Source: a virus
Strand: one strand, 5' to 3'
Virus record (IMG/VR): IMGVR_UViG_3300024348_000042
Span: 1-57,171 of that record
Length of the DNA stretch: 57,171 nucleotides
The notes under the pieces were generated by a model. It had not been told where the DNA came from, did not search any database, and worked only from the letters and a program-made list of their open reading frames with translations. The number at the start of each line of letters is the position of its first letter. The stretch's first letter is position 1. Positions 1 through 57,171 of the stretch are shown piece after piece. Position numbers and translations under genes: made by a program.

Positions 1-284
1 CCCCCTTCAGTTGAACGTCTAATAGCATAATTATTTGATGCATCATTATTAAAAGTTCCATAAACATCAGCAGGTGAACTAAACCCTAATACATTAGTTA
101 ATACCATATAATACGACTTGTCAGGTATTGATGATACATCTATTGTATGTGAACCTGAACTTAAAGTAGTTCTTGCTACTTCCTTCCACCCACCTTGAGT
201 AACAACTGCTGGAACTTCTGGAGTACCTACTGTACGTTCCGTACTTGTTCCTTTGATTCTGTTTCCTGCTAACCATTCTACCAT
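1..284 (-). CDS. Tail-fibre/receptor-binding module protein, C-terminus beyond window
   Basis: The reading frame starts at the ATG complementary to 282-284 and runs open to the window edge (about 94 codons visible), so the C-terminal part is missing. The visible N-terminus closely matches the N-termini of the proteins at 2517-3584 and 5897-7600: a KGT/GTP-type start, then GGWKEVARTTL, then SSIPDKxYYMVL. It is therefore another copy of the repeated jelly-roll-like virion module. The start overlaps the stop of the zinc-ribbon gene at 278-535 by 7 bp. A role in the tail tip or adsorption is inferred from the company of LamG and kelch domain proteins. Confidence 0.8.
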   Translation of the reverse strand, partial: MVEWLAGNRIKGTSTERTVGTPEVPAVVTQGGWKEVARTTLSSGSHTIDVSSIPDKSYYMVLTNVLGFSSPADVYGTFNNDASNNYAIRRSTEG

Positions 285-535
285 TTTAACTCTACCTCAT
301 TTCCACAACCACATTTTATAAGTATTGTTTCTGTCTCACTTCTGTTTGTCATGGAACTTCCACATTGATCACAAGTGCCTTTCTTTAATCTCATATAGTT
401 CCAACATGGCTCACAGTAGTGATATTGAAACTTGATATATTGGTCATATTCATGAGCTCCTAGTGTTGCTGTTTGACATTTGTCACAGGTATATGTTTCC
501 CCTGCGTTCAAGTGGTCATAGTATTCTTGGCTCAA
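278..535 (-). CDS. Small zinc-ribbon protein inside the tail-fibre operon
   Basis: 85 residues with four Cys pairs: CDKC, CEPC, CDQC and CGCG, enough for two zinc sites. It overlaps the fibre gene upstream by 4 bp and the partial fibre gene downstream by 7 bp, so it is translated within the tail-fibre operon. No enzymatic motif is visible. A chaperone or small structural zinc protein is possible, but its function is unknown. Confidence 0.8.
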   Translation of the reverse strand: MSQEYYDHLNAGETYTCDKCQTATLGAHEYDQYIKFQYHYCEPCWNYMRLKKGTCDQCGSSMTNRSETETILIKCGCGNEVELKW

Positions 536-2517
536 TTTGGTGTTGTCGCTCCATTGTAAATTATAAAGTCTTGTAATGAAAACTGTGTTGCTGTCCTACT
601 TGGATCATTAAAACCACAAAATTTTAAATATCTCATTCCTGTTGGTGATTGTTGTGATGTTGTAGCTTTACCCAATGATCCAGTAGAGTAATCTGAACCT
701 GTAAATAATTCACCTGTGACGTTAGTTCCATCACCTATAATTTCCCAATAAAGATCACCTGTTCCCCAATCATAAGAAATACCTGAGCTTTCCCCTGCCC
801 AGAATGTTCCATTATCTGTACTATGTACAAAAAATTTATTAGTGGAACTTCCACCTGTTCTATTTGTATCTATCCTAATACCTACTGCATCTTGAGGATT
901 AGGGGTTTTGGAACTATCGGTTAATGCACTTGATACTTGTAATAAAAGACTACTGCCTTTACTAGTATCTGAAAGATTATTATTCTTAGTTATTCTTGCC
1001 CTTATGATAAATTTATCATCTAAGTTATTTCCAGAACCAAAGTAAACTGCTTTTTGTAAGTCAATATATGAAACATCAAATGAACTAGATGCGATAGTTA
1101 AATCAATTTGATCATTAGTAGAATCATAAGATGAGTTAGTAGGAAATACCCACCCATTGTTAGTAGTTAAATCATCTTCGATTGTTGGGTTCATAGTCCA
1201 AGTGGCAGGTGTTGGTGGAACAGCTAATGAAGTATAGGTTACACCTGCTGTTGCAGTTCCATTATGTCCATTTCCACTTGTATCATTGGCATTAGATGTT
1301 AACTCATATCTTCTAAGTAAGTTTGTCGTACTTGGCTCACTATATTTTCCATTATTATATAATGCAGTTATTTCTGCCTGTGTAAGTACAGCACTATAAA
1401 CTAATAATTGTTGCAAGTTTCCATCAAATCCCCATTGGTAATAACCTCCAGAATCATTGTCTTTGTTAGCACCAATAGTACAGGTATTGTTAGTTCCAAC
1501 AGTTCCAAAGAAAGCATTGGTTGAAGCACTTCCTACTGAATATGATGGCGTTACTTGCGAACCGTTGACATATACTTTATTTCCTGATGAATTATTTGTA
1601 TAAACAACATGATTCCAAGCGTTTCTAGTAAGAGAATTTGGACAAGTAAACGTACAAATACCTGAACCGTTGTTTCTTGCAATTATTCCTACACCTGTAA
1701 CGTGTCCAACAAATCCTAGAGCAAATTCCCTTGAAGCTTGTGTATCATTAGAAGCACTTATCACAACATAATCCCCTGCACTCGTTGATTCAGTTTCGAG
1801 ATATATCCAAAATGATACTGAACCTGTTGACAAATTTGAAAGACCTGTTGTAGGAATATCTATGGTATCTGATACATCAACAGGTTGCTGTCCATGACCT
1901 TCAAAATGTGATGTAGTAGTTGGTGCTTCTCCTCCAGCAGTAAACCAATATCTTATTGCTGTATCTTTTTCAACAAACAAGGAATTGTCTTGTACGTTAC
2001 TTATTGCAGGTACGGCAGATGCTGGTGTTATGTCACTACCTAATGCTGTAAGGTTAGAATCAGTATCATAAGTTCCTTCTCCTGATTGATTATCTATTCT
2101 GTCTATTGTACTACTTGTATTTTCCCACTTCCAAACAAACTCTCCTCTTTCTGGAATACCACTTGATCCTGCTGATGGGCCTGAATTTATACCAAATCCA
2201 ATAGCTAGTTTTTCTGCTGATGATATTCCAAAAATATATGTAATTGAGAATTTATCAGCATCATCTCCACCCATATCATAAAATACAGTATTTGCACTTG
2301 TTCTAGTTCCATCAGATCCACCGTTCTCTGATTGTCTACTAGAATATGATGAACTAGAATTTTCATTGTTAAAATACCAAGTAGAATATGTATTTCCTGA
2401 TGCTCTCTTAGTATGTGACAAGACTACGTTAGTTTTTGAACTACCTAAATCAGATATATTCATGTTAGATCCTGCTGTTGTTAATGTGTCAGGTGTTCCG
2501 TTCTTTCCCCATGCCAT
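532..2517 (-). CDS. Tail-fibre protein with N-terminal virion module and LamG-like domain
   Basis: 661 residues. Residues 1-190 (MAWGK start, EKLAIGFG, RGEFVWKW, TALGSDITPASA) are a module shared with the protein at 4947-5897. Residues 215-390 look like a LamG/concanavalin-A-like lectin domain: GSVSFWIYL, NAWNHVVYT, KVYVNGSQ and FDGNLQQLLVYSAVLT are the usual strands of that fold. A second beta-rich region follows from about 445 (TMNPTIEDDLT to the end). Lectin-like domains on tail fibres typically bind surface sugars; a receptor-binding role is inferred. It abuts the next fibre gene with a 1-bp stop/start overlap. Confidence 0.82.
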   Translation of the reverse strand: MAWGKNGTPDTLTTAGSNMNISDLGSSKTNVVLSHTKRASGNTYSTWYFNNENSSSSYSSRQSENGGSDGTRTSANTVFYDMGGDDADKFSITYIFGISSAEKLAIGFGINSGPSAGSSGIPERGEFVWKWENTSSTIDRIDNQSGEGTYDTDSNLTALGSDITPASAVPAISNVQDNSLFVEKDTAIRYWFTAGGEAPTTTSHFEGHGQQPVDVSDTIDIPTTGLSNLSTGSVSFWIYLETESTSAGDYVVISASNDTQASREFALGFVGHVTGVGIIARNNGSGICTFTCPNSLTRNAWNHVVYTNNSSGNKVYVNGSQVTPSYSVGSASTNAFFGTVGTNNTCTIGANKDNDSGGYYQWGFDGNLQQLLVYSAVLTQAEITALYNNGKYSEPSTTNLLRRYELTSNANDTSGNGHNGTATAGVTYTSLAVPPTPATWTMNPTIEDDLTTNNGWVFPTNSSYDSTNDQIDLTIASSSFDVSYIDLQKAVYFGSGNNLDDKFIIRARITKNNNLSDTSKGSSLLLQVSSALTDSSKTPNPQDAVGIRIDTNRTGGSSTNKFFVHSTDNGTFWAGESSGISYDWGTGDLYWEIIGDGTNVTGELFTGSDYSTGSLGKATTSQQSPTGMRYLKFCGFNDPSRTATQFSLQDFIIYNGATTPN

Positions 2518-3584
2518 TAGTTACTACCCCACACTTTGATAAAAGAACCTGTCGCCCATTGTCCTGTACTTATAGCATCACAATCTATTTCTGTTATTTG
2601 TGCTGATGTGTTTGCCCATTTCCCAAAAACTTCTCCTCTATCTGGAGCTGTTCCTGCTCCTGTAGCACTATTTCTAATATAATGACCGATTGCCAATTTT
2701 TCATTTGAACTATTATTTATAATAAACATATTATAAAATCCACCACTATCCCAATCTTCGCCACCACCATCAGCATATATGGCATCTCCACTAGCGTAAG
2801 TTTCATCAGATCCACCATCATGTGAAAGTCTTGTAGCGTAATTATTTCCACTATCATTATTGAATTTGAAATCAGGTCTAATAACACCACCTGTTGCTTT
2901 TCCCCATACTTGAACCCAAAGATATTTCTTAGCAGTTATAGTTCCACTTGATAAATTATCTCCTGCACTTGATAATTCTACACTAGCCAATTCTTCCCAG
3001 AAATTTGTAGTATGAGTGTCATCTGGATCATATCCAAGTACGACCACTTCTGAGCCACTTGCTAAATCTCCATTTCCTAAATTATTATATCCTAATATAT
3101 CCATCACACTTGTTCCTGTCCACTTGAAAACACTCTCCTGTCTAGCTGGTGCATTACCTGCTCCATTTCCACCATTGTTCATTATATGACTAATTCCTAG
3201 TTTTCCTTGTGATGATTTGTTTGCAATATAATTTACACCAAATATCGGTTTTGTTTTTCCTGTTACATCAACCCATTGAACATGATAAGTATTAGATTGT
3301 GTAACCTCAGATCCCCCATCAGTTGACCATCTTTCTCCATAGTTAGCACTTGAATCTAAAGATGAATTGCCTAGTCTTAATGCAGGTTGAATATTACCTG
3401 AATCTTGAAAATCACTTAAAACCATATAGTATCGTTTATCAGGAATTGATGAAACATTAAGATCATCTCCTGCACTACCTAAAGTAGTTCTAGCTACTTC
3501 TTTCCAACCACCTAAAACAGCAGGTGTACCTACTCTATCTGCATTGGTTCCAACTATTCTTTTACTGTCTTGGTATATGGTCAT
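2517..3584 (-). CDS. Tail-fibre protein made of two tandem virion modules
   Basis: 355 residues containing two copies of a ~150-residue module. Each copy has a W(K/E)E(V/L)A start, an AGDxL strand, a K-Y-aromatic segment, an NYxxRxSxDGGS turn, an EKLxIxH segment and a GAGxAPxR...KW.(N/G)TS end. The first copy resembles the partial protein at 1-284. The C-terminus ends IKVWGSN, like the protein at 5897-7600 (MKVWGSN). It overlaps the coiled-coil gene by 4 bp. It is probably a beta-sandwich fibre or tail-tip subunit; no enzymatic motif is visible. Confidence 0.78.
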   Translation of the reverse strand: MTIYQDSKRIVGTNADRVGTPAVLGGWKEVARTTLGSAGDDLNVSSIPDKRYYMVLSDFQDSGNIQPALRLGNSSLDSSANYGERWSTDGGSEVTQSNTYHVQWVDVTGKTKPIFGVNYIANKSSQGKLGISHIMNNGGNGAGNAPARQESVFKWTGTSVMDILGYNNLGNGDLASGSEVVVLGYDPDDTHTTNFWEELASVELSSAGDNLSSGTITAKKYLWVQVWGKATGGVIRPDFKFNNDSGNNYATRLSHDGGSDETYASGDAIYADGGGEDWDSGGFYNMFIINNSSNEKLAIGHYIRNSATGAGTAPDRGEVFGKWANTSAQITEIDCDAISTGQWATGSFIKVWGSN

Positions 3585-4372
3585 TGTGGTTTCGTTGCTC
3601 CCTGTGCCATAAATCCTTCTGAACCTAACTCGTCTAGTCCTATTCTAGATAATGCATCTTGATAGGAATCCTTGAACTCCTCTGCCATAGCATCTAAAAA
3701 TTCATACATATCTCTTATTGTTACCTTTGAACTACTATTAATCTTTTCTTGAATTAGTACCAAGTAGGATCTTGTTCTTGTTTCTGCCAACTGTGGGTGT
3801 ATTCCTAACTGTTCCCAATATTCTACAACTGCCTTTGATACTCTACCACCTGCTGACAAGTCCTGTATAGCCAATCTGAATGATGAACGTACCATGTTTG
3901 CAATCTCCTGTTTCTCAAAGTCTTTCTCATTCCAGTTGTCAGGGATATTGTTATTTTTCTTTATACTGTCATACATATCTTGGAACATTCCGATTTCCTT
4001 TAATGCACTATTCATTGATATTGTAATCATTTCAATCTGTGACTCATATTCCTGTACCACTAACCTTGAATGAGCATCGGTTTGTTTTCTTAGTCTTTGT
4101 ATTGTAAGTTTTTTCTTTTCAATATTGTAGTATGCTTCTTGTAAAGCCTTGTACTTTTTGTCTATCTGTGCAAGACATTGTTTCATTCTGCTTAATGGGG
4201 AATCACTAATCATCTGCATTGTTTGTAAAGAGTAACTGCTTTGTGATGTGGAATGTCCAATAAGTGAACTTCCTCTCTTGTACTCTGGGAGTCTTTCTGT
4301 AATTCTTGCGATTTGTTTTTCATCTAAAGTTGCCAAGTCAGTTACCTTGCTGAATAATTCTATATTGGTCAT
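3581..4372 (-). CDS. Coiled-coil protein in the tail-fibre operon, function unknown
   Basis: 263 residues, mostly helical. Residues 75-140 form a predicted coiled coil (YYNIEKKKLTIQRLRKQ onward). The rest is Gln/Met-rich helix with no signal peptide or catalytic motif. It is flanked by fibre genes with 4-bp overlaps on both sides, which suggests a virion or tail-assembly role such as a fibre chaperone or adaptor. That is contextual inference only. Confidence 0.75.
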   Translation of the reverse strand: MTNIELFSKVTDLATLDEKQIARITERLPEYKRGSSLIGHSTSQSSYSLQTMQMISDSPLSRMKQCLAQIDKKYKALQEAYYNIEKKKLTIQRLRKQTDAHSRLVVQEYESQIEMITISMNSALKEIGMFQDMYDSIKKNNNIPDNWNEKDFEKQEIANMVRSSFRLAIQDLSAGGRVSKAVVEYWEQLGIHPQLAETRTRSYLVLIQEKINSSSKVTIRDMYEFLDAMAEEFKDSYQDALSRIGLDELGSEGFMAQGATKPQ

Positions 4373-4947
4373 TCTCTTAATGCTCCTGTGTCACTTAAAC
4401 CTGCCAAATTACTTCTTGCTTGTGTCAAATCTCCAAAGTCACCTGCATTCCCTAATGTTGCTATGGTAATGTAATCTATTGCAGTTCTGACACTTCCACC
4501 ACCATTTGTATATTTTCCACCTGCAATTAATCCTCTTGTTTCAGATGAAGCTTGACCTGCACTTGATCTACCTTCTGTCAAGTTACCAAAGTCAGTAGAG
4601 TTACTTGGTGTTGCAATAGTAATGTATTCTATTATGTTATTATAACCACCACTATTAGTACCACCACCTATTGACATAATACCTCTAGTTCCATTTGAAA
4701 TAAGTCCATTAGCTGCATTATAACTACCTGATGTCAAAGTTCCAAATGTAGTTGCATTTGACAACGGAGTATTTCCCATTGTAACATAATCCATAGTTTG
4801 TTCACCAGATTCTCCACCCATAAATACTCCTCTAGTGTCATTGTTAGTTGAACCAAAAGCTTTTCTTGCTACTGTCAAATCTCCGAAATCTGTTGTATTG
4901 CCTAGAGTATCGATAGTTACATAAGCTATTCTGGTTGTCTTTGCCAT
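4369..4947 (-). CDS. Kelch-like propeller repeats, C-terminal half of a split fibre protein
   Basis: 192 residues containing four repeats of a kelch-like blade with the signature YVTIxTLGNxTDFGDLTxAR followed by a TRGxxxGG turn. Such repeats are frequent in marine virus fibre proteins. Its start overlaps the stop of the gene at 4947-5897 by 1 bp (TAATG), and the blade interrupted there continues almost in register, so the two ORFs appear to encode one propeller. Either translation is coupled to give two chains, or a frameshift or indel near the GGGGG run at about 4960 splits one gene. Confidence 0.75.
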   Translation of the reverse strand: MAKTTRIAYVTIDTLGNTTDFGDLTVARKAFGSTNNDTRGVFMGGESGEQTMDYVTMGNTPLSNATTFGTLTSGSYNAANGLISNGTRGIMSIGGGTNSGGYNNIIEYITIATPSNSTDFGNLTEGRSSAGQASSETRGLIAGGKYTNGGGSVRTAIDYITIATLGNAGDFGDLTQARSNLAGLSDTGALRE

Positions 4948-5897
4948 TAAGTTTCTCCCCCTGCAATAAATCCTCTAGTGTTATTACCTACTGAAGTACA
5001 ACCGTGAGTTGTTGTTCCATCTTGTGCTATATCTCCAAAGTCCGTAGCGTTACTTGGTGTTGCAACAGTAATATAATCAATAATATTGGAAACACTACTA
5101 GAATATCCACCAAAGAATAGACCTCTTGTTTTGTTTGAAGTAGCACCATAAGCCCTTCTAGCAACTGACATATCTCCAAAGTCAGTTGCATTTCCTAATG
5201 TATCGATTGTAACATAATCAATATTACTAGTATTGTTATTATTATATCCAGTACCAAATACACCTCGACCACCTGCATAGGGTAAAGTGCCAAGCTCAAA
5301 CCACTTGTCAGTTACATAATCAGAATTCATTCTGTAATATATCTTTCTTGTATCTGTAATTTCTGCTCTGCTTCCAAGTTCTACATTTTCTGGGAATGGT
5401 ATTGCACTAGCAGGTGTTATGTCACTACCTAATGCTGTAAGGTTTGAACCTGTTAAGAAATCACCTGTTCCCCCATTAGTAGCATCTATCTCTGTAATTT
5501 GTGCTGATGTGTTTACCCATTTACCTGCATACTCTCGTCTTGTTGGTGCATTTCCTGCTCCTGCTGTGTTTGCTCCCATTGACCACATTAAAAATAGTTT
5601 TTCTTCTGCTGATATGTTAATACAATACATAAGCCAAGAATTATCTGTTGTATTAGAAGCAGTATGAGTAAATACATTACTACCTGATGTTTGTGTAGAA
5701 TCAGATCCCCCATCAGAAGAATATCTGTAAGCATAATTAGATCCTGTGTCATTGTTGAATGTGATTAATGGTTCTGTTTGTCCACTTGCTAAAGTATGAG
5801 ATATGAAAAAATTGGACAAATTTGCAGGTAAATCAGTAATTGTCATAAGATCGCCTGTACCTGTTAAAGTATCAGAACCTGCTTTTCCCCATGCCAT
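4947..5897 (-). CDS. Tail-fibre protein: virion module plus first kelch-like blades
   Basis: 316 residues. Residues 1-175 match the N-terminal module of the protein at 532-2517, including the TALGSDITPASAI linker. From about 215 two and a half kelch-like blades follow (YVTIDTLGNATDFGD, YITVATPSNATDFGD), ending abruptly at FIAGGET. The next ORF resumes the propeller. Swapping a LamG domain for a propeller behind the same N-terminal module looks like modular exchange of receptor-binding heads. Confidence 0.78.
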   Translation of the reverse strand: MAWGKAGSDTLTGTGDLMTITDLPANLSNFFISHTLASGQTEPLITFNNDTGSNYAYRYSSDGGSDSTQTSGSNVFTHTASNTTDNSWLMYCINISAEEKLFLMWSMGANTAGAGNAPTRREYAGKWVNTSAQITEIDATNGGTGDFLTGSNLTALGSDITPASAIPFPENVELGSRAEITDTRKIYYRMNSDYVTDKWFELGTLPYAGGRGVFGTGYNNNNTSNIDYVTIDTLGNATDFGDMSVARRAYGATSNKTRGLFFGGYSSSVSNIIDYITVATPSNATDFGDIAQDGTTTHGCTSVGNNTRGFIAGGET

Positions 5898-7600
5898 TAG
5901 TTGCTACCCCAAACTTTCATTATTGATGTTGATGATAGAGTATTGCTACCACCAGAACCGAACCCAATTATATTGATTTGATTACTCGTATTAGCCCACT
6001 TTGCAACAAATTCTCCTCTATACGGTGCGTTACCTGCACCTGCTGTACCACCTGCGTTTTGATGAATAATTAATAACTTTTCATTAGCCGAATTATTAAT
6101 TATAAATATATTGTAAAATTCTTTCAACCCTGCTGTTCTTAATGATATTTTTGTTTGACTTGTCAATGTATCATCTGTACCACCGTCAGCACTTCTTCTT
6201 CTGGAATAATTACTCCCAGTATCTAAAGTTGTATTACCTACTGTAATTTCTCCGTTAGAAGCATCAGCACTTCTATCGACATATATCTGAACCCAAAGAT
6301 ATTTTTTAGCAGTAAATGTACCTGAATTAAATGAAGTTGCACCTGTTCCATTCACACTAGCTAATTCTTCCCAGAAATTGTCAGTATGAGTATCGTCAGG
6401 ATCATAGCCAAGTACGACACATTCTGAACCTGCATCATAATTCCCTGAATGGGAGTTAAATTTTGTTATTGCAGAAACAGCACTTGATGTATTTGCCCAT
6501 TTACCAACTGTTTCAATTCTTGACGGAGCTGTACCTGCTCCTGTTGCTGGGTTTTCATTTACATGAGATGTTGTTAGTTTTTCTTTTGATGATAAATTTG
6601 TAATATATTCGACACCAAAATCACCAATTTGAGCTCCTGTATCTGATTGGGATATAAAAGTTTGTGATACTGATGTTGAATCTGATGCACCATTTAATGC
6701 TCTCCTCCATGCATAATTACTACCTGTATCAGAATTTAATCTGGTATTATTAAGTATGTACCCAGAAGCCTTTAAATCTGCTAAAACCATATAATATCTT
6801 TTATCATCTAAACTTGAAACTTCAATATTATCTGTTACTCCTATTGATTGATTATTCCAAAATTCTACATCTTTGATATATCCTTCCATATCTCCTGATG
6901 TTGCTGTTGTACCATCCATTACTGTAATATATCTTAAAGCATTAAGTGACGTACTTGCATTGGTAAATGAGCCACTATAAATATCTCCATCAAATGCATT
7001 TGTATTTGACAATGATGCCGACCAATCAGTTGCAGATTTTCTTTGGAACTCAATGAAGTAATCCTTACCTGTTGTAAATGCAGGACTAGGATTATGACTG
7101 GCACTAGCTCCTCGTCTTGGTTTTTCAGCAATACATTTTCTTGGTCTAAACAAGTTGTTAGCTGCCATTGGCAATATTCTACATCCTATAAAGTCCTGAT
7201 CTGTATCTGAGTTTGCATGGTTATCTGATATACCAATATCAATTTCAGGATAATCTGATTGAGTTGCTATCGTGGTAAATCTTAGTTTGAATCTTAATAT
7301 CCATTTGGTTTCACTTACTCCTACTCCCAAATCATACCAACATCTATCTCCACCTGATGAGGCATTTTCTAAAAATTCTAATCTATCTGTTGTAGTGTTT
7401 ACTTTAAATTGTGAATCACTTGGGGATTTACTCCAATTATCTGCACCTGTAAAATCATCACTAAATGTTGCTGAACCTGATGGTGATGTCGATATTGTAG
7501 TTCTACCTAGTTCTTTCCAACCACCTGAAATAGCAGGTATACCAGCTAAATCTGTACTTGTTCCCTGAATCCTTTCACCAGAATGATAAGTAACTGTCAT
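5897..7600 (-). CDS. Tail-fibre protein with inserted LamG-like domain
   Basis: 567 residues. The N-terminus (GGWKELGRTT) and the segment SSLDDKRYYMVLADL belong to the same module as in 1-284 and 2517-3584, but about 185 residues (roughly 41-225) are inserted between them. The insert begins FSDDFTGADNWSK and has beta-sandwich character resembling LamG-like domains. A second full module follows (EELASV to MKVWGSN). It is the largest of the two-module paralogues. Role in adsorption is inferred from module architecture and position. Confidence 0.78.
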   Translation of the reverse strand: MTVTYHSGERIQGTSTDLAGIPAISGGWKELGRTTISTSPSGSATFSDDFTGADNWSKSPSDSQFKVNTTTDRLEFLENASSGGDRCWYDLGVGVSETKWILRFKLRFTTIATQSDYPEIDIGISDNHANSDTDQDFIGCRILPMAANNLFRPRKCIAEKPRRGASASHNPSPAFTTGKDYFIEFQRKSATDWSASLSNTNAFDGDIYSGSFTNASTSLNALRYITVMDGTTATSGDMEGYIKDVEFWNNQSIGVTDNIEVSSLDDKRYYMVLADLKASGYILNNTRLNSDTGSNYAWRRALNGASDSTSVSQTFISQSDTGAQIGDFGVEYITNLSSKEKLTTSHVNENPATGAGTAPSRIETVGKWANTSSAVSAITKFNSHSGNYDAGSECVVLGYDPDDTHTDNFWEELASVNGTGATSFNSGTFTAKKYLWVQIYVDRSADASNGEITVGNTTLDTGSNYSRRRSADGGTDDTLTSQTKISLRTAGLKEFYNIFIINNSANEKLLIIHQNAGGTAGAGNAPYRGEFVAKWANTSNQINIIGFGSGGSNTLSSTSIMKVWGSN

Positions 7601-7618
7601 ATTTCAACATCATCCACT

Positions 7619-8704
7619 CTATGCAATTTGAACCTCTACAGCAGATCCATTCTTCCAAATTTTAGTAAAGACTCCTTCGTTGTTTGCATCAATTTTTTTA
7701 ATGTAAATATCCCTGTCTCCTGATCCTACTGTTCCAAATGATGAAGCAGTTCCTAGATAAGCTGTATTAGTTGTATTTGTATAAGTGTGAACAATTGTTG
7801 CACCTCCACCTGCACTTCCCCATTCTAAAACATTTGCACTTGCAGACATTTTTAAAACTTGTCCTGTTGCACCAGTTGCTGGTGGCATTGTTAAAGTATA
7901 ATTTGTAACTGTTGCTGGTGCTTTGAATCCTACATATTCTCCACCACTTGCATCCTGTAATCTTAATTCTCCCTGTGCCGTAATGTCAACTTGTGTAAAT
8001 GATCCTGTTGTTCCTGTCAATGCACCTGATAATGTTAATCCTGTTAATGTTCCAACGCTTGTAATATTTGCTTGAGCTGCTCCTGTAACTGTTGCTGATG
8101 TTCCTGTTGTATTTTGGTTAAGTGTTCCAATTGTTACAACTCCTGCATTTGTCATTGTTGCTTGTCCAGAAAGTGAAGCTGCTGTAAATCCTGTTCCATC
8201 TCCAATGAGAATTTGAGTATCTGCTACTGCCTTATCTGATGGAACTCCTGATGAATTTGCATCTCTAACCTTAATTGTATTAGCTGCCATGTTTGCAAGT
8301 TTAGCATTTGTGATAGAAGCATCTGAAACACTTCCACTACTGTTTCTGCTTATCTCTTGCCAGTTTGTTGAATCGTGTAATAAGAATGTTAAAACATCTC
8401 CTGATTGTGTTGTATAGTTTGCATCTCCAGAAAGTAGAATATTACATTGAGCTCCAGATAAAGCACCTGCATTATGTGTTATTTGTAATGAAGCATCAAA
8501 GTGTAAAATCATGACACTTCCAACAATCCAGTTTGTACTTGTTATGTGATTTATTGTGGTTGTTCCTGTAACGTCAAAAGTATTACCGTCTGCTTGTAAT
8601 GTGATTGAATCAGCACTTGCTACGTCTGTTCCTTTGATCTGTTTTAGTGATCTTGTTGCAATGTGATCTCCTAAGTCATCTCCATTACCTACAATATCTG
8701 GCAT
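7619..8704 (-). CDS. Phage-type tail-fibre protein with repetitive beta region
   Basis: 361 residues, low in charge and rich in Gly, Thr, Ala and Ser. The repetitive middle (TISxGTLTGLTLSGALTGTTGS type) and the MPPATGATGQVLKM segment are common in marine virus fibre and tail-tip proteins. It is the first gene of the tail-fibre operon. The promoter side has a TATA-like TTTATAAAT on the minus strand near 8728-8740. No enzymatic motif is visible. Confidence 0.72.
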   Translation of the reverse strand: MPDIVGNGDDLGDHIATRSLKQIKGTDVASADSITLQADGNTFDVTGTTTINHITSTNWIVGSVMILHFDASLQITHNAGALSGAQCNILLSGDANYTTQSGDVLTFLLHDSTNWQEISRNSSGSVSDASITNAKLANMAANTIKVRDANSSGVPSDKAVADTQILIGDGTGFTAASLSGQATMTNAGVVTIGTLNQNTTGTSATVTGAAQANITSVGTLTGLTLSGALTGTTGSFTQVDITAQGELRLQDASGGEYVGFKAPATVTNYTLTMPPATGATGQVLKMSASANVLEWGSAGGGATIVHTYTNTTNTAYLGTASSFGTVGSGDRDIYIKKIDANNEGVFTKIWKNGSAVEVQIA

Positions 8705-8825
8705 ATAAATAGTATAATTTACTAGTATTTATAAATTATTTGTTATTGTGGATTTATTTAAAGTATTAAAAAATGTATTTGTTGCACAAATAAATGAATT
8801 TAAATGTTTATTTATAGATAGAACT

Positions 8826-8963
8826 ATGAAAATTATGGTTCAATGTGAACAATACCCAGAATCCTGTCAAGGAAAAGTAATTAGATCACTTAAAGATATG
8901 AAATGGCTATGTGAAAAACACTATTACACTTTAGATCATTTACGAAGTATCGGTGAAAAATAA
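8826..8963 (+). CDS. Small Cys/His protein on the plus strand
   Basis: 45 residues from the ATG at 8826, with C-x6-C and C-x2-H (WLCEKHY) spacing that could bind one zinc. A longer frame begins with GTG at 8748, but that extension is low-complexity. A TATA-like TTTAAATG at 8800-8807 fits a leaderless start at 8826. It is one of few plus-strand genes and precedes the putative structured RNA at 9022. Function unknown. Confidence 0.5.
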   Translation: MKIMVQCEQYPESCQGKVIRSLKDMKWLCEKHYYTLDHLRSIGEK

Positions 8964-9021
8964 ACACTTTATCTATCATTTTTTCGAATGAGTTATATAG
9001 GGTGTACCATAAGGTATATTG

Positions 9022-9170
9022 TTAGTGTATTACACCTCTGTTAGACTCCAAGAACTTAACGGATCAAGCCGAAGCCTAAAGCAAGACGACAACACAAGTC
9101 AAGTAATACCTCCATGTGAACTCATGGGCTAACATTAGAGGTTTTCCCATAGCCTGTAAATATGGGAATT
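9022..9170 (+). ncRNA. Candidate structured RNA A
   Basis: This gap has no credible ORF and is less AT-rich than its surroundings. A TATA box (TTATATAG, 8993-9000) predicts a start near 9022. ACCTCT (9034-9039) and GTTAG (9040-9044) pair with AGAGGT (9137-9142) and CTAAC (9129-9133), closing a ~100-nt domain. Inside is hairpin CCATG/CATGG (9112-9116 with 9123-9127). A 3' hairpin CCCATA/TATGGG (9146-9151 with 9161-9166) follows. The sequence TACCATAAGGTA just upstream resembles the operator palindrome. It matches no RNA family I recognise; the plus strand is inferred from the promoter. Confidence 0.45.
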
Positions 9171-9190
9171 TATCTATTAACAACCATTAT

Positions 9191-9206
9191 AATAAAAAAT
9201 AAAAAA
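9191..9206 (-). terminator. T-rich terminator after the gene at 9219-9539
   Basis: The minus strand reads TTTTTTATTTTTTATT just past the stop codon. The same double T-run follows other virion and secreted genes in this window, and archaeal RNA polymerase terminates at such tracts. Confidence 0.6.
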
Positions 9207-9218
9207 GTAGTTTTAAAA

Positions 9219-9539
9219 CTATGCTTCTGCTCTTTGCCAATATAATGCTATATTGGAACCTGCTGTGAGTTGAACGGTTACTCGATGTTGCTTTGTTGGA
9301 ACATAAGGAATGAAGAATGCTGGTGTACCTTGAGCTCCAGATATTGAAGTATCAATATACTTTTTCATAGCTGCACTGTTATTCTCATCTTGTACGTATA
9401 TTCTAACAGAAATAACTTCGTTTGCTCCCATATTGTTTAGGAATAACCAACCTGCAAAATGTTTGTCTGCTGTTACATTCCATACAGTTTGTTCTGTTCC
9501 GTCAGTAGTTACATTACCGTTTGTGAAGGATAATACCAT
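9219..9539 (-). CDS. Small virion-type beta protein
   Basis: 106 residues, predicted all-beta, without Cys and with no catalytic motif (LSFTNGNVTTDGT start, HRVTVQLTAGS near the end). It is a monocistronic gene with its own T-rich terminator, suggesting strong separate expression, and sits next to other virion-like proteins. A head-decoration or tail-tube role is possible, but there is no direct evidence. Confidence 0.6.
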   Translation of the reverse strand: MVLSFTNGNVTTDGTEQTVWNVTADKHFAGWLFLNNMGANEVISVRIYVQDENNSAAMKKYIDTSISGAQGTPAFFIPYVPTKQHRVTVQLTAGSNIALYWQRAEA

Positions 9540-9576
9540 AATATATGTGAAAGATTAGAGTATTTAAGAATATTTT

Positions 9577-10161
9577 TTATCTATCTGGCTTCATTTCAAT
9601 ATGACCATCAGAATATAACATACATACGGACTTTACATTTTTATCCCCAATTGTTGATTGCCATCCAATTAGAAATATTGTCTCAAATGGTTGTTCAATT
9701 GAATATGGAACAACCTGTGGTTTTCTTTCTGCTCTGCCAGTTTCCTTTTCACGTTCTGCACGTAATTCATCATCCAACATTTCAGGTTCTCCAAGAACTG
9801 CAAGATACTGTCCTGTTTTCTTTAGCCGTCTTTTGAATAAAATTAATCTTTGCCAATCCTCAAGTTCTAAATGGAATATAGGAACTATCTCATCATGATA
9901 TGTCTTGAATGTCATTTCAACTGTATTTCCTCTTGAATTTTTAACACGAGTCTTAACTTCTTCCTTTAACAAGTCATCAATATCTTCAATCGGGTTTAGA
10001 ACATCAACATATTTTATTTTTGTTTGATCAATCTCTTTGAATAATGTTTCCTTTCCAGTTGTAGGATCTCTTTCCCAAACAACCTCTCCATCTGTATAAG
10101 TGATTCTCCATATTGCACTTTTAGTAAAGTTTTTTGCCACTAAGAATTGAACATACAACAA
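9577..10161 (-). CDS. Uncharacterised protein in the virion gene block
   Basis: 194 residues with mixed alpha/beta character: a beta-rich N-terminus (RITYTDGEVVW), a central helix with LELEDWQRLILFKRRL, and a C-terminal beta pair (IFLIGWQST...MLYSDGHIEM). No signal peptide and no recognised motif. It lies between two small virion-type genes. Function unknown. Confidence 0.65.
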   Translation of the reverse strand: MLYVQFLVAKNFTKSAIWRITYTDGEVVWERDPTTGKETLFKEIDQTKIKYVDVLNPIEDIDDLLKEEVKTRVKNSRGNTVEMTFKTYHDEIVPIFHLELEDWQRLILFKRRLKKTGQYLAVLGEPEMLDDELRAEREKETGRAERKPQVVPYSIEQPFETIFLIGWQSTIGDKNVKSVCMLYSDGHIEMKPDR

Positions 10162-10192
10162 TTATATAAACCTAATGTGGTCGGTTTCTAAG

Positions 10193-10212
10193 AAAATAAA
10201 AAAAATAAAAAA
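10193..10212 (-). terminator. T-rich terminator after the gene at 10236-10820
   Basis: Consecutive A-runs on the plus strand (AATAAA, AAAAATAAAA) give interrupted T-tracts on the minus-strand transcript a few bases past the stop codon. Confidence 0.55.
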
Positions 10213-10235
10213 TTAATTTTATCAGTTAAAGACTT

Positions 10236-10820
10236 CTAAATCTCATCGTATTGATAAGTCCAAGTTTCATCTGCCAAATTTCCGGGCCCAGCTGAGCTAG
10301 CTACGTTCATTTGACATACTAAATAATTGGTTGTCTCGTTAGTTGCGTTCATTAAACTACCTGCTTCACTAATCGTAATTGATTTAGGTGAACCAGATGT
10401 AAATGTGAAAGCATCTGTTTGTGCTGATACACCTGCGTGACTTGCTACCATTGCATTACCTGATGTACCAACTGTACCAGTTGCTACAACGTAACCAGCA
10501 TCCGAACCACTGTTCTTTGTTGGCATTTGATCTCCTACGTATGTAGTGATACCTGTACCGAATCCACCACCGTCAGTGTAGAATTTTACGTTATCGATTT
10601 GTGTAAAAGTTCCACCTGTTACTTTCAAATAGATTTGCTTCCAAAATGAATTGACTGCAGCTCCTGAAGGTATTGGTATTGGGTTTTGGTTATCAATAGT
10701 GCTATCGTCAGCAGTTTTGAATCTCAAATTTGGTGGCCCTAATGCACTAGTATCCTGTTCTGTTGCAGGACTTGTGTTAGATCCTCCGAAATCGAAGATT
10801 ACGGCTACTGTTGCTACCAT
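10236..10820 (-). CDS. Virion-type beta protein
   Basis: About 194 residues from the chosen start. The frame is open from 10838, but TATA box CTTTTATAC lies about 25 bp upstream of the ATG at 10820, so the leaderless start MVATVAVIFDFGG is preferred over an upstream MIIMI extension. The protein is Gly/Ser/Thr-rich and mostly beta, with no catalytic motif. It has its own promoter and terminator, like neighbouring virion-type genes. Capsid-associated or tail function is inferred only from context. Confidence 0.65.
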   Translation of the reverse strand: MVATVAVIFDFGGSNTSPATEQDTSALGPPNLRFKTADDSTIDNQNPIPIPSGAAVNSFWKQIYLKVTGGTFTQIDNVKFYTDGGGFGTGITTYVGDQMPTKNSGSDAGYVVATGTVGTSGNAMVASHAGVSAQTDAFTFTSGSPKSITISEAGSLMNATNETTNYLVCQMNVASSAGPGNLADETWTYQYDEI

Positions 10821-10890
10821 GATAATCATAATAATCATTAGTATAAAAGCATATTTGAAACTAAAAAAAATACATAATATTAGGTTTTGT

Positions 10891-10909
10891 AAAATAAAAA
10901 AAAATAAAA
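10891..10909 (-). terminator. T-rich terminator after the gene at 10923-11255
   Basis: The minus strand carries interrupted T-tracts (TTTTATTTTTTTTTATTTT type) just beyond the stop, close to the TATA box of the next gene. Confidence 0.55.
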
Positions 10910-10922
10910 TTTGTTAGTAATA

Positions 10923-11255
10923 CTAAAGTGCTAAGACTCTGAATTTTGTTGTAGTTGGTGCTGTAACTTTAACATTGGTTGCATCGTGAGCTCCTTCTAC
11001 AATATTTATATCGGCTCCACCAGTGTTGATTTGTGGAATTACGATAACCAATAATGGTGATCTTCCTAAACCATGTGCAATGTTTTGAAGGCTTCCTGTT
11101 CCAGTAACATCTGATGCTGATTTATAATAATCAACAGTTCTTCCTTCTACTGAATCATCTGCTAGTTTAGCTGCTACGATTGAACCGTCTGGTTTGGTTC
11201 CACCAACTTTTGGTACTAATGTATCACTACTATTTCTAGTCCATCTATTAGGCAT
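10923..11255 (-). CDS. Small virion-type protein
   Basis: 110 residues. It begins MPNRWTRNSSDTLVPK and ends with a beta-rich domain (SPLLVIVIPQINTGG, KFRVLAL). The middle (IVAAKLADDSVEGRTVDYY) resembles linker segments of virus fibre or capsid-associated proteins. It is monocistronic with a T-rich terminator. No recognised family. Confidence 0.6.
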   Translation of the reverse strand: MPNRWTRNSSDTLVPKVGGTKPDGSIVAAKLADDSVEGRTVDYYKSASDVTGTGSLQNIAHGLGRSPLLVIVIPQINTGGADINIVEGAHDATNVKVTAPTTTKFRVLAL

Positions 11256-11303
11256 ATCACTATTTCGGATTATTGGTATTTAAGAATATTTTAATAAAAA
11301 TGA

Positions 11304-11510
11304 CTAATCGTCTTGATATTCGCCTTTTACTTCACAAGAAGCACAGTCTGCATCAAAAAATTCTGGATGACAATCTTTTGCTTTTTTACCTGAATTACAA
11401 GCACATGGTAATTCCATATGTTTGTCCTCAAATGCAAACTCATCTTCGCTATAAAAGACATTATCACCACATTGGATGCAATGTTTGGTTCTGGTTTTTT
11501 GTTCTGACAT
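11304..11510 (-). CDS. SEC-C-like zinc motif protein
   Basis: 68 residues. The C-terminal half holds CACNSGKKAKDCH, the pattern of the SEC-C zinc motif (CxCxSGKKxKxCH). Two further Cys pairs are HCIQC near residue 11 and CASC near residue 59. The motif is known from SecA tails and many stand-alone proteins of unknown role. It starts directly next to an operator palindrome (11512-11527), so it belongs to the regulated set. Confidence 0.7.
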   Translation of the reverse strand: MSEQKTRTKHCIQCGDNVFYSEDEFAFEDKHMELPCACNSGKKAKDCHPEFFDADCASCEVKGEYQDD

Positions 11511-11511
11511 A

Positions 11512-11527
11512 TATTATGTAAGGTATA
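11512..11527 (-). promoter_or_regulatory. Operator palindrome of the SEC-C gene
   Basis: On the plus strand TATTATGTAAGGTATA lies between the start codon at 11510 and the TATA-like CTATAAATA at 11530-11538. It is one of the ~20 copies described in the findings. Confidence 0.7.
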
Positions 11528-11541
11528 TACACTATAAATAT

Positions 11542-12330
11542 CTATCTATTACTTGCAATTTTTAGCCATTTCAACCATCTCTTGACTCTGCTTTCTGAAA
11601 TGTTTCTGCTTCCATACTTTGCCTGTATTCTTGCAATATCTTCATCACTCAACCACTCTGCCATTATTCCATAGTTTGGAGACATTACGTTTCCTGATGT
11701 TTTACTATGTGGTAATCCTAATCCATGCAAAACTTCATGTGTGTAAACTTGATCAAGATCATATGTCTTTCCACCATATCCACTGTTTGATTCTGGATAA
11801 TGTTCTGGATCAATATAATGCATATCCAAAGTTTTACCTGATGTTGTCCAAAAGAAATCTTTGTTAATAACACATAATCCACGAAGTCTGTTTGAAGAAT
11901 TTGAAATTGGATAGTAATGATACATCAACGTACTTGCCTTTAATTCCTTTTCAGGGTCAGTTGCAACAGTTCTAAACTCAATTCTAAAATCAGCATATTC
12001 TCCATCTCTTGCCCTACGGAATTTTAAATTGGTTCTTAGTGAAATTCTTCTGTATGAATACTCTATTGATTTTAACACCTGTTTGTTTGTAATTTCCTCA
12101 TCTTCATTGAGAACTCTGTATGTATAATATTCTCCATTGAAAGGTTGGAATTTTCCGTATCTCTTATCTTCTTCAATAATTTCAGTCAAGTCAGTTGACT
12201 CTACTTGTGCAGATTCAAATTCAACAATATTGCTTTTTCTACTTTCCATATACGGATTATCTTCAACTGCTTTACAAACATGAAACTCGGTTTGCTCCCT
12301 TTCATTGAATACGGAATTTGGTCTACCCAT
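11542..12330 (-). CDS. Matrixin-type zinc metalloprotease
   Basis: 262 residues. At about residue 198 lies HEVLHGLGLPH, the HExxHxxGxxH zinc-binding motif of metzincins, followed by NVMSPNYG, a Met-turn typical of matrixins. The preceding SNSGYGGKTYDL and the following WLSDEDIARIQAKYG match the end of a matrixin catalytic domain. No signal peptide is visible. It overlaps the upstream gene by 8 bp. Possible roles are virion maturation, degradation of the proteinaceous S-layer on entry, or release. The family assignment is strong; the role is inferred. Confidence 0.88.
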   Translation of the reverse strand: MGRPNSVFNEREQTEFHVCKAVEDNPYMESRKSNIVEFESAQVESTDLTEIIEEDKRYGKFQPFNGEYYTYRVLNEDEEITNKQVLKSIEYSYRRISLRTNLKFRRARDGEYADFRIEFRTVATDPEKELKASTLMYHYYPISNSSNRLRGLCVINKDFFWTTSGKTLDMHYIDPEHYPESNSGYGGKTYDLDQVYTHEVLHGLGLPHSKTSGNVMSPNYGIMAEWLSDEDIARIQAKYGSRNISESRVKRWLKWLKIASNR

Positions 12331-12976
12331 GTAATTTCATTATCCTTGTATATTGTGTTTGTTCAGATTGTTCTTCTCCAGTACAAGTAATACTGATTAA
12401 ATATTCTCCTTTTTCCCAAAGTTGTATTGGTTGTTGATGAACAAAACCAGTTTCTCCCAAAGTAATTTCAATCTCTTTTTTGTCTTTTTCTTCAATAATT
12501 GATGAGGGTTTTAACTGCAATATATTTTTGGATTTTGGATCATATGGATTTTCCCTATCAAACTGTATATAGTTTCCAATACTAATATCTATATTTTTTA
12601 TCTCTTTGCTAAACCTTACTTTAATCTTATCACCTATCTTTGCAACTGCTGGAACTCCTTCCACAGTAATCCAAGGTTCATTATCAACTGAATGTTTAAT
12701 TTCTGGATTCTCAAACAACCTCTTTTTTTCTTTTTCAAATTCTGGTATATTACGTATCATTAAATTTGTAAATTCATAATTAATTGGTTCACCAAAATCT
12801 AAATGTGAATAATCTTGATTTTCCAATACTTTAGTTGAAGATTTAATTGTTGGATCTATCTTTGCATCGATTATACTTGTAATCTCTACAGTTTTGTTTG
12901 TCTTTGCATCTACTTTAGTAATTGTTGATTTTTCAATATCATCATACTTTGTTGTAAATTTCTTGGATTCTTCCAA
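12323..12976 (-). CDS. Uncharacterised protein coupled to the metalloprotease
   Basis: 217 residues. The N-terminal half is charged and probably flexible. The second half is beta-rich (AKIGDKIKVRFSKEI, GEYLISITCTGEE), resembling an Ig-like or beta-sandwich domain. It overlaps the protease gene by 8 bp, so it could be a partner, substrate or inhibitor of the protease. No known motif seen. Confidence 0.65.
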   Translation of the reverse strand: MEESKKFTTKYDDIEKSTITKVDAKTNKTVEITSIIDAKIDPTIKSSTKVLENQDYSHLDFGEPINYEFTNLMIRNIPEFEKEKKRLFENPEIKHSVDNEPWITVEGVPAVAKIGDKIKVRFSKEIKNIDISIGNYIQFDRENPYDPKSKNILQLKPSSIIEEKDKKEIEITLGETGFVHQQPIQLWEKGEYLISITCTGEEQSEQTQYTRIMKLHG

Positions 12977-13014
12977 TAAAAAGAATAGAAAATCCTAGTA
13001 TTTAATTGTTTATA

Positions 13015-13269
13015 CTAAGATGAATCTGGTTCGCCTTTAGATTTTCTAAAGTGGTACTGAACTACAAGTACAACGATAATTGTCATTGTGCTTAAAATTC
13101 CAGCTAGACTTTCAACACTATCAAGAATAACTCCCAATCTTGTTTCTCCTTCTGGAACCACTTCTTCAAGACCCATAAATAATGTAAATGACCACATTGC
13201 AACATATCCTAATATTATGATAAATGCCAAGATATTGTTAATGGTAATTCTATCTATTATGTTACTCAT
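13015..13269 (-). CDS. Holin-like two-TM membrane protein
   Basis: 84 residues with two hydrophobic segments (about 13-34 and 54-72), separated by an acidic loop (EEVVPEGETR), and a charged C-terminus (RKSKGEPDSS). Size and topology fit small phage holins. It lies next to a second membrane protein with a coiled coil. A lysis role is possible but unproven. Confidence 0.55.
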   Translation of the reverse strand: MSNIIDRITINNILAFIIILGYVAMWSFTLFMGLEEVVPEGETRLGVILDSVESLAGILSTMTIIVVLVVQYHFRKSKGEPDSS

Positions 13270-13295
13270 TAAATATTGACTAAATTACAAAGTAT

Positions 13296-13586
13296 TTAAC
13301 TGTTATCTGACTCATTTAATAACTCAGAGGCTATATTCTCTAAATTGGTTGTAAGATCTGGATGTTCTTTTGCCGTTTGTTCATCAAGTATTTTTGCCAT
13401 GATTAACACGGTTTTATTAAGTCTCCATATTGACTTGTGCAGTATATGAACAGATTTCTCCAACTCATGTAATCTTTTTTCCTCTACGTCTTTTTTTGCC
13501 CAACCCTTTTTGATTAAAGCCAACATCATTCCACTTACAACTGCAACAATCACACCAGATGTAATCATCATTATTTGTTCAGGCAT
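13296..13586 (-). CDS. Single-TM coiled-coil protein, holin-like
   Basis: 96 residues: an N-terminal membrane segment (ITSGVIVAVVSGMMLALI), a basic stop-transfer (KKGWAKKDVEEKR), then a helix with heptad repeats (LHELEKSVHILHKSI). TM plus coiled coil resembles membrane-associated lysis or spanin-like proteins. It pairs with the two-TM gene at 13015-13269. Confidence 0.55.
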   Translation of the reverse strand: MPEQIMMITSGVIVAVVSGMMLALIKKGWAKKDVEEKRLHELEKSVHILHKSIWRLNKTVLIMAKILDEQTAKEHPDLTTNLENIASELLNESDNS

Positions 13587-13641
13587 ATTGGATTTATATT
13601 ATTTAAAGGATAAAAACATATTATTTAAAGGATAAAACATA

Positions 13642-13833
13642 TTATGCACACTCTCCACAATATTCACATTCTTGTCTTTCGTTGAATTTGTGTTCACAAT
13701 CTTCATAACCTAGAAATTCGGTTTTTTCTGCAAAGCAGTCAACACACACGTACAATCTGGTTGTACTAATATCTCCCACAAAAGTCATTACTCCACCACA
13801 TTCGGTACAGTATCCATTTCCGTAATCGGACAT
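13642..13833 (-). CDS. Small zinc-ribbon protein
   Basis: 63 residues with CTEC at residues 8-11, CVDC, an isolated CEH, and a terminal CEYCGEC. This could form two treble-clef or ribbon sites. A TATA-like box lies within 30 bp upstream of the ATG. Function unknown. Confidence 0.7.
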   Translation of the reverse strand: MSDYGNGYCTECGGVMTFVGDISTTRLYVCVDCFAEKTEFLGYEDCEHKFNERQECEYCGECA

Positions 13834-13880
13834 AATGTGATTTTAAATCTTTTATATATTAGAATTAAAAATTAAAAATA

Positions 13881-14207
13881 CTAATAAACTATATCTTCTT
13901 CATTTAGAATCCAGTCATTTAACGCCCACCTAACACGCTTGATTAACTCATGTTCCTGTTCAACTTCCATTATAAGTGACTCATCCATAGGTCGTTTTTC
14001 AATTTTCCACAAGTCCAAACATATTGCGTTATGAAGTGATTCATGCAATACTGTATCCAAAATATCTTCAAATGACTCATGCAAATGTAATGTTATCCAT
14101 ACCTGTTTTGTTTGAATGTAAGTGACACCTTTTTCCTCTGAATCCTGCATATTGATAGTTCTAAAGTCGTAACTCCAATCGGAAATAGCCGACTCATGCT
14201 CATCCAT
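13881..14207 (-). CDS. Predicted HExxH metallopeptidase-like protein
   Basis: 108 residues. HESLHNAI (near 57) is an HExxH zinc motif in a predicted helix, followed about 25 residues later by MEVEQEHEL, which could supply a third ligand. The protein is small and acidic at the N-terminus. It resembles minimal zincin-like proteins of phages, but the exact family is not recognised. Catalytic activity is inferred from the motif alone. Confidence 0.6.
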   Translation of the reverse strand: MDEHESAISDWSYDFRTINMQDSEEKGVTYIQTKQVWITLHLHESFEDILDTVLHESLHNAICLDLWKIEKRPMDESLIMEVEQEHELIKRVRWALNDWILNEEDIVY

Positions 14208-14246
14208 ATATCTGTTATTTATCGGTAGATAATTAACATATTTGAC

Positions 14247-14468
14247 TTATAAGGGTACATTACCTACGGTAAATCTTTGTATTATTCTATGACCTTCAAT
14301 CATTCTTCTTATAGCCCTTCTTACTCCACCTTCATCAACATTGGGAAATTCCTTGTAAATATCAGACATTACACAATTTGGATTATCTCTCACAAATATG
14401 ACAATTGCATCCTGTACTGGTGTTACGGATTTGTTATTTCTTACAAATTCTTTAGGTGATTCTTTCAC
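14247..14468 (-). CDS. Small winged-helix DNA-binding protein
   Basis: 73 residues. A predicted winged helix spans about residues 17-65: VQDAIVIFVRDNPNCVMSD, a second helix, then EGGVRRAIRRMIEGH as a plausible recognition helix, then a short wing. A transcription-regulator role is inferred from the fold. The start is separated from the stop of the metallophosphoesterase gene by 25 bp. Confidence 0.6.
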   Translation of the reverse strand: MKESPKEFVRNNKSVTPVQDAIVIFVRDNPNCVMSDIYKEFPNVDEGGVRRAIRRMIEGHRIIQRFTVGNVPL

Positions 14469-14493
14469 GTATTGTTTGTTACGTCTTACTGTT

Positions 14494-15387
14494 TTAGATA
14501 TGTCCGTTCACCTTGTTATTATATGCATTAATGCTTATTGTTGCAGTTCCAATCGGCATTCCAATAACTTGGTTCTTTGTATCTCCATACCCACTTACTC
14601 CTTCTGTCATAAACTCACAGAAAGTACCTGTATTTGCTAAGTGAATATCTCGTTGCCAAATCTTACCTGTTTGGTGATCCATATCAATTACGTTTTCTGC
14701 CTTGTAGAATTTCTGATGCAAATGTCCACAGAAAAATATATCACAATAATTATTTTGTTTCATCTGCTTTAGCATTGTTTCTGGTTGCCCACCTCCAGAT
14801 CCATGCATTGCCATTATACTCCACTGTCCTAATATCTTTCCTTTGTATCTTACATCCAATGATATGTATGCCTTTGCTCCGAGAAAATCAAATCCATTTT
14901 GGAAACAGAAATTATTTTCAAGATAAGTCTTTGTGAGTTCTCTAATTTTATATTCGTGGTTTCCATGAAGTAGTCCGAAAACTTTTGGATTTTCTCCTTT
15001 CTTTCCTACAAATTTTGTTCTTTCAATTTTATCAAATTCTCCAGTCTTTATATTATAGATATTTTGTTTAAACTTTATTTCCTCACATCTGGTCAAATGT
15101 TTATCTATTAATGGTTGGGTTAGGTCTTGCCATCTTTGCCTTTGTGCATCTATATCATGAAGTACAACTGCATCAGGATTGTATCGTTTGTCATAAATGT
15201 TAATTGCATCTAATTGATCACCCATAAACATTGTATATCTGTTGTCATCTTTTGTTATATCCTTGATTCTGGACTTGTATGATTCTTCATTAAATCCAAC
15301 GTGTCCAGTATGAATATCTCCAAGTGGCTCAATATGAATCGTATCATCTTTCTTTTGTAAGTTTATGATCACTTTTTTGCTAAACAT
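14494..15387 (-). CDS. Metallophosphoesterase (calcineurin-like)
   Basis: 297 residues with all five signature blocks of the calcineurin-like superfamily: GDIHTG near 23, GDQLDA near 55, GNHEY near 143, an isolated H in MAMHGSG, and GHLH near 221. It should bind two metal ions and hydrolyse phosphomonoesters or diesters. In viruses such enzymes act on nucleic acids or nucleotides, but the substrate cannot be inferred here. Family assignment is strong. Confidence 0.88.
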   Translation of the reverse strand: MFSKKVIINLQKKDDTIHIEPLGDIHTGHVGFNEESYKSRIKDITKDDNRYTMFMGDQLDAINIYDKRYNPDAVVLHDIDAQRQRWQDLTQPLIDKHLTRCEEIKFKQNIYNIKTGEFDKIERTKFVGKKGENPKVFGLLHGNHEYKIRELTKTYLENNFCFQNGFDFLGAKAYISLDVRYKGKILGQWSIMAMHGSGGGQPETMLKQMKQNNYCDIFFCGHLHQKFYKAENVIDMDHQTGKIWQRDIHLANTGTFCEFMTEGVSGYGDTKNQVIGMPIGTATISINAYNNKVNGHI

Positions 15388-15472
15388 ATGCTCATTTAAT
15401 CATATGGTTTATGATATTTAACTGTTTATGATTGACATATATGACTTTCTAATAAAAAAAACCATGAAAATA

Positions 15473-15583
15473 CTAAGCCAATAGCATTTTCTTTGGTGTT
15501 ATACACTTTTCACACAATGGCGTTGTGTTTACATCTTCGTATATCTCATTGCATTTCAAACAAACTTCATAATCATATTCCAT
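15473..15583 (-). CDS. Tiny zinc-ribbon protein
   Basis: 36 residues with CLKC and CEKC 16 residues apart, a minimal zinc ribbon. It lies alone between the metallophosphoesterase and the HTH_45 regulator. Function unknown. Confidence 0.6.
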   Translation of the reverse strand: MEYDYEVCLKCNEIYEDVNTTPLCEKCITPKKMLLA

Positions 15584-15626
15584 GTATTATATAACGTTGT
15601 CGTTCCTTATTAATATAATGGATAAA

Positions 15627-15905
15627 TTATAAATCCAAACCAAATGTTTCAGTCATTTGTAAAAATTTCTGATATTCTTGCAAATACATTCTTCCTTTTT
15701 CAGTAATTACGAAAGTATTCTTTCCATCGTATTCTATTGTATTGATTAATCCACTTCCTGTCAACTTTGACATAAATTTTCCAAGTCTTGTATAGGAAAG
15801 ATTGCTTGTTTGCATTAATCTTGTAACTGGAATACCTTCCATTCCTACTTCTTTCGTTGCAGATAAAATGGATTCAACTATTTGCTGATTATTCCTATAC
15901 TTCAT
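15627..15905 (-). CDS. HTH_45-type winged-helix regulator
   Basis: 92 residues from the start MKYRNNQQIVESIL at 15905. The frame is open 19 codons further, but TATA box TTTATAAG about 25 bp upstream supports a leaderless start here. The pattern KYRNxxxIVxxIL...G..VTxLMxxxNLSYxxLxKFxxxLxxxGLI is characteristic of the small winged-helix proteins abundant in Thaumarchaeota. An operator palindrome (15909-15922) lies between TATA box and start, suggesting autoregulation. It is the best candidate in the window for the regulator of the palindrome regulon, but that is inference. Confidence 0.82.
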   Translation of the reverse strand: MKYRNNQQIVESILSATKEVGMEGIPVTRLMQTSNLSYTRLGKFMSKLTGSGLINTIEYDGKNTFVITEKGRMYLQEYQKFLQMTETFGLDL

Positions 15906-15908
15906 GCC

Positions 15909-15922
15909 TACCATAGATAATA
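15909..15922 (-). promoter_or_regulatory. Operator palindrome of the HTH_45 gene
   Basis: TACCATAGATAATA on the plus strand directly precedes the start at 15905, with the TATA box (CTTATAAAG) at 15927-15935. The regulator gene carries the element of its presumed regulon. Confidence 0.72.
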
Positions 15923-15965
15923 GCGACTTATAAAGGTTTAAAAAAAAGAAAAAAAGATTCACTGA

Positions 15966-16385
15966 CTAAAAGTCAGGATCTGATTCAAATGCTAAGCACC
16001 AATATGGATTTCCAGTTTTTTGACTTTCCCTCTTAAGTGCTTTTAATGGGCCTAATCTGGCTCCACTGTTTAAACCTTCAATTGCGTTTGGAATTCTCTC
16101 AACCTGTTGATAGATTGTTGCTGTTACAAAGAAATTATCGATAGGTACTTTACCTTCGTCTTTGTATTCCAGTTCAATTGGTGTTTCTACCTTAATTGTA
16201 TAGTAGTCAGTCTTTCCATCTTCTCCAATCTGCTCTGCTCGTGTATATTGAGTTGGTTGTCCTCTATTGTGGTTTAGACCAGTAATATAGAATGGTTTAT
16301 CTCCTAACTTTGCAATACCGAGAGATTTAGATTTCTCTAGTGTTGGTGCTTGTGCTGGATTTATTGTTTTTACGTTTTCGTTCAT
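15966..16385 (-). CDS. Uncharacterised protein with strong Shine-Dalgarno
   Basis: 139 residues, mixed beta, ending in an acidic Phe-terminated tail (FESDPDF). That tail resembles single-stranded DNA-binding proteins, but no OB-fold signature is certain. Unlike its mostly leaderless neighbours it has a near-perfect Shine-Dalgarno, suggesting high expression. An ssDNA-binding or recombination-accessory role is speculative. Confidence 0.6.
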   Translation of the reverse strand: MNENVKTINPAQAPTLEKSKSLGIAKLGDKPFYITGLNHNRGQPTQYTRAEQIGEDGKTDYYTIKVETPIELEYKDEGKVPIDNFFVTATIYQQVERIPNAIEGLNSGARLGPLKALKRESQKTGNPYWCLAFESDPDF

Positions 16386-16396
16386 TTTTGTTCATT

Positions 16397-16404
16397 CACC
16401 TCCT
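16397..16404 (-). promoter_or_regulatory. Strong Shine-Dalgarno of the gene at 15966-16385
   Basis: The minus strand reads AGGAGGTG 11 nt upstream of the ATG. Most genes in this window are leaderless or overlap their neighbours, so this unusually strong site marks high translation. Confidence 0.75.
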
Positions 16405-16449
16405 TTGGAAGTATGATATGTAATATATTATGTCATATTTAATTGTTTT

Positions 16450-16581
16450 CTAACGATACTCATTCTGAATTTTTCCACATTCAGTACACCAGTTTAACTC
16501 ATGACCTTCATCTGTTATAGTCTTAACATTTAGAGATAATATACGACCAAATGATCCACAAAATCTACAAAGTTTTCCCAT
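16450..16581 (-). CDS. Tiny zinc-ribbon protein
   Basis: 43 residues with CRFC at 5-8 and CTEC at 32-35, separated by a beta-like segment (ILSLNVKTIT). A classical two-knuckle zinc ribbon. Function unknown. Confidence 0.68.
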   Translation of the reverse strand: MGKLCRFCGSFGRILSLNVKTITDEGHELNWCTECGKIQNEYR

Positions 16582-16628
16582 ACTTATATCATAAATTTAC
16601 TATTATTTAATTCTATTTTATATTATAT

Positions 16629-16676
16629 TGACGTAGCTAACGTCAATACAACGTTGATACAACGTAGCTAACGTTT
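16629..16676. repeat. Inverted-pair element, copy 1
   Basis: Two ACGTAGCTAACGT units (16631-16643 and 16662-16674) spaced 31 bp, with palindrome CAACGTTG (16649-16656) between them. The reverse complement of almost the whole ~48 bp recurs at 53375-53422 with identical spacing. It lies between two zinc-ribbon genes. Origin, partition or recombination site is possible. Confidence 0.8.
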
Positions 16677-16679
16677 GAT

Positions 16680-16784
16680 TTAATATTTTGGATTGAAACC
16701 ACATTCTGGACATGGGTAAGAAGTTATCATTTGTTGACATCTCTTACATTTCTTAGAATTATTTAACCAGTTAATCCATGACAT
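16680..16784 (-). CDS. Tiny zinc-ribbon protein next to the inverted-pair element
   Basis: 34 residues with CKRC (13-16) and CPEC (25-28). Trp-rich N-terminus (MSWINWLNN). Its stop codon lies 4 bp from the inverted-pair element. Function unknown. Confidence 0.62.
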   Translation of the reverse strand: MSWINWLNNSKKCKRCQQMITSYPCPECGFNPKY

Positions 16785-16804
16785 GACTTTGATAATATAA
16801 CATA

Positions 16805-16891
16805 CTACATAAATTTTTTACATATTTTACAGTAATCTTTTTCTTTTTTAGTAAGTGGTATTCCACATTGGGTGCATTTTTTATTCGCCAC
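16805..16891 (-). CDS. Tiny zinc-ribbon protein with GTG start
   Basis: 28 residues: CTQC and CKIC with a Lys-rich spacer. The GTG start lies 8 nt inside the upstream gene's last codons, implying translational coupling. No ATG is available in this frame. Confidence 0.55.
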   Translation of the reverse strand: MANKKCTQCGIPLTKKEKDYCKICKKFM

Positions 16892-17036
16892 TTTCTATCA
16901 ACCACCGTTCAAGTTTCTTCATAAGCATAATATCTTCTGGAGAACATTTTTTATTATCTTGAAAATCCTCGAATCCATGATAAAACCAATTATACATTCT
17001 TTTAACATTGTCTATATCAAAAGATAACTCAGACAT
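16881..17036 (-). CDS. Small acidic helical protein
   Basis: 51 residues, probably all-helical (DIDNVKRMYNWFYHGFEDF, then EDIMLMKKLERWLIES). Single Cys, no zinc motif. Overlaps the zinc-ribbon gene at 16805-16891 by 11 bp. Function unknown. Confidence 0.6.
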   Translation of the reverse strand: MSELSFDIDNVKRMYNWFYHGFEDFQDNKKCSPEDIMLMKKLERWLIESGE

Positions 17037-17063
17037 TATTTCATTTTATTTAAATAGTACGTA

Positions 17064-17438
17064 TTATTTAAGTTTACCTAATTCTACTGGCAACTTATAC
17101 CAATCCTTATCCAACAACATTGCAACCAGAGAATAACCTGCATTATCTGCCCAAGTTTCCATTAATCCTTCTTCTCCAAGATCTTTGCCTTTTATGATTC
17201 CTTCTTCAAGTCTGCATATCTTATCCCAATCTCTCATGAATATTCCCTGTTGTCCAAACTTTAGAATGTTGTTTTTTCCATACTTGTGATTTTTTGATAT
17301 GATCATAAGTTTCATCGCATCACACATTATCTCTGTGGCTTCTTGGAAATTTGTTGGTTTTGATTTATTTGATTTTTTCTTCCAGTCTGTCTCTGCTATT
17401 TTTAATGCAGTTGGAAAATCCTTGCAGTCAACTATCAA
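17064..17438 (-). CDS. DUF1599/Nmad1-like nucleotide-modification-associated protein
   Basis: 124 residues. The stretch KYGKNN, then FGQQGIFMRDWDKICRLEE, then MEXWADNAGYSLVAML fits the DUF1599 pattern (KYGxxN...GxxGIxxRxxDKxxRLE...D..GY). That family, also called nucleotide-modification-associated domain 1, is related to all-alpha MazG-like pyrophosphatases and occurs in viruses with modified DNA. Together with the MazG-like gene at 20000-20359 it may act on nucleotide pools. Family assignment is moderately sure. Confidence 0.65.
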   Translation of the reverse strand: MIVDCKDFPTALKIAETDWKKKSNKSKPTNFQEATEIMCDAMKLMIISKNHKYGKNNILKFGQQGIFMRDWDKICRLEEGIIKGKDLGEEGLMETWADNAGYSLVAMLLDKDWYKLPVELGKLK

Positions 17439-17469
17439 TAACTTATGAGTAATATCTCATTATAAAAAC

Positions 17470-17643
17470 CTAACCCAATAGTTTTTTACAAAGTCCGATC
17501 ATTGCTCTAACTTCTATGAATCGTTTGTTAATGTTAAGATTTTCATCATACTCTGAAATTCCTTTAAGTTCTTCATATAGATCTTTTTTCATTCCGAGAA
17601 CAAGTTCTCTTTCTCCCTTTGAAATTAAATTTTTTATTATCAT
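17470..17643 (-). CDS. Small helical protein, unknown
   Basis: 57 residues, basic N-terminus and helical pattern (ISKGERELVLGMKKDLYEEL). One Cys near the C-terminus. Located between the DUF1599-like gene and a zinc-finger gene. No recognised domain. Confidence 0.55.
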   Translation of the reverse strand: MIIKNLISKGERELVLGMKKDLYEELKGISEYDENLNINKRFIEVRAMIGLCKKLLG

Positions 17644-17673
17644 ACTGTTTCAGAAAAAAAATGGTATAACCAC

Positions 17674-17802
17674 TTAGGAAAAAATCTCCTGAAGTGGTTT
17701 ATGGCGTTCGCAAAATAATTTGCTTTTGTAAAATCTGCCACCATTTATAATTTGTGTGTCATCTATACTCTCCAGCATAGAGCCACAGGTATCACATTGC
17801 AT
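17674..17802 (-). CDS. Tiny zinc-binding protein
   Basis: 42 residues with CDTC at 3-6 and CERH at 31-34, a C2-CH zinc site. Function unknown. Confidence 0.62.
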   Translation of the reverse strand: MQCDTCGSMLESIDDTQIINGGRFYKSKLFCERHKPLQEIFS

Positions 17803-17853
17803 GATACCTTGAAGTACATAGTCTTAGTATTTAAATATTATGATTTTCAATTT

Positions 17854-18102
17854 TTAGTCATTTTTTTGCAAATTTTTTGATAAATGTGTTGGATGATCAT
17901 AACATTCCATACATTCTGTTTTTGTTGGATGACATTTACATTTACATTCTTTTTCATTGTCGTATTCATGAATTGGTGTTGGTTCTATTGTATCAGAATT
18001 GGCATCTCCAATATCACTTACCTGAACCATTCCTGCACGTTCTACGGCAGTATCTCTAGCATCAAGTATTTCTCTCATTATATCTTCAGTTGATTTTTCC
18101 AA
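17854..18102 (-). CDS. Cys/His-rich small protein
   Basis: 82 residues. The N-terminal half is helical and acidic; the C-terminal half holds a dense cluster (ECKCKCH, TECMEC, YDHPTH), likely binding one or two zinc ions. Function unknown. Confidence 0.62.
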   Translation of the reverse strand: MEKSTEDIMREILDARDTAVERAGMVQVSDIGDANSDTIEPTPIHEYDNEKECKCKCHPTKTECMECYDHPTHLSKNLQKND

Positions 18103-18114
18103 ACTACTGTTTAT

Positions 18115-18300
18115 TTAGACCGTTTTTTGTTTATAATTGTTTCTATGATTGTTCCAAAAACATTGAATACATAAATTATCTACCCATCTTGACGGTTCTT
18201 TGCATTCGCATGGACAAATACATTTTAACCAACCGTTTCTTCGTTCTCTTTTCCTAATTTTTATTTTAGGTTCAGGGTCTTTTGACCAAAAAAATCTCAA
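18115..18300 (-). CDS. Basic zinc-binding protein
   Basis: 61 residues, strongly basic start (KIKIRKRERRNGW) followed by CICPCEC and CIQC. Basic tail plus zinc cluster suggests nucleic-acid binding. It overlaps the next gene upstream by 4 bp. Confidence 0.6.
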   Translation of the reverse strand: MRFFWSKDPEPKIKIRKRERRNGWLKCICPCECKEPSRWVDNLCIQCFWNNHRNNYKQKTV

Positions 18301-18479
18301 TTTCCACTTGAGTCTGATAAAGATCCATTCAAATCGTCAAATGTCAGATTGTTTTTTGGAGTTGTATTTTCTGCTATAATTAACAATAATGCAAACTCAT
18401 ACCAATGTTGATCAAAACTCATTGGCTTAAATCCGTTATCCACCAACACTTTTTGTAGATATTCTTTGGTATATTTCAT
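18297..18479 (-). CDS. Small hypothetical protein
   Basis: 60 residues; a helical first half (YTKEYLQKVLVDNGF, then HWYEFALLLIIAE) and a Ser/Asn-rich C-terminus. 4-bp overlaps on both sides place it in an operon with 18115-18607. No recognised domain. Confidence 0.55.
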   Translation of the reverse strand: MKYTKEYLQKVLVDNGFKPMSFDQHWYEFALLLIIAENTTPKNNLTFDDLNGSLSDSSGN

Positions 18480-18607
18480 ATTGTATCCTTCATTTTTCCT
18501 TTTTTCTTTGATTCAGTTGTATAAATGGAAAATCCTTGATCTTTTAATTCTTCTTCTGGATCTTCACTTTTCATAGCCTCGACTATCTTTTTTCGTTCTT
18601 TATCCAT
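18476..18607 (-). CDS. Small charged helical protein
   Basis: 43 residues, nearly half charged (MDKERKKIVEAMKSEDPEEE start). Its stop overlaps the start of 18297-18479 by 4 bp (ATGA). Function unknown. Confidence 0.5.
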   Translation of the reverse strand: MDKERKKIVEAMKSEDPEEELKDQGFSIYTTESKKKGKMKDTI

Positions 18608-18628
18608 TGAATATTATAATATGCTTTG

Positions 18629-18859
18629 TTATTTATCCTTTTCCCATTCGTCAATAACATCTACGGCTTCGACAATTGTATATAAATTCAATAACAAGTC
18701 ATAAATTGATATTTTTTGATCCTGTGCCAAGTCATCAATATATGCCAAACCTTCCCTCATTTCAGGAATTTCACTGTTTTCTAATATGCACTCATCAACC
18801 ATTGTTTTAAATTGACTAGCCTGTTGATCTGTAAGATCATCTAAACTTATCATCTTCAT
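18629..18859 (-). CDS. Small acidic helical protein
   Basis: 76 residues from the start MKMISLDDLTDQQ at 18859, chosen because the upstream extension of this frame is already used by the zinc-ribbon gene at 18837-18974. Three amphipathic helices are likely. Function unknown. Confidence 0.58.
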   Translation of the reverse strand: MKMISLDDLTDQQASQFKTMVDECILENSEIPEMREGLAYIDDLAQDQKISIYDLLLNLYTIVEAVDVIDEWEKDK

Positions 18860-18974
18860 TCCTTTGTTTATCCCTACATTCCTCACTGCAAAAATAATCT
18901 CCACCATAACTTTCTCCTACGGTTTCAATTAACTCATCTGATGCTCTTTTACCACATTTATCACAGTATAGCAT
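18837..18974 (-). CDS. Tiny zinc-ribbon protein
   Basis: 45 residues with CDKC at 4-7 and CSEEC at 29-33, in the spacing of FCS/MYM-like ribbons (FCSEEC). Its end overlaps the next gene by 23 bp in another frame. Confidence 0.65.
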   Translation of the reverse strand: MLYCDKCGKRASDELIETVGESYGGDYFCSEECRDKQRNEDDKFR

Positions 18975-18998
18975 AATTTGTTTTAAATAATAAGACTA

Positions 18999-20003
18999 TT
19001 AAGTTTTATTATAAACAAATATTGGTTCATATTTGAACTGACCACCACTATGTTGTTTTGAAAGTGTCATGTTTAGTGTTTTTTCTAACGACATATCATA
19101 TGACTTCATTATTTCTAGAAAGTCATTCTCAAGTGTTGTAGCTCTTTTTGTATTGGCAATATTAATTATGAAATAACCTCCTTTATTCAATGAATCAATA
19201 CTATTCTCAACCAACTTTCTTAAAAATCCATTCAACCATTTCTCATACGTTGGGAATTTAAGATAACTTTGTGTTTCTTCTTCACTGTATTTTTCTGTAT
19301 CAAAATAAGGTGGACTGGTAAAAACCAAATCAAATTTATCTTTTGGTTCATATTCTTCTACCACAATATTATTAAGTACCACTTTTGTTGTATCTTGTAA
19401 ATTTTTAGCCATTTTACTCAGTCCATCAAATGTTTTAGTGTTTGGATCACAACCCTCATAATGTTTTACTTTAGGACTGCTTATTGCTCCGATTAACCTA
19501 CCTCCAAAACCCATACATGGATCAAATACCTTGTCTCCACCATATTTGTCATATATCCATCTTGCAACACTTGGTCTAAAATTTGATACTGTTTGAGCTC
19601 CACCACTAACTTTGAATGTTTTTCTCATCATTGCTTCGTTTATATGACTTCCACTTTTCATTCTTTTCTTTATTGACTTATCCAATAATTTATCATCCAA
19701 AAATACCTGCATTGGAGTCTTACTTGTACCACATTTTATATCCCAATGATGTGGATGATATGACCAACATAATCCAAGTCCATGCATTGTTTGTCTAATT
19801 ATCCCATCTGTTTCCATTTGATTGTCATTTACAAATTTATCAAGTCGTTCCATTTCTTTTTTCTGTTCTTCAATATCATATTTAAAATGTGGAAACCCAT
19901 TAACTCTAAAATAATTTATTATATCTTGTCTTAATTCATACTGCTGTTTCTCATCAAGGTTTTCCCATTCACTTCTTTTAATGTTTAAGGGATAATTTAT
20001 CAT
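18999..20003 (-). CDS. N4-cytosine/N6-adenine DNA methyltransferase
   Basis: 334 residues. Motif I VFDPCMGFGGRLIGA lies near 160 and the catalytic TSPPYFDTEKYS near 230, the (S/D)PPY motif of amino-methyltransferases. KGGYFIINIAN is a typical later motif. SPPY favours N4-cytosine, but N6-adenine cannot be excluded. The ~125 residues before motif I could be a recognition or accessory region. It probably protects viral DNA or acts epigenetically; no paired restriction enzyme is adjacent. Overlaps the MazG-like gene by 4 bp. Confidence 0.86.
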   Translation of the reverse strand: MINYPLNIKRSEWENLDEKQQYELRQDIINYFRVNGFPHFKYDIEEQKKEMERLDKFVNDNQMETDGIIRQTMHGLGLCWSYHPHHWDIKCGTSKTPMQVFLDDKLLDKSIKKRMKSGSHINEAMMRKTFKVSGGAQTVSNFRPSVARWIYDKYGGDKVFDPCMGFGGRLIGAISSPKVKHYEGCDPNTKTFDGLSKMAKNLQDTTKVVLNNIVVEEYEPKDKFDLVFTSPPYFDTEKYSEEETQSYLKFPTYEKWLNGFLRKLVENSIDSLNKGGYFIINIANTKRATTLENDFLEIMKSYDMSLEKTLNMTLSKQHSGGQFKYEPIFVYNKT

Positions 20004-20359
20004 CTGTTGTCGCCATGACCCATAATCTTTCCATCTATTTTTCTTTTCATTAGTTTTTCCGTATTGATTGCTTCAACTTCTCCCCATGTTGATCCTATCT
20101 CTTGAATGAATCGGCTTGTATACCAATGAATATCCCCTAGTTCTTTTAGCATATCCTGTCTTACATCGTCATAAGTTGATAACACATATCTTAGTCCAAG
20201 TTCGTCAATATCTTCCTTTGCCTGTTCTCCATAATCCCCACGCCTTACGCGTTTGAATATTCCACTTATCTCTCCACTTTCTTCCGTCATTCCGTCTACA
20301 TAGAATTGCAGGTTGCAGTTTGATATGTCAGTAGACTTTACAAATTCCTGATAATCCAT
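20000..20359 (-). CDS. MazG-like nucleotide pyrophosphohydrolase
   Basis: 119 residues. MTEESGEISGIFKR and MLKELGDIHWYTSR are the paired acidic metal-binding helices (ExxE and ExxD) of the MazG superfamily. Family members hydrolyse NTPs or dNTPs to monophosphates; in marine viruses they are thought to alter nucleotide or alarmone pools. It sits in an operon with the DNA methyltransferase. Confidence 0.78.
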   Translation of the reverse strand: MDYQEFVKSTDISNCNLQFYVDGMTEESGEISGIFKRVRRGDYGEQAKEDIDELGLRYVLSTYDDVRQDMLKELGDIHWYTSRFIQEIGSTWGEVEAINTEKLMKRKIDGKIMGHGDNR

Positions 20360-20583
20360 TATAATTCTCCAAAAAATGCTTTGTTTGGATCAACCTTATT
20401 ATCCCATTTGTTAGGGATTCTTTTCCCATCAACTTCGACATAATAGGCACTGTCCATTGCTCCCCATTCTTCCCTACCTACCATATCCATTGTCACATAT
20501 CCCTCATGTCTTTTTGGATTATATTTTCTAATGACTCCGATTCGTACACCATTGGTACATAATATTCCATCCATTGTTACCAC
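20359..20583 (-). CDS. Small beta-rich protein, unknown
   Basis: 74 residues with beta-strand patterns (GVRIGVIRKYN, SAYYVEVDGKRIPNKW) and Met-rich loops. One-base overlap with the MazG-like gene, hence the same operon. No recognised domain. Confidence 0.55.
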   Translation of the reverse strand: MVTMDGILCTNGVRIGVIRKYNPKRHEGYVTMDMVGREEWGAMDSAYYVEVDGKRIPNKWDNKVDPNKAFFGEL

Positions 20584-20605
20584 TACATATATTGGTTATA
20601 AAAAC

Positions 20606-20710
20606 CTATTTCAAATAGTAAAGTTTCTTTCCTTGTTGATTATACATAAAATTAATTATTCCTTCCTTTACGGCTTGTACTAAAATTGCCCTGACTTCAT
20701 CTTCGGTCAT
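20606..20710 (-). CDS. Tiny protein, unknown
   Basis: 34 residues, helical N-terminus (MTEDEVRAILVQAVKEG) and basic, Tyr-containing C-terminus. Overlaps the start-side neighbour by 4 bp. Function unknown. Confidence 0.5.
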   Translation of the reverse strand: MTEDEVRAILVQAVKEGIINFMYNQQGKKLYYLK

Positions 20711-20874
20711 TCTTCCAAACTTGCCAAGAATGACTTTAGATGTTTCTTTTTGATTTCTACAATATTATTCCAATCCATTTTTCCACCACTTATGTTAGAC
20801 TTCATGGTGTCAAGTTCCTTTAGATGTTTATTTGCATCTTTGATATGCTGTAATCTTGATTCTTCATCATTCAT
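20707..20874 (-). CDS. Small charged helical protein
   Basis: 55 residues from the start MNDEESRLQHIKD at 20874; the upstream part of this frame overlaps the C2H2 finger gene. Mostly helical and Lys-rich, with a coiled-coil tendency. Function unknown. Confidence 0.52.
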   Translation of the reverse strand: MNDEESRLQHIKDANKHLKELDTMKSNISGGKMDWNNIVEIKKKHLKSFLASLEE

Positions 20875-20974
20875 TATTTTCTTCCTCATGTGTTTTCTCA
20901 TGTTCCAGAATATCTGTCATTATTTGAGTTTGACCTTCGATACTCCAATCACATTTTTGACAGTTATATCTCAT
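20867..20974 (-). CDS. Single C2H2-type zinc finger
   Basis: 35 residues: CQKC at 5-8 and HEKTH at 25-29 give the classical C2H2 layout within a protein that is almost nothing but the finger. Probably DNA- or protein-binding. Overlaps the next gene by 8 bp. Confidence 0.68.
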   Translation of the reverse strand: MRYNCQKCDWSIEGQTQIMTDILEHEKTHEEENNE

Positions 20975-21005
20975 TGATTAATATAAAATATCCTAGTATT
21001 TGTAG

Positions 21006-21278
21006 TTATCGTCTTACCTCAAGCATTGCTCTTGCACCACTTGCTTTGATTTTGCCTTTGGTGTTTCCGAACTTACAAGTCACTCTTACAGGTTTTCCGT
21101 CTTTGTCATAAAGATCCAATGTCCATTCACGAGTTGTAGTTGAAGTTTTTGTTGTAAAGTCCGTAACCTCAATTGGTTCGCATATACAATCTTCACTTTT
21201 GTGGTCACAACCCCTGATCAAGTTTCCACGGCAATAATGCATGGATTCTGCCAAGTCTAACTTATCATGAGGACTCAT
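21006..21278 (-). CDS. Uncharacterised protein with Cys cluster
   Basis: 90 residues. The N-terminal part has a Cys/His cluster (HYCRGN, GCDHKSEDCICE) likely to bind zinc; the C-terminal half is beta-rich and basic (EWTLDLYDKDGK, RVTCKFGNTKGK). Function unknown. Confidence 0.58.
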   Translation of the reverse strand: MSPHDKLDLAESMHYCRGNLIRGCDHKSEDCICEPIEVTDFTTKTSTTTREWTLDLYDKDGKPVRVTCKFGNTKGKIKASGARAMLEVRR

Positions 21279-21577
21279 AATTCTCTCCTTTTCAACATTG
21301 CATTGCGTTCTAGAATAGATCCTCTGTCAAGTCTCCACTGTCTTTTTGCCTCATCTACTGCACGATACAATCTTTCCCTGACTTCCATGTTTTCTGGAAA
21401 CTGTATTTCTCCAGAATTGACAATTCTAACCTGTTCTTTTCTGGACATTCTTTTCCAACTTTGTGGAGTTAGCCAACATGAATCTGCTTCTGCACGTTCA
21501 ATTCTAAGTTTAGTCAAATCTCTTTCCTTTAGAAGATCAAGTCCTTTGTTATATAAATCTTTGAGATTATCAGTCAT
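21275..21577 (-). CDS. Uncharacterised charged protein
   Basis: 100 residues, predicted helical, rich in Arg, Glu and Leu (KGLDLLKERDLTKLRIERAE). A central block (CWLTPQSWKRMSRKEQVRIV) may form a small domain. Overlaps both neighbours by 4-8 bp. No recognised family. Confidence 0.58.
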   Translation of the reverse strand: MTDNLKDLYNKGLDLLKERDLTKLRIERAEADSCWLTPQSWKRMSRKEQVRIVNSGEIQFPENMEVRERLYRAVDEAKRQWRLDRGSILERNAMLKRREL

Positions 21578-21824
21578 CTGACTCGACTCTCCCTAATTTT
21601 TTTAAAAGTTTGTCTATGTTGTCTGATTCATCTTCTAAGAAATCCTGTCTCATGTCAGGATTGTCTATTCCTATGCATACATTGACACATTTCTTGATTG
21701 TTTCAAGTTCTTTTGACATATATTCAAGTTTTGTTCTGACATATGTTATGTCATGAACTGATATGGATTTTCCTTGAAGTGTGTTTGACTGCATATTGAT
21801 TATTCTGTCAAGTACGGAATTCAT
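21570..21824 (-). CDS. Coiled-coil protein, unknown
   Basis: 84 residues; a heptad-like stretch (TYVRTKLEYMSKELETIKK) then an acidic tail (DESDNIDKLLKKLG). Operonic with 21275-21970. Function unknown. Confidence 0.55.
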   Translation of the reverse strand: MNSVLDRIINMQSNTLQGKSISVHDITYVRTKLEYMSKELETIKKCVNVCIGIDNPDMRQDFLEDESDNIDKLLKKLGRVESDD

Positions 21825-21970
21825 TCCTCATCTCCATTTTTACACATTCTGCATAGTCCACTTTGGTTTGCTACATATCCAGAAGCACCAGTTATCGTAG
21901 TTGTGTATTTTGTACCACAAGCGTGACACCATCTGTTCACTCTTTTACCTACATAGTATGAATTACTCAT
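21821..21970 (-). CDS. Tiny zinc-ribbon protein
   Basis: 49 residues with WCHACG at 14-19 and CRMC near 40, separated by a Thr/Gly-rich beta segment. 4-bp overlaps (ATGA) with the genes on both sides. Function unknown. Confidence 0.65.
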   Translation of the reverse strand: MSNSYYVGKRVNRWCHACGTKYTTTITGASGYVANQSGLCRMCKNGDEE

Positions 21971-22137
21971 TCCTCAACCTCTCTTGGCTTGAACTCTTTG
22001 TAGATTTTTTCACATACCTCAATTGCATTGCCTAATTCCTGCGTGACTTCATCGTCTACAGTATCAGGCAAAACATTGTTTACCGTGTATAGATGATCCA
22101 ATGCTCTGTCTATTAATTCAAAAACTGAGACAGTCAA
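21967..22137 (-). CDS. Small acidic helical protein with TTG start
   Basis: 56 residues from a TTG start at 22137 preceded by AGGAGG 7-10 nt upstream. No ATG is available in frame. Acidic, helical (VFELIDRALDHLYTVNN). Function unknown. Confidence 0.5.
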   Translation of the reverse strand: MTVSVFELIDRALDHLYTVNNVLPDTVDDEVTQELGNAIEVCEKIYKEFKPREVEE

Positions 22138-22265
22138 TATTGATCCTCCTGACTAAAATATCCTACGCCATGTTTGTCTAGCGTAGTTTTTCTTGTACCA
22201 CATTTGATACAATGTTTTCCTTGAACTTGATGATCTTCAAGTCCGTAACAACTTATTTGTTTCAT
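22134..22265 (-). CDS. Small zinc-binding protein under operator control
   Basis: 43 residues with HCIKCG and an N-terminal SCYG; Cys and His could bind one zinc. Its promoter has the operator palindrome (22267-22282) between TATA box TTTATTAAAG and the ATG, making it the head of the operon running to 21570. Confidence 0.62.
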   Translation of the reverse strand: MKQISCYGLEDHQVQGKHCIKCGTRKTTLDKHGVGYFSQEDQY

Positions 22266-22266
22266 A

Positions 22267-22282
22267 TATTATCTATGGTATA
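22267..22282 (-). promoter_or_regulatory. Operator palindrome of the 22134-22265 gene
   Basis: TATTATCTATGGTATA on the plus strand directly before the start codon; the reverse-strand TATA box TTTATTAAAGG follows at 22284-22294. Confidence 0.72.
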
Positions 22283-22300
22283 GACCTTTAATAAACTTAC

Positions 22301-22417
22301 CTAACAACCATGTTTATGCATACAACCGTCACAAAAATCCCAATCACATTTTGGACACTGATCCACATCCTGTGGCTTGTAACCCATCATACATTTGTCA
22401 CAACTTTTTCCGTTCAT
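22301..22417 (-). CDS. Tiny zinc-binding protein with four Cys pairs
   Basis: 38 residues with CDKC, CPKC, CDGC and a terminal HGC; a compact cross-braced or double ribbon is plausible. Function unknown. Confidence 0.62.
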   Translation of the reverse strand: MNGKSCDKCMMGYKPQDVDQCPKCDWDFCDGCMHKHGC

Positions 22418-22447
22418 AATATTATTAAAAAAATACTAGAATATAAC

Positions 22448-22879
22448 TTAGTTGATTTTTACTAGAAAGTGTGGTTGTGTTGCATGGTTTACATTATTCT
22501 TGAATTTCAATCTTTTGTTTATCCATACTATCTCAAAGTCTTTGATCCTGTGAAACCAATCCTGATCCGTCTTGCTTGGCAGAAGCATAATTGTTGTTCC
22601 GTTTTCTTCAAGTGCCTTGTCTACAAATTGTGCTAAGAGTGTTTTTCTTTCCCCTTGTTGTCTTGAATAGGGTGGGTTAACATAGTTAAGTTCCTCCCAA
22701 TCAATACTTAGTCCATTCCATTGTGGGTTTACTGGACATGGATCAAAGAACTCATCTTTGTGATAACCCCATGTATCTTCAATAATATCCCATACGCGAT
22801 CAGGTGTCAAGTGAACATCTGACTTTATCGGTGGCATATATCCATTTGATGATGTTGTAAGTTCCAAGTTATCAGTCAT
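22448..22879 (-). CDS. Phage Dam-type DNA N6-adenine methyltransferase
   Basis: 143 residues. NPPYS near 68-72 is the catalytic motif; the surroundings (EFFDPCPV, DWEELNYVNPPYS, TIMLLPSKTDQDWFH) follow the phage DNA N-6-adenine-methyltransferase family. It methylates adenine in DNA, probably protecting viral DNA from host restriction. Overlaps the SprT-like gene by 8 bp. Confidence 0.85.
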   Translation of the reverse strand: MTDNLELTTSSNGYMPPIKSDVHLTPDRVWDIIEDTWGYHKDEFFDPCPVNPQWNGLSIDWEELNYVNPPYSRQQGERKTLLAQFVDKALEENGTTIMLLPSKTDQDWFHRIKDFEIVWINKRLKFKNNVNHATQPHFLVKIN

Positions 22880-23870
22880 ATTTCTTTCCTCTCAATACTT
22901 GGTTAAGCCTTCTTTGAAATGCTCTTGCCCTTTTGCTTCCTTCATGATCAACATGAAATGGGTGTGAATGATCTCCAAACTTTAGATGCACCATCTCATG
23001 TGCGATGGTATTGTCCAAGTTCTTTCTAAACTCTTTTGGATCATCTCCCCATCTTTTGTCGTGATAGTTTACGTCAATCCAAATAAGTTGGCGACCATAC
23101 CAACATCTTCCGATACAGGTACAGTCATCAGTACGAGACATCATACGTTTTCCAAACTTTTCTACCATGTCCTTTCTGTTGATAAAGTATCTTGGCTTTG
23201 AACAACTTAACTGACTTGAGTATTTTTCAAACCTTTTGTCAATCCACTTTGCCAACTTACTGTTTGACTTTATGTGATTGGTTTTCATTACCTTATTTTC
23301 AATTTTGCTGACTTTGTAAATTGTTATTTCTTGCATAGTTGGTGGTGTATTATTTTTGTATTCTTCTTCGGTTAACAGATTCTGTTTTTTAGTCCATCCT
23401 ATTGCAGTATTTCCATTTACTATCGGATTACTTGTATTTGCAACTATTAATCTGATTCTGTTATATTCTTTTTTTCTTTCATCTTCTGTCAAGTAATTAA
23501 AGTAATGATTACTGCCATTATATCTGACAAGGAAGTGCTTTCTCCATTTGTATTCTCCAGTCTCTCTATTCTGTGAATATGACCTGACATTTGAAGGTAG
23601 TTTCATGGAACTATATACTAGAATACCAGTATCCTTTTCAACAGAACATCTTGGATCTTTGTCTGCCAACATTTGTTTAAGTCCACTAATGTTTTGCTTC
23701 TTGTGGGTGTATGACTCAATTATACTCTCCAAACTTGAACCACCTACGGTTCCTCTGTCTATTGTATGTCTAAGATTTGGCTTGTCTGTAAACGGATATT
23801 TTTGTTCGTATATACTCATAACTACTTTGAACTTTTGTTTTGGCTTTACCACTGATTTTCGTTTTCTCAT
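22872..23870 (-). CDS. SprT-like zinc metallopeptidase domain protein
   Basis: 332 residues. The C-terminus has HEMVHLKFGDHSHPF near 290, an HExxH motif with a downstream GxxxH typical of SprT/WLM-like zincins, and ends in a basic tail (RRLNQVLRGKKYD). The N-terminal 200 residues are unfamiliar and basic. SprT-family proteases can cleave DNA-protein crosslinks; a replication-linked repair role is a hypothesis. Confidence 0.72.
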   Translation of the reverse strand: MRKRKSVVKPKQKFKVVMSIYEQKYPFTDKPNLRHTIDRGTVGGSSLESIIESYTHKKQNISGLKQMLADKDPRCSVEKDTGILVYSSMKLPSNVRSYSQNRETGEYKWRKHFLVRYNGSNHYFNYLTEDERKKEYNRIRLIVANTSNPIVNGNTAIGWTKKQNLLTEEEYKNNTPPTMQEITIYKVSKIENKVMKTNHIKSNSKLAKWIDKRFEKYSSQLSCSKPRYFINRKDMVEKFGKRMMSRTDDCTCIGRCWYGRQLIWIDVNYHDKRWGDDPKEFRKNLDNTIAHEMVHLKFGDHSHPFHVDHEGSKRARAFQRRLNQVLRGKKYD

Positions 23871-24202
23871 TTTCTATTCTCCATTTTTTTGATGATACGA
23901 ACCAATTCATTGTAGCGTTTTCTAGCTTGTGACTTTCGAGAATAAAATTCCTCAACATCAGAGTGTGCTTCACTTATGACTTTGCCTGTCCATGATACTT
24001 GTTTAGGATAAACAAATTGTATTGCAGAGTTTTTCCTATCATCTATATCCCAAGGATCATCATAATCACAGTTTACAACTTTGAGTTGATATTCTACTTT
24101 ATCTTTAAAGTCCTCTCTAGACCAATATTCAGTCCTTGTCATGTAAAGTCCTTTGTTGATTCCATTCTCTGTGAAATAATATTCATCTTCATCAGGTATC
24201 AT
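23867..24202 (-). CDS. Uncharacterised acidic protein
   Basis: 111 residues, acidic N-terminus (MIPDEDEYYFTE) and helical basic C-terminus (RKSQARKRYNELVRIIKK). Operonic by 4-bp overlaps with the SprT-like gene and the gene at 24199-24378. No recognised family. Confidence 0.58.
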   Translation of the reverse strand: MIPDEDEYYFTENGINKGLYMTRTEYWSREDFKDKVEYQLKVVNCDYDDPWDIDDRKNSAIQFVYPKQVSWTGKVISEAHSDVEEFYSRKSQARKRYNELVRIIKKMENRK

Positions 24203-24378
24203 TTCTTCTCTCCAACTGCTCTGACTTGGTTTTCTTTACCAATGGCTCTGGCTTCATGAGAATCTTCTAGGACTTTTTGCCAATCTACGACTTCGCCTTT
24301 TTTCTCTGCAATTTTTGCATCACGAATTATCTTTCGACTTTTTCCTGTTGCAATGTAAACTCTTGTTTTATCCATCAT
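24199..24378 (-). CDS. Small basic protein; frame open upstream with a CxxC
   Basis: 59 residues from the ATG at 24378 (MMDKTRVYIATGK). The same frame stays open about 24 codons further upstream and there encodes LCRVCSVGY, a knuckle typical of this virus, but no ATG/GTG/TTG is available in that part. Two TATA/operator-like sets lie upstream, one about 65 bp away. Either a non-standard start is used or an ancestral start was lost. Confidence 0.5.
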   Translation of the reverse strand: MMDKTRVYIATGKSRKIIRDAKIAEKKGEVVDWQKVLEDSHEARAIGKENQVRAVGEKK

Positions 24379-24440
24379 ATACCCTACGGAACATACCCTA
24401 CATAAACCTTTCTTTTGATATTCGGCTTTTTGATTGAACC

Positions 24441-24458
24441 TATTCCTTAGATAACATA
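24441..24458 (-). promoter_or_regulatory. Operator palindrome upstream of 24199-24378
   Basis: TATTCCTTAGATAACATA on the plus strand, followed by TATA box CTAAATAAATG (24461-24471). About 60 bp separates it from the annotated ATG, unlike the other copies. Two more half-site-like ATACCCTAC units occur at 24379-24397. Confidence 0.55.
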
Positions 24459-24500
24459 CACTAAATAAATGTATTGAATTAAATTGTTTTACAAATTGGT

Positions 24501-24749
24501 CTAAATTGTTTTACCACAACATGGACAAGCTGAATCAATTCTTTCATCCCATTCTGGTTTTGTTTTGTTCTTTCGATAATAGAAAGTATAAACCATCATG
24601 ACAATTGGTGCAAAAGTTCCCAAAACAAATGTAACAAGTGGATTGTCAAGAATTACAGGATTTTCAACAACTGCATAAAGTATCATAAATAGAAATACTG
24701 ATATTGTTGCTACGGTAATATAATTTCTAACTGTTATCTTATTACCCAT
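24501..24749 (-). CDS. Two-TM membrane protein with C-terminal zinc knuckle
   Basis: 82 residues: two hydrophobic segments (about 11-28 and 37-57), a basic loop (YYRKNKTKPEWDER), then CPCCG near the end. The combination of holin-like membrane part and Cys pair is unusual. Function unknown. Confidence 0.6.
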   Translation of the reverse strand: MGNKITVRNYITVATISVFLFMILYAVVENPVILDNPLVTFVLGTFAPIVMMVYTFYYRKNKTKPEWDERIDSACPCCGKTI

Positions 24750-24785
24750 TATAATATGTGTAAATAGTTTGCTTTTAAAGGTTTT

Positions 24786-25112
24786 CTATGCTCCGAAGCA
24801 CTCTGAACACGTTCTTCGGTCATTATTTATGTAAGTATCCTTCTGTCCTGCTAATGATTTTCCACAACATTGGCAGTTCTTGATTGAATGAAGTTCCTTG
24901 TACTTGTACTGTTGAAAATCCTCCCATTCCTTTTCTGATATTATTGGTTTATCTTCTACAAGTTCTGGTGGTTCACATGACTCATGTTTTACACCAGCAC
25001 CTTTTTTCCACATGACTTTTTCTCCAACTTCTATCATCTGTTCGCAAGTCTTGCATTTTGTTTCATACTTGTTCTTTAATGGAACCCAATTATCTGGGTT
25101 TATTGTTTTCAT
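24786..25112 (-). CDS. Protein with two zinc-finger units
   Basis: 108 residues. The first unit (KCKTCEQMIEVGEKVMWKK, then HESC) has a CxxC-x-I-x2-G-E-x pattern also present in 36233-36415. The second is a ribbon (CQCCG...CSECFG) at the C-terminus. Probably nucleic-acid or protein binding. Overlaps the downstream gene by 4 bp. Confidence 0.66.
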   Translation of the reverse strand: MKTINPDNWVPLKNKYETKCKTCEQMIEVGEKVMWKKGAGVKHESCEPPELVEDKPIISEKEWEDFQQYKYKELHSIKNCQCCGKSLAGQKDTYINNDRRTCSECFGA

Positions 25113-25252
25113 ATTTGTTCCAATCCATTGAATACTATGTGATTATTCTTACACATTATTCTTCTACCAGTTTCCCTTGCAAATATTACTGTGCTGGAAT
25201 CTACCAATAATTCTGACACTTCCTTACAACTTTTACAATCTTCGTTTATCAT
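25109..25252 (-). CDS. Tiny zinc-binding protein
   Basis: 47 residues with CKSC (6-9) and an MCKNNH site (33-38) giving C2-CH ligands. 4-bp overlaps with neighbours on both sides. Function unknown. Confidence 0.6.
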   Translation of the reverse strand: MINEDCKSCKEVSELLVDSSTVIFARETGRRIMCKNNHIVFNGLEQI

Positions 25253-25452
25253 GCTAACACCTCCTTTTTTGCTCTTATATTTTTCCCCTTATGTCTTAAT
25301 GGTACTCCACAACATGGACAAAATCTGTTAAATTCAATTTTTCGAAACCATGTTGCACAAGTGGAACAATAGTTATGGTCTACATATTTGTATCCAGTCA
25401 TTTTTGGAATATGTTGTAAACCCACACATTTTTCCTTGCATATTCTTACCAT
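25249..25452 (-). CDS. Thaumarchaeal-type CPCC zinc ribbon, copy 1
   Basis: 67 residues. CKEKC near the start, YCSTC, and FCPCCGVPLRHK followed by a basic tail: the same architecture as 35583-35786, 42414-42644 and 47788-48024. Very similar small proteins are common in Nitrosopumilus-type genomes, supporting a thaumarchaeal host. Role unknown, probably nucleic-acid binding. Confidence 0.75.
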   Translation of the reverse strand: MVRICKEKCVGLQHIPKMTGYKYVDHNYCSTCATWFRKIEFNRFCPCCGVPLRHKGKNIRAKKEVLA

Positions 25453-25478
25453 TAATCCAAATAATATGATTTAGATAT

Positions 25479-25604
25479 TTATTTGTTCCTTTGTCGCTTG
25501 GTTTTTCGTTTTGGTGGGCTTTTGAACTGGTTTATACTTTCATTTAACTTGCATATACTGCATATTATTTCTTCTGAAGTTGCATTACAGTTTTTGCAAT
25601 TCAC
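25479..25604 (-). CDS. Tiny zinc ribbon with basic tail and GTG start
   Basis: 41 residues from a GTG: CKNC and CSIC, then a strongly basic tail (PPKRKTKRQRNK). The start lies 20 nt inside the end of the upstream gene, suggesting coupled translation. Confidence 0.55.
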   Translation of the reverse strand: MNCKNCNATSEEIICSICKLNESINQFKSPPKRKTKRQRNK

Positions 25605-25887
25605 TTCTATACTTTATCCTAGCCTTTCTATTAAGTTCTTCCCTATTATCCCTGCCATATTTTAACTGTTTATTCAAAAAATATTCTTTATTCTTTTGAT
25701 AATATTCCTTCATGTATTGTGATTTTCTATTTGTCCTACCATATTTTAGAGAATATGCCCTAGATTCATCCCTATGTTGCAGTATCTTGCACATATCACA
25801 GTATCTTCTGGTCATTTGTCCACGCAATGACTTGTTCATATCCCCATACTGAAATAATTTGTGACATCTAACACAACCTCTAGTCAT
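25585..25887 (-). CDS. Zinc-knuckle protein with helical Lys/Arg-rich tail
   Basis: 100 residues from MTRGCVRCH, chosen because earlier Met codons overlap the upstream gene by more. CVRC and CDMC form a zinc site, then a long basic helix with a repeated pattern (YSLKYGRTNRKSQYMKEYYQKN, LKYGRDNREELNRK). It resembles HNH-associated or DNA-binding phage proteins, but no catalytic His is clear. Confidence 0.58.
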   Translation of the reverse strand: MTRGCVRCHKLFQYGDMNKSLRGQMTRRYCDMCKILQHRDESRAYSLKYGRTNRKSQYMKEYYQKNKEYFLNKQLKYGRDNREELNRKARIKYRSELQKL

Positions 25888-26206
25888 CTTTTCCATTATT
25901 CTTTTCCTCGATTCTTCTTTCTGCAAATTTCTTTTCGGCTTCTATGCTTTCCAAATATTCAGGGTGTTCGTTTACAAACATATTCAATATTACGTGAAAG
26001 TATTCGGTTTCCTTGTCTCCAAGATCCGTTGTCTTGAATAGCATAAACATTGGATACATCAGACTTTCCATGACATACTGACCCTTGTATGAATAGAATA
26101 ATTCGTTGTATTTGTCAGACAGTATGAAATCTTTGGTAATTACCCCTGCTTCTAACAAAGGTTGTTTACATCTTTTGAATACATCCGTGTCAATTAGGTT
26201 AGTCAA
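25880..26206 (-). CDS. Uncharacterised helical protein
   Basis: 108 residues, helical, aromatic- and Met-rich (NELFYSYKGQYVMESLMYPMF) with a charged C-terminus. Operonic by 4-8 bp overlaps. No recognised family. Confidence 0.58.
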   Translation of the reverse strand: MTNLIDTDVFKRCKQPLLEAGVITKDFILSDKYNELFYSYKGQYVMESLMYPMFMLFKTTDLGDKETEYFHVILNMFVNEHPEYLESIEAEKKFAERRIEEKNNGKDD

Positions 26207-26460
26207 TCTCTGTATCTATCCCCATCTGATATTGATATTTGCATATCGCCATCATTGTTTAGCCCAGAATATAGGACAAAGAATCCTCGTTTTAAAAGTT
26301 CCAATACGGTTTCAGTTCCAACCAACGGTTGATCATCTTGATCTTTGTCATATGTGAATATTATCATATCGTCATCTTCATCATCACAGGTTGACTCCCC
26401 ATCTATATTGTCATTGACATATTCTATTATTTCCTGCTTGTCATTGTCTGATAGAACCAT
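26203..26460 (-). CDS. Acidic small protein
   Basis: 85 residues with an Asp/Glu-rich stretch (STCDDEDDDMIIFTYDKDQD) and beta-like C-terminal half (GFFVLYSGLNNDGDMQISI). Very acidic proteins of this size in viruses often mimic DNA; that is only a thought here. Overlaps the downstream gene by 4 bp. Confidence 0.55.
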   Translation of the reverse strand: MVLSDNDKQEIIEYVNDNIDGESTCDDEDDDMIIFTYDKDQDDQPLVGTETVLELLKRGFFVLYSGLNNDGDMQISISDGDRYRD

Positions 26461-26491
26461 GATAAATTGTGTTTCTTGTGAAATATAACCG

Positions 26492-26644
26492 TTACTTGAA
26501 TTTTTTTAACACAAATTTCTTTCTTCTTTTTGACCAACCGAGAAAAGTTTTTTGATCATTATATTCATTAAGTTGTTTTATAATTTCTTTTGCCAATCTT
26601 TTATTGTTTGTGATATTATGTGTTTTATCTTTTGAGTCTATCAA
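26492..26644 (-). CDS. Small basic protein with TTG start
   Basis: 50 residues from a TTG at 26644, since no ATG fits. Very basic C-terminus (WSKRRKKFVLKKFK). Begins 3 bp after the stop of the gene at 26648-27364. Function unknown. Confidence 0.42.
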   Translation of the reverse strand: MIDSKDKTHNITNNKRLAKEIIKQLNEYNDQKTFLGWSKRRKKFVLKKFK

Positions 26645-26647
26645 ATT

Positions 26648-27364
26648 TTATAGTGAACCAGTTCCCATTGCATAGATGCCACCTATGTGTAAGTCTTTCA
26701 TTAATTGAGCTCTAATATGACTGTCTAAACTGAAATATGGTTCATATTCATCCCCACGTTCAGAGTCATAACCAGCTACAAACAACCAATTTTTTCTATC
26801 TTCTATACTTGCATCATCCCAACTTGATCTTGCATGATCTTCCATATCTTCAGTTGCATATGATTCTCCATCTAAAACGTTTTTAATTTTTTGATCCACA
26901 TCTGCTTGTTGTTCAATATCACTTCTACTATCCCAATTTCTTCCTGTATAACCACTTGCTGATGGCATTGAATAAGCATCATAATTACCGTAAGCATCTT
27001 TTCCTTCATTTACGATTGTTTCTACTGAATTCCATAAAGCATTAGTATCTGGTAATTTTCCACCGAGTCCTCTTAGTTCATCTAAATCATCTTCCCATTG
27101 ATTTACACTGCCAAAATCTTTTTGTGGGAAATTATCTGCTTCTACATTAAAACTTCTTTTATCAGTGGGTAATTTTTGTATAAGTTGATCGTTTTCAATA
27201 TCTGCTTCAAATCTGGATGTATCATCTGATTCTCTTGCAATTGGTTTTGGTTGTTTACCTAATTTATCTAAATGTGTTTCAACAGTTCCTTCTGCAATTT
27301 TAAATACATCTTCATAAATTTTAATTGGATCTTCTCCCTTTTTGTTTAATTGGAATTTACCCAT
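26648..27364 (-). CDS. Uncharacterised acidic protein
   Basis: 238 residues, acidic and probably partly disordered in the middle (DDTSRFEADIENDQ, SMPSASGYTGRNWDSRSD), with a helical C-terminal domain (RKNWLFVAGYDSERGDEYEP, then AQLMKDLHIGG). A TATA-like ACTTAAATAACC lies about 20 bp upstream. No recognised family; a virion-internal or scaffold role cannot be excluded. Confidence 0.6.
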   Translation of the reverse strand: MGKFQLNKKGEDPIKIYEDVFKIAEGTVETHLDKLGKQPKPIARESDDTSRFEADIENDQLIQKLPTDKRSFNVEADNFPQKDFGSVNQWEDDLDELRGLGGKLPDTNALWNSVETIVNEGKDAYGNYDAYSMPSASGYTGRNWDSRSDIEQQADVDQKIKNVLDGESYATEDMEDHARSSWDDASIEDRKNWLFVAGYDSERGDEYEPYFSLDSHIRAQLMKDLHIGGIYAMGTGSL

Positions 27365-27397
27365 GTAAAATGTATGAATATAGGTTATTTAAGTATT

Positions 27398-27526
27398 AAA
27401 AAAGGCGTAAGTCCTATTATAGAACGTATTGGCTATTCGCCTGTTACGAGTCTAAACTCGAATACATGAAATCGTATCTATGGACTTACGCATCTATTTT
27501 TGCCGATTTTTTGAATCTGCATTAAT
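27398..27526 (-). ncRNA. Candidate structured RNA C (multibranch)
   Basis: A perfect 10-bp stem GCGTAAGTCC (27405-27414) / GGACTTACGC (27482-27491) closes a ~67-nt region holding hairpins ATAC/GTAT, CGAGT/ACTCG (27428-27441) and a CGTA-GGC/GCC-TACG arm (27425 region). On the minus strand the closing stem is followed directly by TTTTTT, and a TATA-like TTTTTTATAAC lies at 27547-27557. It is not a tRNA: the acceptor is too long and the T-arm is missing. No known family is recognised. Confidence 0.55.
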
Positions 27527-27666
27527 AATATTACGCATTTGTGTTATAAAAAACTTTAGTTTTTCAAGAATTTCAATATAAAATGTAATTATTACAACTA
27601 ATGTTGTCAAATATTATAAATTATAATCTATAAACAATTATATTGACTATTTTGTAAAATTAAACT

Positions 27667-27777
27667 GTGAAATACAGATGTAAATGTGGTTGGTCAACTA
27701 AACAAATTGGGATAGATGACGAAACATTGGTTGAAATAATAGATCATAACAAATTTTGTAATCCGTCAATCTCTTAA
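27667..27777 (+). CDS. Tiny zinc-binding protein on the plus strand (GTG start)
   Basis: 36 residues: YRCKCGW at 3-9 and DHNKFC near 27-32 give a CxC-H-C zinc site. TATA-like TATAAACAATTATA lies 25-35 bp upstream. Ends overlap the opposing gene at 27766 by 12 bp. Confidence 0.5.
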   Translation: MKYRCKCGWSTKQIGIDDETLVEIIDHNKFCNPSIS

Positions 27778-27942
27778 TTGTTTTTGATTCCAACCTCTAT
27801 ATGCTTCATCTGTCTCACATTTTAGGCACGAATTAAAGAAACTTGGTTTGCCACATTTATCACATTGGTTTATATCTCTAAGATAATCTTTGCCGTTAAA
27901 TGATTTTTTGAGTCCTTTGATAAAATTACTTACAATACCCAT
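27766..27942 (-). CDS. Small zinc-ribbon protein
   Basis: 58 residues. A basic helical start (IVSNFIKGLKKSFNG) then CDKCG and CLKC separated by 9 residues, and a polar tail. Function unknown. Confidence 0.6.
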   Translation of the reverse strand: MGIVSNFIKGLKKSFNGKDYLRDINQCDKCGKPSFFNSCLKCETDEAYRGWNQKQLRD

Positions 27943-27973
27943 AGAAATATTAGAATAATATTATAAATAAGTA

Positions 27974-28063
27974 TTAATAACCAAACATAAACGCTGATAA
28001 AGTTATCCAAGCACCAACAACTAAACCTATTCCTATTACGTATAGTTTTGACTGACTATCCAC
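27974..28063 (-). CDS. Possible tiny single-TM protein
   Basis: 29 residues from a GTG: MDSQSK, then a hydrophobic segment (LYVIGIGLVVGAWITL). No start-supporting signal. The frame continues open upstream, so the start is uncertain. Confidence 0.3.
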   Translation of the reverse strand: MDSQSKLYVIGIGLVVGAWITLSAFMFGY

Positions 28064-28100
28064 AAAGAATAGTATGATAAGACTGTAGATAAGTCTTACC

Positions 28101-28877
28101 CTACCATTCAAATGGGTTTCCAGCAATCTTTTTGATTACTTTGTCTACTTCTTCTTTGCTTCCAACGATTGTAATCACTGGAATACTTTTGTGTGAGTAG
28201 CTGGTTGTATTAACTCTATGTGAACCAACTGTGACATCTACATCACTTTCTATTACAATCTTCATGATTGCTTTTGTAGGTGGACAAATACTTTTTGTTC
28301 CTTTCATCATGGCTTGTCTTGCATCTTCATTTTTTGGTGTTATGATACTGACTTGACATTTTTCAATTGTCCTACTTCCTTTGGTTACTTTTGCTCCAAC
28401 AATTGATTGGTGTCTTGGAACTGTTTTGATCCAATCATCTTGAATTTTTTGATGACTTGTACTTGATCTTATTTTTGATGGCTCACTAATTGCTTTAGTG
28501 ATTTCCATATCCCATACATAGTTCATGGTACTTTTCCATTCACCAACTTTCATCCATGATACTGTAGGACTTCCATATTCAATTCTGGCTCTGCCAATCT
28601 GTGTTCCGTCATATGGTCTGTTGTTATCCCATCTATCCCACATGATTTTATACTTGCCGTTATGTTGCCATTGTGTTGATTCGATAACATGGATTTTTCC
28701 TATGCTAACTGTTCCGTCAATCATGGTTATGACAGATCCTTCTCTTGTGACTTTAACAGAACTTGGAATCATGGATTTGACTTTCCATTCTGCTTCTCTT
28801 GCTATTTTTTCTTCTGTTGAGATTTTTGACACACTACTTTCATCAACTTGAGTGCTTGATTCTATTGATTGATTCAT
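28101..28877 (-). CDS. Uncharacterised protein under operator control
   Basis: 258 residues. A polar, possibly disordered N-terminus (SSTQVDESSVSK), a central region with Trp-rich beta patterns (KYKIMWDRWDNNRPYDG, VSWMKVGEWKS), and a beta/alpha C-terminal part (VITIVGSKEEVDKVIKKIA) that could be a small KH-like or ACT-like fold. The ATG directly follows an operator palindrome. No confident family. Confidence 0.62.
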   Translation of the reverse strand: MNQSIESSTQVDESSVSKISTEEKIAREAEWKVKSMIPSSVKVTREGSVITMIDGTVSIGKIHVIESTQWQHNGKYKIMWDRWDNNRPYDGTQIGRARIEYGSPTVSWMKVGEWKSTMNYVWDMEITKAISEPSKIRSSTSHQKIQDDWIKTVPRHQSIVGAKVTKGSRTIEKCQVSIITPKNEDARQAMMKGTKSICPPTKAIMKIVIESDVDVTVGSHRVNTTSYSHKSIPVITIVGSKEEVDKVIKKIAGNPFEW

Positions 28878-28878
28878 G

Positions 28879-28894
28879 TATTATGTAGAGTATA
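28879..28894 (-). promoter_or_regulatory. Operator palindrome of the 28101-28877 gene
   Basis: TATTATGTAGAGTATA directly before the start codon; TATA-like CTATTTAATAC lies at 28899-28909. Confidence 0.72.
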
Positions 28895-28930
28895 CCCTCT
28901 ATTTAATACTATGCCAAGATTTATAACATA

Positions 28931-28980
28931 CTTCCAAATGGAAAAAATGAACTTCCAAACGAAAAAAGTAGACTTCCAAA
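28931..28980. repeat. Three CTTCCAAA iterons at 21-bp spacing
   Basis: CTTCCAAA occurs at 28931, 28952 and 28973, each followed by a G/A-rich 13-mer. The 21-bp period equals two helical turns, so bound proteins would sit on one DNA face. The block lies upstream of the operator promoter at 28879. It could be an activator site or a small iteron cluster. Confidence 0.55.
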
Positions 28981-29021
28981 AAAGAAGGTATGGATAGTAT
29001 CTTTATGATACAATCAATAAT

Positions 29022-29132
29022 CTATGCTACTGGACAAGCTGACCAAAAACAGTCTTGACAACTGTCGCAACCACCCATTTTAATCAAGTTTTTAGATTTA
29101 CACTCTGGACATTCTTCAAAATTTCCTGCCAT
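29022..29132 (-). CDS. Free-standing RNR-tail-like zinc finger
   Basis: 36 residues: CPEC, then GGCDSCQDCFWSAC. The CPEC...GGCxSCxDCxWSxC arrangement strongly resembles the C-terminal zinc finger of class II (B12-dependent) ribonucleotide reductase NrdJ, here with no catalytic part. It might interact with host RNR or thioredoxin, or be a reused fold. Confidence 0.62.
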   Translation of the reverse strand: MAGNFEECPECKSKNLIKMGGCDSCQDCFWSACPVA

Positions 29133-29236
29133 TCATATCATTGGTTATTTTGTGTATATTAGTATGATTTCTGATAATTTGGTTCTTTGTGGTTTCTTTT
29201 TTGAAGTATCTTCTTCAGGTTTTCTATTCCAAAAAG

Positions 29237-31141
29237 TCAACGCCAACCTCCACCTGTGCCGACCCAATTATATCCTTGTCGAACTTCAAGTGCCTTTGTT
29301 GAATATATCATTGCCATTAGAGAATCCTTTGGATGGTTGAACTGTTTTCTTGCCCTTTGTCTGCCATCTGGCTTGTCCTCGTCAATCTTATCCGTTAAGT
29401 CTTTTCTTGTTAAGTTTGTAAGATCAGAATAAATAAAGTCAATCTTTTGTTTGCTGTAAGGTTCTGCTGGAAACATTAACTTGTGTTTTCTCTTGTCCAT
29501 ATTGTATCTGTCATCTGGATCATCAACCATGATTCCCATTAGATCAATAAATTCCTGTATTGCCGTTGTCTTGTCTATCTTAAGATGTTCTCGAATTTCC
29601 CCATGCTCGTCTATCTTTTTGTTGAATTGTAATACGTTCTTTGTTTCATCCCCGATACTTCTGCAACCGAAAAAGTTGGAACTTCCAACTCCATTGAACG
29701 GATGTCCAGTAAGTCTGTCAGTTCCTCCGTCTTGAATCTGCTGAACCTGTATTGCTCCGTAACCCAGATCACCAACCCCAATATCACACTGGCATTCGTT
29801 GAAAAGTTCTGCAATATACTTTGCCTGATCAAGTTGGTTTTCTGCTGGTCTTGGTTCCAAGTGAACAAGTTGGTATCTGCTAATCTTGTCTTGTGTAAGT
29901 GTTTCTGGTTGCAAAATCCATTCTATCATAATACTGATTACTGTTTGTGATGGGTTTCCACTTCCAAAGTCCACACCCATTGTTATTGTTACTTCCTTTC
30001 CGAACTGATCCTTGATGTCAGCAATTTCCCACGGATCCATTATCTTCAGTCCTTCATTGCCATAAAACAAATTGTCGATCATTTCTCTTGTAATTGGTCT
30101 GCGTTCTGCATGGTAAAATCCACCCATTACGTGGCTTGTAAAAAGATGTGGACTCATTTTTTGTCTCTTTGCTTCTATTGCATATTTCTTGTCAATGTTA
30201 TACATTTTTGGATTTGTTGCATCTGCCGTACTTAGTGGAATATGTGGAATAATTGTTTGTGGAATATGGAATCCATGCCAATCCCTGCTCTTTTGTGGCT
30301 CGTTTGCTCTCCATCTTCCTGACATTATTCCCATCAACCTGTCATCTGCAATTAATCCCCACTTGGTCTTTTCTGTATCTTCATCTTTAATCTCTCCAAA
30401 TATCAGATCATTTCTCCAACCTTGACCCTGAAATACAACTCCTGCCGAATCTATATAATCTTCACTGTTGTCAAACACCCATTGTCTTTGATCCGTATCA
30501 CGCCATAATTGTTCATATGGAGATCCACTTTCTCCACCTACTCCAAGTACGCTTACTTTTCCCTGAGTAATTGTCATCACGAGAGGAATACGGTCAAAGT
30601 ATTGCATATCCTGATATTGTGCTTCGTCAAGCATAATATGAGCTGCTGATTTTCCCTCTACGTGATGATATTGACCATGATCTGTTGTAATATAAATTGT
30701 ACTATTATTCTTTAAAGAAATTTCCCCTACGTTACCTAGTCTATTTCTTGGAAACTTTTTTAGAACATCTGAACCGTCAAACGTTCCAATTTGTAATTTT
30801 TGTCTTGAAAATCCAGCTTTGTTAATGTCATCGTATGTTACATAAACTAACTGTGTATTTCTTTTAGTCGTTGCTTCATGTGCAAGTACATCGGTGGTAT
30901 ATGTAGACTTAAAAATCTGACGACCTCCAAGAATAAATTTATTGTTAAAGTTGTCATTATATATATCTCGCCAAGGTGGCATTATAACTCTTTTTTTGCC
31001 CTCTGCCTTTGGTCTTATTTCCCTTATCCAGTCCAGAATATCCACAGGTACTTTTGGAAGTTCCTCTCGATTTGCAAGATCCTTCTTGAAATATCTGTCA
31101 GGTATTCCCCAAACTTCGGGCATATCATGGTATATAAACAT
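29237..31141 (-). CDS. terL: Terminase large subunit (packaging ATPase/nuclease)
   Basis: 634 residues, complete. The Walker A-like GGRQIFKST lies at 72-80 (G in place of the more usual position, as in many TerL), and Walker B HIMLDEAQ at about 168-175. The coupling region is GGESGSP near 207. The RNase H-like nuclease starts with TMGVDFGSGN near 390, with further acidic residues around GVGDLGYG and HPKDSLMAMI. It drives ATP-dependent DNA packaging and cleaves concatemers. It stands apart from other packaging genes; the probable small subunit is ~15 kb away. Confidence 0.95.
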   Translation of the reverse strand: MFIYHDMPEVWGIPDRYFKKDLANREELPKVPVDILDWIREIRPKAEGKKRVIMPPWRDIYNDNFNNKFILGGRQIFKSTYTTDVLAHEATTKRNTQLVYVTYDDINKAGFSRQKLQIGTFDGSDVLKKFPRNRLGNVGEISLKNNSTIYITTDHGQYHHVEGKSAAHIMLDEAQYQDMQYFDRIPLVMTITQGKVSVLGVGGESGSPYEQLWRDTDQRQWVFDNSEDYIDSAGVVFQGQGWRNDLIFGEIKDEDTEKTKWGLIADDRLMGIMSGRWRANEPQKSRDWHGFHIPQTIIPHIPLSTADATNPKMYNIDKKYAIEAKRQKMSPHLFTSHVMGGFYHAERRPITREMIDNLFYGNEGLKIMDPWEIADIKDQFGKEVTITMGVDFGSGNPSQTVISIMIEWILQPETLTQDKISRYQLVHLEPRPAENQLDQAKYIAELFNECQCDIGVGDLGYGAIQVQQIQDGGTDRLTGHPFNGVGSSNFFGCRSIGDETKNVLQFNKKIDEHGEIREHLKIDKTTAIQEFIDLMGIMVDDPDDRYNMDKRKHKLMFPAEPYSKQKIDFIYSDLTNLTRKDLTDKIDEDKPDGRQRARKQFNHPKDSLMAMIYSTKALEVRQGYNWVGTGGGWR

Positions 31142-31165
31142 TAGTTATTAAGTATTACTTGGGTT

Positions 31166-31183
31166 AAATAAAAAAATAAAAAA
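31166..31183 (-). terminator. T-rich terminator after the gene at 31195-32271
   Basis: The minus strand carries TTTTTTATTTTTTTATTTAA just beyond the stop codon, the same style as after virion genes. Confidence 0.6.
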
Positions 31184-31194
31184 TGGTGTATGGA

Positions 31195-32271
31195 CTAGAG
31201 TCCTAATACATCAACCATAACTTTCAATTGATCCATTGCTACTGCGTACCAATTGTTAGCTAATTGTTTCCATTGATCTCTGTCATTAGTGAGTGTTACA
31301 ACTTGTGCTTCCAAATTAGCAATCTTGCTATCTAGAACACTTGTATCACTTGCTGAAACTACTTTGGCATTCAACTCTGCAATCGTTGTTGTTGCTGTAA
31401 CGTTTGCATTGTTTAGTGTCACAATCTGTGATTCCAAGTCTGCAATTTTTACATCCAACGTTGTATCATCTTGCAGTGATGTGATTGTTGCAAGTTGTGT
31501 TGCTGTTTGGTTTCCTAATGAAACTATTTGTGCATTAAGTTCGTCTTTCTCTTGTTGTAGAGATAAAACAGTCTGCTCCAATGTTGTAACTGATGTTGCT
31601 GTCGTGTTAAGGCTTCCAATCTGTGTAGTTAGTGATTGTACTTGGTTGTTATGATTATCTATTGCAACTTTTTGATCTGCAAGTTTTGTAATAGAGTCAT
31701 TGAACTGTGCTGTTACTTCTGCAAGTTGTGTTTGCAAAGTAACAATATCGACATTGCCTTCATATTCTGCTACATTGAATATTGCATCATCTGATATTGA
31801 TTCAAATGTTCCAAGTGTTACGTCACTTGTTGCACCAAAGTCAACTTGTTCCTCGACTATTGGTTCTGGAGTTGGTTCTACAACTACAGGTGCTACATAG
31901 ACAGGTGCTGGTGGTGGTGCAACGTATGGCTTTACAATTTCAATTGTACTTTGTTGCATACCGTTTAGATCAGATATGTAATACATACCTTCAGTAAAAC
32001 AAGTAGTTCCACAGTTTACAACTGGAAAATTCAATGCGATTGCATCGTTTACAGGAATTGTTCCCTCAAACCAACCGTGACTTACAAAGTTGATTGTGTT
32101 TTCACCATTGTTGTGTATGATTATCTCTCCACCTTCTTCAACAGTAACATTGAATGGATAGACATCAACATTGACATAACTGGTTCCATCTCCTTCAATT
32201 GCGTAAGCATTTCCCATGCTTATTGTTGCAATCAAGGTCATGACCATTAATGCTGTGATTGTTTTCATCAT
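31195..32271 (-). CDS. Secreted cupredoxin-like protein with long coiled coil
   Basis: 358 residues. A signal peptide (MMKTITALMVMTLIATISMG, cleavage after NAYA) precedes a ~90-residue beta domain like a cupredoxin (YPFNVTVEEGGEIIIHNN, NFVSHGWFEG, CGTTCFTEGMYYISD). A full blue-copper ligand set is not evident: the usual His after the Cys is missing. A Pro-rich linker (PPPAPVYVAPVVV) leads to repeated heptads (LTTQIGSL, LEQTVLSLQQEKDELNAQI) to the end. Thaumarchaea use many cupredoxins, so host-surface or virion-exterior function is likely. Own T-rich terminator. Confidence 0.75.
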   Translation of the reverse strand: MMKTITALMVMTLIATISMGNAYAIEGDGTSYVNVDVYPFNVTVEEGGEIIIHNNGENTINFVSHGWFEGTIPVNDAIALNFPVVNCGTTCFTEGMYYISDLNGMQQSTIEIVKPYVAPPPAPVYVAPVVVEPTPEPIVEEQVDFGATSDVTLGTFESISDDAIFNVAEYEGNVDIVTLQTQLAEVTAQFNDSITKLADQKVAIDNHNNQVQSLTTQIGSLNTTATSVTTLEQTVLSLQQEKDELNAQIVSLGNQTATQLATITSLQDDTTLDVKIADLESQIVTLNNANVTATTTIAELNAKVVSASDTSVLDSKIANLEAQVVTLTNDRDQWKQLANNWYAVAMDQLKVMVDVLGL

Positions 32272-32302
32272 TGAAGTGTAATTTGCATTACATAATATAA
32301 AC

Positions 32303-32434
32303 TTAAGCGTTTAGGTGTTTTTCCAGAAAACAAGTCAGATGCATATAATATCTTCCTCTTGCACTTTCAAAAAGACAAACATATTCTTCAGGTTCTCCAC
32401 TGTAGAACATTTGTTTGCACTTGTCACATTTCAT
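32303..32434 (-). CDS. Tiny zinc-binding protein
   Basis: 43 residues with CDKC (3-6) and HLTC (32-35), plus an aromatic beta segment between (YVCLFESARGRYY). Function unknown. Its start overlaps the stop of 32431-32523 (ATGA). Confidence 0.62.
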   Translation of the reverse strand: MKCDKCKQMFYSGEPEEYVCLFESARGRYYMHLTCFLEKHLNA

Positions 32435-32523
32435 GTCTTAATAGCCGTCAGTATAAAGTTAAGTGTCTTTCTTTTTCTTAGTTGTGCTACCATGTCACTT
32501 GTTATCTGTTGATTCCAATTCAT
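32431..32523 (-). CDS. Tiny basic protein
   Basis: 30 residues (MNWNQQITSDMVAQLRKRK), with a 4-bp overlap to the following zinc gene that suggests a real cistron. Function unknown. Confidence 0.42.
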   Translation of the reverse strand: MNWNQQITSDMVAQLRKRKTLNFILTAIKT

Positions 32524-32540
32524 GTAATGTTTTAGAAATA

Positions 32541-32768
32541 CTAGTATTTTAATACTTTACAGAACTTGCAGTCTTTGTTATTTTTAAAATGTTCCTGATA
32601 CTTTTCCACGCCCTCTTGATCATACCAGTTACTCATTCCTGTTTCATAAATTTCCTTGTGAACCATCATCTCAAAGTCATCTGTTTGCAACCATGCTTCA
32701 TGATCCTTGTCTGCACAAGTTTCGTGTTTACGGAAATATTTTTTTCCACACCAGTTGCATTGGTTTAT
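32541..32768 (-). CDS. Zinc-binding protein without a standard start codon
   Basis: 75 residues if translated from the ATA at 32768. QCNWCGKKY at the start and CKFC near the end are clear zinc knuckles, and the frame between them is coding-like (HKEIYETGMSNWYDQEG). No ATG, GTG or TTG exists between the upstream in-frame TGA and the first CxxC; internal ATGs would lose it. Either a non-AUG start at the overlap with the gene at 32765, or an assembly error. Confidence 0.6.
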   Translation of the reverse strand: MNQCNWCGKKYFRKHETCADKDHEAWLQTDDFEMMVHKEIYETGMSNWYDQEGVEKYQEHFKNNKDCKFCKVLKY

Positions 32769-32965
32769 ACTCGTTCACCACAGTTTCTGCAAAGATTCAC
32801 ACTTACTTCGAAACCATCCTCATCTAACTCGTATTCCTCATCTATTGGGAACTCGACATGATCACATGGAAGTCTTGAGACTCTTTCCTCAAGTGCTTCT
32901 ATTCTTTGAAGCATTTCCCTGTAAAGATCGCTGTAAGGATCTTCTTGTTCTGGATTCATACTCAT
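32765..32965 (-). CDS. Coiled-coil plus zinc knuckle protein
   Basis: 66 residues. A short coiled coil (LYREMLQRIEALEERVSRL), an acidic hinge, and CRNCG near the end with LPCDH as further ligands. Operon member by 4-bp overlaps with the SWIM protein. Confidence 0.62.
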   Translation of the reverse strand: MSMNPEQEDPYSDLYREMLQRIEALEERVSRLPCDHVEFPIDEEYELDEDGFEVSVNLCRNCGERV

Positions 32966-33192
32966 GTTGTTACTCCATGCAGTTGTTGTAATTTAAGTGT
33001 AACTGCCCAGATATGTTTGCACTTTAGATTTCTGTAAACATGATCCTCACATTCACAGGTTTCCTCAACATAGTTGACATGGTATGGTCTGTTGCCATGC
33101 ACAACTGCATTGGGAGATAAAAGTAAAACGACTTGTTTGTCCTCAATTAGTTTGAAGGCTTTTTCAAGTCTTGGGATTGCTTGGTTATACAT
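32962..33192 (-). CDS. SWIM-type zinc-finger protein
   Basis: 76 residues. CECEDHVYRNLKCKHIWAV near 47-65 is a SWIM zinc finger (CxCx(n)CxH), preceded by a beta pair (YHVNYVEET). SWIM fingers bind DNA or proteins. It overlaps the HAD phosphatase gene by 8 bp. Confidence 0.75.
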   Translation of the reverse strand: MYNQAIPRLEKAFKLIEDKQVVLLLSPNAVVHGNRPYHVNYVEETCECEDHVYRNLKCKHIWAVTLKLQQLHGVTT

Positions 33193-33658
33193 CAGTAAAC
33201 CTCACTTGGTGGCATTGGATGCCAATCTTTCTCCATCGGTCAACGACTTTTTGTCTGTCGTCAAATGCTACCTTTGGATCAAATCCTGCTTCTCTGATTT
33301 TTCCTAAGAGTTCTTCCTTGACATCATCATCCCCTCTAAAGTCTCCATCTGCTCTAAGGAACAATGCACTATGCTTGATTCCAAAGTTTGCAAGTTGCTG
33401 TTCAGTGACTTTTCTGTGTCTCTCGTTTCTTGCAGAAGTGATAATTACCCTGTGTCCACTTTCGATAAGAGATTTTATTACACCAGTAACATCTTCCTGT
33501 TCAACATCATTTTCAAGGATTACTTCATCATCCAAGAATATTTTCCAATTTAGTTTTTTGCCTTTCTTTGCACCTGCTTTTGCTAGTGCATGGCGTTTTT
33601 CAATGTTGACTATGGTTCCGTCAACATCACAAATTACATCAAATTTATCTTGTTTCAT
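33185..33658 (-). CDS. HAD-family phosphatase, PNKP-phosphatase-like
   Basis: 157 residues. Motif I CDVDGTIVN near 10-18, motif II ITSARN near 73, and the acidic DDRQKVVDRWRKIGI near 130 follow the phosphatase domain of T4 polynucleotide kinase/phosphatase. It probably removes 3'-phosphates from nucleic-acid ends. The kinase half is encoded separately at 52320-52811. Its promoter has an operator palindrome. Confidence 0.82.
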   Translation of the reverse strand: MKQDKFDVICDVDGTIVNIEKRHALAKAGAKKGKKLNWKIFLDDEVILENDVEQEDVTGVIKSLIESGHRVIITSARNERHRKVTEQQLANFGIKHSALFLRADGDFRGDDDVKEELLGKIREAGFDPKVAFDDRQKVVDRWRKIGIQCHQVRFTDV

Positions 33659-33659
33659 G

Positions 33660-33675
33660 TATACTATAGATAATA
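33660..33675 (-). promoter_or_regulatory. Operator palindrome of the HAD phosphatase
   Basis: TATACTATAGATAATA on the plus strand immediately before the start codon, with a TATA-like CTCTATATAATAG beyond it. Confidence 0.7.
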
Positions 33676-33679
33676 TACT

Positions 33680-33919
33680 CTATATAATAGTATCGGATAC
33701 TTCGGATTCCATCAAATCTTCGTCAATATATGACTCTAAAAAGTCTATTTTCTCTATTGTGAATAATTCCCTGCACTTTGTTAGAATGACATCCTTTGAA
33801 GTCAGCAAATAACTGACATCTTCCTGACATTCCATATTGTCAATGCAGTTTTTTAAAAATACAAGCATTCCTAGATATGTGTAGAAACTACTTGATGATC
33901 CGTCATTTAGAGGATCCAT
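33680..33919 (-). CDS. Uncharacterised small protein
   Basis: 79 residues, helical, acidic C-terminus (LESYIDEDLMESEVSDTII), three scattered Cys. A TATA-like ATAAATAAAAG sits ~20 bp upstream. Function unknown. Confidence 0.52.
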   Translation of the reverse strand: MDPLNDGSSSSFYTYLGMLVFLKNCIDNMECQEDVSYLLTSKDVILTKCRELFTIEKIDFLESYIDEDLMESEVSDTII

Positions 33920-33939
33920 ATTGTATATGTTCTATACTT

Positions 33940-34119
33940 TTATTTATCAGTTTCCAATATTTCGCCAATTAATTCCTGACAACCCATTAGATGCCTTACC
34001 TTATCCCTGTTCTTTGATTCTACTCCAGATTCAAACATTGGTTCTTCCTCAACAATCTTTACCAATTGTTCCAAGACTTCCATTGTATGTACCAAGTCTA
34101 AATCAGTAATTCTTTCCAT
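33940..34119 (-). CDS. Small acidic helical protein
   Basis: 59 residues from MERITDLDLVHTMEVL at 34119; the upstream portion of the frame overlaps the SNase gene. Coiled-coil tendency, acidic. Function unknown. Confidence 0.52.
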   Translation of the reverse strand: MERITDLDLVHTMEVLEQLVKIVEEEPMFESGVESKNRDKVRHLMGCQELIGEILETDK

Positions 34120-34132
34120 AATCACTTTATTT

Positions 34133-34495
34133 TTAGAATTTGTCTGACATAAATTCTTTTCCATAGTTCTTTTCCAGCAAATGTTCCGTTAGATTGCATG
34201 GTATTCCTTTTTCACCGTCTGTCATAAAAGAGGCATCAAAGAAAACATACGCAATATATCTTCCAAACTTTCCCTTCTTGAATACCTGTATTATGACTTC
34301 CTTTCCAAGTATTATATTCCTTACATAATCCCTAACCATAATTCCTTCGGGCTTTGACTTTCCTCTAACCTCTGGCGTGTTAATTCCTGCAAGTCTTATC
34401 TTCTCTTTTACAGTAATTGAAAATCCCAAGTCTACTTCAAACGTGAACGTGTCACCGTCATACACATCTACAATCTTTGCTTTATATTCATACAA
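34133..34495 (-). CDS. SNase-family thermonuclease-like protein
   Basis: 120 residues. VYDGDTFTF (near 11-19), IRLAGINTPEV (near 33-43) and FGRYIAYVFF (near 78) contain the conserved Asp, Arg, Glu and second Arg of staphylococcal nuclease. No signal peptide, so it acts in the cell or virion. It probably degrades or processes host nucleic acid. Confidence 0.85.
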   Translation of the reverse strand: MYEYKAKIVDVYDGDTFTFEVDLGFSITVKEKIRLAGINTPEVRGKSKPEGIMVRDYVRNIILGKEVIIQVFKKGKFGRYIAYVFFDASFMTDGEKGIPCNLTEHLLEKNYGKEFMSDKF

Positions 34496-34709
34496 GTCCG
34501 TTGTTAAAATGATCTAGTTCCTGATAAAGTTTGTCTGCCTTGTCCAATCTTCCTGTCACATGAAAGTGTATGTCTGCCAACATTCTTAGATCATGATCCG
34601 TTAGTTTTGTTTTGAATATGTCATATGAGTTATACATAATCATGTCCAAGTCATCAACGTGTGAAATCATATCAATCATTTTTTGTTTTGTTTCTTCATA
34701 ATCTGACAT
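34488..34709 (-). CDS. Small helical protein
   Basis: 73 residues from MSDYEETKQKMIDM at 34709, taken as the start because the preceding MLPLYI lies in a TATA-like region. Helical, acidic. Overlaps the SNase gene by 8 bp. Confidence 0.52.
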   Translation of the reverse strand: MSDYEETKQKMIDMISHVDDLDMIMYNSYDIFKTKLTDHDLRMLADIHFHVTGRLDKADKLYQELDHFNNGLV

Positions 34710-34743
34710 GATATACAATGGTAACATTATTATTTAATGGTTT

Positions 34744-34884
34744 CTAACACACGGTGGTTTTCGCAATTATCATGTCAACACATTTTGGCTTTTCAACTTC
34801 AGGCATAAGTATAATTATAATTGCTATTAAAAAAGTGGAAAGTATTATGAGCTTGTACTCATAAAGTCTTTTCAATAATGACAT
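34744..34884 (-). CDS. Tiny single-TM protein
   Basis: 46 residues: basic N-terminus (LLKRLYEYK), membrane segment (LIILSTFLIAIIIILM), then a polar tail with two Cys. Small membrane protein of unknown role. Confidence 0.55.
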   Translation of the reverse strand: MSLLKRLYEYKLIILSTFLIAIIIILMPEVEKPKCVDMIIAKTTVC

Positions 34885-35015
34885 TGGCATTCGCAAAAGG
34901 TATAGTCAAACTCTATCTTGCATGATCCTGCATCACACAACTTTGGTCTTTTCCCATCAATGCCTTCTATGCCATTATCCTTTACGCAATGTGAACAAAC
35001 CTTTCCCCTGACCAT
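34872..35015 (-). CDS. Tiny Cys-rich zinc-binding protein
   Basis: 47 residues with CSHC near 7, CDAGSC in the middle and CECQCH at the end. Overlaps the TM gene by 13 bp. Function unknown. Confidence 0.6.
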   Translation of the reverse strand: MVRGKVCSHCVKDNGIEGIDGKRPKLCDAGSCKIEFDYTFCECQCHY

Positions 35016-35039
35016 ATGATAGTTATATAAACTAAGGTA

Positions 35040-35153
35040 TTATGCTTTTTTTAGACATATTGGGCAATGTTCTGCACAACTGTCTTTTAGATGAAAACAA
35101 CTTTGTTCATAGCACTTATCACACCAGTTCTTGTAATCATAAGTTGTAACCAC
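35040..35153 (-). CDS. Tiny zinc-binding protein with GTG start
   Basis: 37 residues, five Cys pairs or singles: CDKC, SCFH, CAEH, CPIC. GTG start at 35153. Probably binds two zinc ions. Confidence 0.55.
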   Translation of the reverse strand: MVTTYDYKNWCDKCYEQSCFHLKDSCAEHCPICLKKA

Positions 35154-35158
35154 TATAT

Positions 35159-35317
35159 TCAATAAATATTCAACTTATTATATTTTATTGTTCTGCTCAT
35201 ATTTGTATTAATTCCAATGTAATGACAATCGAAACATTGTTGTGATGATTCCCAGCAGTGCTTTCCTGTACAACCTGTTGACTTTACAGTTTTATTGCAT
35301 ATTTTACATCTTACCAT
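35159..35317 (-). CDS. Tiny zinc-binding protein
   Basis: 52 residues: CKIC (4-7), GCTGKHC, and CFDCH, followed by a basic tail. Overlaps the next upstream gene by 14 bp. Function unknown. Confidence 0.6.
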   Translation of the reverse strand: MVRCKICNKTVKSTGCTGKHCWESSQQCFDCHYIGINTNMSRTIKYNKLNIY

Positions 35318-35450
35318 TATCTTCGTCAAATTTTGCCACTTTTATCTTTTTCCACCCTTCTGGAACTTTTACATCCCAACAATCAACAAACTCGAATGGA
35401 ATATCAATGCTTTCATAAATCTTCTTTTCGTCTTTGTCCAAGACTTTCAT
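35304..35450 (-). CDS. Small hypothetical protein
   Basis: 48 residues, charged N-terminus and a beta-like VDCWDVKVPEGWKKIKVAKF segment. 4-bp overlap with the gene upstream. Function unknown. Confidence 0.5.
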   Translation of the reverse strand: MKVLDKDEKKIYESIDIPFEFVDCWDVKVPEGWKKIKVAKFDEDNGKM

Positions 35451-35548
35451 GCGTTTATTTCCTGATGAAGTTCCCTGATCAATCTCTTGTACGCAATTCT
35501 AGTTTCCCTAATCTGTGAAGATAGCCAATTGACAGTATCTTGATTCAT
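35447..35548 (-). CDS. Tiny helical protein
   Basis: 33 residues in a single predicted basic helix (WLSSQIRETRIAYKRLIREL). Function unknown. Confidence 0.45.
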   Translation of the reverse strand: MNQDTVNWLSSQIRETRIAYKRLIRELHQEINA

Positions 35549-35582
35549 TGTATAGAATTATGTTGTCATAACATATAATTGT

Positions 35583-35786
35583 TTAGTATGCCTTGAGCCA
35601 TCTGTTCTCGCCTTTGTTACTTCTTGACTTTAACCTGAACAACTCGTTGCAACATGGACATCTGGGTGATTTTATCTTCATAAACACTTTGCACTCACTG
35701 CAATATTTTTGCCCACTTTCATATCTTTTGACTTTGGGAGAATTAGGCAATCCCTTGCATGATCCTTTGCAACTCAATCTATACAA
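35583..35786 (-). CDS. Thaumarchaeal-type CPCC zinc ribbon, copy 2
   Basis: 67 residues. CKGSCKGLPN at the N-terminus, RYESGQKYCSECKVF in the middle and CPCCNELFRLKSR near the end: same order as 25249-25452. It matches the host-like family best (CKGxCK...RY..GQKxC..C..F...CPCC...LR). Probably acquired from the host and duplicated. Confidence 0.75.
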   Translation of the reverse strand: MYRLSCKGSCKGLPNSPKVKRYESGQKYCSECKVFMKIKSPRCPCCNELFRLKSRSNKGENRWLKAY

Positions 35787-35884
35787 CCAATTCCGTTACA
35801 AATCTCACATTTTATCTTCAGTCTAACGCCTGTTGAAAAATCAGCATTATAACCTCTCGAATAACATTTCTTACAACTTTTCAT
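35774..35884 (-). CDS. Tiny DnaJ-like zinc knuckle protein
   Basis: 36 residues: CKKC and CEICNGIGC. The CxxCxGxG-type sequence recalls DnaJ central-domain repeats. Overlaps the CPCC ribbon gene by 13 bp. Confidence 0.6.
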   Translation of the reverse strand: MKSCKKCYSRGYNADFSTGVRLKIKCEICNGIGCID

Positions 35885-35915
35885 ATTGATTTGTTTAATT
35901 ATGTAAATATAACTT

Positions 35916-36200
35916 TTACTTTGATATTTTTACAGATTGTGAATCTACTGTATATGGATTGCAGGTTCCTATCATATATTTTATTGACTTTACCATTGCA
36001 TCATTATTCTTCAAGTTTCCACTTAACAATGGAATTACTATTTCATCCCAGCAATTATCACAAACGTTTCCACTAAAGTAAGTATTATCATCTCGATCTT
36101 TCCATTTGCAAGTTATGAATCCACTTCCATAACCTGATTTATCAGAGTCACATATTGGACACAATTCATTGCGTTTAGTATCTTTTACCCAATCTGTCAT
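35916..36200 (-). CDS. Zinc-binding protein, unknown
   Basis: 94 residues: CPIC near 14, an ITCKWKD strand with another Cys, and VCDNC near 47 followed by a helical C-terminus. Likely treble-clef-like. Function unknown. Confidence 0.62.
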   Translation of the reverse strand: MTDWVKDTKRNELCPICDSDKSGYGSGFITCKWKDRDDNTYFSGNVCDNCWDEIVIPLLSGNLKNNDAMVKSIKYMIGTCNPYTVDSQSVKISK

Positions 36201-36232
36201 GTCAATATCATGTAATGTGGATTATAAATACT

Positions 36233-36415
36233 TTAACAAATGTTGAGTTTTGTTGCACACTTGTAATGATACCACTTGTGATTCTTTGTTCTTCTACTTG
36301 CAATCTTTTCCCCTGCCTTTATTTCCTTTTCACAGTTCTTGCATATTGCCGATCCCTTTCTTGTTATCATTGCCTGACTTAGAATTGTAATGTTTGTGTT
36401 TGGACTTGTGATCAT
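36233..36415 (-). CDS. Small zinc finger with GEK motif
   Basis: 60 residues. ICKNCEKEIKAGEKIASRR then HYKC is the same finger type as the first unit of the 24786-25112 protein. Basic middle suggests nucleic-acid binding. A TATA-like GAATAAATAATC supports the first Met. Confidence 0.62.
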   Translation of the reverse strand: MITSPNTNITILSQAMITRKGSAICKNCEKEIKAGEKIASRRTKNHKWYHYKCATKLNIC

Positions 36416-36439
36416 ATTGAATTGTCTTGCATTGATTAT

Positions 36440-36682
36440 TTATTCGTTATCGTGATATCTCTTGAAGTGTCTTTCTGCATCAACAATAATGTCCACAAAA
36501 TCCCCTTTCATGATATAATCACAATCCTGTGCTGGACATTCGACTTGCATGGATTCCGTCAATGCTTCTTCCAACATACCTTGAAACTTCTTTTTTTTGT
36601 TAAATTTTACGATCTTTTCTGCACATTGGTACATATGGATTGATCCACTTTCACAGTATTCTCCACAATACCAGCACTTCAT
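36440..36682 (-). CDS. Two-site zinc-finger protein
   Basis: 80 residues: CWYC...CAEK (first site) and CPAQDCDYIM...HFKRYH, a C2H2-like second site. Lys-rich centre. Function unknown; DNA binding likely. Confidence 0.64.
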   Translation of the reverse strand: MKCWYCGEYCESGSIHMYQCAEKIVKFNKKKKFQGMLEEALTESMQVECPAQDCDYIMKGDFVDIIVDAERHFKRYHDNE

Positions 36683-36744
36683 ATTACGTTATTATATATT
36701 GTAATAAAAAAGTATTTCGGAAGTTCAGGGTAATCTGGGGTTTC

Positions 36745-37095
36745 CTAAATAGATGCAAGTGATCCATCTTTCAAACTGATATCCTCTAACACATGATCTG
36801 CTCTCGAAATCATTTCTTTTTCTTGTTCTTTTGTGATATCAGATCTACTGCCAGTGACAAATTCAGACTTGGTTCTTAACAGTTTGAGATCTTTCTCGTC
36901 TTGCTCGATTAACGGAGCAAATTCACTACATCGCACACTTACAAAAGCAGTTGGATCTTTTTTTGAAATATCACCCAACAAACTTAGTATTTCTTGTAAT
37001 CGAGGTTGTGCATGGTCTATCTCGATTATCAGTTTTATGTCATCAGGATGTTCTGTTTCCAGATCTCCTTTGATGACTTTACCTCTTTGTTTCAT
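36745..37095 (-). CDS. Uncharacterised protein under operator control
   Basis: 116 residues from MKQRGKVIKGDLE at 37095. The longer frame would begin MYYLRYS, but those codons are just the operator read through, and the same artefact occurs at several operator genes. Mixed alpha/beta, charged. Function unknown. Confidence 0.62.
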   Translation of the reverse strand: MKQRGKVIKGDLETEHPDDIKLIIEIDHAQPRLQEILSLLGDISKKDPTAFVSVRCSEFAPLIEQDEKDLKLLRTKSEFVTGSRSDITKEQEKEMISRADHVLEDISLKDGSLASI

Positions 37096-37097
37096 AC

Positions 37098-37113
37098 TAT
37101 ACCTTAGATAATA
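37098..37113 (-). promoter_or_regulatory. Operator palindrome of the 36745-37095 gene
   Basis: TATACCTTAGATAATA, followed by the TATA box CTTAATAAACC at 37116-37126. It is one of the clearest copies and gives the consensus spacing: TATA box, ~4 bp, operator, 2 bp, start codon. Confidence 0.8.
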
Positions 37114-37132
37114 CACTTAATAAACCTATTGA

Positions 37133-38038
37133 TTAGTCAGATTCGGTTTTGTCTAATCTTAACTCGACAAATACTGGTAAGAATAATGATTTGCTATCTG
37201 CTCCTTTTCTTGAGATTACTCCGTTACATTTTACTGTAATGATAGTTCCAATTAATTCTTCTTGTCTAGCCCAAATGTCTTTTCTGGTTGCATCATCTAA
37301 TCCAGTTCCAACACTGGTCTTGATTGAACCGTCTTTGTTCTCGACTTGAATTGCTCCAGTCATTCCACTTGCCTTTCCAGTACCTTCTGCAAATCCAGTT
37401 ATCTTTAAGTCCATCTCGATTACTTCCTTCATCTTGACACATTGTTTGGATCTTTTATCTTCCCAAGGGTGGTCATTGTTCTTTAAGATAATACCTTCTT
37501 CGCCTTTTGCTAACTGTTCTTTGAATAATTCCTGTGCTTCTTCCAAGTTTGCAATCTCGAATGTTTGTACTACTTCAAATAATGGGTTTGCTGGAATTGC
37601 TCTTAATCTTGATAATCTTTCGACTCCAGTTCGTCTATCGACACCTTTGTCAAAGTCACATACATCAATTAAATCCCATGCTGTAAATCTTACTCTTGCA
37701 ACTTCCTCATCACTTACAGTTTCAACTACGGTCTTGTTTAAGATACCATTGCCAGTTTTTCGGTCTAATAATTTGCCTTCACTGTCAACTACGGTTAATT
37801 CTCCGTCTAACACAACATTGTCAATACTTGATAAAACTGCTTCAAAGTGTTTGTCCAACTTTGTCATTGTGTTTCCATTTCTGCTGAAAACCACGACTCT
37901 GCCGTCACGTTTTACTATTACTCCTCTCATGCCATCCATCTTGGTTTGTGCGAAACATGGGAATTGTATTCTGCCAATTTCCTTGTTTGGACTTACCAAC
38001 ATTACTGGTATTTTGACTTGTGCGTTGCTTTTAGACAT
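37133..38038 (-). CDS. ATP-dependent DNA ligase
   Basis: 301 residues. Motif I is QTKMDGMRG with lysine 33 as the expected AMP acceptor. VVLDGEL (near 98), EGIILKN (near 197) and KQCVKMKE (near 212) are motifs III, IV and V. An OB-fold like C-terminus follows. A compact single-catalytic-core ligase, as in viruses. It seals nicks in viral DNA, probably with the kinase at 52320-52811 and the HAD phosphatase. The gene has an operator promoter. Confidence 0.9.
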   Translation of the reverse strand: MSKSNAQVKIPVMLVSPNKEIGRIQFPCFAQTKMDGMRGVIVKRDGRVVVFSRNGNTMTKLDKHFEAVLSSIDNVVLDGELTVVDSEGKLLDRKTGNGILNKTVVETVSDEEVARVRFTAWDLIDVCDFDKGVDRRTGVERLSRLRAIPANPLFEVVQTFEIANLEEAQELFKEQLAKGEEGIILKNNDHPWEDKRSKQCVKMKEVIEMDLKITGFAEGTGKASGMTGAIQVENKDGSIKTSVGTGLDDATRKDIWARQEELIGTIITVKCNGVISRKGADSKSLFLPVFVELRLDKTESD

Positions 38039-38039
38039 A

Positions 38040-38055
38040 TATTATCTAGAGTATA
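38040..38055 (-). promoter_or_regulatory. Operator palindrome of the ligase gene
   Basis: TATTATCTAGAGTATA between the ligase start codon and a TATA-like CTATATGAATG further right. Confidence 0.72.
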
Positions 38056-38073
38056 TGTTCTATATGAATGTAT

Positions 38074-38778
38074 CTAATCTAGGGTATTTTCTGATTTTTC
38101 CATTCTGAACCTCAATTTCAAGTCATCAAGGTATTGTGTAACATCGTCATCATATTTGAAATGGTCATAAAGTGAGTTGAATGTTAAACTTTTGTGTACT
38201 GAATTGTTATATGTTGATCTTTTGAGTATGTCGAATGTATGGTTTATTGTTGATCTTCCACTTCTTAGTCTTATCTTAACCTGTGGACTTGCATTGTTTA
38301 TTAGCCAAAGTCCACACTGAACTTGATTGACACTCATCTTTAACTTGTCTGCAAGTATCTCAACGCTTCTTGTTCCACTTACACTCTTGTTCATTGACAT
38401 TATTCTGCCATGCTCATCCCTTGTTTTCTGTGATTGTACTTTCTTTTTTATTCTTTCATAATAATTCTGATATATCTCAAGTTTCTGAAAGTTGTTTACA
38501 TTACGTCTTTCCATGTTTGCCTCAACGACATACGCTTCCTCCTCCTCGTATGAGTCAAAACTCATTACCCTGTACTTTACCTTTAACCCAAGATTCTGAC
38601 ATACTTCAAAACGCGTATGTCCGTCAAGTATGAAATAGTTTTTGCTTACAGTTATTGGCTCTCTTTGACCGTTCTTCATTATTGATTCAGTAAGTATTTG
38701 CATTTCCTGTTTTGACGGTCTTGGAACCAGATCAAAAAAGTGATCATTGATCTTGAATGCACTTACAGGCTTTTCCAT
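38074..38778 (-). CDS. ParB/Spo0J-like nuclease-domain protein
   Basis: 234 residues. NGQREPITV (near 36) and ILDGHTRFEV (near 49) are box motifs of the ParB N-terminal domain, now known as a CTPase fold. A helix-turn-helix (SVEILADKLKMSVNQVQCG) follows. No parA gene is visible nearby. It could act in segregation, transcription or as an antirestriction-type nuclease; the inverted-pair elements are conceivable binding sites, which is untested. Confidence 0.72.
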   Translation of the reverse strand: MEKPVSAFKINDHFFDLVPRPSKQEMQILTESIMKNGQREPITVSKNYFILDGHTRFEVCQNLGLKVKYRVMSFDSYEEEEAYVVEANMERRNVNNFQKLEIYQNYYERIKKKVQSQKTRDEHGRIMSMNKSVSGTRSVEILADKLKMSVNQVQCGLWLINNASPQVKIRLRSGRSTINHTFDILKRSTYNNSVHKSLTFNSLYDHFKYDDDVTQYLDDLKLRFRMEKSENTLD

Positions 38779-38797
38779 TACATAATTAAATTTTGAC

Positions 38798-38992
38798 TTA
38801 ATTTAACTCTTTTGTCAGCATACGTGCAAGACATTCAGGGCATGGAATATATCCATCTCTGTCACTGCTCCAATTTTCAATTATTTCATCATCCAAATCA
38901 TGCCAACAGTTCATAAACCAAAATATACAACATAATGGAAATTTATATTTAACCCCATTTTCAAACCACTTTTGATCATACCAATCCAACAA
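38798..38992 (-). CDS. Small Cys-rich protein with CPEC knuckle
   Basis: 64 residues. FPLCCIFWF in a hydrophobic first half and PCPECLARML near the end. Resembles unnamed environmental-virus proteins. Function unknown. Confidence 0.58.
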   Translation of the reverse strand: MLDWYDQKWFENGVKYKFPLCCIFWFMNCWHDLDDEIIENWSSDRDGYIPCPECLARMLTKELN

Positions 38993-39020
38993 TGTTTGTA
39001 ATACTTTAGATTATTTATCG

Positions 39021-39242
39021 TTATCTTCTAAACCTTTCAAACAACCTTCTTGTACTGTATCGTCTTATTATTGCAAACACCGTATACCAGATGCTTATCT
39101 GTATCATCACACTCAAATCTGCTGAAACAATTCCCTCCACATACATTGGTAAAACTGTAAAGTTTAACGTTGTGGATATTATCAACCCTAGTGACACATC
39201 TATCAAAGTCTCAAACATTGATCTTTTCTTGGAATCTTTCAT
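39021..39242 (-). CDS. Two-TM membrane protein, DUF7220-like
   Basis: 73 residues: a charged start, two hydrophobic segments (LIDVSLGLIISTTLNFTVLP and ISIWYTVFAII) and a basic tail (RRYSTRRLFERFRR). The E-x-L-x(5)-G...N-F...LP...RxYxxRRxF pattern is a frequent small phage membrane family. Function unknown. Confidence 0.68.
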   Translation of the reverse strand: MKDSKKRSMFETLIDVSLGLIISTTLNFTVLPMYVEGIVSADLSVMIQISIWYTVFAIIRRYSTRRLFERFRR

Positions 39243-39256
39243 GTCTTTAGAAAAAA

Positions 39257-40078
39257 TTAGATTGCAACTAATCTAGCCTTTTTAGTGACAACTACCATTG
39301 AGATAATTGCTACTGCTAGTATCATCATTGCGATTGTACCAAACTCTGGAATTACATATGTTCCAATTATTTCTATACTACCTGCTTCTGCCACAAATGG
39401 TATAGTTATTGTTCGGTCTAGATCTGTTGCAACTTCGGTGTATTCGGTTTCATAACCGTCTACAAGTACAAAGAATACTTCATCAACCCCATCAATAGTT
39501 GAGTCAATGACATCTCTTGGAAGTGTAAGGACTATTTCTCCACCGTCTGCATTTATCAAGTCAACTGTGATTGATAGTGCTTCAGGATCGTTGTATATTG
39601 AATCTACTTCTCCACCAGATATTTCATATGCAATATCTGAAAGTGATGGTTGTGGTTCTTCGGTATATTCTAACAAAGTTCCATATCCAAATGTCGTAGA
39701 TGTTTCAAATCCTTGACTTGTTGAAGTTATTGTATATGTACCAGCATTGCCATATAATGCTCCACCAACAGTAATTGCTGTTGAATAATTTCCTTCCAAG
39801 TCTGTTTCGACTTGTGCTACTGTGATCAAGTTGCCGTTAGGTGCTGTGACCATTAAAATTATTGGAGTTATAGTGCTGTGTCCACTTACTTCAATTGTTT
39901 CTACTCCCTGATAATCAGGTTTGTCTGTTGCAACAGAAATGCTTTCCTTCTCTACTTGGATTTGACTTTGGGCTTCTTGAAATTCCAAAGTGTATTCCAT
40001 TCGAGGAGTTTCAGCACTTATTCCACTAATGCTTCCCACAATAATAATTGCAGTCAGCATCGTTAGTAATACTTTCAT
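39257..40078 (-). CDS. Secreted surface protein with PEFG-CTERM anchor
   Basis: 273 residues. A signal peptide (MKVLLTMLTAIIIVGSISG, cleavage after SAE) leads to two beta domains; the second (SDIAYEISGGEVDSI to RTITIPFVAEAGSIEIIGTY) recurs in 41504-41926. The C-terminus is VIPEFGTIAMMILAVA followed by hydrophobic residues and KKARLVAI: a PEFG motif, membrane helix and basic tail. PEFG-CTERM is a thaumarchaeal archaeosortase signal, so the protein is probably processed and anchored on the host surface. Superinfection exclusion or surface remodelling is inferred. Confidence 0.85.
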   Translation of the reverse strand: MKVLLTMLTAIIIVGSISGISAETPRMEYTLEFQEAQSQIQVEKESISVATDKPDYQGVETIEVSGHSTITPIILMVTAPNGNLITVAQVETDLEGNYSTAITVGGALYGNAGTYTITSTSQGFETSTTFGYGTLLEYTEEPQPSLSDIAYEISGGEVDSIYNDPEALSITVDLINADGGEIVLTLPRDVIDSTIDGVDEVFFVLVDGYETEYTEVATDLDRTITIPFVAEAGSIEIIGTYVIPEFGTIAMMILAVAIISMVVVTKKARLVAI

Positions 40079-40114
40079 TACAAGAATAAAAAATAAAGAT
40101 TATAAAAACCTTTG

Positions 40115-40393
40115 TCACTGTGGTTTTATCATATCCATAACTTGTGAAAGATTGATTCGTTCAAATCCTTCCAATTTATGTTCAAAGTCTCCAACTTTAC
40201 TCCACATATCCATGTCTAAAATCATGGAAATTTCTCCACGTAATTGATGACTTTTTACTTCTTCTACTGCTCTAATAATTCCTACACCACCTTGCATCAT
40301 TGTTCTTTTTTGTTCACCAGTTGCAGAAAAAGAAATTACTACAAACTCGGTGTTTTTTACCTTGTTTAGTTGTTTCATTGTTGTTTTATTCAT
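40115..40393 (-). CDS. Uncharacterised protein under operator control
   Basis: 92 residues, mixed alpha/beta (EFVVISFSATGEQKR, a Gly-rich loop, then KLEGFERINLSQVMDMI). The fully palindromic operator lies directly upstream. No recognised domain. Confidence 0.58.
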   Translation of the reverse strand: MNKTTMKQLNKVKNTEFVVISFSATGEQKRTMMQGGVGIIRAVEEVKSHQLRGEISMILDMDMWSKVGDFEHKLEGFERINLSQVMDMIKPQ

Positions 40394-40396
40394 ATC

Positions 40397-40412
40397 TATA
40401 CTCTAGAGTATA
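40397..40412 (-). promoter_or_regulatory. Perfect 16-bp operator palindrome
   Basis: TATACTCTAGAGTATA is fully self-complementary; it lies 4 bp from the start codon, with TATA box CTTAATAAACC at 40415-40425. This copy shows the symmetry of the element most clearly. Confidence 0.82.
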
Positions 40413-40430
40413 CCCTTAATAAACCTATGT

Positions 40431-40456
40431 AAAATAAAAAAAATAAAAGAAAAAAG
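40431..40456 (-). terminator. T-rich terminator after the gene at 40459-41460
   Basis: Interrupted T-tracts on the minus strand directly follow the stop codon of the secreted protein, as after the other secreted gene and the virion genes. Confidence 0.58.
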
Positions 40457-40458
40457 GG

Positions 40459-41460
40459 TTATTCCCCATTTCGGATTTGATTTTGAACAAAGTTGTTGTT
40501 CATAATCATTTCGTATGCGATTGGCTCTGCTAATTTCTCAGCGTTTGCCTTATCTTCATCAGTTGCAACTTTGTTTCCATAGGATTCCATGAAGGCATGA
40601 TACTCTGTGAGTAATTCACTTTCATAATGTATTACACCATCAGTTCCAAATCTAGCTTCGTTCTCTGCTTTGATTTGTTCTAATGTCTTACCATCATACA
40701 AAACTTCACACCCGAATTGTGCTTGGTGTGTTAGTGGATATTGATTGTTTCCACAAATTAGTGATTTGTCAATGTTTCTGTGTGTTGCAGTGTGGTCATC
40801 AAAGTTTAGTGCTTGTACGCCTTCAAAGTGTTCTAACAAACTGAATTGTTTGTCATCTTCACCAGTTGGCATTCCTGCATATCCTTGTCCAACTACTTTG
40901 AGTAGTTTTTGTTGTCCACGACATTCTTCTACTGCCATTACAAGATCACCTAGATGACCTTCAACTGGAACATTGTTGACTTGCCATAAATTGAACTCTG
41001 AAATCTCAAACTCTCTTGCTTCTTGGAATGGTGCTGTTTGTCGATCCATACCTTGTTTACAAGTGTTCAATTCTTTCAAGAGATTCATGTAGACACTATC
41101 CGTTACAGTTGCAATTCCTTTTGCTAACTTTTCTTCAATCTCTTGGATTGTTTTCTCGTTAGGTGTTAGTTTTGCTTTTTCTTCTGCAATTTCTGCTAGT
41201 GCTTGTTCATTGAGTTTTTGGATCTCTTGATCATATCTTTCTTCTGTCAAAAGGTCTTTGTAATTCTCAAGATCTTCTAATGTATAGACCTCTTTGAATC
41301 CTTGCCAAACACATTGAAACTCTACTGACAATTCATCAAAAGTACAAGTTGATCCGTGTGAATCAAATGGTATTTCAACTGTTGCTGTTTCTGCATATAC
41401 GGCTCCAGTCATACCAATTGTTATTAGTGCAACTATCGCCATTATGTTTTGTTTCGTCAT
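40459..41460 (-). CDS. Secreted Cys-containing helical protein
   Basis: 333 residues. Signal peptide MTKQNIMAIVALITIGMTG with likely cleavage after VYAE. The mature part begins with a CTFDELSVEFQCVW hairpin, then a long charged helix (LTEERYDQEIQKLNEQALAEI), and further Cys that could form disulfides. No CTERM anchor. Similar host secreted proteins exist in Thaumarchaeota as far as I recall. Strong separate expression is suggested by its own terminator. Confidence 0.7.
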   Translation of the reverse strand: MTKQNIMAIVALITIGMTGAVYAETATVEIPFDSHGSTCTFDELSVEFQCVWQGFKEVYTLEDLENYKDLLTEERYDQEIQKLNEQALAEIAEEKAKLTPNEKTIQEIEEKLAKGIATVTDSVYMNLLKELNTCKQGMDRQTAPFQEAREFEISEFNLWQVNNVPVEGHLGDLVMAVEECRGQQKLLKVVGQGYAGMPTGEDDKQFSLLEHFEGVQALNFDDHTATHRNIDKSLICGNNQYPLTHQAQFGCEVLYDGKTLEQIKAENEARFGTDGVIHYESELLTEYHAFMESYGNKVATDEDKANAEKLAEPIAYEMIMNNNFVQNQIRNGE

Positions 41461-41503
41461 TACGAACTATTGGTTAAATTACGTCTTATAACTGTTACGT
41501 AGG

Positions 41504-41926
41504 TTATATTCTAAGCATCGTACCTAATGCCAAATCCTCATCTATTGTAACAAGTTCGTTAATTGTTTCAGTTCCAATTATCTCTATCTGTCTTGATTCT
41601 TTTGCATATGGAATTGTCAAAGTCCTTTGGTTGTCCTCTATGGTTTCTGTAAACTTGCATTCCTCCCCATCAATTAGCAAATAGAAAATATCGTCTTGTT
41701 CTTCGTGTTTGCTGTCAATTATTTTTCTTGGCAGTATTGCCTTCAATGATCCACCTTCAGTTGCCGTGATATTTATTATTAACGAAGTTGTATTTGTGTC
41801 ACTTGTAAAACTATTTACACTGCCTGATGTTATTTCATACTCTATCTGCAAACTTTGTTCTTCTGTTGTTATTTCCCCATTGCCCGATACAATTAGTATC
41901 ATTAATGGAACTAGAAATGTTTTCAC
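41504..41926 (-). CDS. Secreted paralogue of the PEFG protein's second domain, no anchor
   Basis: 140 residues from a GTG start. Signal peptide (MKTFLVPLMILIVSG), then a domain matching residues ~145-245 of the PEFG protein: YEITSGSVNSF versus YEISGGEVDSI, LKAILPRKIIDS versus IVLTLPRDVIDS, FYLLIDGEE versus FFVLVDGYE, RTLTIPY versus RTITIPF, IEIIGT shared. It lacks the PEFG motif and membrane helix and should be released. Together they look like an anchored/soluble pair. Confidence 0.78.
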   Translation of the reverse strand: MKTFLVPLMILIVSGNGEITTEEQSLQIEYEITSGSVNSFTSDTNTTSLIINITATEGGSLKAILPRKIIDSKHEEQDDIFYLLIDGEECKFTETIEDNQRTLTIPYAKESRQIEIIGTETINELVTIDEDLALGTMLRI

Positions 41927-42063
41927 AAATATTGTTTGTTTATTGTTGCTTATTAAAATTTAGTCTAAGAGGGCTACCGTTATTTCCTGTGAAGTACTCT
42001 TTGGTAATCCCTGACGACTAGTTAATGATTCTGACTTTGCAATATAAAGTTATGCTGATAAAC

Positions 42064-42405
42064 CTATCTCATCATTCTATTAAAATCGCTTATTCCCATT
42101 GCCCTACAATGATGACAGTCACAACCAGAACCAATTGTATCATCATGAAAACATTTTAAACAATGAGTATCATTATCACTTCTGAATACCCAATGTGGTG
42201 TTGTATTGTTCTTTTGTTCATTGATACATGGTGTAAATTCCAATGTTGGATCCAATGGCATTATTTTCCTACTATGGCAATTCACATTGTTTTTCATCAT
42301 CCACGTATTTTGACATGAGTGATGTCCATGTTTTCTGTGAATATGTTCTACAACTTTTTTTTCTGTATCACATGATTCTCCACATTCTATACAAGTTGGT
42401 TTCAT
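42064..42405 (-). CDS. Zinc-binding protein with C2H2 and ribbon-like sites under operator control
   Basis: 113 residues from MKPTCIECGESC at 42405 (the longer MYTVEYF start is the operator read through). CIECGESC with H-x4-H (EHIHRKHGHH), and CLKCFHD plus CDCHHCR near the end, suggest two to three zinc sites. Function unknown. Confidence 0.68.
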   Translation of the reverse strand: MKPTCIECGESCDTEKKVVEHIHRKHGHHSCQNTWMMKNNVNCHSRKIMPLDPTLEFTPCINEQKNNTTPHWVFRSDNDTHCLKCFHDDTIGSGCDCHHCRAMGISDFNRMMR

Positions 42406-42407
42406 AA

Positions 42408-42423
42408 AATACTCTACGGTATA
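42408..42423 (-). promoter_or_regulatory. Operator palindrome of the 42064-42405 gene
   Basis: AATACTCTACGGTATA with TATA box CTTAATAAACC at 42427-42437. Confidence 0.68.
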
Positions 42424-42644
42424 CACTTAATAAACCTATCTTTATTAGATGAAGATTTTTTCTTACTTCTAGACTTTGTTCTTAATACTGCTTTACAACA
42501 CATACATCTGACATCTTCAGTAGATAAGAAAATTCCACAGAATGTGCATCTCTTTTGTCCAACTTCATATCTGATTTTATTTGGAACTGGATCTGCTTGA
42601 TATTTCTTACAGATGTTTCTGCAAGTTCTACCCAATGTTTCCAC
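42414..42644 (-). CDS. Thaumarchaeal-type CPCC-like zinc ribbon, copy 3
   Basis: 76 residues from a GTG. TCRNICKKY, then RYEVGQKRCTFCGIFL and CMCCKAVLRTKSRSKK. Same order as the other copies, with Met replacing Pro in CPCC. Long Ser/Lys-rich tail. The operator and TATA box of the adjoining gene lie within its last codons. Confidence 0.74.
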   Translation of the reverse strand: METLGRTCRNICKKYQADPVPNKIRYEVGQKRCTFCGIFLSTEDVRCMCCKAVLRTKSRSKKKSSSNKDRFIKCIP

Positions 42645-42744
42645 ATCTATGTTTATTCATATTACAACCAATGACAAATATTATAATAATATTGCCTTTG
42701 AGAGTCAGCTCAAGTGTTGGTATGATTATTACAAAAGACTTTGT

Positions 42745-42937
42745 TAAAAACTTATCGGATCATGATTAACTTTCGGGTTACTCAAGTTTTTCTACCATTT
42801 TTCATCATGGCTTTTCATGATCTTAAAGTCAACGAGAAAATAGGGTTTTATCCCTTCGCCATGTCGCCATGACGATTTCTCATCGGAATTGGTTTTGTTA
42901 AGTGGCTCTAGAACCCCTAACTAGGTTATTCAATCCT
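42745..42937 (-). ncRNA. Candidate structured RNA B
   Basis: No ORF longer than ~11 codons fits on the transcript. TATA TTTATATAAC (42958-42967) predicts a start near 42937 and a T5 run (42746-42750) an end. Hairpins: GTTA/TAAC (42897-42900 with 42918-42921); GAGAAA/TTTCTC (42834-42839 with 42876-42881) enclosing AGGG/CCCT (42842-42845 with 42852-42855) and CATG/CATG (42860-42863 with 42868-42871); and ATCATG/CATGAT (42804-42809 with 42816-42821). The block is notably less AT-rich than its flanks. No known family recognised. Confidence 0.5.
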
Positions 42938-43007
42938 TACTCTATAATGTAATCTACGTTATATAAATATTGTGAATCTAAGTGAAAATTGTAGGTTCAC
43001 TTGCATA

Positions 43008-43094
43008 TTATTCTGATTCTTTTTTCTTTTTCTCTTTTTCAGTTTGTATCTTTGCTAGTTCCAGTTCTTCATTGGTATGTTTGAATTTTTTCAA
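43008..43094 (-). CDS. Tiny Lys/Glu-rich protein with TTG start
   Basis: 28 residues, almost wholly charged (ELELAKIQTEKEKKKKESE), from a TTG at 43094 preceded by GAGGTG six nt upstream. The Shine-Dalgarno supports a real cistron. Function unknown. Confidence 0.42.
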   Translation of the reverse strand: MKKFKHTNEELELAKIQTEKEKKKKESE

Positions 43095-43103
43095 CTTGAC
43101 ACC

Positions 43104-43190
43104 TCATAATTCTACATTGCAGTTCTTGCAATTAAGATTTCCAAAATGATTATCCTCTCCACAATTTTCACAAGTTAGTCGCTTCGTCAT
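43104..43190 (-). CDS. Tiny zinc-ribbon protein
   Basis: 28 residues: CENC and CKNC with a His-containing spacer (GEDNHFGNLN). Overlaps the stop of 43187-43417 by 4 bp. Function unknown. Confidence 0.6.
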   Translation of the reverse strand: MTKRLTCENCGEDNHFGNLNCKNCNVEL

Positions 43191-43417
43191 AATACTTCTA
43201 TGCTCACTATTTCATCAAATTCGTCATAATCAACCATTACTATTCTTGCCTCTAGTTCTTCAGTTCGTGCTACAGGATTATCGCTTACAGTTAATAGTAT
43301 TGGATCTACTTCCTCAAATCCTTTTTCTGGTGTTGGGTTTCCTTCAAGTGATTCTCTGGCTTGTTGAAGTTCTGACAAGTCATAACCTCCACCTTCGTCA
43401 ATTTTACCCATATCCAT
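43187..43417 (-). CDS. Acidic small protein
   Basis: 76 residues, acidic (pattern DEFDEIVSIEVL at the end), Gly/Pro-rich first half (GGGYDLSELQQARESLEG). Function unknown. Confidence 0.55.
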   Translation of the reverse strand: MDMGKIDEGGGYDLSELQQARESLEGNPTPEKGFEEVDPILLTVSDNPVARTEELEARIVMVDYDEFDEIVSIEVL

Positions 43418-43455
43418 GTAACAATGTAGAAATTAACAATATTTAACTATTTTTG

Positions 43456-43698
43456 TTATTCTATCTCATCTTGTTTGTTTTTCCACTCATCAATAATTGC
43501 TTTTGGAATCCATATAGATTTTGTTGATTCTCCACCAAAACAGTGACAAACTGTATCTCTTTCATGATTCCTGCCTCTACAAGGTTCTACTATTCCATTT
43601 TGAGAATTCCAATCACATATGTCACAAGTGCTTCCCGAACCATCACATCTTTCACATTCACAAGCAATTTCAATTTCTTCCATGTCTGTTCGTTTCAT
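43456..43698 (-). CDS. DnaJ-like zinc-knuckle protein under operator control
   Basis: 80 residues from MKRTDMEEIEIACECE at 43698; upstream codons are operator sequence. CECERCDGSGSTCDICDW contains a DnaJ-like CxGSG unit, then CRGRNHERDTVCHCFG. Likely two zinc ions. Related in layout to the adjacent 43733-43960. Confidence 0.66.
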   Translation of the reverse strand: MKRTDMEEIEIACECERCDGSGSTCDICDWNSQNGIVEPCRGRNHERDTVCHCFGGESTKSIWIPKAIIDEWKNKQDEIE

Positions 43699-43700
43699 AA

Positions 43701-43716
43701 TGTACCTTAGATAATA
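43701..43716 (-). promoter_or_regulatory. Operator palindrome of the 43456-43698 gene
   Basis: TGTACCTTAGATAATA with TATA box CTTAATAAATG at 43719-43729. Confidence 0.74.
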
Positions 43717-43732
43717 CACTTAATAAATGTAT

Positions 43733-43960
43733 CTACCAAACAGTGTTTTCTTCATCAATCTGTTCATTGACAACTTTCATTACATCATCAGGAATGTCTA
43801 CTTCGTAATCTCTTACTCTAACTTCATTCTCGACATATTCACAATCACATCCATTATTACATCTGTGAGTGCATTCAATTCCTCTAGCATCACATTTGTA
43901 ATCACAGTAGTAACCATGACCATTGCATTCTCTGCATTTGCTTTTGATTGTTACTTTCAT
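43733..43960 (-). CDS. DnaJ-like zinc-knuckle protein under operator control
   Basis: 75 residues from MKVTIKSKCRECNGHG at 43960. CRECNGHGYYCDYKCDARG and CTHRCNNGCDCEY form a dense DnaJ-like Cys array, then an acidic C-terminus (DVPD). Paralogue-like neighbour of 43456-43698 with its own operator. Confidence 0.66.
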   Translation of the reverse strand: MKVTIKSKCRECNGHGYYCDYKCDARGIECTHRCNNGCDCEYVENEVRVRDYEVDIPDDVMKVVNEQIDEENTVW

Positions 43961-43962
43961 AA

Positions 43963-43978
43963 CATACTGTAGATAATA
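43963..43978 (-). promoter_or_regulatory. Operator palindrome of the 43733-43960 gene
   Basis: CATACTGTAGATAATA; the TATA-like CACTATAAGAATG to its right partly overlaps the stop codon of the neighbouring gene. Confidence 0.68.
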
Positions 43979-43980
43979 CA

Positions 43981-44496
43981 CTATAAGAATGTATCTAATC
44001 CAGTTGTATTAGATAAAACTTTGTCAACTGAAGATAGATCTTTTACCTTAACTACCCAATTATCCCACTTGTAAGTAAACCCATCGCTACGAGTAGTTCC
44101 TTTTTTGATATAGTTTGCCTTTTTAAAAAAATCTTTGCTGTATATGCATCCCTCTATCCATGCCTTACTTTTATCATTTAACAAACCCACAAAAAAATAC
44201 ATATCACATTTTTGATCATAATATGTTGTAGTACAACAGTCAGTTCCTTCTTTTGGTGGATAATATAAATTCATGGTTTTGACTTCAATGTTGTTGTCAT
44301 TCCATACCATATCATAATTGTATATCTCATCATTGTTATGTGGTTTTACGCCAAGATAATCTGCAACAACTATTTCTCCTAAAGCACCTATGTAACCTGC
44401 TCTAGATCCTGTCTTATTTTGATTCAGAACAACATCAGGGTTGCTTATCAGTCTAGCCCTTTTTCTCATGTCATCTGTTATTGACACTTCTTTCAT
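43981..44496 (-). CDS. PD-(D/E)XK-like nuclease
   Basis: 171 residues. GALGEIVVADYLG near 37-49 and YNYDMVWNDNNIEVKTMN near 58-75 provide the Glu helix, Asp and E-x-K of a PD-(D/E)XK fold. A Cys/Tyr-rich middle (CCTTTYYDQKCDMY) may be an insertion. It could degrade host DNA or act in recombination. Confidence 0.7.
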   Translation of the reverse strand: MKEVSITDDMRKRARLISNPDVVLNQNKTGSRAGYIGALGEIVVADYLGVKPHNNDEIYNYDMVWNDNNIEVKTMNLYYPPKEGTDCCTTTYYDQKCDMYFFVGLLNDKSKAWIEGCIYSKDFFKKANYIKKGTTRSDGFTYKWDNWVVKVKDLSSVDKVLSNTTGLDTFL

Positions 44497-44528
44497 CTAA
44501 AAAGATATACAGTCGTTCCTTATAACTT

Positions 44529-44663
44529 TTAATAAACATTATTTATAAAATGATAAAGAAAGTTTATTTTGTAAAAATCTATGGCATGATAAATTAAAAG
44601 GAAAGGCAGTGCCACGACACTTTTTTTACGCGATATTATTGGTTCTAGAACCAACCTTAACAT
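44529..44663 (-). CDS. Possible leaderless small hydrophobic protein (or RNA)
   Basis: 44 residues from the ATG that ends directly at the operator: MLRLVLEPIISRKKSVVAL then hydrophobic and aromatic residues. The coding evidence is weak; a perfect 16-bp palindrome (44639-44654) and hairpin GGCA/TGCC lie inside, so the transcript may instead act as RNA. Confidence 0.35.
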   Translation of the reverse strand: MLRLVLEPIISRKKSVVALPFLLIYHAIDFYKINFLYHFINNVY

Positions 44664-44678
44664 ATACCTTAGATAATA
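44663..44678 (-). promoter_or_regulatory. Operator palindrome at 44.66 kb
   Basis: TATACCTTAGATAATA with a TATA-like GCTATTAATAAATG beyond it. The element matches the consensus exactly. Confidence 0.76.
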
Positions 44679-44715
44679 TGCTATTAATAAATGTATTGAA
44701 TAAAAAGAAAAAATT

Positions 44716-45246
44716 CTAGTTGCTGTGTTCAACTAGAAAAGAATCACCCATCATTCTCATCGTGTCAATTCCCATTGACATCATTGAATCATACACTGAT
44801 TCTGATTCAAATTCTTTGAATGCACGGTTTTCCTTGATAACCATTGTTCCTTCAGAACTGTCTACAAATCTAAACATCATCATGCCTTTTTGCACACCAT
44901 GTTTTTTGCTTGATTTTTTTGCCAATACTACTAAATGGTTTTCCCCAAATGGGAATATTTTGCCATATGTCTTTCCATTGTTACAGGCTTGTATCTCATC
45001 TATAACACTACGATATCCACCCATGTAAATATTCAAACCACTCATAAATCTGCTATGAATGATTTCTGGGTCTCCTTGAATCATAGTTTTTTCGCCTTTT
45101 AGTGCCTTTAGAATTGCTTGATCCATTTCTGCATAATGCTCAACAAATCTTCTTTCGTCAATTGCACCAAAAACATTTTCTGCTACATCAGCTTTCTCAA
45201 CACCCATTTCTAGGTATTCTTGCAAAGCTTGTTGTTTTGATTTCAT
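44716..45246 (-). CDS. Uncharacterised protein under operator control
   Basis: 176 residues, mixed alpha/beta: a helical start (LQEYLEMGVEKADVAENVF), a beta stretch (HLVVLAKKSSKKHG, MMMFRFVDSSEGTMVI) and a Met-rich C-terminus. No recognised domain. Head of a promoter with a strong operator. Confidence 0.6.
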   Translation of the reverse strand: MKSKQQALQEYLEMGVEKADVAENVFGAIDERRFVEHYAEMDQAILKALKGEKTMIQGDPEIIHSRFMSGLNIYMGGYRSVIDEIQACNNGKTYGKIFPFGENHLVVLAKKSSKKHGVQKGMMMFRFVDSSEGTMVIKENRAFKEFESESVYDSMMSMGIDTMRMMGDSFLVEHSN

Positions 45247-45247
45247 G

Positions 45248-45263
45248 TATACTCTAAGGTATA
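45248..45263 (-). promoter_or_regulatory. Operator palindrome of the 44716-45246 gene
   Basis: TATACTCTAAGGTATA with TATA box CCCTTAATAAGTG at 45267-45279. Confidence 0.76.
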
Positions 45264-45296
45264 TACCCTTAATAAGTGTATTGAATCATGTATCTT

Positions 45297-45566
45297 TTAA
45301 CATAAATGATCGCCTCCTGATTGTTTCATACTAGTAGTAAGTAATACTATGACTTGTACTATTTTTCGTATTATACGAGATTTGTTCGTACTATGATGAT
45401 TTTTTAGGCTCATATTATTAGTAAGTGTTGGGAACTTATCCATTTTCATTTGTACTGTCCAAAAATATTTTGTACGGTTCATACTGTTAACAAGTGATTG
45501 TAATTTATCCACTTTGTTTTTTATTGTCAAAACATTCTTTTTACTATCCATACAATACATTCGCAA
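45297..45566 (-). CDS. Doubtful ORF with internal repeats
   Basis: 89 residues, basic, containing two similar ~23-residue units (SKKNVLTIKNKVDKLQSLV and NRTKYFWTVQMKMDKFPTL). The underlying DNA is repetitive and palindrome-rich well beyond this frame, so the repeats may reflect DNA or RNA function rather than protein. Confidence 0.32.
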   Translation of the reverse strand: MRMYCMDSKKNVLTIKNKVDKLQSLVNSMNRTKYFWTVQMKMDKFPTLTNNMSLKNHHSTNKSRIIRKIVQVIVLLTTSMKQSGGDHLC

Positions 45567-45620
45567 TACTGTTACTTGTTTTATTTTTCGTAGACTACGA
45601 GTTTTTTTCGTACTTTATGA
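45352..45620. repeat. Imperfect direct repeats with hairpins
   Basis: A ~48-bp unit starting ACTTGT (45352 and 45574, 222 bp apart) contains TTTTTCG, a hairpin (TCGTATTATACGA; TCGTAGACTACGA) and a T-rich tail with TTCGTACT. A second pair (from 45411 and 45479) is less similar. They flank the doubtful ORF and precede the plus-strand operator promoter. Confidence 0.5.
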
Positions 45621-45631
45621 AATTCAATACG

Positions 45632-45658
45632 TTTATTAAGGGTATTATCTAAGGTATA
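45632..45658 (+). promoter_or_regulatory. Plus-strand operator promoter without an obvious gene
   Basis: TATA box TTTATTAAG (45632-45640) followed by the consensus operator TATTATCTAAGGTATA (45643-45658). Orientation is plus, whereas the nearest sure genes are minus. It should drive the transcript starting near 45661. Confidence 0.72.
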
Positions 45659-45660
45659 GT

Positions 45661-45795
45661 ATCATTAGTGAAGCCAATGAACACAGCTTCTGCTGGTCAA
45701 GAATGCATCTTGATGACTATTCTAGGCATTAATGGTTACGGATCGTTGATAATGGTAGGTATTCAGGGCAGTACTTCAATGGAGTCTTGAATATT
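45661..45795 (+). ncRNA. Candidate RNA F or tiny ORF downstream of the orphan promoter
   Basis: Relatively GC-rich, with hairpins GAAGC/GCTTC (45670-45674 with 45686-45690) and CAAGA/TCTTG (45698-45702 with 45708-45712). A small frame exists (GTG at 45668 or ATG at 45677, stop at 45788-45790, 37-40 residues, Gly/Ile/Met-rich) with no recognisable motif. It may be an RNA, a leader peptide or both. Opposite strand shows no gene here. Confidence 0.42.
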
Positions 45796-45804
45796 TATTA
45801 TTAT

Positions 45805-45900
45805 CTAAATTTCATAACACTTACAGTCTTTGTTTTTACAATTACAGTTGCAGTGATACCAGTCCTCTATTGCCTTAGAGCATTTTTTACAAAACTTCAT
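45805..45900 (-). CDS. Tiny Cys-rich zinc-binding protein
   Basis: 31 residues with eight Cys (CKKC, CNCNC, CKCY), an extreme Cys content. Could bind two zinc ions or be metallothionein-like. Function unknown. Confidence 0.58.
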   Translation of the reverse strand: MKFCKKCSKAIEDWYHCNCNCKNKDCKCYEI

Positions 45901-45921
45901 AATAAAAAAAAGGTTAGATGT

Positions 45922-46038
45922 CTATTTAACATATGGTTTGATATATGTGCTGTAATATGTTTGACTGGCTAATTTCCAGTTCTCATATACAATATCACAA
46001 AAATCAAAATATTTTGATGCTATGTCTGTAGTTACCAT
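45922..46038 (-). CDS. Tiny aromatic protein
   Basis: 38 residues, Tyr-rich helix (SKYFDFCDIVYENWKLASQ). No recognised domain. Function unknown. Confidence 0.45.
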   Translation of the reverse strand: MVTTDIASKYFDFCDIVYENWKLASQTYYSTYIKPYVK

Positions 46039-46069
46039 ACATTACCAATGAAAACCAACTATAAAAAGT

Positions 46070-46135
46070 TTATGTTTGATCTATGTCTACGTCTATTTCC
46101 TTACACTTTTTACATCTGTGAAATCTCTTTGTCAA
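46070..46135 (-). CDS. Possible minimal zinc knuckle with TTG start
   Basis: 21 residues (MTKRFHRCKKCKEIDVDIDQT). Short, but the CKKC knuckle and 4-bp overlap with the upstream gene follow the pattern of this virus. Confidence 0.32.
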   Translation of the reverse strand: MTKRFHRCKKCKEIDVDIDQT

Positions 46136-46305
46136 AATAATATCACTTTTCCATTTATCAAATATATTGCAAATAACTTGTAATCAGGATCACTTGGTAA
46201 ATCTTCATCTCCATGAAATACCTCAACATGACCCATTTTGCTTAGGTGTATTTGATTGATATTGTCAAAATGTTTTTTGATTTGTTGTTTTTCACTATCT
46301 TCCAT
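46132..46305 (-). CDS. Small hypothetical protein
   Basis: 57 residues; helical N-terminus and beta-like end (FAIYLINGKVILF). Overlaps the next upstream gene by 11 bp. Function unknown. Confidence 0.52.
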   Translation of the reverse strand: MEDSEKQQIKKHFDNINQIHLSKMGHVEVFHGDEDLPSDPDYKLFAIYLINGKVILF

Positions 46306-46519
46306 CTTGATCTTCCTTGTTCAGCAGTTCCTGAAACTTTGTTACAGTTTCCAACAAGTATTGACTAATGTTATTCTGTTTTACCTTTGTATCCATCATA
46401 GCCAATATTGATAAAACTTCGTAAAAGTTAAGTTTATGTTCATTGACTATTTTCTCCATTGCCATGTCTAATTCATTAAATCCTACTTCTATTTTGTCGT
46501 TATTAATCAAGTTAGTCAT
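46295..46519 (-). CDS. Small helical protein
   Basis: 74 residues, helical, charged (ELDMAMEKIVNEHKLNFYEVLSI). No recognised domain. Confidence 0.52.
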   Translation of the reverse strand: MTNLINNDKIEVGFNELDMAMEKIVNEHKLNFYEVLSILAMMDTKVKQNNISQYLLETVTKFQELLNKEDQDGR

Positions 46520-46553
46520 AACTAATCATTCTACAATCTTAGATTTAAAGATT

Positions 46554-47192
46554 TTAGACATCTTCTTCCATTTCTTTTAAAACCTGTAAATCTTCCTCAC
46601 TTATGACATCATTTTCCTCAATATTTTCAACTTTTTCTGTATTATTTACAAGTTCAGGCATGGTTCGTTCTTGTGTAGATTGTTCGCTTAACATTTCTGG
46701 TTGTAGGACTTTGTTCTCCACGACTTGATTTATACGGTACACGACTGGGCCGGAATTGAATATCTTTGCCTTCATCTCACTTGACTTGTCTCTTTGGGCG
46801 ATAAGTTTCTGTATCTCTATGGTTCTGTTATTTCGAATATTGATAAGATTTGCTAGATAAGTTGATCTTGCAAGATATTTGTCAGGTGGGCATACTTCCA
46901 AACTTTCCATTACTATTCTTTCCAGTTGGTCATACTTTGTATTGATTGTTTTTATTTCCTCATTGCATTGCACAATTGTCTTGGAATAATTGTCCAAGTT
47001 CATTTGATACTTGTATAGATAATCCTTTGTCATTAGTTGATCAAAGTTTATCTTTGCCTCCTCTCTTAGTTTGTCAACAATTCTGTATACGGTTCCTCTT
47101 GGAATATTTGTTATCTTGATAATATCTTTTGCCTCATAACCCACAGAAAGTAAATGCTCTATCTCTTTGAAGTAGAGTGCTTTTCTTCCCAT
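46554..47192 (-). CDS. Probable terminase small subunit
   Basis: 212 residues. An N-terminal helix-turn-helix (LSVGYEAKDIIKITNIPRG then TVYRIVDKLREE) is followed by a long coiled-coil region (NYSKTIVQCNEEIKTINTK) and an acidic tail (EEDLQVLKEMEEDV). This HTH/coiled-coil/acidic-tail order is typical of small terminases that recognise viral DNA and recruit TerL. The distance from terL (15 kb) is unusual. No sequence signature is unique, so confidence is moderate. Confidence 0.62.
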   Translation of the reverse strand: MGRKALYFKEIEHLLSVGYEAKDIIKITNIPRGTVYRIVDKLREEAKINFDQLMTKDYLYKYQMNLDNYSKTIVQCNEEIKTINTKYDQLERIVMESLEVCPPDKYLARSTYLANLINIRNNRTIEIQKLIAQRDKSSEMKAKIFNSGPVVYRINQVVENKVLQPEMLSEQSTQERTMPELVNNTEKVENIEENDVISEEDLQVLKEMEEDV

Positions 47193-47302
47193 TAGTTGCT
47201 CCGATGCAAGTCAAATCTTTTTTCACAAATTATACATCTTTCCATGATTCCGAATTGGTTCATGAACTTTCCTTTGTCATCACATTGCAAACACTTTGCC
47301 AT
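47192..47302 (-). CDS. Tiny zinc-ribbon protein before terS
   Basis: 36 residues: CLQC (4-7) and CIIC (23-26) with a basic end. Its stop and the terS start share TAATG. A GGAG Shine-Dalgarno lies upstream of its ATG. Confidence 0.62.
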   Translation of the reverse strand: MAKCLQCDDKGKFMNQFGIMERCIICEKRFDLHRSN

Positions 47303-47475
47303 TAGTTGCACAACTCCTCAAAAATACTTAAACATTGTTTGTCATTAATTAGGCATAATTTGATACACATTGTCACGTTATTTCAAGTGTTATAGTATAA
47401 AAGCATTAAAAATGGACAGTTTATCGGGATAGTTTAATTGCTATGGCATGATACTTTACCATGTATAGAATTTGT

Positions 47476-47601
47476 CTATTGTAGTTTCTTTACTGTCTTT
47501 ATTATTTCTGGGTTATCCATACACTTTTTGCACACGTTGGAATCCTCTACCAGTTGTATTTCCACGTTACTTGAATAACAAGCATGGCATAATCCTATCA
47601 T
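47476..47601 (-). CDS. Tiny zinc-ribbon protein
   Basis: 41 residues: CHAC (5-8) and CKKC (24-27). Function unknown. The gap 47303-47475 to its left holds only promoter-like AT-rich sequence as far as I can see. Confidence 0.6.
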   Translation of the reverse strand: MIGLCHACYSSNVEIQLVEDSNVCKKCMDNPEIIKTVKKLQ

Positions 47602-47603
47602 GT

Positions 47604-47861
47604 CTATATTCCTCTCTCCTTGTGCATATTTAACGTTTTACATACATCACACTCACACGTTGTCTTTCCCCTCATTCCCTCGTATTTTCTGTATTGTCTT
47701 GTACCTTTGCACTTTTGGTGGCTTCCGTGATGACAGTTGTAGCATACTTGTTTTAGTATGTAACTTTGGTCTGTGTATAATCCCATATTATATTCCCACC
47801 GACTGATTATATAATCTACGTGATCTGTTATTGCGTGGTTTTCTTTTGAGGTTATCTCCAC
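47604..47861 (-). CDS. HNH endonuclease-like protein
   Basis: 85 residues. TDHVDYIISRW near 12-22, a Y-x-D region, then VCYNCHHGSHQ near 39-49 follow the HNH pattern (DHV...LC..CH..K). C-terminal CECDVC is an extra zinc site. Its first 74 bp overlap the CPCC ribbon gene in another frame. Small HNH proteins often assist packaging, but that is not shown here. Confidence 0.66.
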   Translation of the reverse strand: MEITSKENHAITDHVDYIISRWEYNMGLYTDQSYILKQVCYNCHHGSHQKCKGTRQYRKYEGMRGKTTCECDVCKTLNMHKERGI

Positions 47862-48024
47862 AACATGGACATTTTATCTTATCCATTATGTAATATTCAC
47901 ATTCACTACATCTTCTATATCCCAATCTATATGCATTTCTACCCATTCTTATATCATATGTATCTCTATATTTCAATGTTTTACATACTCCCTTACATCT
48001 ACAGTTCATTCTATATTCACCCAC
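47788..48024 (-). CDS. Thaumarchaeal-type CPCC zinc ribbon, copy 4
   Basis: 78 residues: NCRCKGVCKTLKY, RLGYRRCSECEYY, KCPCCGDNLKRKPR and a basic tail. Closest in style to copy 2. Shares 74 bp with the HNH gene in a different frame. Confidence 0.74.
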   Translation of the reverse strand: MGEYRMNCRCKGVCKTLKYRDTYDIRMGRNAYRLGYRRCSECEYYIMDKIKCPCCGDNLKRKPRNNRSRRLYNQSVGI

Positions 48025-48113
48025 TTTGCATTAAATTCTTCTTGCACTCCCTGTGATCTTTTCTTCTTTTTTTCCACAAATTCTTCAAGTGTAAACTTAT
48101 CTGACATCTGCAT
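48006..48113 (-). CDS. Tiny charged protein
   Basis: 35 residues; Lys-rich centre (VEKKKKRSQGVQ) between acidic parts. Overlaps neighbours by 17-19 bp. An alternative start lies two codons downstream. Confidence 0.45.
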   Translation of the reverse strand: MQMSDKFTLEEFVEKKKKRSQGVQEEFNAKWVNIE

Positions 48114-48255
48114 AATACCCCATGCTAAATGTTATGAATGCGAATGTCATGCCAACTATCAATCCTATTGCGAATGATTCCCAACTTCTAGTGGATTTTA
48201 CCCTAAGTATTGGCATTGGTAAATCTTCTGTTATACTCTTTTTTCTCCACTTCAT
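48097..48255 (-). CDS. Small single-TM protein
   Basis: 52 residues: basic N-terminus (MKWRKKSITED), membrane segment (SFAIGLIVGMTFAFITFSM). Inner-face positive, so likely N-in. Function unknown. Confidence 0.55.
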   Translation of the reverse strand: MKWRKKSITEDLPMPILRVKSTRSWESFAIGLIVGMTFAFITFSMGYYADVR

Positions 48256-48425
48256 ACCTGCTCAAAATCCTTAATCAGTTTCTCTAATAAATCTATCTTT
48301 CCCATTAGTTGGTAATATACAGGATTCATTGTGAATTGTTTGTCCTTGTATTTTGGTGCAAATTTCAGTTGGATTTTGTAACTATCAAGGTATTCATTGA
48401 ATTTACCTATGTATTTTCTATTCAT
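48252..48425 (-). CDS. Small basic helical protein
   Basis: 57 residues from MNRKYIGKFNEYLDSYK at 48425; the upstream frame overlaps the zinc gene. Helical, Lys-rich. Function unknown. Confidence 0.5.
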   Translation of the reverse strand: MNRKYIGKFNEYLDSYKIQLKFAPKYKDKQFTMNPVYYQLMGKIDLLEKLIKDFEQV

Positions 48426-48762
48426 CTTTTTCCCACTCAGGTTCGTAATAACCCTCATTAAATCCAGTACAATCACATTGGTTTTTTAGTTTTTCTTCCT
48501 GTGTTTTTCCCCCATTCGTACAGTCACAAGCATGAGATACACTTCCGTCTGCATTGTATTGTATTTGTGAAGATTCATGATGATTATCACTGTTAAGTAA
48601 TTCCTCAACAAGTTCTTTCTTGTAGTTGAATTGTTGTCTGTCTAATTCTTCATCTGTTTCATAGTGATCACTGTATAAATGTCCACAGTTTCCACAAGTT
48701 GGATCATATCCATCTGTATCACTTGAAGTTACTCCCCAAGGTAGGTTTGGATCTTGCATCAA
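48418..48762 (-). CDS. Zinc-binding protein, unknown
   Basis: 114 residues. CGNCGHLYSDH near 23-33, and HACDCTNGG plus CDCTGF toward the end, make two zinc sites. Acidic linker (KELVEELLNSDNHH). The start could be either of two Met codons. Confidence 0.64.
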   Translation of the reverse strand: MMQDPNLPWGVTSSDTDGYDPTCGNCGHLYSDHYETDEELDRQQFNYKKELVEELLNSDNHHESSQIQYNADGSVSHACDCTNGGKTQEEKLKNQCDCTGFNEGYYEPEWEKDE

Positions 48763-48917
48763 TTCTTTAAACCCCCATTAATTGCATTCTGCAAGTTTAT
48801 GCATATTTGGCACAAGTATATTGTTTCTTCCCTTTCCTCTCCCCAATCCATAACCATTTTTACGCGAACTTCCCTGCCAATATTATTGCATTCCACGTTC
48901 TGGCAATTATTCGTCAT
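48759..48917 (-). CDS. Small zinc-binding protein
   Basis: 52 residues from MTNNCQNVECNN at 48917. CQNVEC and CQIC suggest one zinc. 4-bp overlap downstream, ~10-bp overlap upstream. Confidence 0.58.
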   Translation of the reverse strand: MTNNCQNVECNNIGREVRVKMVMDWGEEREETIYLCQICINLQNAINGGLKN

Positions 48918-49236
48918 AATCACACACTCCAAATAAACAATCATGACACCAACCCTCCTCTCCTACTGGGCATGGATCTTCTGGATAATACTCAAATATT
49001 TTTTTACATTCTGGACATTCGACAGTTCTTTCACATTCTGAACATTCGGTAACTCCTTTACATTTTGGACATTCGCTAGTTAGTTGTTTGTTTTTATCTT
49101 CAGGAAATTCCAATAACAAGTCCTTTTGAATCAAGCCTTGTGTATTTTCTTTTCCACAACTGTTGAACTTGCAATTAGGGCAAGATTTGTATTCTTTATT
49201 GGAATAAATTTTACTGCATATATCACATTGTATCAT
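48907..49236 (-). CDS. Multi-zinc-ribbon protein under operator control
   Basis: 109 residues. CDIC-CPNC, CPKC-CSEC, CPEC and CHDC pairs give at least three ribbons in a row. Such arrays act as protein-protein or nucleic-acid adaptors. The operator lies directly upstream, and this gene heads the operon down to 48006. Confidence 0.72.
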   Translation of the reverse strand: MIQCDICSKIYSNKEYKSCPNCKFNSCGKENTQGLIQKDLLLEFPEDKNKQLTSECPKCKGVTECSECERTVECPECKKIFEYYPEDPCPVGEEGWCHDCLFGVCDYDE

Positions 49237-49237
49237 A

Positions 49238-49253
49238 TATTATCTAAGGTAGT
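49238..49253 (-). promoter_or_regulatory. Operator palindrome of the multi-zinc-ribbon gene
   Basis: TATTATCTAAGGTAGT before the start codon, with TATA-like CGTTATTTATAG beyond it. Confidence 0.7.
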
Positions 49254-49256
49254 TCG

Positions 49257-49406
49257 TTATTTATAGTTTTTGAAAACTTGTTTTCTTTCGTTGTAATCAC
49301 ATAATGCATTTGAACACCAAATCAGTTTAACAAGTCCACCATCCTCAGTTTTCAAAACTTCAGTTTCTGTTAGAAATCCTTTAGTACAGACTTTGCAGTA
49401 ATCCAA
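49257..49406 (-). CDS. Tiny zinc-binding protein with TTG start
   Basis: 49 residues from a TTG; CKVC (4-7), CSNALC (31-36), basic end. The stop overlaps the promoter of the next gene. Function unknown. Confidence 0.52.
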   Translation of the reverse strand: MDYCKVCTKGFLTETEVLKTEDGGLVKLIWCSNALCDYNERKQVFKNYK

Positions 49407-49433
49407 TACATTTAAATAGATTACTAAAATTAT

Positions 49434-49694
49434 TTAACTCTTTCTATTTCTTTTTTTTAACAAACTAAACATAATCATTCCAACATTTACAATTGAAATT
49501 ATCTCAATCAAGTCTACACCATACAAAAACCAGTCGATTACTGGATGAACTCGTGATATAGTTCCCATCTCTAGCATCATATCTGCATTCCATACCATAT
49601 GTGGAATTTGAATAAATTGTATAATTGCAATGATTACAATGCTTCCTAGTATTTTATTTTCATACCAATTCCAAAATTTATTCCATACATTCAT
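49434..49694 (-). CDS. Two-TM membrane protein
   Basis: 86 residues with hydrophobic segments near 17-34 (SIVIIAIIQFIQIPHMV) and 60-78, separated by a Met-rich loop, basic C-terminus (LKKRNRKS). Holin-like size, but no evidence of lysis. 4-bp overlap with the MT-A70 gene. Confidence 0.58.
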   Translation of the reverse strand: MNVWNKFWNWYENKILGSIVIIAIIQFIQIPHMVWNADMMLEMGTISRVHPVIDWFLYGVDLIEIISIVNVGMIMFSLLKKRNRKS

Positions 49695-50257
49695 ACTTCA
49701 TTACCCCAACTATCCCAACCTTCTGCTTTCTCCCTTGCAAATAATTCTATTCTAGGAATATCTCCACATAATTGCGTTATTCTATCTCTTATTTCATCTG
49801 GTTTTTGAGAATGTTTTTGTTTTGGACTCTGTATTATTTGCTGTATATTCCTTGCTTCACGCCAATACTTACCTTTTCTAGCAATTAGACAATATTCTGC
49901 GTTTGATATTGTAAACTTTCCAAGTCCATCAGTTCTGATTCTATTGCCATCGTTGGTTGTCTTAACCCATACAAATCCTACTGTTGAATATTTAAATCCC
50001 CATGACTTTAATACATCAAATCCCTTCTCCAAAAATGGAGAAGTTACCCATAAGAATAGGTAACAATCATCTTCACATATTGATTGTATTGGTAATTCCT
50101 TTATATCTTTTAATTTCATTGTTGGATAATGTCTTTCAGCAACACCCCAAAATTCTCCTTTTAGATTTTTTGTATTTCCATAATCCCACGGTGGATCTGC
50201 ATATATTATATTATATTTTCTATTTGGTAATCCATTCATCGGTTTTTCTCCATCCAT
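49691..50257 (-). CDS. MT-A70-family N6-adenine methyltransferase
   Basis: 188 residues. YADPPWDYG near 19-27 has the catalytic DPPW, and HYPTMKLKDIKELPI, LFLWVTSPF, GFVWVKT and KHSQKPDEI are standard MT-A70 features. Probably methylates DNA adenines; third methyltransferase in the window. The first Met is used, though Met7 is possible. Confidence 0.88.
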   Translation of the reverse strand: MDGEKPMNGLPNRKYNIIYADPPWDYGNTKNLKGEFWGVAERHYPTMKLKDIKELPIQSICEDDCYLFLWVTSPFLEKGFDVLKSWGFKYSTVGFVWVKTTNDGNRIRTDGLGKFTISNAEYCLIARKGKYWREARNIQQIIQSPKQKHSQKPDEIRDRITQLCGDIPRIELFAREKAEGWDSWGNEV

Positions 50258-50346
50258 TCGTCTTTACATTTCAAATGCCAATACCAGAATTTTTCACATG
50301 GTTCGTCACAAAACCAGCAAACACTATGAGATTCTACTCGTTTCAA
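50236..50346 (-). CDS. Tiny zinc-binding protein with TTG start
   Basis: 36 residues: CWFCDEPC and HLKC, Trp-rich (KFWYWHLKC). Overlaps the methyltransferase by 22 bp. Function unknown. Confidence 0.52.
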   Translation of the reverse strand: MKRVESHSVCWFCDEPCEKFWYWHLKCKDEWMEKNR

Positions 50347-50383
50347 TACAAATTAAATTAATGAATAGTTAATAACTTTTTCC

Positions 50384-50527
50384 CTAAATATCCCTATCCG
50401 AATCTGTTCTAAATACTTCGTAATCACTAACCATATTTTGACAAAGTGTGCAATATAACTGACGATTTAGATTTATCTCTATTCTTCCTTCTGGGTGTAC
50501 TTTGCATGGAATTAGGTGTTTTAACAA
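50384..50527 (-). CDS. Tiny zinc-binding protein with TTG start
   Basis: 47 residues: PCKVHPEG and YCTLCQ supply a C-H-CC site. A competing ATG frame in this region lacks the Cys pair and looks non-coding. The TTG lies directly after the upstream gene's stop. Confidence 0.48.
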   Translation of the reverse strand: MLKHLIPCKVHPEGRIEINLNRQLYCTLCQNMVSDYEVFRTDSDRDI

Positions 50528-50647
50528 TTACCATACACTTCCTTTGTCTGAACAATCATAGTTTGCTCCACAGTTTGGACATATTAGATGACAGGTTGTA
50601 ATCTTATCCATATCATGTCCACATCTGTCACAAGTTTCCTTATCCAT
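50528..50647 (-). CDS. Tiny zinc-ribbon protein
   Basis: 39 residues: CDRC (6-9), CHLICPNC and a further Cys. Overlaps the upstream gene by 8 bp. Function unknown. Confidence 0.6.
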   Translation of the reverse strand: MDKETCDRCGHDMDKITTCHLICPNCGANYDCSDKGSVW

Positions 50648-50966
50648 AGTGGACATGATCCGTTGGAGTATTATCATGTTCGTGTGTTTGTTCTAGTCTT
50701 GCATGGAGAATTAGTTCTCTTAATATCTCTTTTTCCATTTTGTATTCTGCAAATATTCTCAAAGTCTTACATTCACATTTTCTACATGGTGGATCTATAT
50801 TTTGTAAATATTCTGGAACATTCACACCTTTAACTATCTTAATCATATAAACTTCATCGCAATTCCAACAACCTATTTTTGCACTATATCTTGAAGTTTT
50901 TCGTTTTGTTTTTCTTTTTACTGTTTTCTTTTTTTTAGTAACCTTTTGCTTACTCTTTTTTTGCAT
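50640..50966 (-). CDS. Basic-tailed zinc protein
   Basis: 108 residues. The N-terminus is a long basic stretch (KKKKTVKRKTKRKTSR), then CWNC and CRKCEC, then a helix and a His-rich end (HEHDNTPTDHVHYG). The basic arm points to nucleic-acid binding. A transcription-elongation-like ribbon is one possibility. Confidence 0.6.
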   Translation of the reverse strand: MQKKSKQKVTKKKKTVKRKTKRKTSRYSAKIGCWNCDEVYMIKIVKGVNVPEYLQNIDPPCRKCECKTLRIFAEYKMEKEILRELILHARLEQTHEHDNTPTDHVHYG

Positions 50967-51195
50967 CTTTTTCCTCTACAACTTCCTCTACAATTTCATC
51001 ATCTAAACCCAATTGTTTTGACAGTTCCTTGTTCTTTGCTTCCAGTTCATTGTAATGTTTGATTAGATCATAAAGATTCCAATTTGATGTGTAAAGACAT
51101 TTTAGATTCTGTTTCTTTGAATGCTTACCATAATCTTTCTTGCAAATAGGACATTGTATCTTTGATACTTCTAACAGTTTTCCTGTAAGTGGCAT
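50950..51195 (-). CDS. Zinc knuckle plus coiled coil
   Basis: 81 residues: CPIC and a later Cys, then a coiled-coil helix (HYNELEAKNKELSKQLGL) with an acidic/basic tail. Overlaps both neighbours. Function unknown. Confidence 0.58.
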   Translation of the reverse strand: MPLTGKLLEVSKIQCPICKKDYGKHSKKQNLKCLYTSNWNLYDLIKHYNELEAKNKELSKQLGLDDEIVEEVVEEKDAKKE

Positions 51196-51413
51196 TAATC
51201 TTTCAACTCTTTGAGTCTAATGTGTGTAGTTCCACTAGTTATTGCTATGTCATAATCTATTTTATGTGTAATAGAATCCACAACATAAGTTTTGGTTTTC
51301 TTACCCTTTTTGATTAAGACAACATCTCCAGTTGAAGGATGTTCTAATCCTCTTGGAATATCCAGTTCCTGTGGGTCTTTAATATTATCTCCGATTAAAA
51401 ATTTTATAGGCAT
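51195..51413 (-). CDS. Small beta-barrel-like protein
   Basis: 72 residues, predicted SH3-like beta barrel (TGDVVLIKKGKKTKTYVV, DYDIAITSGTTHIRL). No zinc motif. Function unknown. Confidence 0.52.
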   Translation of the reverse strand: MPIKFLIGDNIKDPQELDIPRGLEHPSTGDVVLIKKGKKTKTYVVDSITHKIDYDIAITSGTTHIRLKELKD

Positions 51414-51448
51414 TTAGGTTTATTTAAATAGACTACTATATAACCTTG

Positions 51449-51589
51449 TTAGTCGTCATTCATTTTGTCAGAAGCATAAGTTTTTAATAAATTTGGTATC
51501 CATGCATGAATGAATAATGCTACACTCATTGACATTGCTCTCCACCAATGTTGTGTATATGACATTTTATTGTCCTTCAAATGTTTCAT
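51449..51589 (-). CDS. Single-TM protein, DUF6356-like
   Basis: 46 residues from MKHLKDNKMSYTQHWW at 51589. The YxQHWxxAxxMSxxLFIHAWIPNLLxTYxS pattern matches the DUF6356 family of phage and bacterial membrane proteins. The start overlaps the hydrolase gene by 4 bp. Confidence 0.66.
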   Translation of the reverse strand: MKHLKDNKMSYTQHWWRAMSMSVALFIHAWIPNLLKTYASDKMNDD

Positions 51590-52287
51590 GGAAATTTCCT
51601 CATTTTTTCTGCATAAGCACTGAACCCATGATGTACTGCATTGCATCTTTTGGACTTTACATTTTTAATGTCAACTTTGTTTAAGCAACTAGGTTTTTTT
51701 AAATCCCCTTTATCCACACCTTCCTTGATCACATCATCTTTAGGATTATAGTAATTTGTTACATTTTTTGCATATCTACCAATTTCCCTTACAACCTTTG
51801 ATTCCACTGGACTTCCTAAAAGATGAATTGTAGTTACATTGGTTTTTGTATGCTCTACAACATTGCAACCTAATGAATGTCCTACTAAATGAACCTTGAT
51901 TTCTGGGTTTTTTTCGTACAAGTCATCGATAAATTTTCCAAGTAATTTGCCATTCTTTCTTGCAATTTTGTTTGCAACTCTAAGGACTTTATCATAGCAT
52001 TCTGGCTTATGGGCTTCCCTTACATCTGCATCATAACTGAATGATACTACAGGGTGTTTTTTGTAACCGATTTTTCTTAAAGTTCTTCTAAGTATTTTTC
52101 CACCATTCTGAGCTCCCCATCTGCTGTTTCTCATACCATGAATGAATATTACAATCTCTTTGGATTTTGTAATACTTGTAAATTTCTTACTTGGATAGAG
52201 ATAATAACTGTTTGACTTTCCAAGATCTTTGCCAGTTCTCAAGTCAAAATGACCTCTTGTAGTTACTCGTGGAAACTCTGTATTCAT
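51586..52287 (-). CDS. Alpha/beta hydrolase
   Basis: 233 residues. HLVGHSLGCNVV near 133-144 holds the nucleophilic Ser of the GxSxG elbow; IVIFIHGMRNSRWG is the oxyanion-hole strand; NPKDDV and HHGF near the end are candidates for the Asp and His. Esterase or lipase-type chemistry is expected; the substrate is unknown. A role at the envelope during exit is possible. Operator-controlled. Confidence 0.8.
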   Translation of the reverse strand: MNTEFPRVTTRGHFDLRTGKDLGKSNSYYLYPSKKFTSITKSKEIVIFIHGMRNSRWGAQNGGKILRRTLRKIGYKKHPVVSFSYDADVREAHKPECYDKVLRVANKIARKNGKLLGKFIDDLYEKNPEIKVHLVGHSLGCNVVEHTKTNVTTIHLLGSPVESKVVREIGRYAKNVTNYYNPKDDVIKEGVDKGDLKKPSCLNKVDIKNVKSKRCNAVHHGFSAYAEKMRKFP

Positions 52288-52290
52288 GAT

Positions 52291-52306
52291 AATACCTTAG
52301 ATAATA
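52291..52306 (-). promoter_or_regulatory. Operator palindrome of the hydrolase gene
   Basis: AATACCTTAGATAATA with a TATA-like GATATAATAAGTG at 52307-52319. Confidence 0.74.
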
Positions 52307-52319
52307 GATATAATAAGTG

Positions 52320-52811
52320 TTATGATTTGATTACTTCTAATCTGTCATAACCTTCTTCAAAGGTTGGTTTTGTAAAACTTTCAAATTGTTTCTCGATAAC
52401 AAAATCTGGGATTCCTTTGCCAGTTTTTGCTTCTCTGTCTTTTAATCTTTTGATGATAGTTTCTCTTGGAATATCAAAGTATACTACTACGATTTCAACA
52501 TCTCCGTTGGTTCTGATTAACTCAACGAGTGATTTTCTAGTGTATGAATTTAATGAAGTTCTGTCAATTACAAAGTCTTTTCCACTTTTAATGTTGTGGA
52601 CAATGTTATCAAAGAAGATGCTGTTGATTGCTCCAAATAATTTTTTTGATTGGATCTCATCAAATGCTTCAGTATAGTTAAAGCCGTTTTCTTTTGCATA
52701 ATTTTCAACGATTTCATCACTTGAAACTGAATCAAGATTGTGGTTTTTAATGTAAGTGCTTTTTCCACTTCCACTGACTCCACTGGTAATGTAAACTCTT
52801 TGTTTGTTCAT
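52320..52811 (-). CDS. Polynucleotide-kinase-like P-loop kinase
   Basis: 163 residues. Walker A GVSGSGKST at 11-19; SSDEI, DFVIDRTSLN and IPRETIIKRLKDRE follow the layout of the T4 PNK kinase domain. It should phosphorylate 5'-OH ends. The phosphatase domain normally fused to it is encoded at 33185-33658. Operator-controlled like the ligase and phosphatase. Confidence 0.82.
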   Translation of the reverse strand: MNKQRVYITSGVSGSGKSTYIKNHNLDSVSSDEIVENYAKENGFNYTEAFDEIQSKKLFGAINSIFFDNIVHNIKSGKDFVIDRTSLNSYTRKSLVELIRTNGDVEIVVVYFDIPRETIIKRLKDREAKTGKGIPDFVIEKQFESFTKPTFEEGYDRLEVIKS

Positions 52812-52812
52812 G

Positions 52813-52828
52813 TATTATCTAGGGTATA
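52813..52828 (-). promoter_or_regulatory. Operator palindrome of the kinase gene
   Basis: TATTATCTAGGGTATA; TATA-like GGTATTAATAAGTG at 52830-52843. Confidence 0.76.
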
Positions 52829-52848
52829 TGGTATTAATAAGTGTATTG

Positions 52849-53070
52849 TTATCGACCATTAGAACAATTTGGATGTCTATATTCATGATCATCGCATACA
52901 TATTCTATACATTCAATACAAACACTAATGTTATCGCCTTTCTTGCCTTGACCTTGTTTTACATGACATACAAAACATTCAACAGAACCTGCTTCTTTTT
53001 CCATAGCTTCGTTAAATTCTTCAGAATCTGTTCCACCTTTGGATTTTCCACCATGTGTAAATCTTCCCAT
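52849..53070 (-). CDS. Zinc-binding protein, B-box-like
   Basis: 73 residues: a Gly/Lys-rich start, then CFVCH, CIECIEYVC and DDHEYRHPNC. The C-C...C-C...D-H spacing resembles B-box-like zinc fingers. Function unknown. Confidence 0.6.
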   Translation of the reverse strand: MGRFTHGGKSKGGTDSEEFNEAMEKEAGSVECFVCHVKQGQGKKGDNISVCIECIEYVCDDHEYRHPNCSNGR

Positions 53071-53093
53071 TCTAACTATACCTCAAACATACT

Positions 53094-53330
53094 TTATATT
53101 TTTTTTGCTTTTTCCAAAGTCTTTATGGATTTCGCTAATCCTTTCTTTGAAACCTCAACATCCTTTTCTGCTATACTCAAAATTTTATCATAATTTGGTA
53201 AATTTCTACCTTGAAAAGTATATACATATTTCAAATACTGTTCTGCAAAACCTAGATCTCTTTTCCAAAACTCATGCTGTGCTTCAGCATTTATCAATGA
53301 TAAAGCTGGTAATTCTTTCTTACTAAACAT
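53094..53330 (-). CDS. Small helical protein
   Basis: 78 residues, three amphipathic helices (LPALSLINAEAQHEFWKRDL and others), basic C-terminus. Its promoter region leads into the inverted-pair element. Function unknown. Confidence 0.54.
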   Translation of the reverse strand: MFSKKELPALSLINAEAQHEFWKRDLGFAEQYLKYVYTFQGRNLPNYDKILSIAEKDVEVSKKGLAKSIKTLEKAKKI

Positions 53331-53374
53331 GATATATCTAAAATTTAATAATATTTATACATATTTATTATTAA

Positions 53375-53422
53375 CAACGTTAGCTACGTCATAATAACGT
53401 TGTATTGACGTTAGCTACGTTA
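53375..53422. repeat. Inverted-pair element, copy 2
   Basis: ACGTTAGCTACGT at 53377-53389 and 53408-53420, 31 bp apart, with AACGTTG between. As a reverse complement it matches 16629-16676 at about 44 of 48 positions. The only gene-free stretch between 53331 and 53483. Confidence 0.8.
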
Positions 53423-53483
53423 TTTTTTTCTATAATCATATTCTAAAATAAATAAAATATCTCTCTCTTTTTTTAAAATATGT

Positions 53484-54221
53484 TTACCAAGTACAAGCAG
53501 TATACCTTGTCTTGGCGTTGTAGAGAACAGAATTTTCTATTTGATCTCCTTCTTGCAAGTAATCATGTTTGATATTTCCGACTAATGCTACATCTTGTTG
53601 CCATTTTTTGAGTTTTGATTTCATTTGAATCATTTTGGACTCAATCAATGAATCGATTTCTGCTTTAGTAGATTCAATTGGATTGTATACTTGAAGTCTT
53701 ACTTTTGCATCTGCTTCTTTTCCACTATACATGGTATTTTTAATATCGGATTCTCCCATTTTTCCGAAACACCAACAACATAACAATCTGACATCTTCAT
53801 CTTCAAATAATCCGTTAAGACCAACTGATTTATGTGCATCTGGATGATCTAATTTTCTATCACAAGCAGAACAATGAAGTCTATCATGTGCTAATGCTTC
53901 AGGGTTATTTGGTTGACTTAATCCAAATTCTCTTGCCAATGCGTTGGTTTTACTCATTGCTTCTTTTTGGATTTGTGCTACATTGATGTCTTTTTCTGGA
54001 TTTTCTTCAAGTATTTTTATTGCAACTTCAGGATTTGCATTGTTTAAACGCATCTCTCTTTTTTCTGCTCTTGCTTCTCGTGCTTTACGTTTTGCAAGAC
54101 TTGCTTTTTTCAATGCATCTCTGTCTTTTTGTGCTTGACTTTTTTCAGCATTGGTTTTCAAAGTGCTTGAAGCACCGTTACTGTATTTTCTTTGTAGTCC
54201 TTGACCGTTTATGTGAATCAT
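53484..54221 (-). CDS. Coiled-coil/zinc protein under operator control
   Basis: 245 residues. A long charged, Ala/Arg-rich helix (KKASLAKRKAREARAEKREM), then a zinc or HNH-like centre (CSACDRKLDHPDAHKS, then LLCCWCFGK), then another helix and a C-terminal part. The DH and CxxC arrangement hints at a degenerate HNH fold. Function unknown. Confidence 0.62.
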   Translation of the reverse strand: MIHINGQGLQRKYSNGASSTLKTNAEKSQAQKDRDALKKASLAKRKAREARAEKREMRLNNANPEVAIKILEENPEKDINVAQIQKEAMSKTNALAREFGLSQPNNPEALAHDRLHCSACDRKLDHPDAHKSVGLNGLFEDEDVRLLCCWCFGKMGESDIKNTMYSGKEADAKVRLQVYNPIESTKAEIDSLIESKMIQMKSKLKKWQQDVALVGNIKHDYLQEGDQIENSVLYNAKTRYTACTW

Positions 54222-54222
54222 G

Positions 54223-54238
54223 TATTATGTAGGGTATA
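54223..54238 (-). promoter_or_regulatory. Operator palindrome of the 53484-54221 gene
   Basis: TATTATGTAGGGTATA adjacent to the start codon; the divergent intergenic also contains a second copy at 54261-54278. Confidence 0.72.
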
Positions 54239-54260
54239 CTAGTTAATATATGTTACTTTC

Positions 54261-54278
54261 AATACCCTAGATAACATA
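54261..54278 (+). promoter_or_regulatory. Operator-like copy upstream of the plus gene at 54311
   Basis: AATACCCTAGATAACATA lies just before the TATA-like CTTATATT (54281-54288), so here the element is upstream of the TATA box rather than between it and the start. Confidence 0.55.
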
Positions 54279-54310
54279 CACTTATATTGAAGTAGTAACC
54301 TTATCTTATC

Positions 54311-54571
54311 ATGGAACAACTACAACAAGTTCAACCAGAGCAAGAAGTTATTACTGAGAAATCTATCGGAAATCTCTTTCAAGAATTTCTTGAATCAAAG
54401 GGAAGAATTGGTGAGTTTAAAGAAGCTTCACAACTAGTCAATATAGTTGTTGATGGCGAATATGTCAGATTAACTCCAAAAGGTTTCCCTGCAACCGTAG
54501 CACAAGTTCTCAGAACTAAAGTGTTACCATCCCAAGAGTTAAGATTTCAACCAGCAGTTGCTGGTGGTTAA
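54311..54571 (+). CDS. Uncharacterised small protein on the plus strand
   Basis: 86 residues: Gln/Glu-rich start (MEQLQQVQPEQEVITEKS), then a compact domain (LVNIVVDGEYVRLTPKG) and a Gly-ending tail. TATA-like CTTATATT ~25 bp upstream fits a leaderless start. A T-rich run (TTTTTATTTTATTTTTC) follows the stop. Function unknown. Confidence 0.6.
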   Translation: MEQLQQVQPEQEVITEKSIGNLFQEFLESKGRIGEFKEASQLVNIVVDGEYVRLTPKGFPATVAQVLRTKVLPSQELRFQPAVAGG

Positions 54572-54609
54572 TCTTTTTATTTTATTTTTCTTAAACTATA
54601 AATATCCCA

Positions 54610-54625
54610 TTACCCTAGATTATGT
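54610..54625 (+). promoter_or_regulatory. Operator palindrome of the plus gene at 54626
   Basis: TTACCCTAGATTATGT directly precedes the ATG; TATA-like CTATAAATATC lies at 54595-54605. Confidence 0.68.
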
Positions 54626-55099
54626 ATGAACATATTCGTACTTGATGACGATCCAAAAGTTTGTGCCATGTCACATTGTGACAAACACGTTGTCAAAATG
54701 ATTCTAGAAACTGCACAAATGATTTGTACTACACATCATATTGTAGGTGGTTATGATTATGACATTCCTTACAAGTCTACTCACATCAATCATCCATGCA
54801 ATCGTTGGTTGCGTGACTCTGTAGAAAATTACAACTGGCTTATCGATTTTATCTCACATCTCAATGACGAATACAAATATCGTTATGACAAGGATGTCAA
54901 TCACAAGTCATTTGATGCTGTCAAGAATTTGCCAATTCCTGACTTGCCCAATATACCACGTACTCGTTTTGCTCGTGCAATGCCAAATGAATGCAAGATC
55001 AAAAATGATGTTGTAAAGTCATATCGCAACTATTACAATACTTCAAAAAAATCAATCATATCTTACAAAAAACGTACACCACCAAAGTGGTTGAAATAA
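54626..55099 (+). CDS. Phage family protein with HCDKHVVKM motif
   Basis: 157 residues. MNIFVLDDDPKVCAMSHCDKHVVKMILE at the start, THINHPCNRWLRDSVENYNWL in the middle and RFARAMPNE, then YRNYYNTSKK and the ending PPKWLK match a conserved phage family found in marine and T4-like viruses. It has been annotated as pyrimidine-dimer glycosylase-like in places, but the biochemical role is not certain. Operator-controlled. Confidence 0.74.
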   Translation: MNIFVLDDDPKVCAMSHCDKHVVKMILETAQMICTTHHIVGGYDYDIPYKSTHINHPCNRWLRDSVENYNWLIDFISHLNDEYKYRYDKDVNHKSFDAVKNLPIPDLPNIPRTRFARAMPNECKIKNDVVKSYRNYYNTSKKSIISYKKRTPPKWLK

Positions 55100-55103
55100 A
55101 TGT

Positions 55104-55246
55104 ATCAGGTTGAAGTAATTCTGTATAAAGTTTCAACCTGACATGACGTTGGTATTATATGATAAAGGGTAAACATACCAACACCGACCCACATGAATAT
55201 CAACTTTCGTTGACCTCTGACTCTCATAAGGTTGTGTTTCCACAAA
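55104..55246 (+). ncRNA. Candidate structured RNA E with four hairpins
   Basis: Four hairpins in series: CAGGTTGAA/TTCAACCTG (55106-55114 with 55132-55140), GTTGGTAT/ATACCAAC (55148-55155 with 55175-55182), TCAAC/GTTGA (55200-55204 with 55209-55213) and TTGTG/CACAA (55232-55236 with 55241-55245). The last two share a TTTC loop. It follows the stop of the plus gene directly, so it may be a 3' element of that mRNA or a separate RNA. No ORF fits. Confidence 0.5.
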
Positions 55247-55274
55247 CTAATTCATTATAATTGATATAAAAATA

Positions 55275-55496
55275 TTATTCGCTTGAAGTTCCTCTATTAG
55301 TAGATTTTTTACCTTCATACTCTTTGCGTTTTTCAGTAACAGTATCTTCTACAGGAATTTTTGAAGTTCCCCTGTTTGCTGAAATATGTGTAACGCCTGA
55401 TTCTTCAAGTCTTTCTTGTTCTGCTTCTTTGAATGATTCCCCTACTGTTGGAGTTTCCTCACTAGGTTTACCACTTTCTGTTCCTCTTTTTACCAA
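55275..55496 (-). CDS. Low-complexity polar protein with TTG start
   Basis: 73 residues from a TTG at 55496; Glu/Lys/Ser/Thr-rich and probably disordered, with repeated NRGTS motif. Function unknown; the frame is open but composition is simple. Confidence 0.45.
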   Translation of the reverse strand: MVKRGTESGKPSEETPTVGESFKEAEQERLEESGVTHISANRGTSKIPVEDTVTEKRKEYEGKKSTNRGTSSE

Positions 55497-55572
55497 GTTT
55501 TTACTACGTCATACTTACTTAAAAGTATCACTAATTTTTAATGTTTTTAAATATCCTTGTGAAAAATAGATT

Positions 55573-55728
55573 ATGAGCCATGAATTACTTGGAACAAAAT
55601 ACTGTCCAAACTGTGCAATTTTGAAGGAAAAACAAATGCAGTTAGAACAATGGGAAAAGAATCTTGAGGCTCGTGAACAAGAATTAGAGACTGAAATTGA
55701 ATTTATAAGAAAGAATAAAATTTATTGA
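55573..55728 (+). CDS. Zinc knuckle plus coiled coil on the plus strand
   Basis: 51 residues: YCPNC near 10-14, then a continuous heptad helix (LEQWEKNLEAREQELETEI). TATA-like TTTTTAAATATCC ~25 bp upstream fits a leaderless ATG. Convergent with and overlapping 55722-56135 by 7 bp. Confidence 0.55.
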   Translation: MSHELLGTKYCPNCAILKEKQMQLEQWEKNLEAREQELETEIEFIRKNKIY

Positions 55729-56135
55729 CTTCTAGTACCACGATAATAAATATCTGTGTTTGTTGTTGCTGTGGTATGTTTAACTTGAACAATTACTTTT
55801 GTATAAGTTTCATCTACTTTGTATTGAGTTGGAGCTGCTGATGATGCAACACTTCCTGCCGATAAAATAATCCAACCATTTCCTCTGTTTGTAGATTCTG
55901 TTGCTACTGGTGCAACAATACCACCAATTGGTTTAATGTTTGCTAAAATTCTAAAGTCCAAATCCCCACTTGCATCATTATGTATTACAATATTGGCTTT
56001 TGATACTGCTCTACAATCAACATCTAATGCATTTACAAATGCTCCTGTAGTTGCAACTACCAAGTTTTCTGCATAATTTTCATAGACACCGTTCTTAAGT
56101 CTACCCAATTTTCCATTTTGACTTGTTTGTGCCAT
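55722..56135 (-). CDS. Virion-type beta protein
   Basis: 137 residues from MAQTSQNGKLG at 56135; the four earlier codons start at a GTG and overlap the TATA box CATATAAAG, so the ATG is preferred. Beta-rich, Gly/Ala/Thr-rich, no Cys cluster. It resembles the small virion-type proteins at 9.2-11.2 kb in composition. Function unknown. Confidence 0.58.
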   Translation of the reverse strand: MAQTSQNGKLGRLKNGVYENYAENLVVATTGAFVNALDVDCRAVSKANIVIHNDASGDLDFRILANIKPIGGIVAPVATESTNRGNGWIILSAGSVASSAAPTQYKVDETYTKVIVQVKHTTATTNTDIYYRGTRSQ

Positions 56136-56155
56136 AGGATTTATCACTTTATATG

Positions 56156-57171
56156 CTATTTAAATATTATAACCTTATGACCTCTATGATTATTACTAAA
56201 CGGATCAATTTCTTGTATATCTTTTTTACAATCACAGCATTTTACATATGAACCTTCTGGCTTGTGTTTCTTTATGTAATCTGATATGACATTCCAAAAT
56301 TCCGTTGTTCCGTATACCAGCTTGGTTTCTCGTCTTATTTCCTCCTCCTCTTGAATCTGTTTTGATATGAACTCACTTGCACATTTTATCTGAACTTCCA
56401 ACTCTGATTCCAAAAGTGGTGGACTGCACATAAGGTTGTTTTTTGCCTTTATGACTTCTGTAAATACATTCTTTTCCATATCTGGATATTTTCGAAGTAT
56501 GCTTTCTGCATATCTCATTATTGCCTCATGTCTGTTTGATCCTGCCAAAACCCTTGTATCATCTTCAGTTAGAACTTTTATTGGAACTAGATTTCCCTTA
56601 CCCTTTCCCAGACTGTATTCATCGCATATCTTGTTTACAACTTCTCCAATTTCATCAAGTATCACTGGTTCTTTTACACCAAGTATTCTGTAGTTGCTTC
56701 CATCCTTGTGTGGACTTGGAGTACAATACATTATTCCATGAGTTCCATCCCCTTTCATCTCGATTGCTGGAACCTCATCTTTTTCCATTTTTTGAACAAT
56801 GTCAAAGTTTACTGCATCACTTGATTTCTTTGGCATTGGCGTATGTGTATAGAAATAGAAATGTGCCTTGTTTGGATTGTCATGCTGTTCTACAAGTGTT
56901 TGCTGTGAAAGATATTCAATTCCCTTACTATGCATTACATCAATACCTTTCTTGTTGTCACAGTCTATTGCACATAGGTACAAATCTTTCTTGTCCTCGT
57001 TATGAAACACTTTTCCACAAATAACTGCCATTCCAGTTCTGAACATACCTTTTTGCTTCCATTCGTCATGTAACTCTTTTGGTATTGGTTCTATCTGCCA
57101 ATTTCCACGTTTATCTTCCTTCCACGAAACTAATGGTTTCTTTGTTACTCCAACTGCTGGTATTACGTTTA
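56156..57171 (-). CDS. Prim-Pol DNA primase, N-terminus beyond window
   Basis: At least 338 codons, open to the window edge, so the N-terminus is missing. IPAVGVTKKPLVSWKE, then CAIDCDNKKGID with the catalytic acidic cluster, and IEMKGDGTHGIMYCTPSPH are standard blocks of bifunctional primase-polymerase (AEP) domains. NRHEAIMRYAESILRKYPD fits the PriCT-like region that follows. A CDCKKD zinc knuckle sits near the end. It initiates viral DNA replication. Confidence 0.85.
   Translation of the reverse strand, partial: NVIPAVGVTKKPLVSWKEDKRGNWQIEPIPKELHDEWKQKGMFRTGMAVICGKVFHNEDKKDLYLCAIDCDNKKGIDVMHSKGIEYLSQQTLVEQHDNPNKAHFYFYTHTPMPKKSSDAVNFDIVQKMEKDEVPAIEMKGDGTHGIMYCTPSPHKDGSNYRILGVKEPVILDEIGEVVNKICDEYSLGKGKGNLVPIKVLTEDDTRVLAGSNRHEAIMRYAESILRKYPDMEKNVFTEVIKAKNNLMCSPPLLESELEVQIKCASEFISKQIQEEEEIRRETKLVYGTTEFWNVISDYIKKHKPEGSYVKCCDCKKDIQEIDPFSNNHRGHKVIIFK

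Follow-up and report, generated by a model that had tools for sequence, protein, structure and literature searches.

Why would a tailed virus encode a protein with the cell-surface sorting tag of thaumarchaea, together with a shorter relative that lacks the tag? The question arises from the window, the whole stretch of 57,171 bp analysed here, which is IMG/VR record IMGVR_UViG_3300024348_000042.

Viral setting of the locus

The window is viral DNA. Two of its genes serve as reference points throughout:

29237-31141, terminase large subunit (phrog_675 match, 1e-19)
37133-38038, DNA ligase, ATP-dependent

Further viral-type matches in the record include polynucleotide kinase, DNA methyltransferases, MazG and Prim-Pol. 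Near-identical stretches recur in further IMG/VR records from other metagenomes, and in a related virus (L006/L011) the terminase is 94% and the PEFG gene 73% identical to those of the window. The host probably belongs to the Nitrosopumilaceae (ammonia-oxidising archaea, AOA), because homologues of the terminase sit in Nitrosopumilaceae genomes, with best matches at 42-50% identity, and because the PEFG family is thaumarchaeal. Some of these integrated homologues (L171-L180, L185-L197) adjoin ordinary host genes, and little else in their vicinity is recognisably related to the window virus; they resemble the TerS-TerL remnant NitKor-E1 (PMC6563490). PEFG proteins near three such homologues (L189, L190, L194) were not counted as viral, since they are surrounded by host genes (for example aspartate dehydrogenase and NadA).

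The earlier note on this DNA, made from the sequence alone, had named two findings that would speak against its proposal, a host-chromosome origin and the lack of a PEFG model hit, and neither applies. The terminase, the flanking viral genes and the viral relatives point the other way. The reading of the locus as host DNA misplaced in a viral record can draw on the fact that the protein family is a host family, but viral genes flank the PEFG gene in the window, in the near-identical records and in the relative with the 94% identical terminase, and the host copies are found near rpoH, with identities that do not exceed 49%. We reject this reading as having a negligible probability; only an assembly error common to all records could rescue it.

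Other parts of the record merit description in their own right. Just upstream of the terminase gene, 31195-32271 (-) encodes another exported viral protein, of 358 aa, with a signal peptide and a long coiled coil; its first part looks cupredoxin-like by eye. Several large proteins encoded in 532-7600 (-) share repeats with one another, for example a 'SGIPERGE/NAPTRRE' stretch, and one of them carries a laminin-G-like lectin domain; judging from these features, they are likely tail fibres built by internal duplication. The gene at 36745-37116 (-) shows a dS of 0.13 against L006:3206-3550, with neighbouring genes at 0.43-0.96, a low value that suggests recent exchange.

The PEFG-CTERM protein and its host source

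The tagged protein and its parts are as follows:

39257..40078 (-), PEFG-CTERM surface protein of 273 aa, an ATG ORF with signal peptide, two beta domains and anchor
40010..40078 (-), signal peptide, aa 1 to about 23, in which the hydrophobic residues 1-23 finish with ISAE
39677..39946 (-), MG2/Ig-like beta-sandwich domain, aa 45-134 (pLDDT about 66-89)
39356..39637 (-), second beta domain, aa 148-241, which precedes PEFG in many thaumarchaeal surface proteins
aa 242-273, PEFG-CTERM anchor of the protein
39269..39355 (-), PEFG-CTERM sorting signal (TIGR04296; 45.8 bits, 4.1e-13 in a six-frame search)
40090..40105 (-), candidate TATA box TTATAATCTTTATTTT, of presumed function, about 24 bases before the start codon

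The C-terminus reads VIPEFG, followed by a hydrophobic helix and then KKARLVAI. TIGR04296 matches the protein at residues 242-270 with 41.4 bits (E 8e-11), against a curated cut-off of 25 bits, and the six-frame search of the record with this model gave no second match above the cut-off. The tail is hydrophobic over residues 240-273 (Kyte-Doolittle up to 2.66), with a predicted helix of 28 residues at 245-272. This ORF is the sole one with PEFG plus a hydrophobic tail in the six frames of the window. We rejected a chance occurrence of PEFG, given the score above the cut-off and the yield of 200 shuffles of the window, which was one such ORF in all. By its score, by the order of its tail (PEFG, helix, basic residues) and by its signal peptide, the product reads as an intact PEFG-CTERM protein. 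Two claims of the earlier note, that the protein ends in PEFG, a hydrophobic helix and a basic tail and that the thaumarchaeal sorting signal occurs on a virus-encoded protein, are thus confirmed by the model match and by the viral nature of the record.

Structure prediction, which that note had also called for, modelled the beta domains of both proteins, with pLDDT of about 66-89 for the first domain here and of about 90 or higher for most of the domain in the 140-aa relative. About 100 residues superpose on the macroglobulin domain 2p9r (TM (target) 0.68-0.71, rmsd 2.6-2.7); from the length of the match, this similarity probably belongs to the first, MG2-like domain. A fold search with the second domain gave no confident match, and a fold search in BFVD returned nothing informative.

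Full-length homologues of the 273-aa protein are present in 249 of 250 Nitrosopumilaceae genomes. The best host homologue is 49% identical over residues 45-270, and the top matches lie at 45-49% over residues 44-271. Among the fetched loci, 28 of the 40 best host ORFs fall within 400 bp of rpoH, and in the two genomes that were read the source orthologue is the first of four consecutive PEFG genes that adjoin rpoH-rpoB. This run (L167, L168) is bracketed in both genomes by the same aminotransferase-like gene and is near-universal. The best host matches thus represent one orthologue, mostly near rpoH, and the virus therefore carries a diverged copy of a specific, near-universal host surface gene. 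The viral copy is flanked by viral genes and is not beside rpoH-rpoB, as expected of a captured copy. It shares with the rpoH-adjacent protein (about 290 aa) the signal peptide, the MG2/Ig-like domain, the second domain and the PEFG-CTERM. In contrast to that protein, it is virus-coded and stands outside the host four-gene cluster, its first-domain loops are 3-4 aa shorter, it lacks the final PRY-like residues and its N-terminal linker is longer.

The second domain was found in all 101 host genomes sampled, mostly in several copies each. Host proteins L066, L084, L118 and L134 join a cupredoxin domain to this same second domain plus PEFG, and for this reason the second domain looks like a general membrane-proximal module.

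Selection on the gene was estimated by region with the Nei-Gojobori method, comparing the window virus with L006. Omega is 0.06 for the PEFG tail, which is 97% identical to that of L006, 0.17 for the signal peptide, 0.27 for the MG2-like domain, 0.32 for the second domain, about 1 for the short linker and 0.35 for the whole gene; for the same pair of viruses it is 0.04 for the terminase and 0.05 for the ligase. Within the protein, constraint is tightest in the anchor tail, which is under strong purifying selection, and the ectodomain drifts faster than the core genes yet is still constrained. The gene, and with it the anchor, has therefore been kept. Since the viral tail is conserved while the ectodomain drifts, the comparison also supplies evidence from evolution that the PEFG signal functions as a single unit. 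The L006 protein itself passes TIGR04296 (39.3 bits), and the TATA-like block at 40090-40105 is kept in L006 although the upstream neighbour gene differs.

A search for the gene in other viruses, likewise suggested earlier, succeeded for L006 but not beyond a small clade: in IMG/VR the PEFG gene was found only in the clade of the window virus, in scans that used the host-plus-virus alignment and the second domain alone and that could miss PEFG proteins with other domains. Two further pattern hits, L017 and L018, were rejected as viral PEFG proteins; they come from bacterial phages, and their IPEFGTIA is a chance match in the interior of the protein. In the wider virus group, the stretches around the 333-aa gene described below contain neither a PEFG gene nor a second-domain protein except in the clade itself, and the PEFG gene is therefore best regarded as an accessory gene of this small clade.

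The anchorless relative

Upstream of the PEFG gene lie two further genes on the same strand:

40459..41460 (-), exported protein of 333 aa with signal peptide, between the 273-aa and 140-aa genes
41504..41926 (-), anchorless protein of 140 aa related to the second domain (begins with GTG; its signal peptide is weak)
41567..41848 (-), beta domain common to both proteins, here in the 140-aa one (mostly at a pLDDT of about 90 or higher)

The 333-aa protein has 19 loci in IMG/VR at 54-100% identity and none in 250 host genomes, in a search run without a positive control in hosts; on these matches, its gene belongs to a wider virus group and not to the hosts. The protein is kept across a large group of marine viruses (L201-L216), for which it is a possible marker gene.

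The 140-aa protein is, by its sequence, an anchorless relative of the second domain. It aligns with residues 149-249 of the 273-aa protein at 42% identity over 101 aa (E 3e-25), and its domain core is 42-48% identical to other second domains. Its motif site is T-I-N-E-L-V-T-I, against V-I-P-E-F-G-T-I in the relatives, and DEDLALGTMLRI stands in place of the anchor helix. No NCBIfam model matched it, TIGR04296 included, and no hydrophobic 19-mer follows the motif site. The absence of an anchor proposed in the earlier note is therefore borne out. The same pattern sets it apart among relatives. In a set of 159 second-domain ORFs, fetched by the IPEFGTIA pattern and hence biased toward PEFG, a complete sequence lacking a PEF motif is seen solely for the viral 140-aa protein, in two records; among the host ORFs, three have PEFS and another is truncated at VVPE. 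Host single-domain PEFG proteins of about 170-190 aa share with it a signal peptide and a lone beta domain. All 13 of them that were found without the IPEFGTIA pattern keep PEFG and the helix, both of which are missing from the viral form.

The origin of the 140-aa gene can be read in more than one way. In a tree of 105 second domains its domain groups with the viral domain (support 92/84), and when host single-domain forms are added under a mixture model this grouping vanishes; AU tests reject neither origin, with p of 0.44 for duplication within the virus and 0.41 for a relationship to the single-domain forms. Of the earlier claim that the gene duplicates the second domain, the homology thus stands, while the trees and tests leave room for capture of a second host gene. 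The further claim that one form is displayed and another released holds as far as tagged and tagless forms exist. Release itself is less secure, because the signal peptide of the 140-aa protein is short and weak, its N-terminus is modelled as a low-confidence strand and the S-layer could retain the product.

These features also bear on whether the 140-aa gene is a decaying copy or a separately caught second host gene, so that only the 273-aa protein matters. The weak signal peptide, the tag degraded to INELV, the long branch and an origin that differs between trees are all in keeping with that reading, and the near-identical records offer no variation on which selection could be tested. However, the sequence is identical and its frame intact in the three records that cover the gene, and the conserved core has a confident predicted fold, so we consider such decay or separate capture somewhat unlikely. 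The L006 contig ends inside the 333-aa gene, before reaching the position of the 140-aa gene.

A possible role at the surface of the infected cell

From the viral origin of the gene, its homology to an orthologous host family, its intact and constrained tag and the lack of that tag in the short form, the following course of events may be proposed. A Nitrosopumilaceae virus would have captured the two-domain PEFG-CTERM gene that most hosts carry next to rpoH-rpoB, and would have retained it. During infection, the 273-aa protein would be exported via its signal peptide and anchored in the membrane through its PEFG-CTERM tail. The host archaeosortase would process the tail, provided that the pathway works as in haloarchaea, and the protein would be displayed on the cell surface, either replacing the host version or alongside it. 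The 140-aa product, as the membrane-proximal domain without an anchor, would most likely be exported in soluble form and compete for the partners with which that domain interacts. As for the benefit, our best guess is an altered surface that keeps the same virus, or its rivals, from adsorbing again.

To our knowledge, PEFG processing has been shown in no thaumarchaeon. We infer anchoring by the host because no sortase was found in the viral record and exosortase-family (PF09721) matches occur in many hosts (34 of 61 host genomes, 10 of them over the cut-off of a general model that is weak for this lineage). In Haloferax, it is established that PGF-CTERM S-layer proteins depend on an archaeosortase for their processing, according to work cited in PMC8875312.

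These data suggest a surface change imposed by the virus on the cell it infects. That a captured host surface protein is shown on the infected cell and changes its surface, most likely against re-adsorption, is a reading we favour tentatively, as quite possible though short of probable, because a diverged copy of an envelope protein offers a virus few other advantages and because a similar idea has been proposed for a Halorubrum PGF-CTERM protein (PMC10544981). The earlier note had suggested surface masking or superinfection exclusion; the sequence shows no feature specific to either. A more elaborate version is decidedly doubtful: the anchored form would replace the host surface protein via the host archaeosortase, the soluble form would strip or cap the partners of domain-sharing host proteins, of which there are several per genome, and the cell would be closed to further viruses.

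The main rival to a surface change is upkeep of the envelope, in which the viral copy, much like an auxiliary gene, tops up a needed host surface protein as host synthesis fails, until virions are ready. The near-universal presence of the source family in Nitrosopumilaceae agrees with this, as do the rise of PEFG-CTERM and S-layer proteins under peroxide stress in Nitrosopumilus (PMC6593220) and the carriage of other host genes, such as amoC, by marine AOA viruses, as stated in PMC11849493. Yet an identity of 45-49% with shortened first-domain loops is far from plain replacement, and the stretches seen of the wider virus group lack the gene, so that we regard upkeep as unlikely. Even less probable is a part in the virion or in egress, with the proteins acting in adsorption, S-layer crossing or release and not against other viruses. 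The virus does code several exported proteins (31195-32271, 40459-41460), and the fast evolution of the ectodomain recalls receptor-binding proteins, but the PEFG gene sits among DNA-metabolism genes such as the ligase, away from the terminase and from the tail-protein-like region with its lectin-like domain (0.5-9 kb). Moreover, tailed virions have no membrane for the PEFG helix, and related viruses manage without the gene.

What this analysis adds is that the 273-aa protein is homologous over its full length, at up to 49% identity, to the product of a single, identifiable host surface gene. Little is known of how AOA viruses handle the host envelope, and AOA are among the commonest marine cells. 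The viral copy singles out a near-universal host surface protein as one that viruses care about, possibly as a receptor or lattice partner.

The earlier note had thought such a use of host sorting not described. In a library of 5.39 million papers accessible without subscription, we found no virus paper on PEFG-CTERM, and neither of the two papers using the term was about viruses, although a close idea exists outside virus-encoded genes. Hlac_3088 of Halorubrum lacusprofundi, a small, S-layer-like, transposon-borne PGF-CTERM protein, has been proposed to hide a virus receptor (PMC10544981). Like the viral 273-aa protein, it is a small sorted surface protein on a mobile element; unlike it, it is a transposon-borne cell gene with another sorting tag and from another phylum, and for both proteins exclusion is only proposed.

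A second parallel comes from bacteria. Llp of T5 and Ltp of TP-J34 are phage surface lipoproteins for superinfection exclusion, with proven function. Whereas these proteins use bacterial lipoprotein anchors, the viral 273-aa protein carries an archaeal sorting tag and has a proposed role. With the role proposed here they share that they are virus-coded and shown on the infected cell through the export and anchoring routes of the host.
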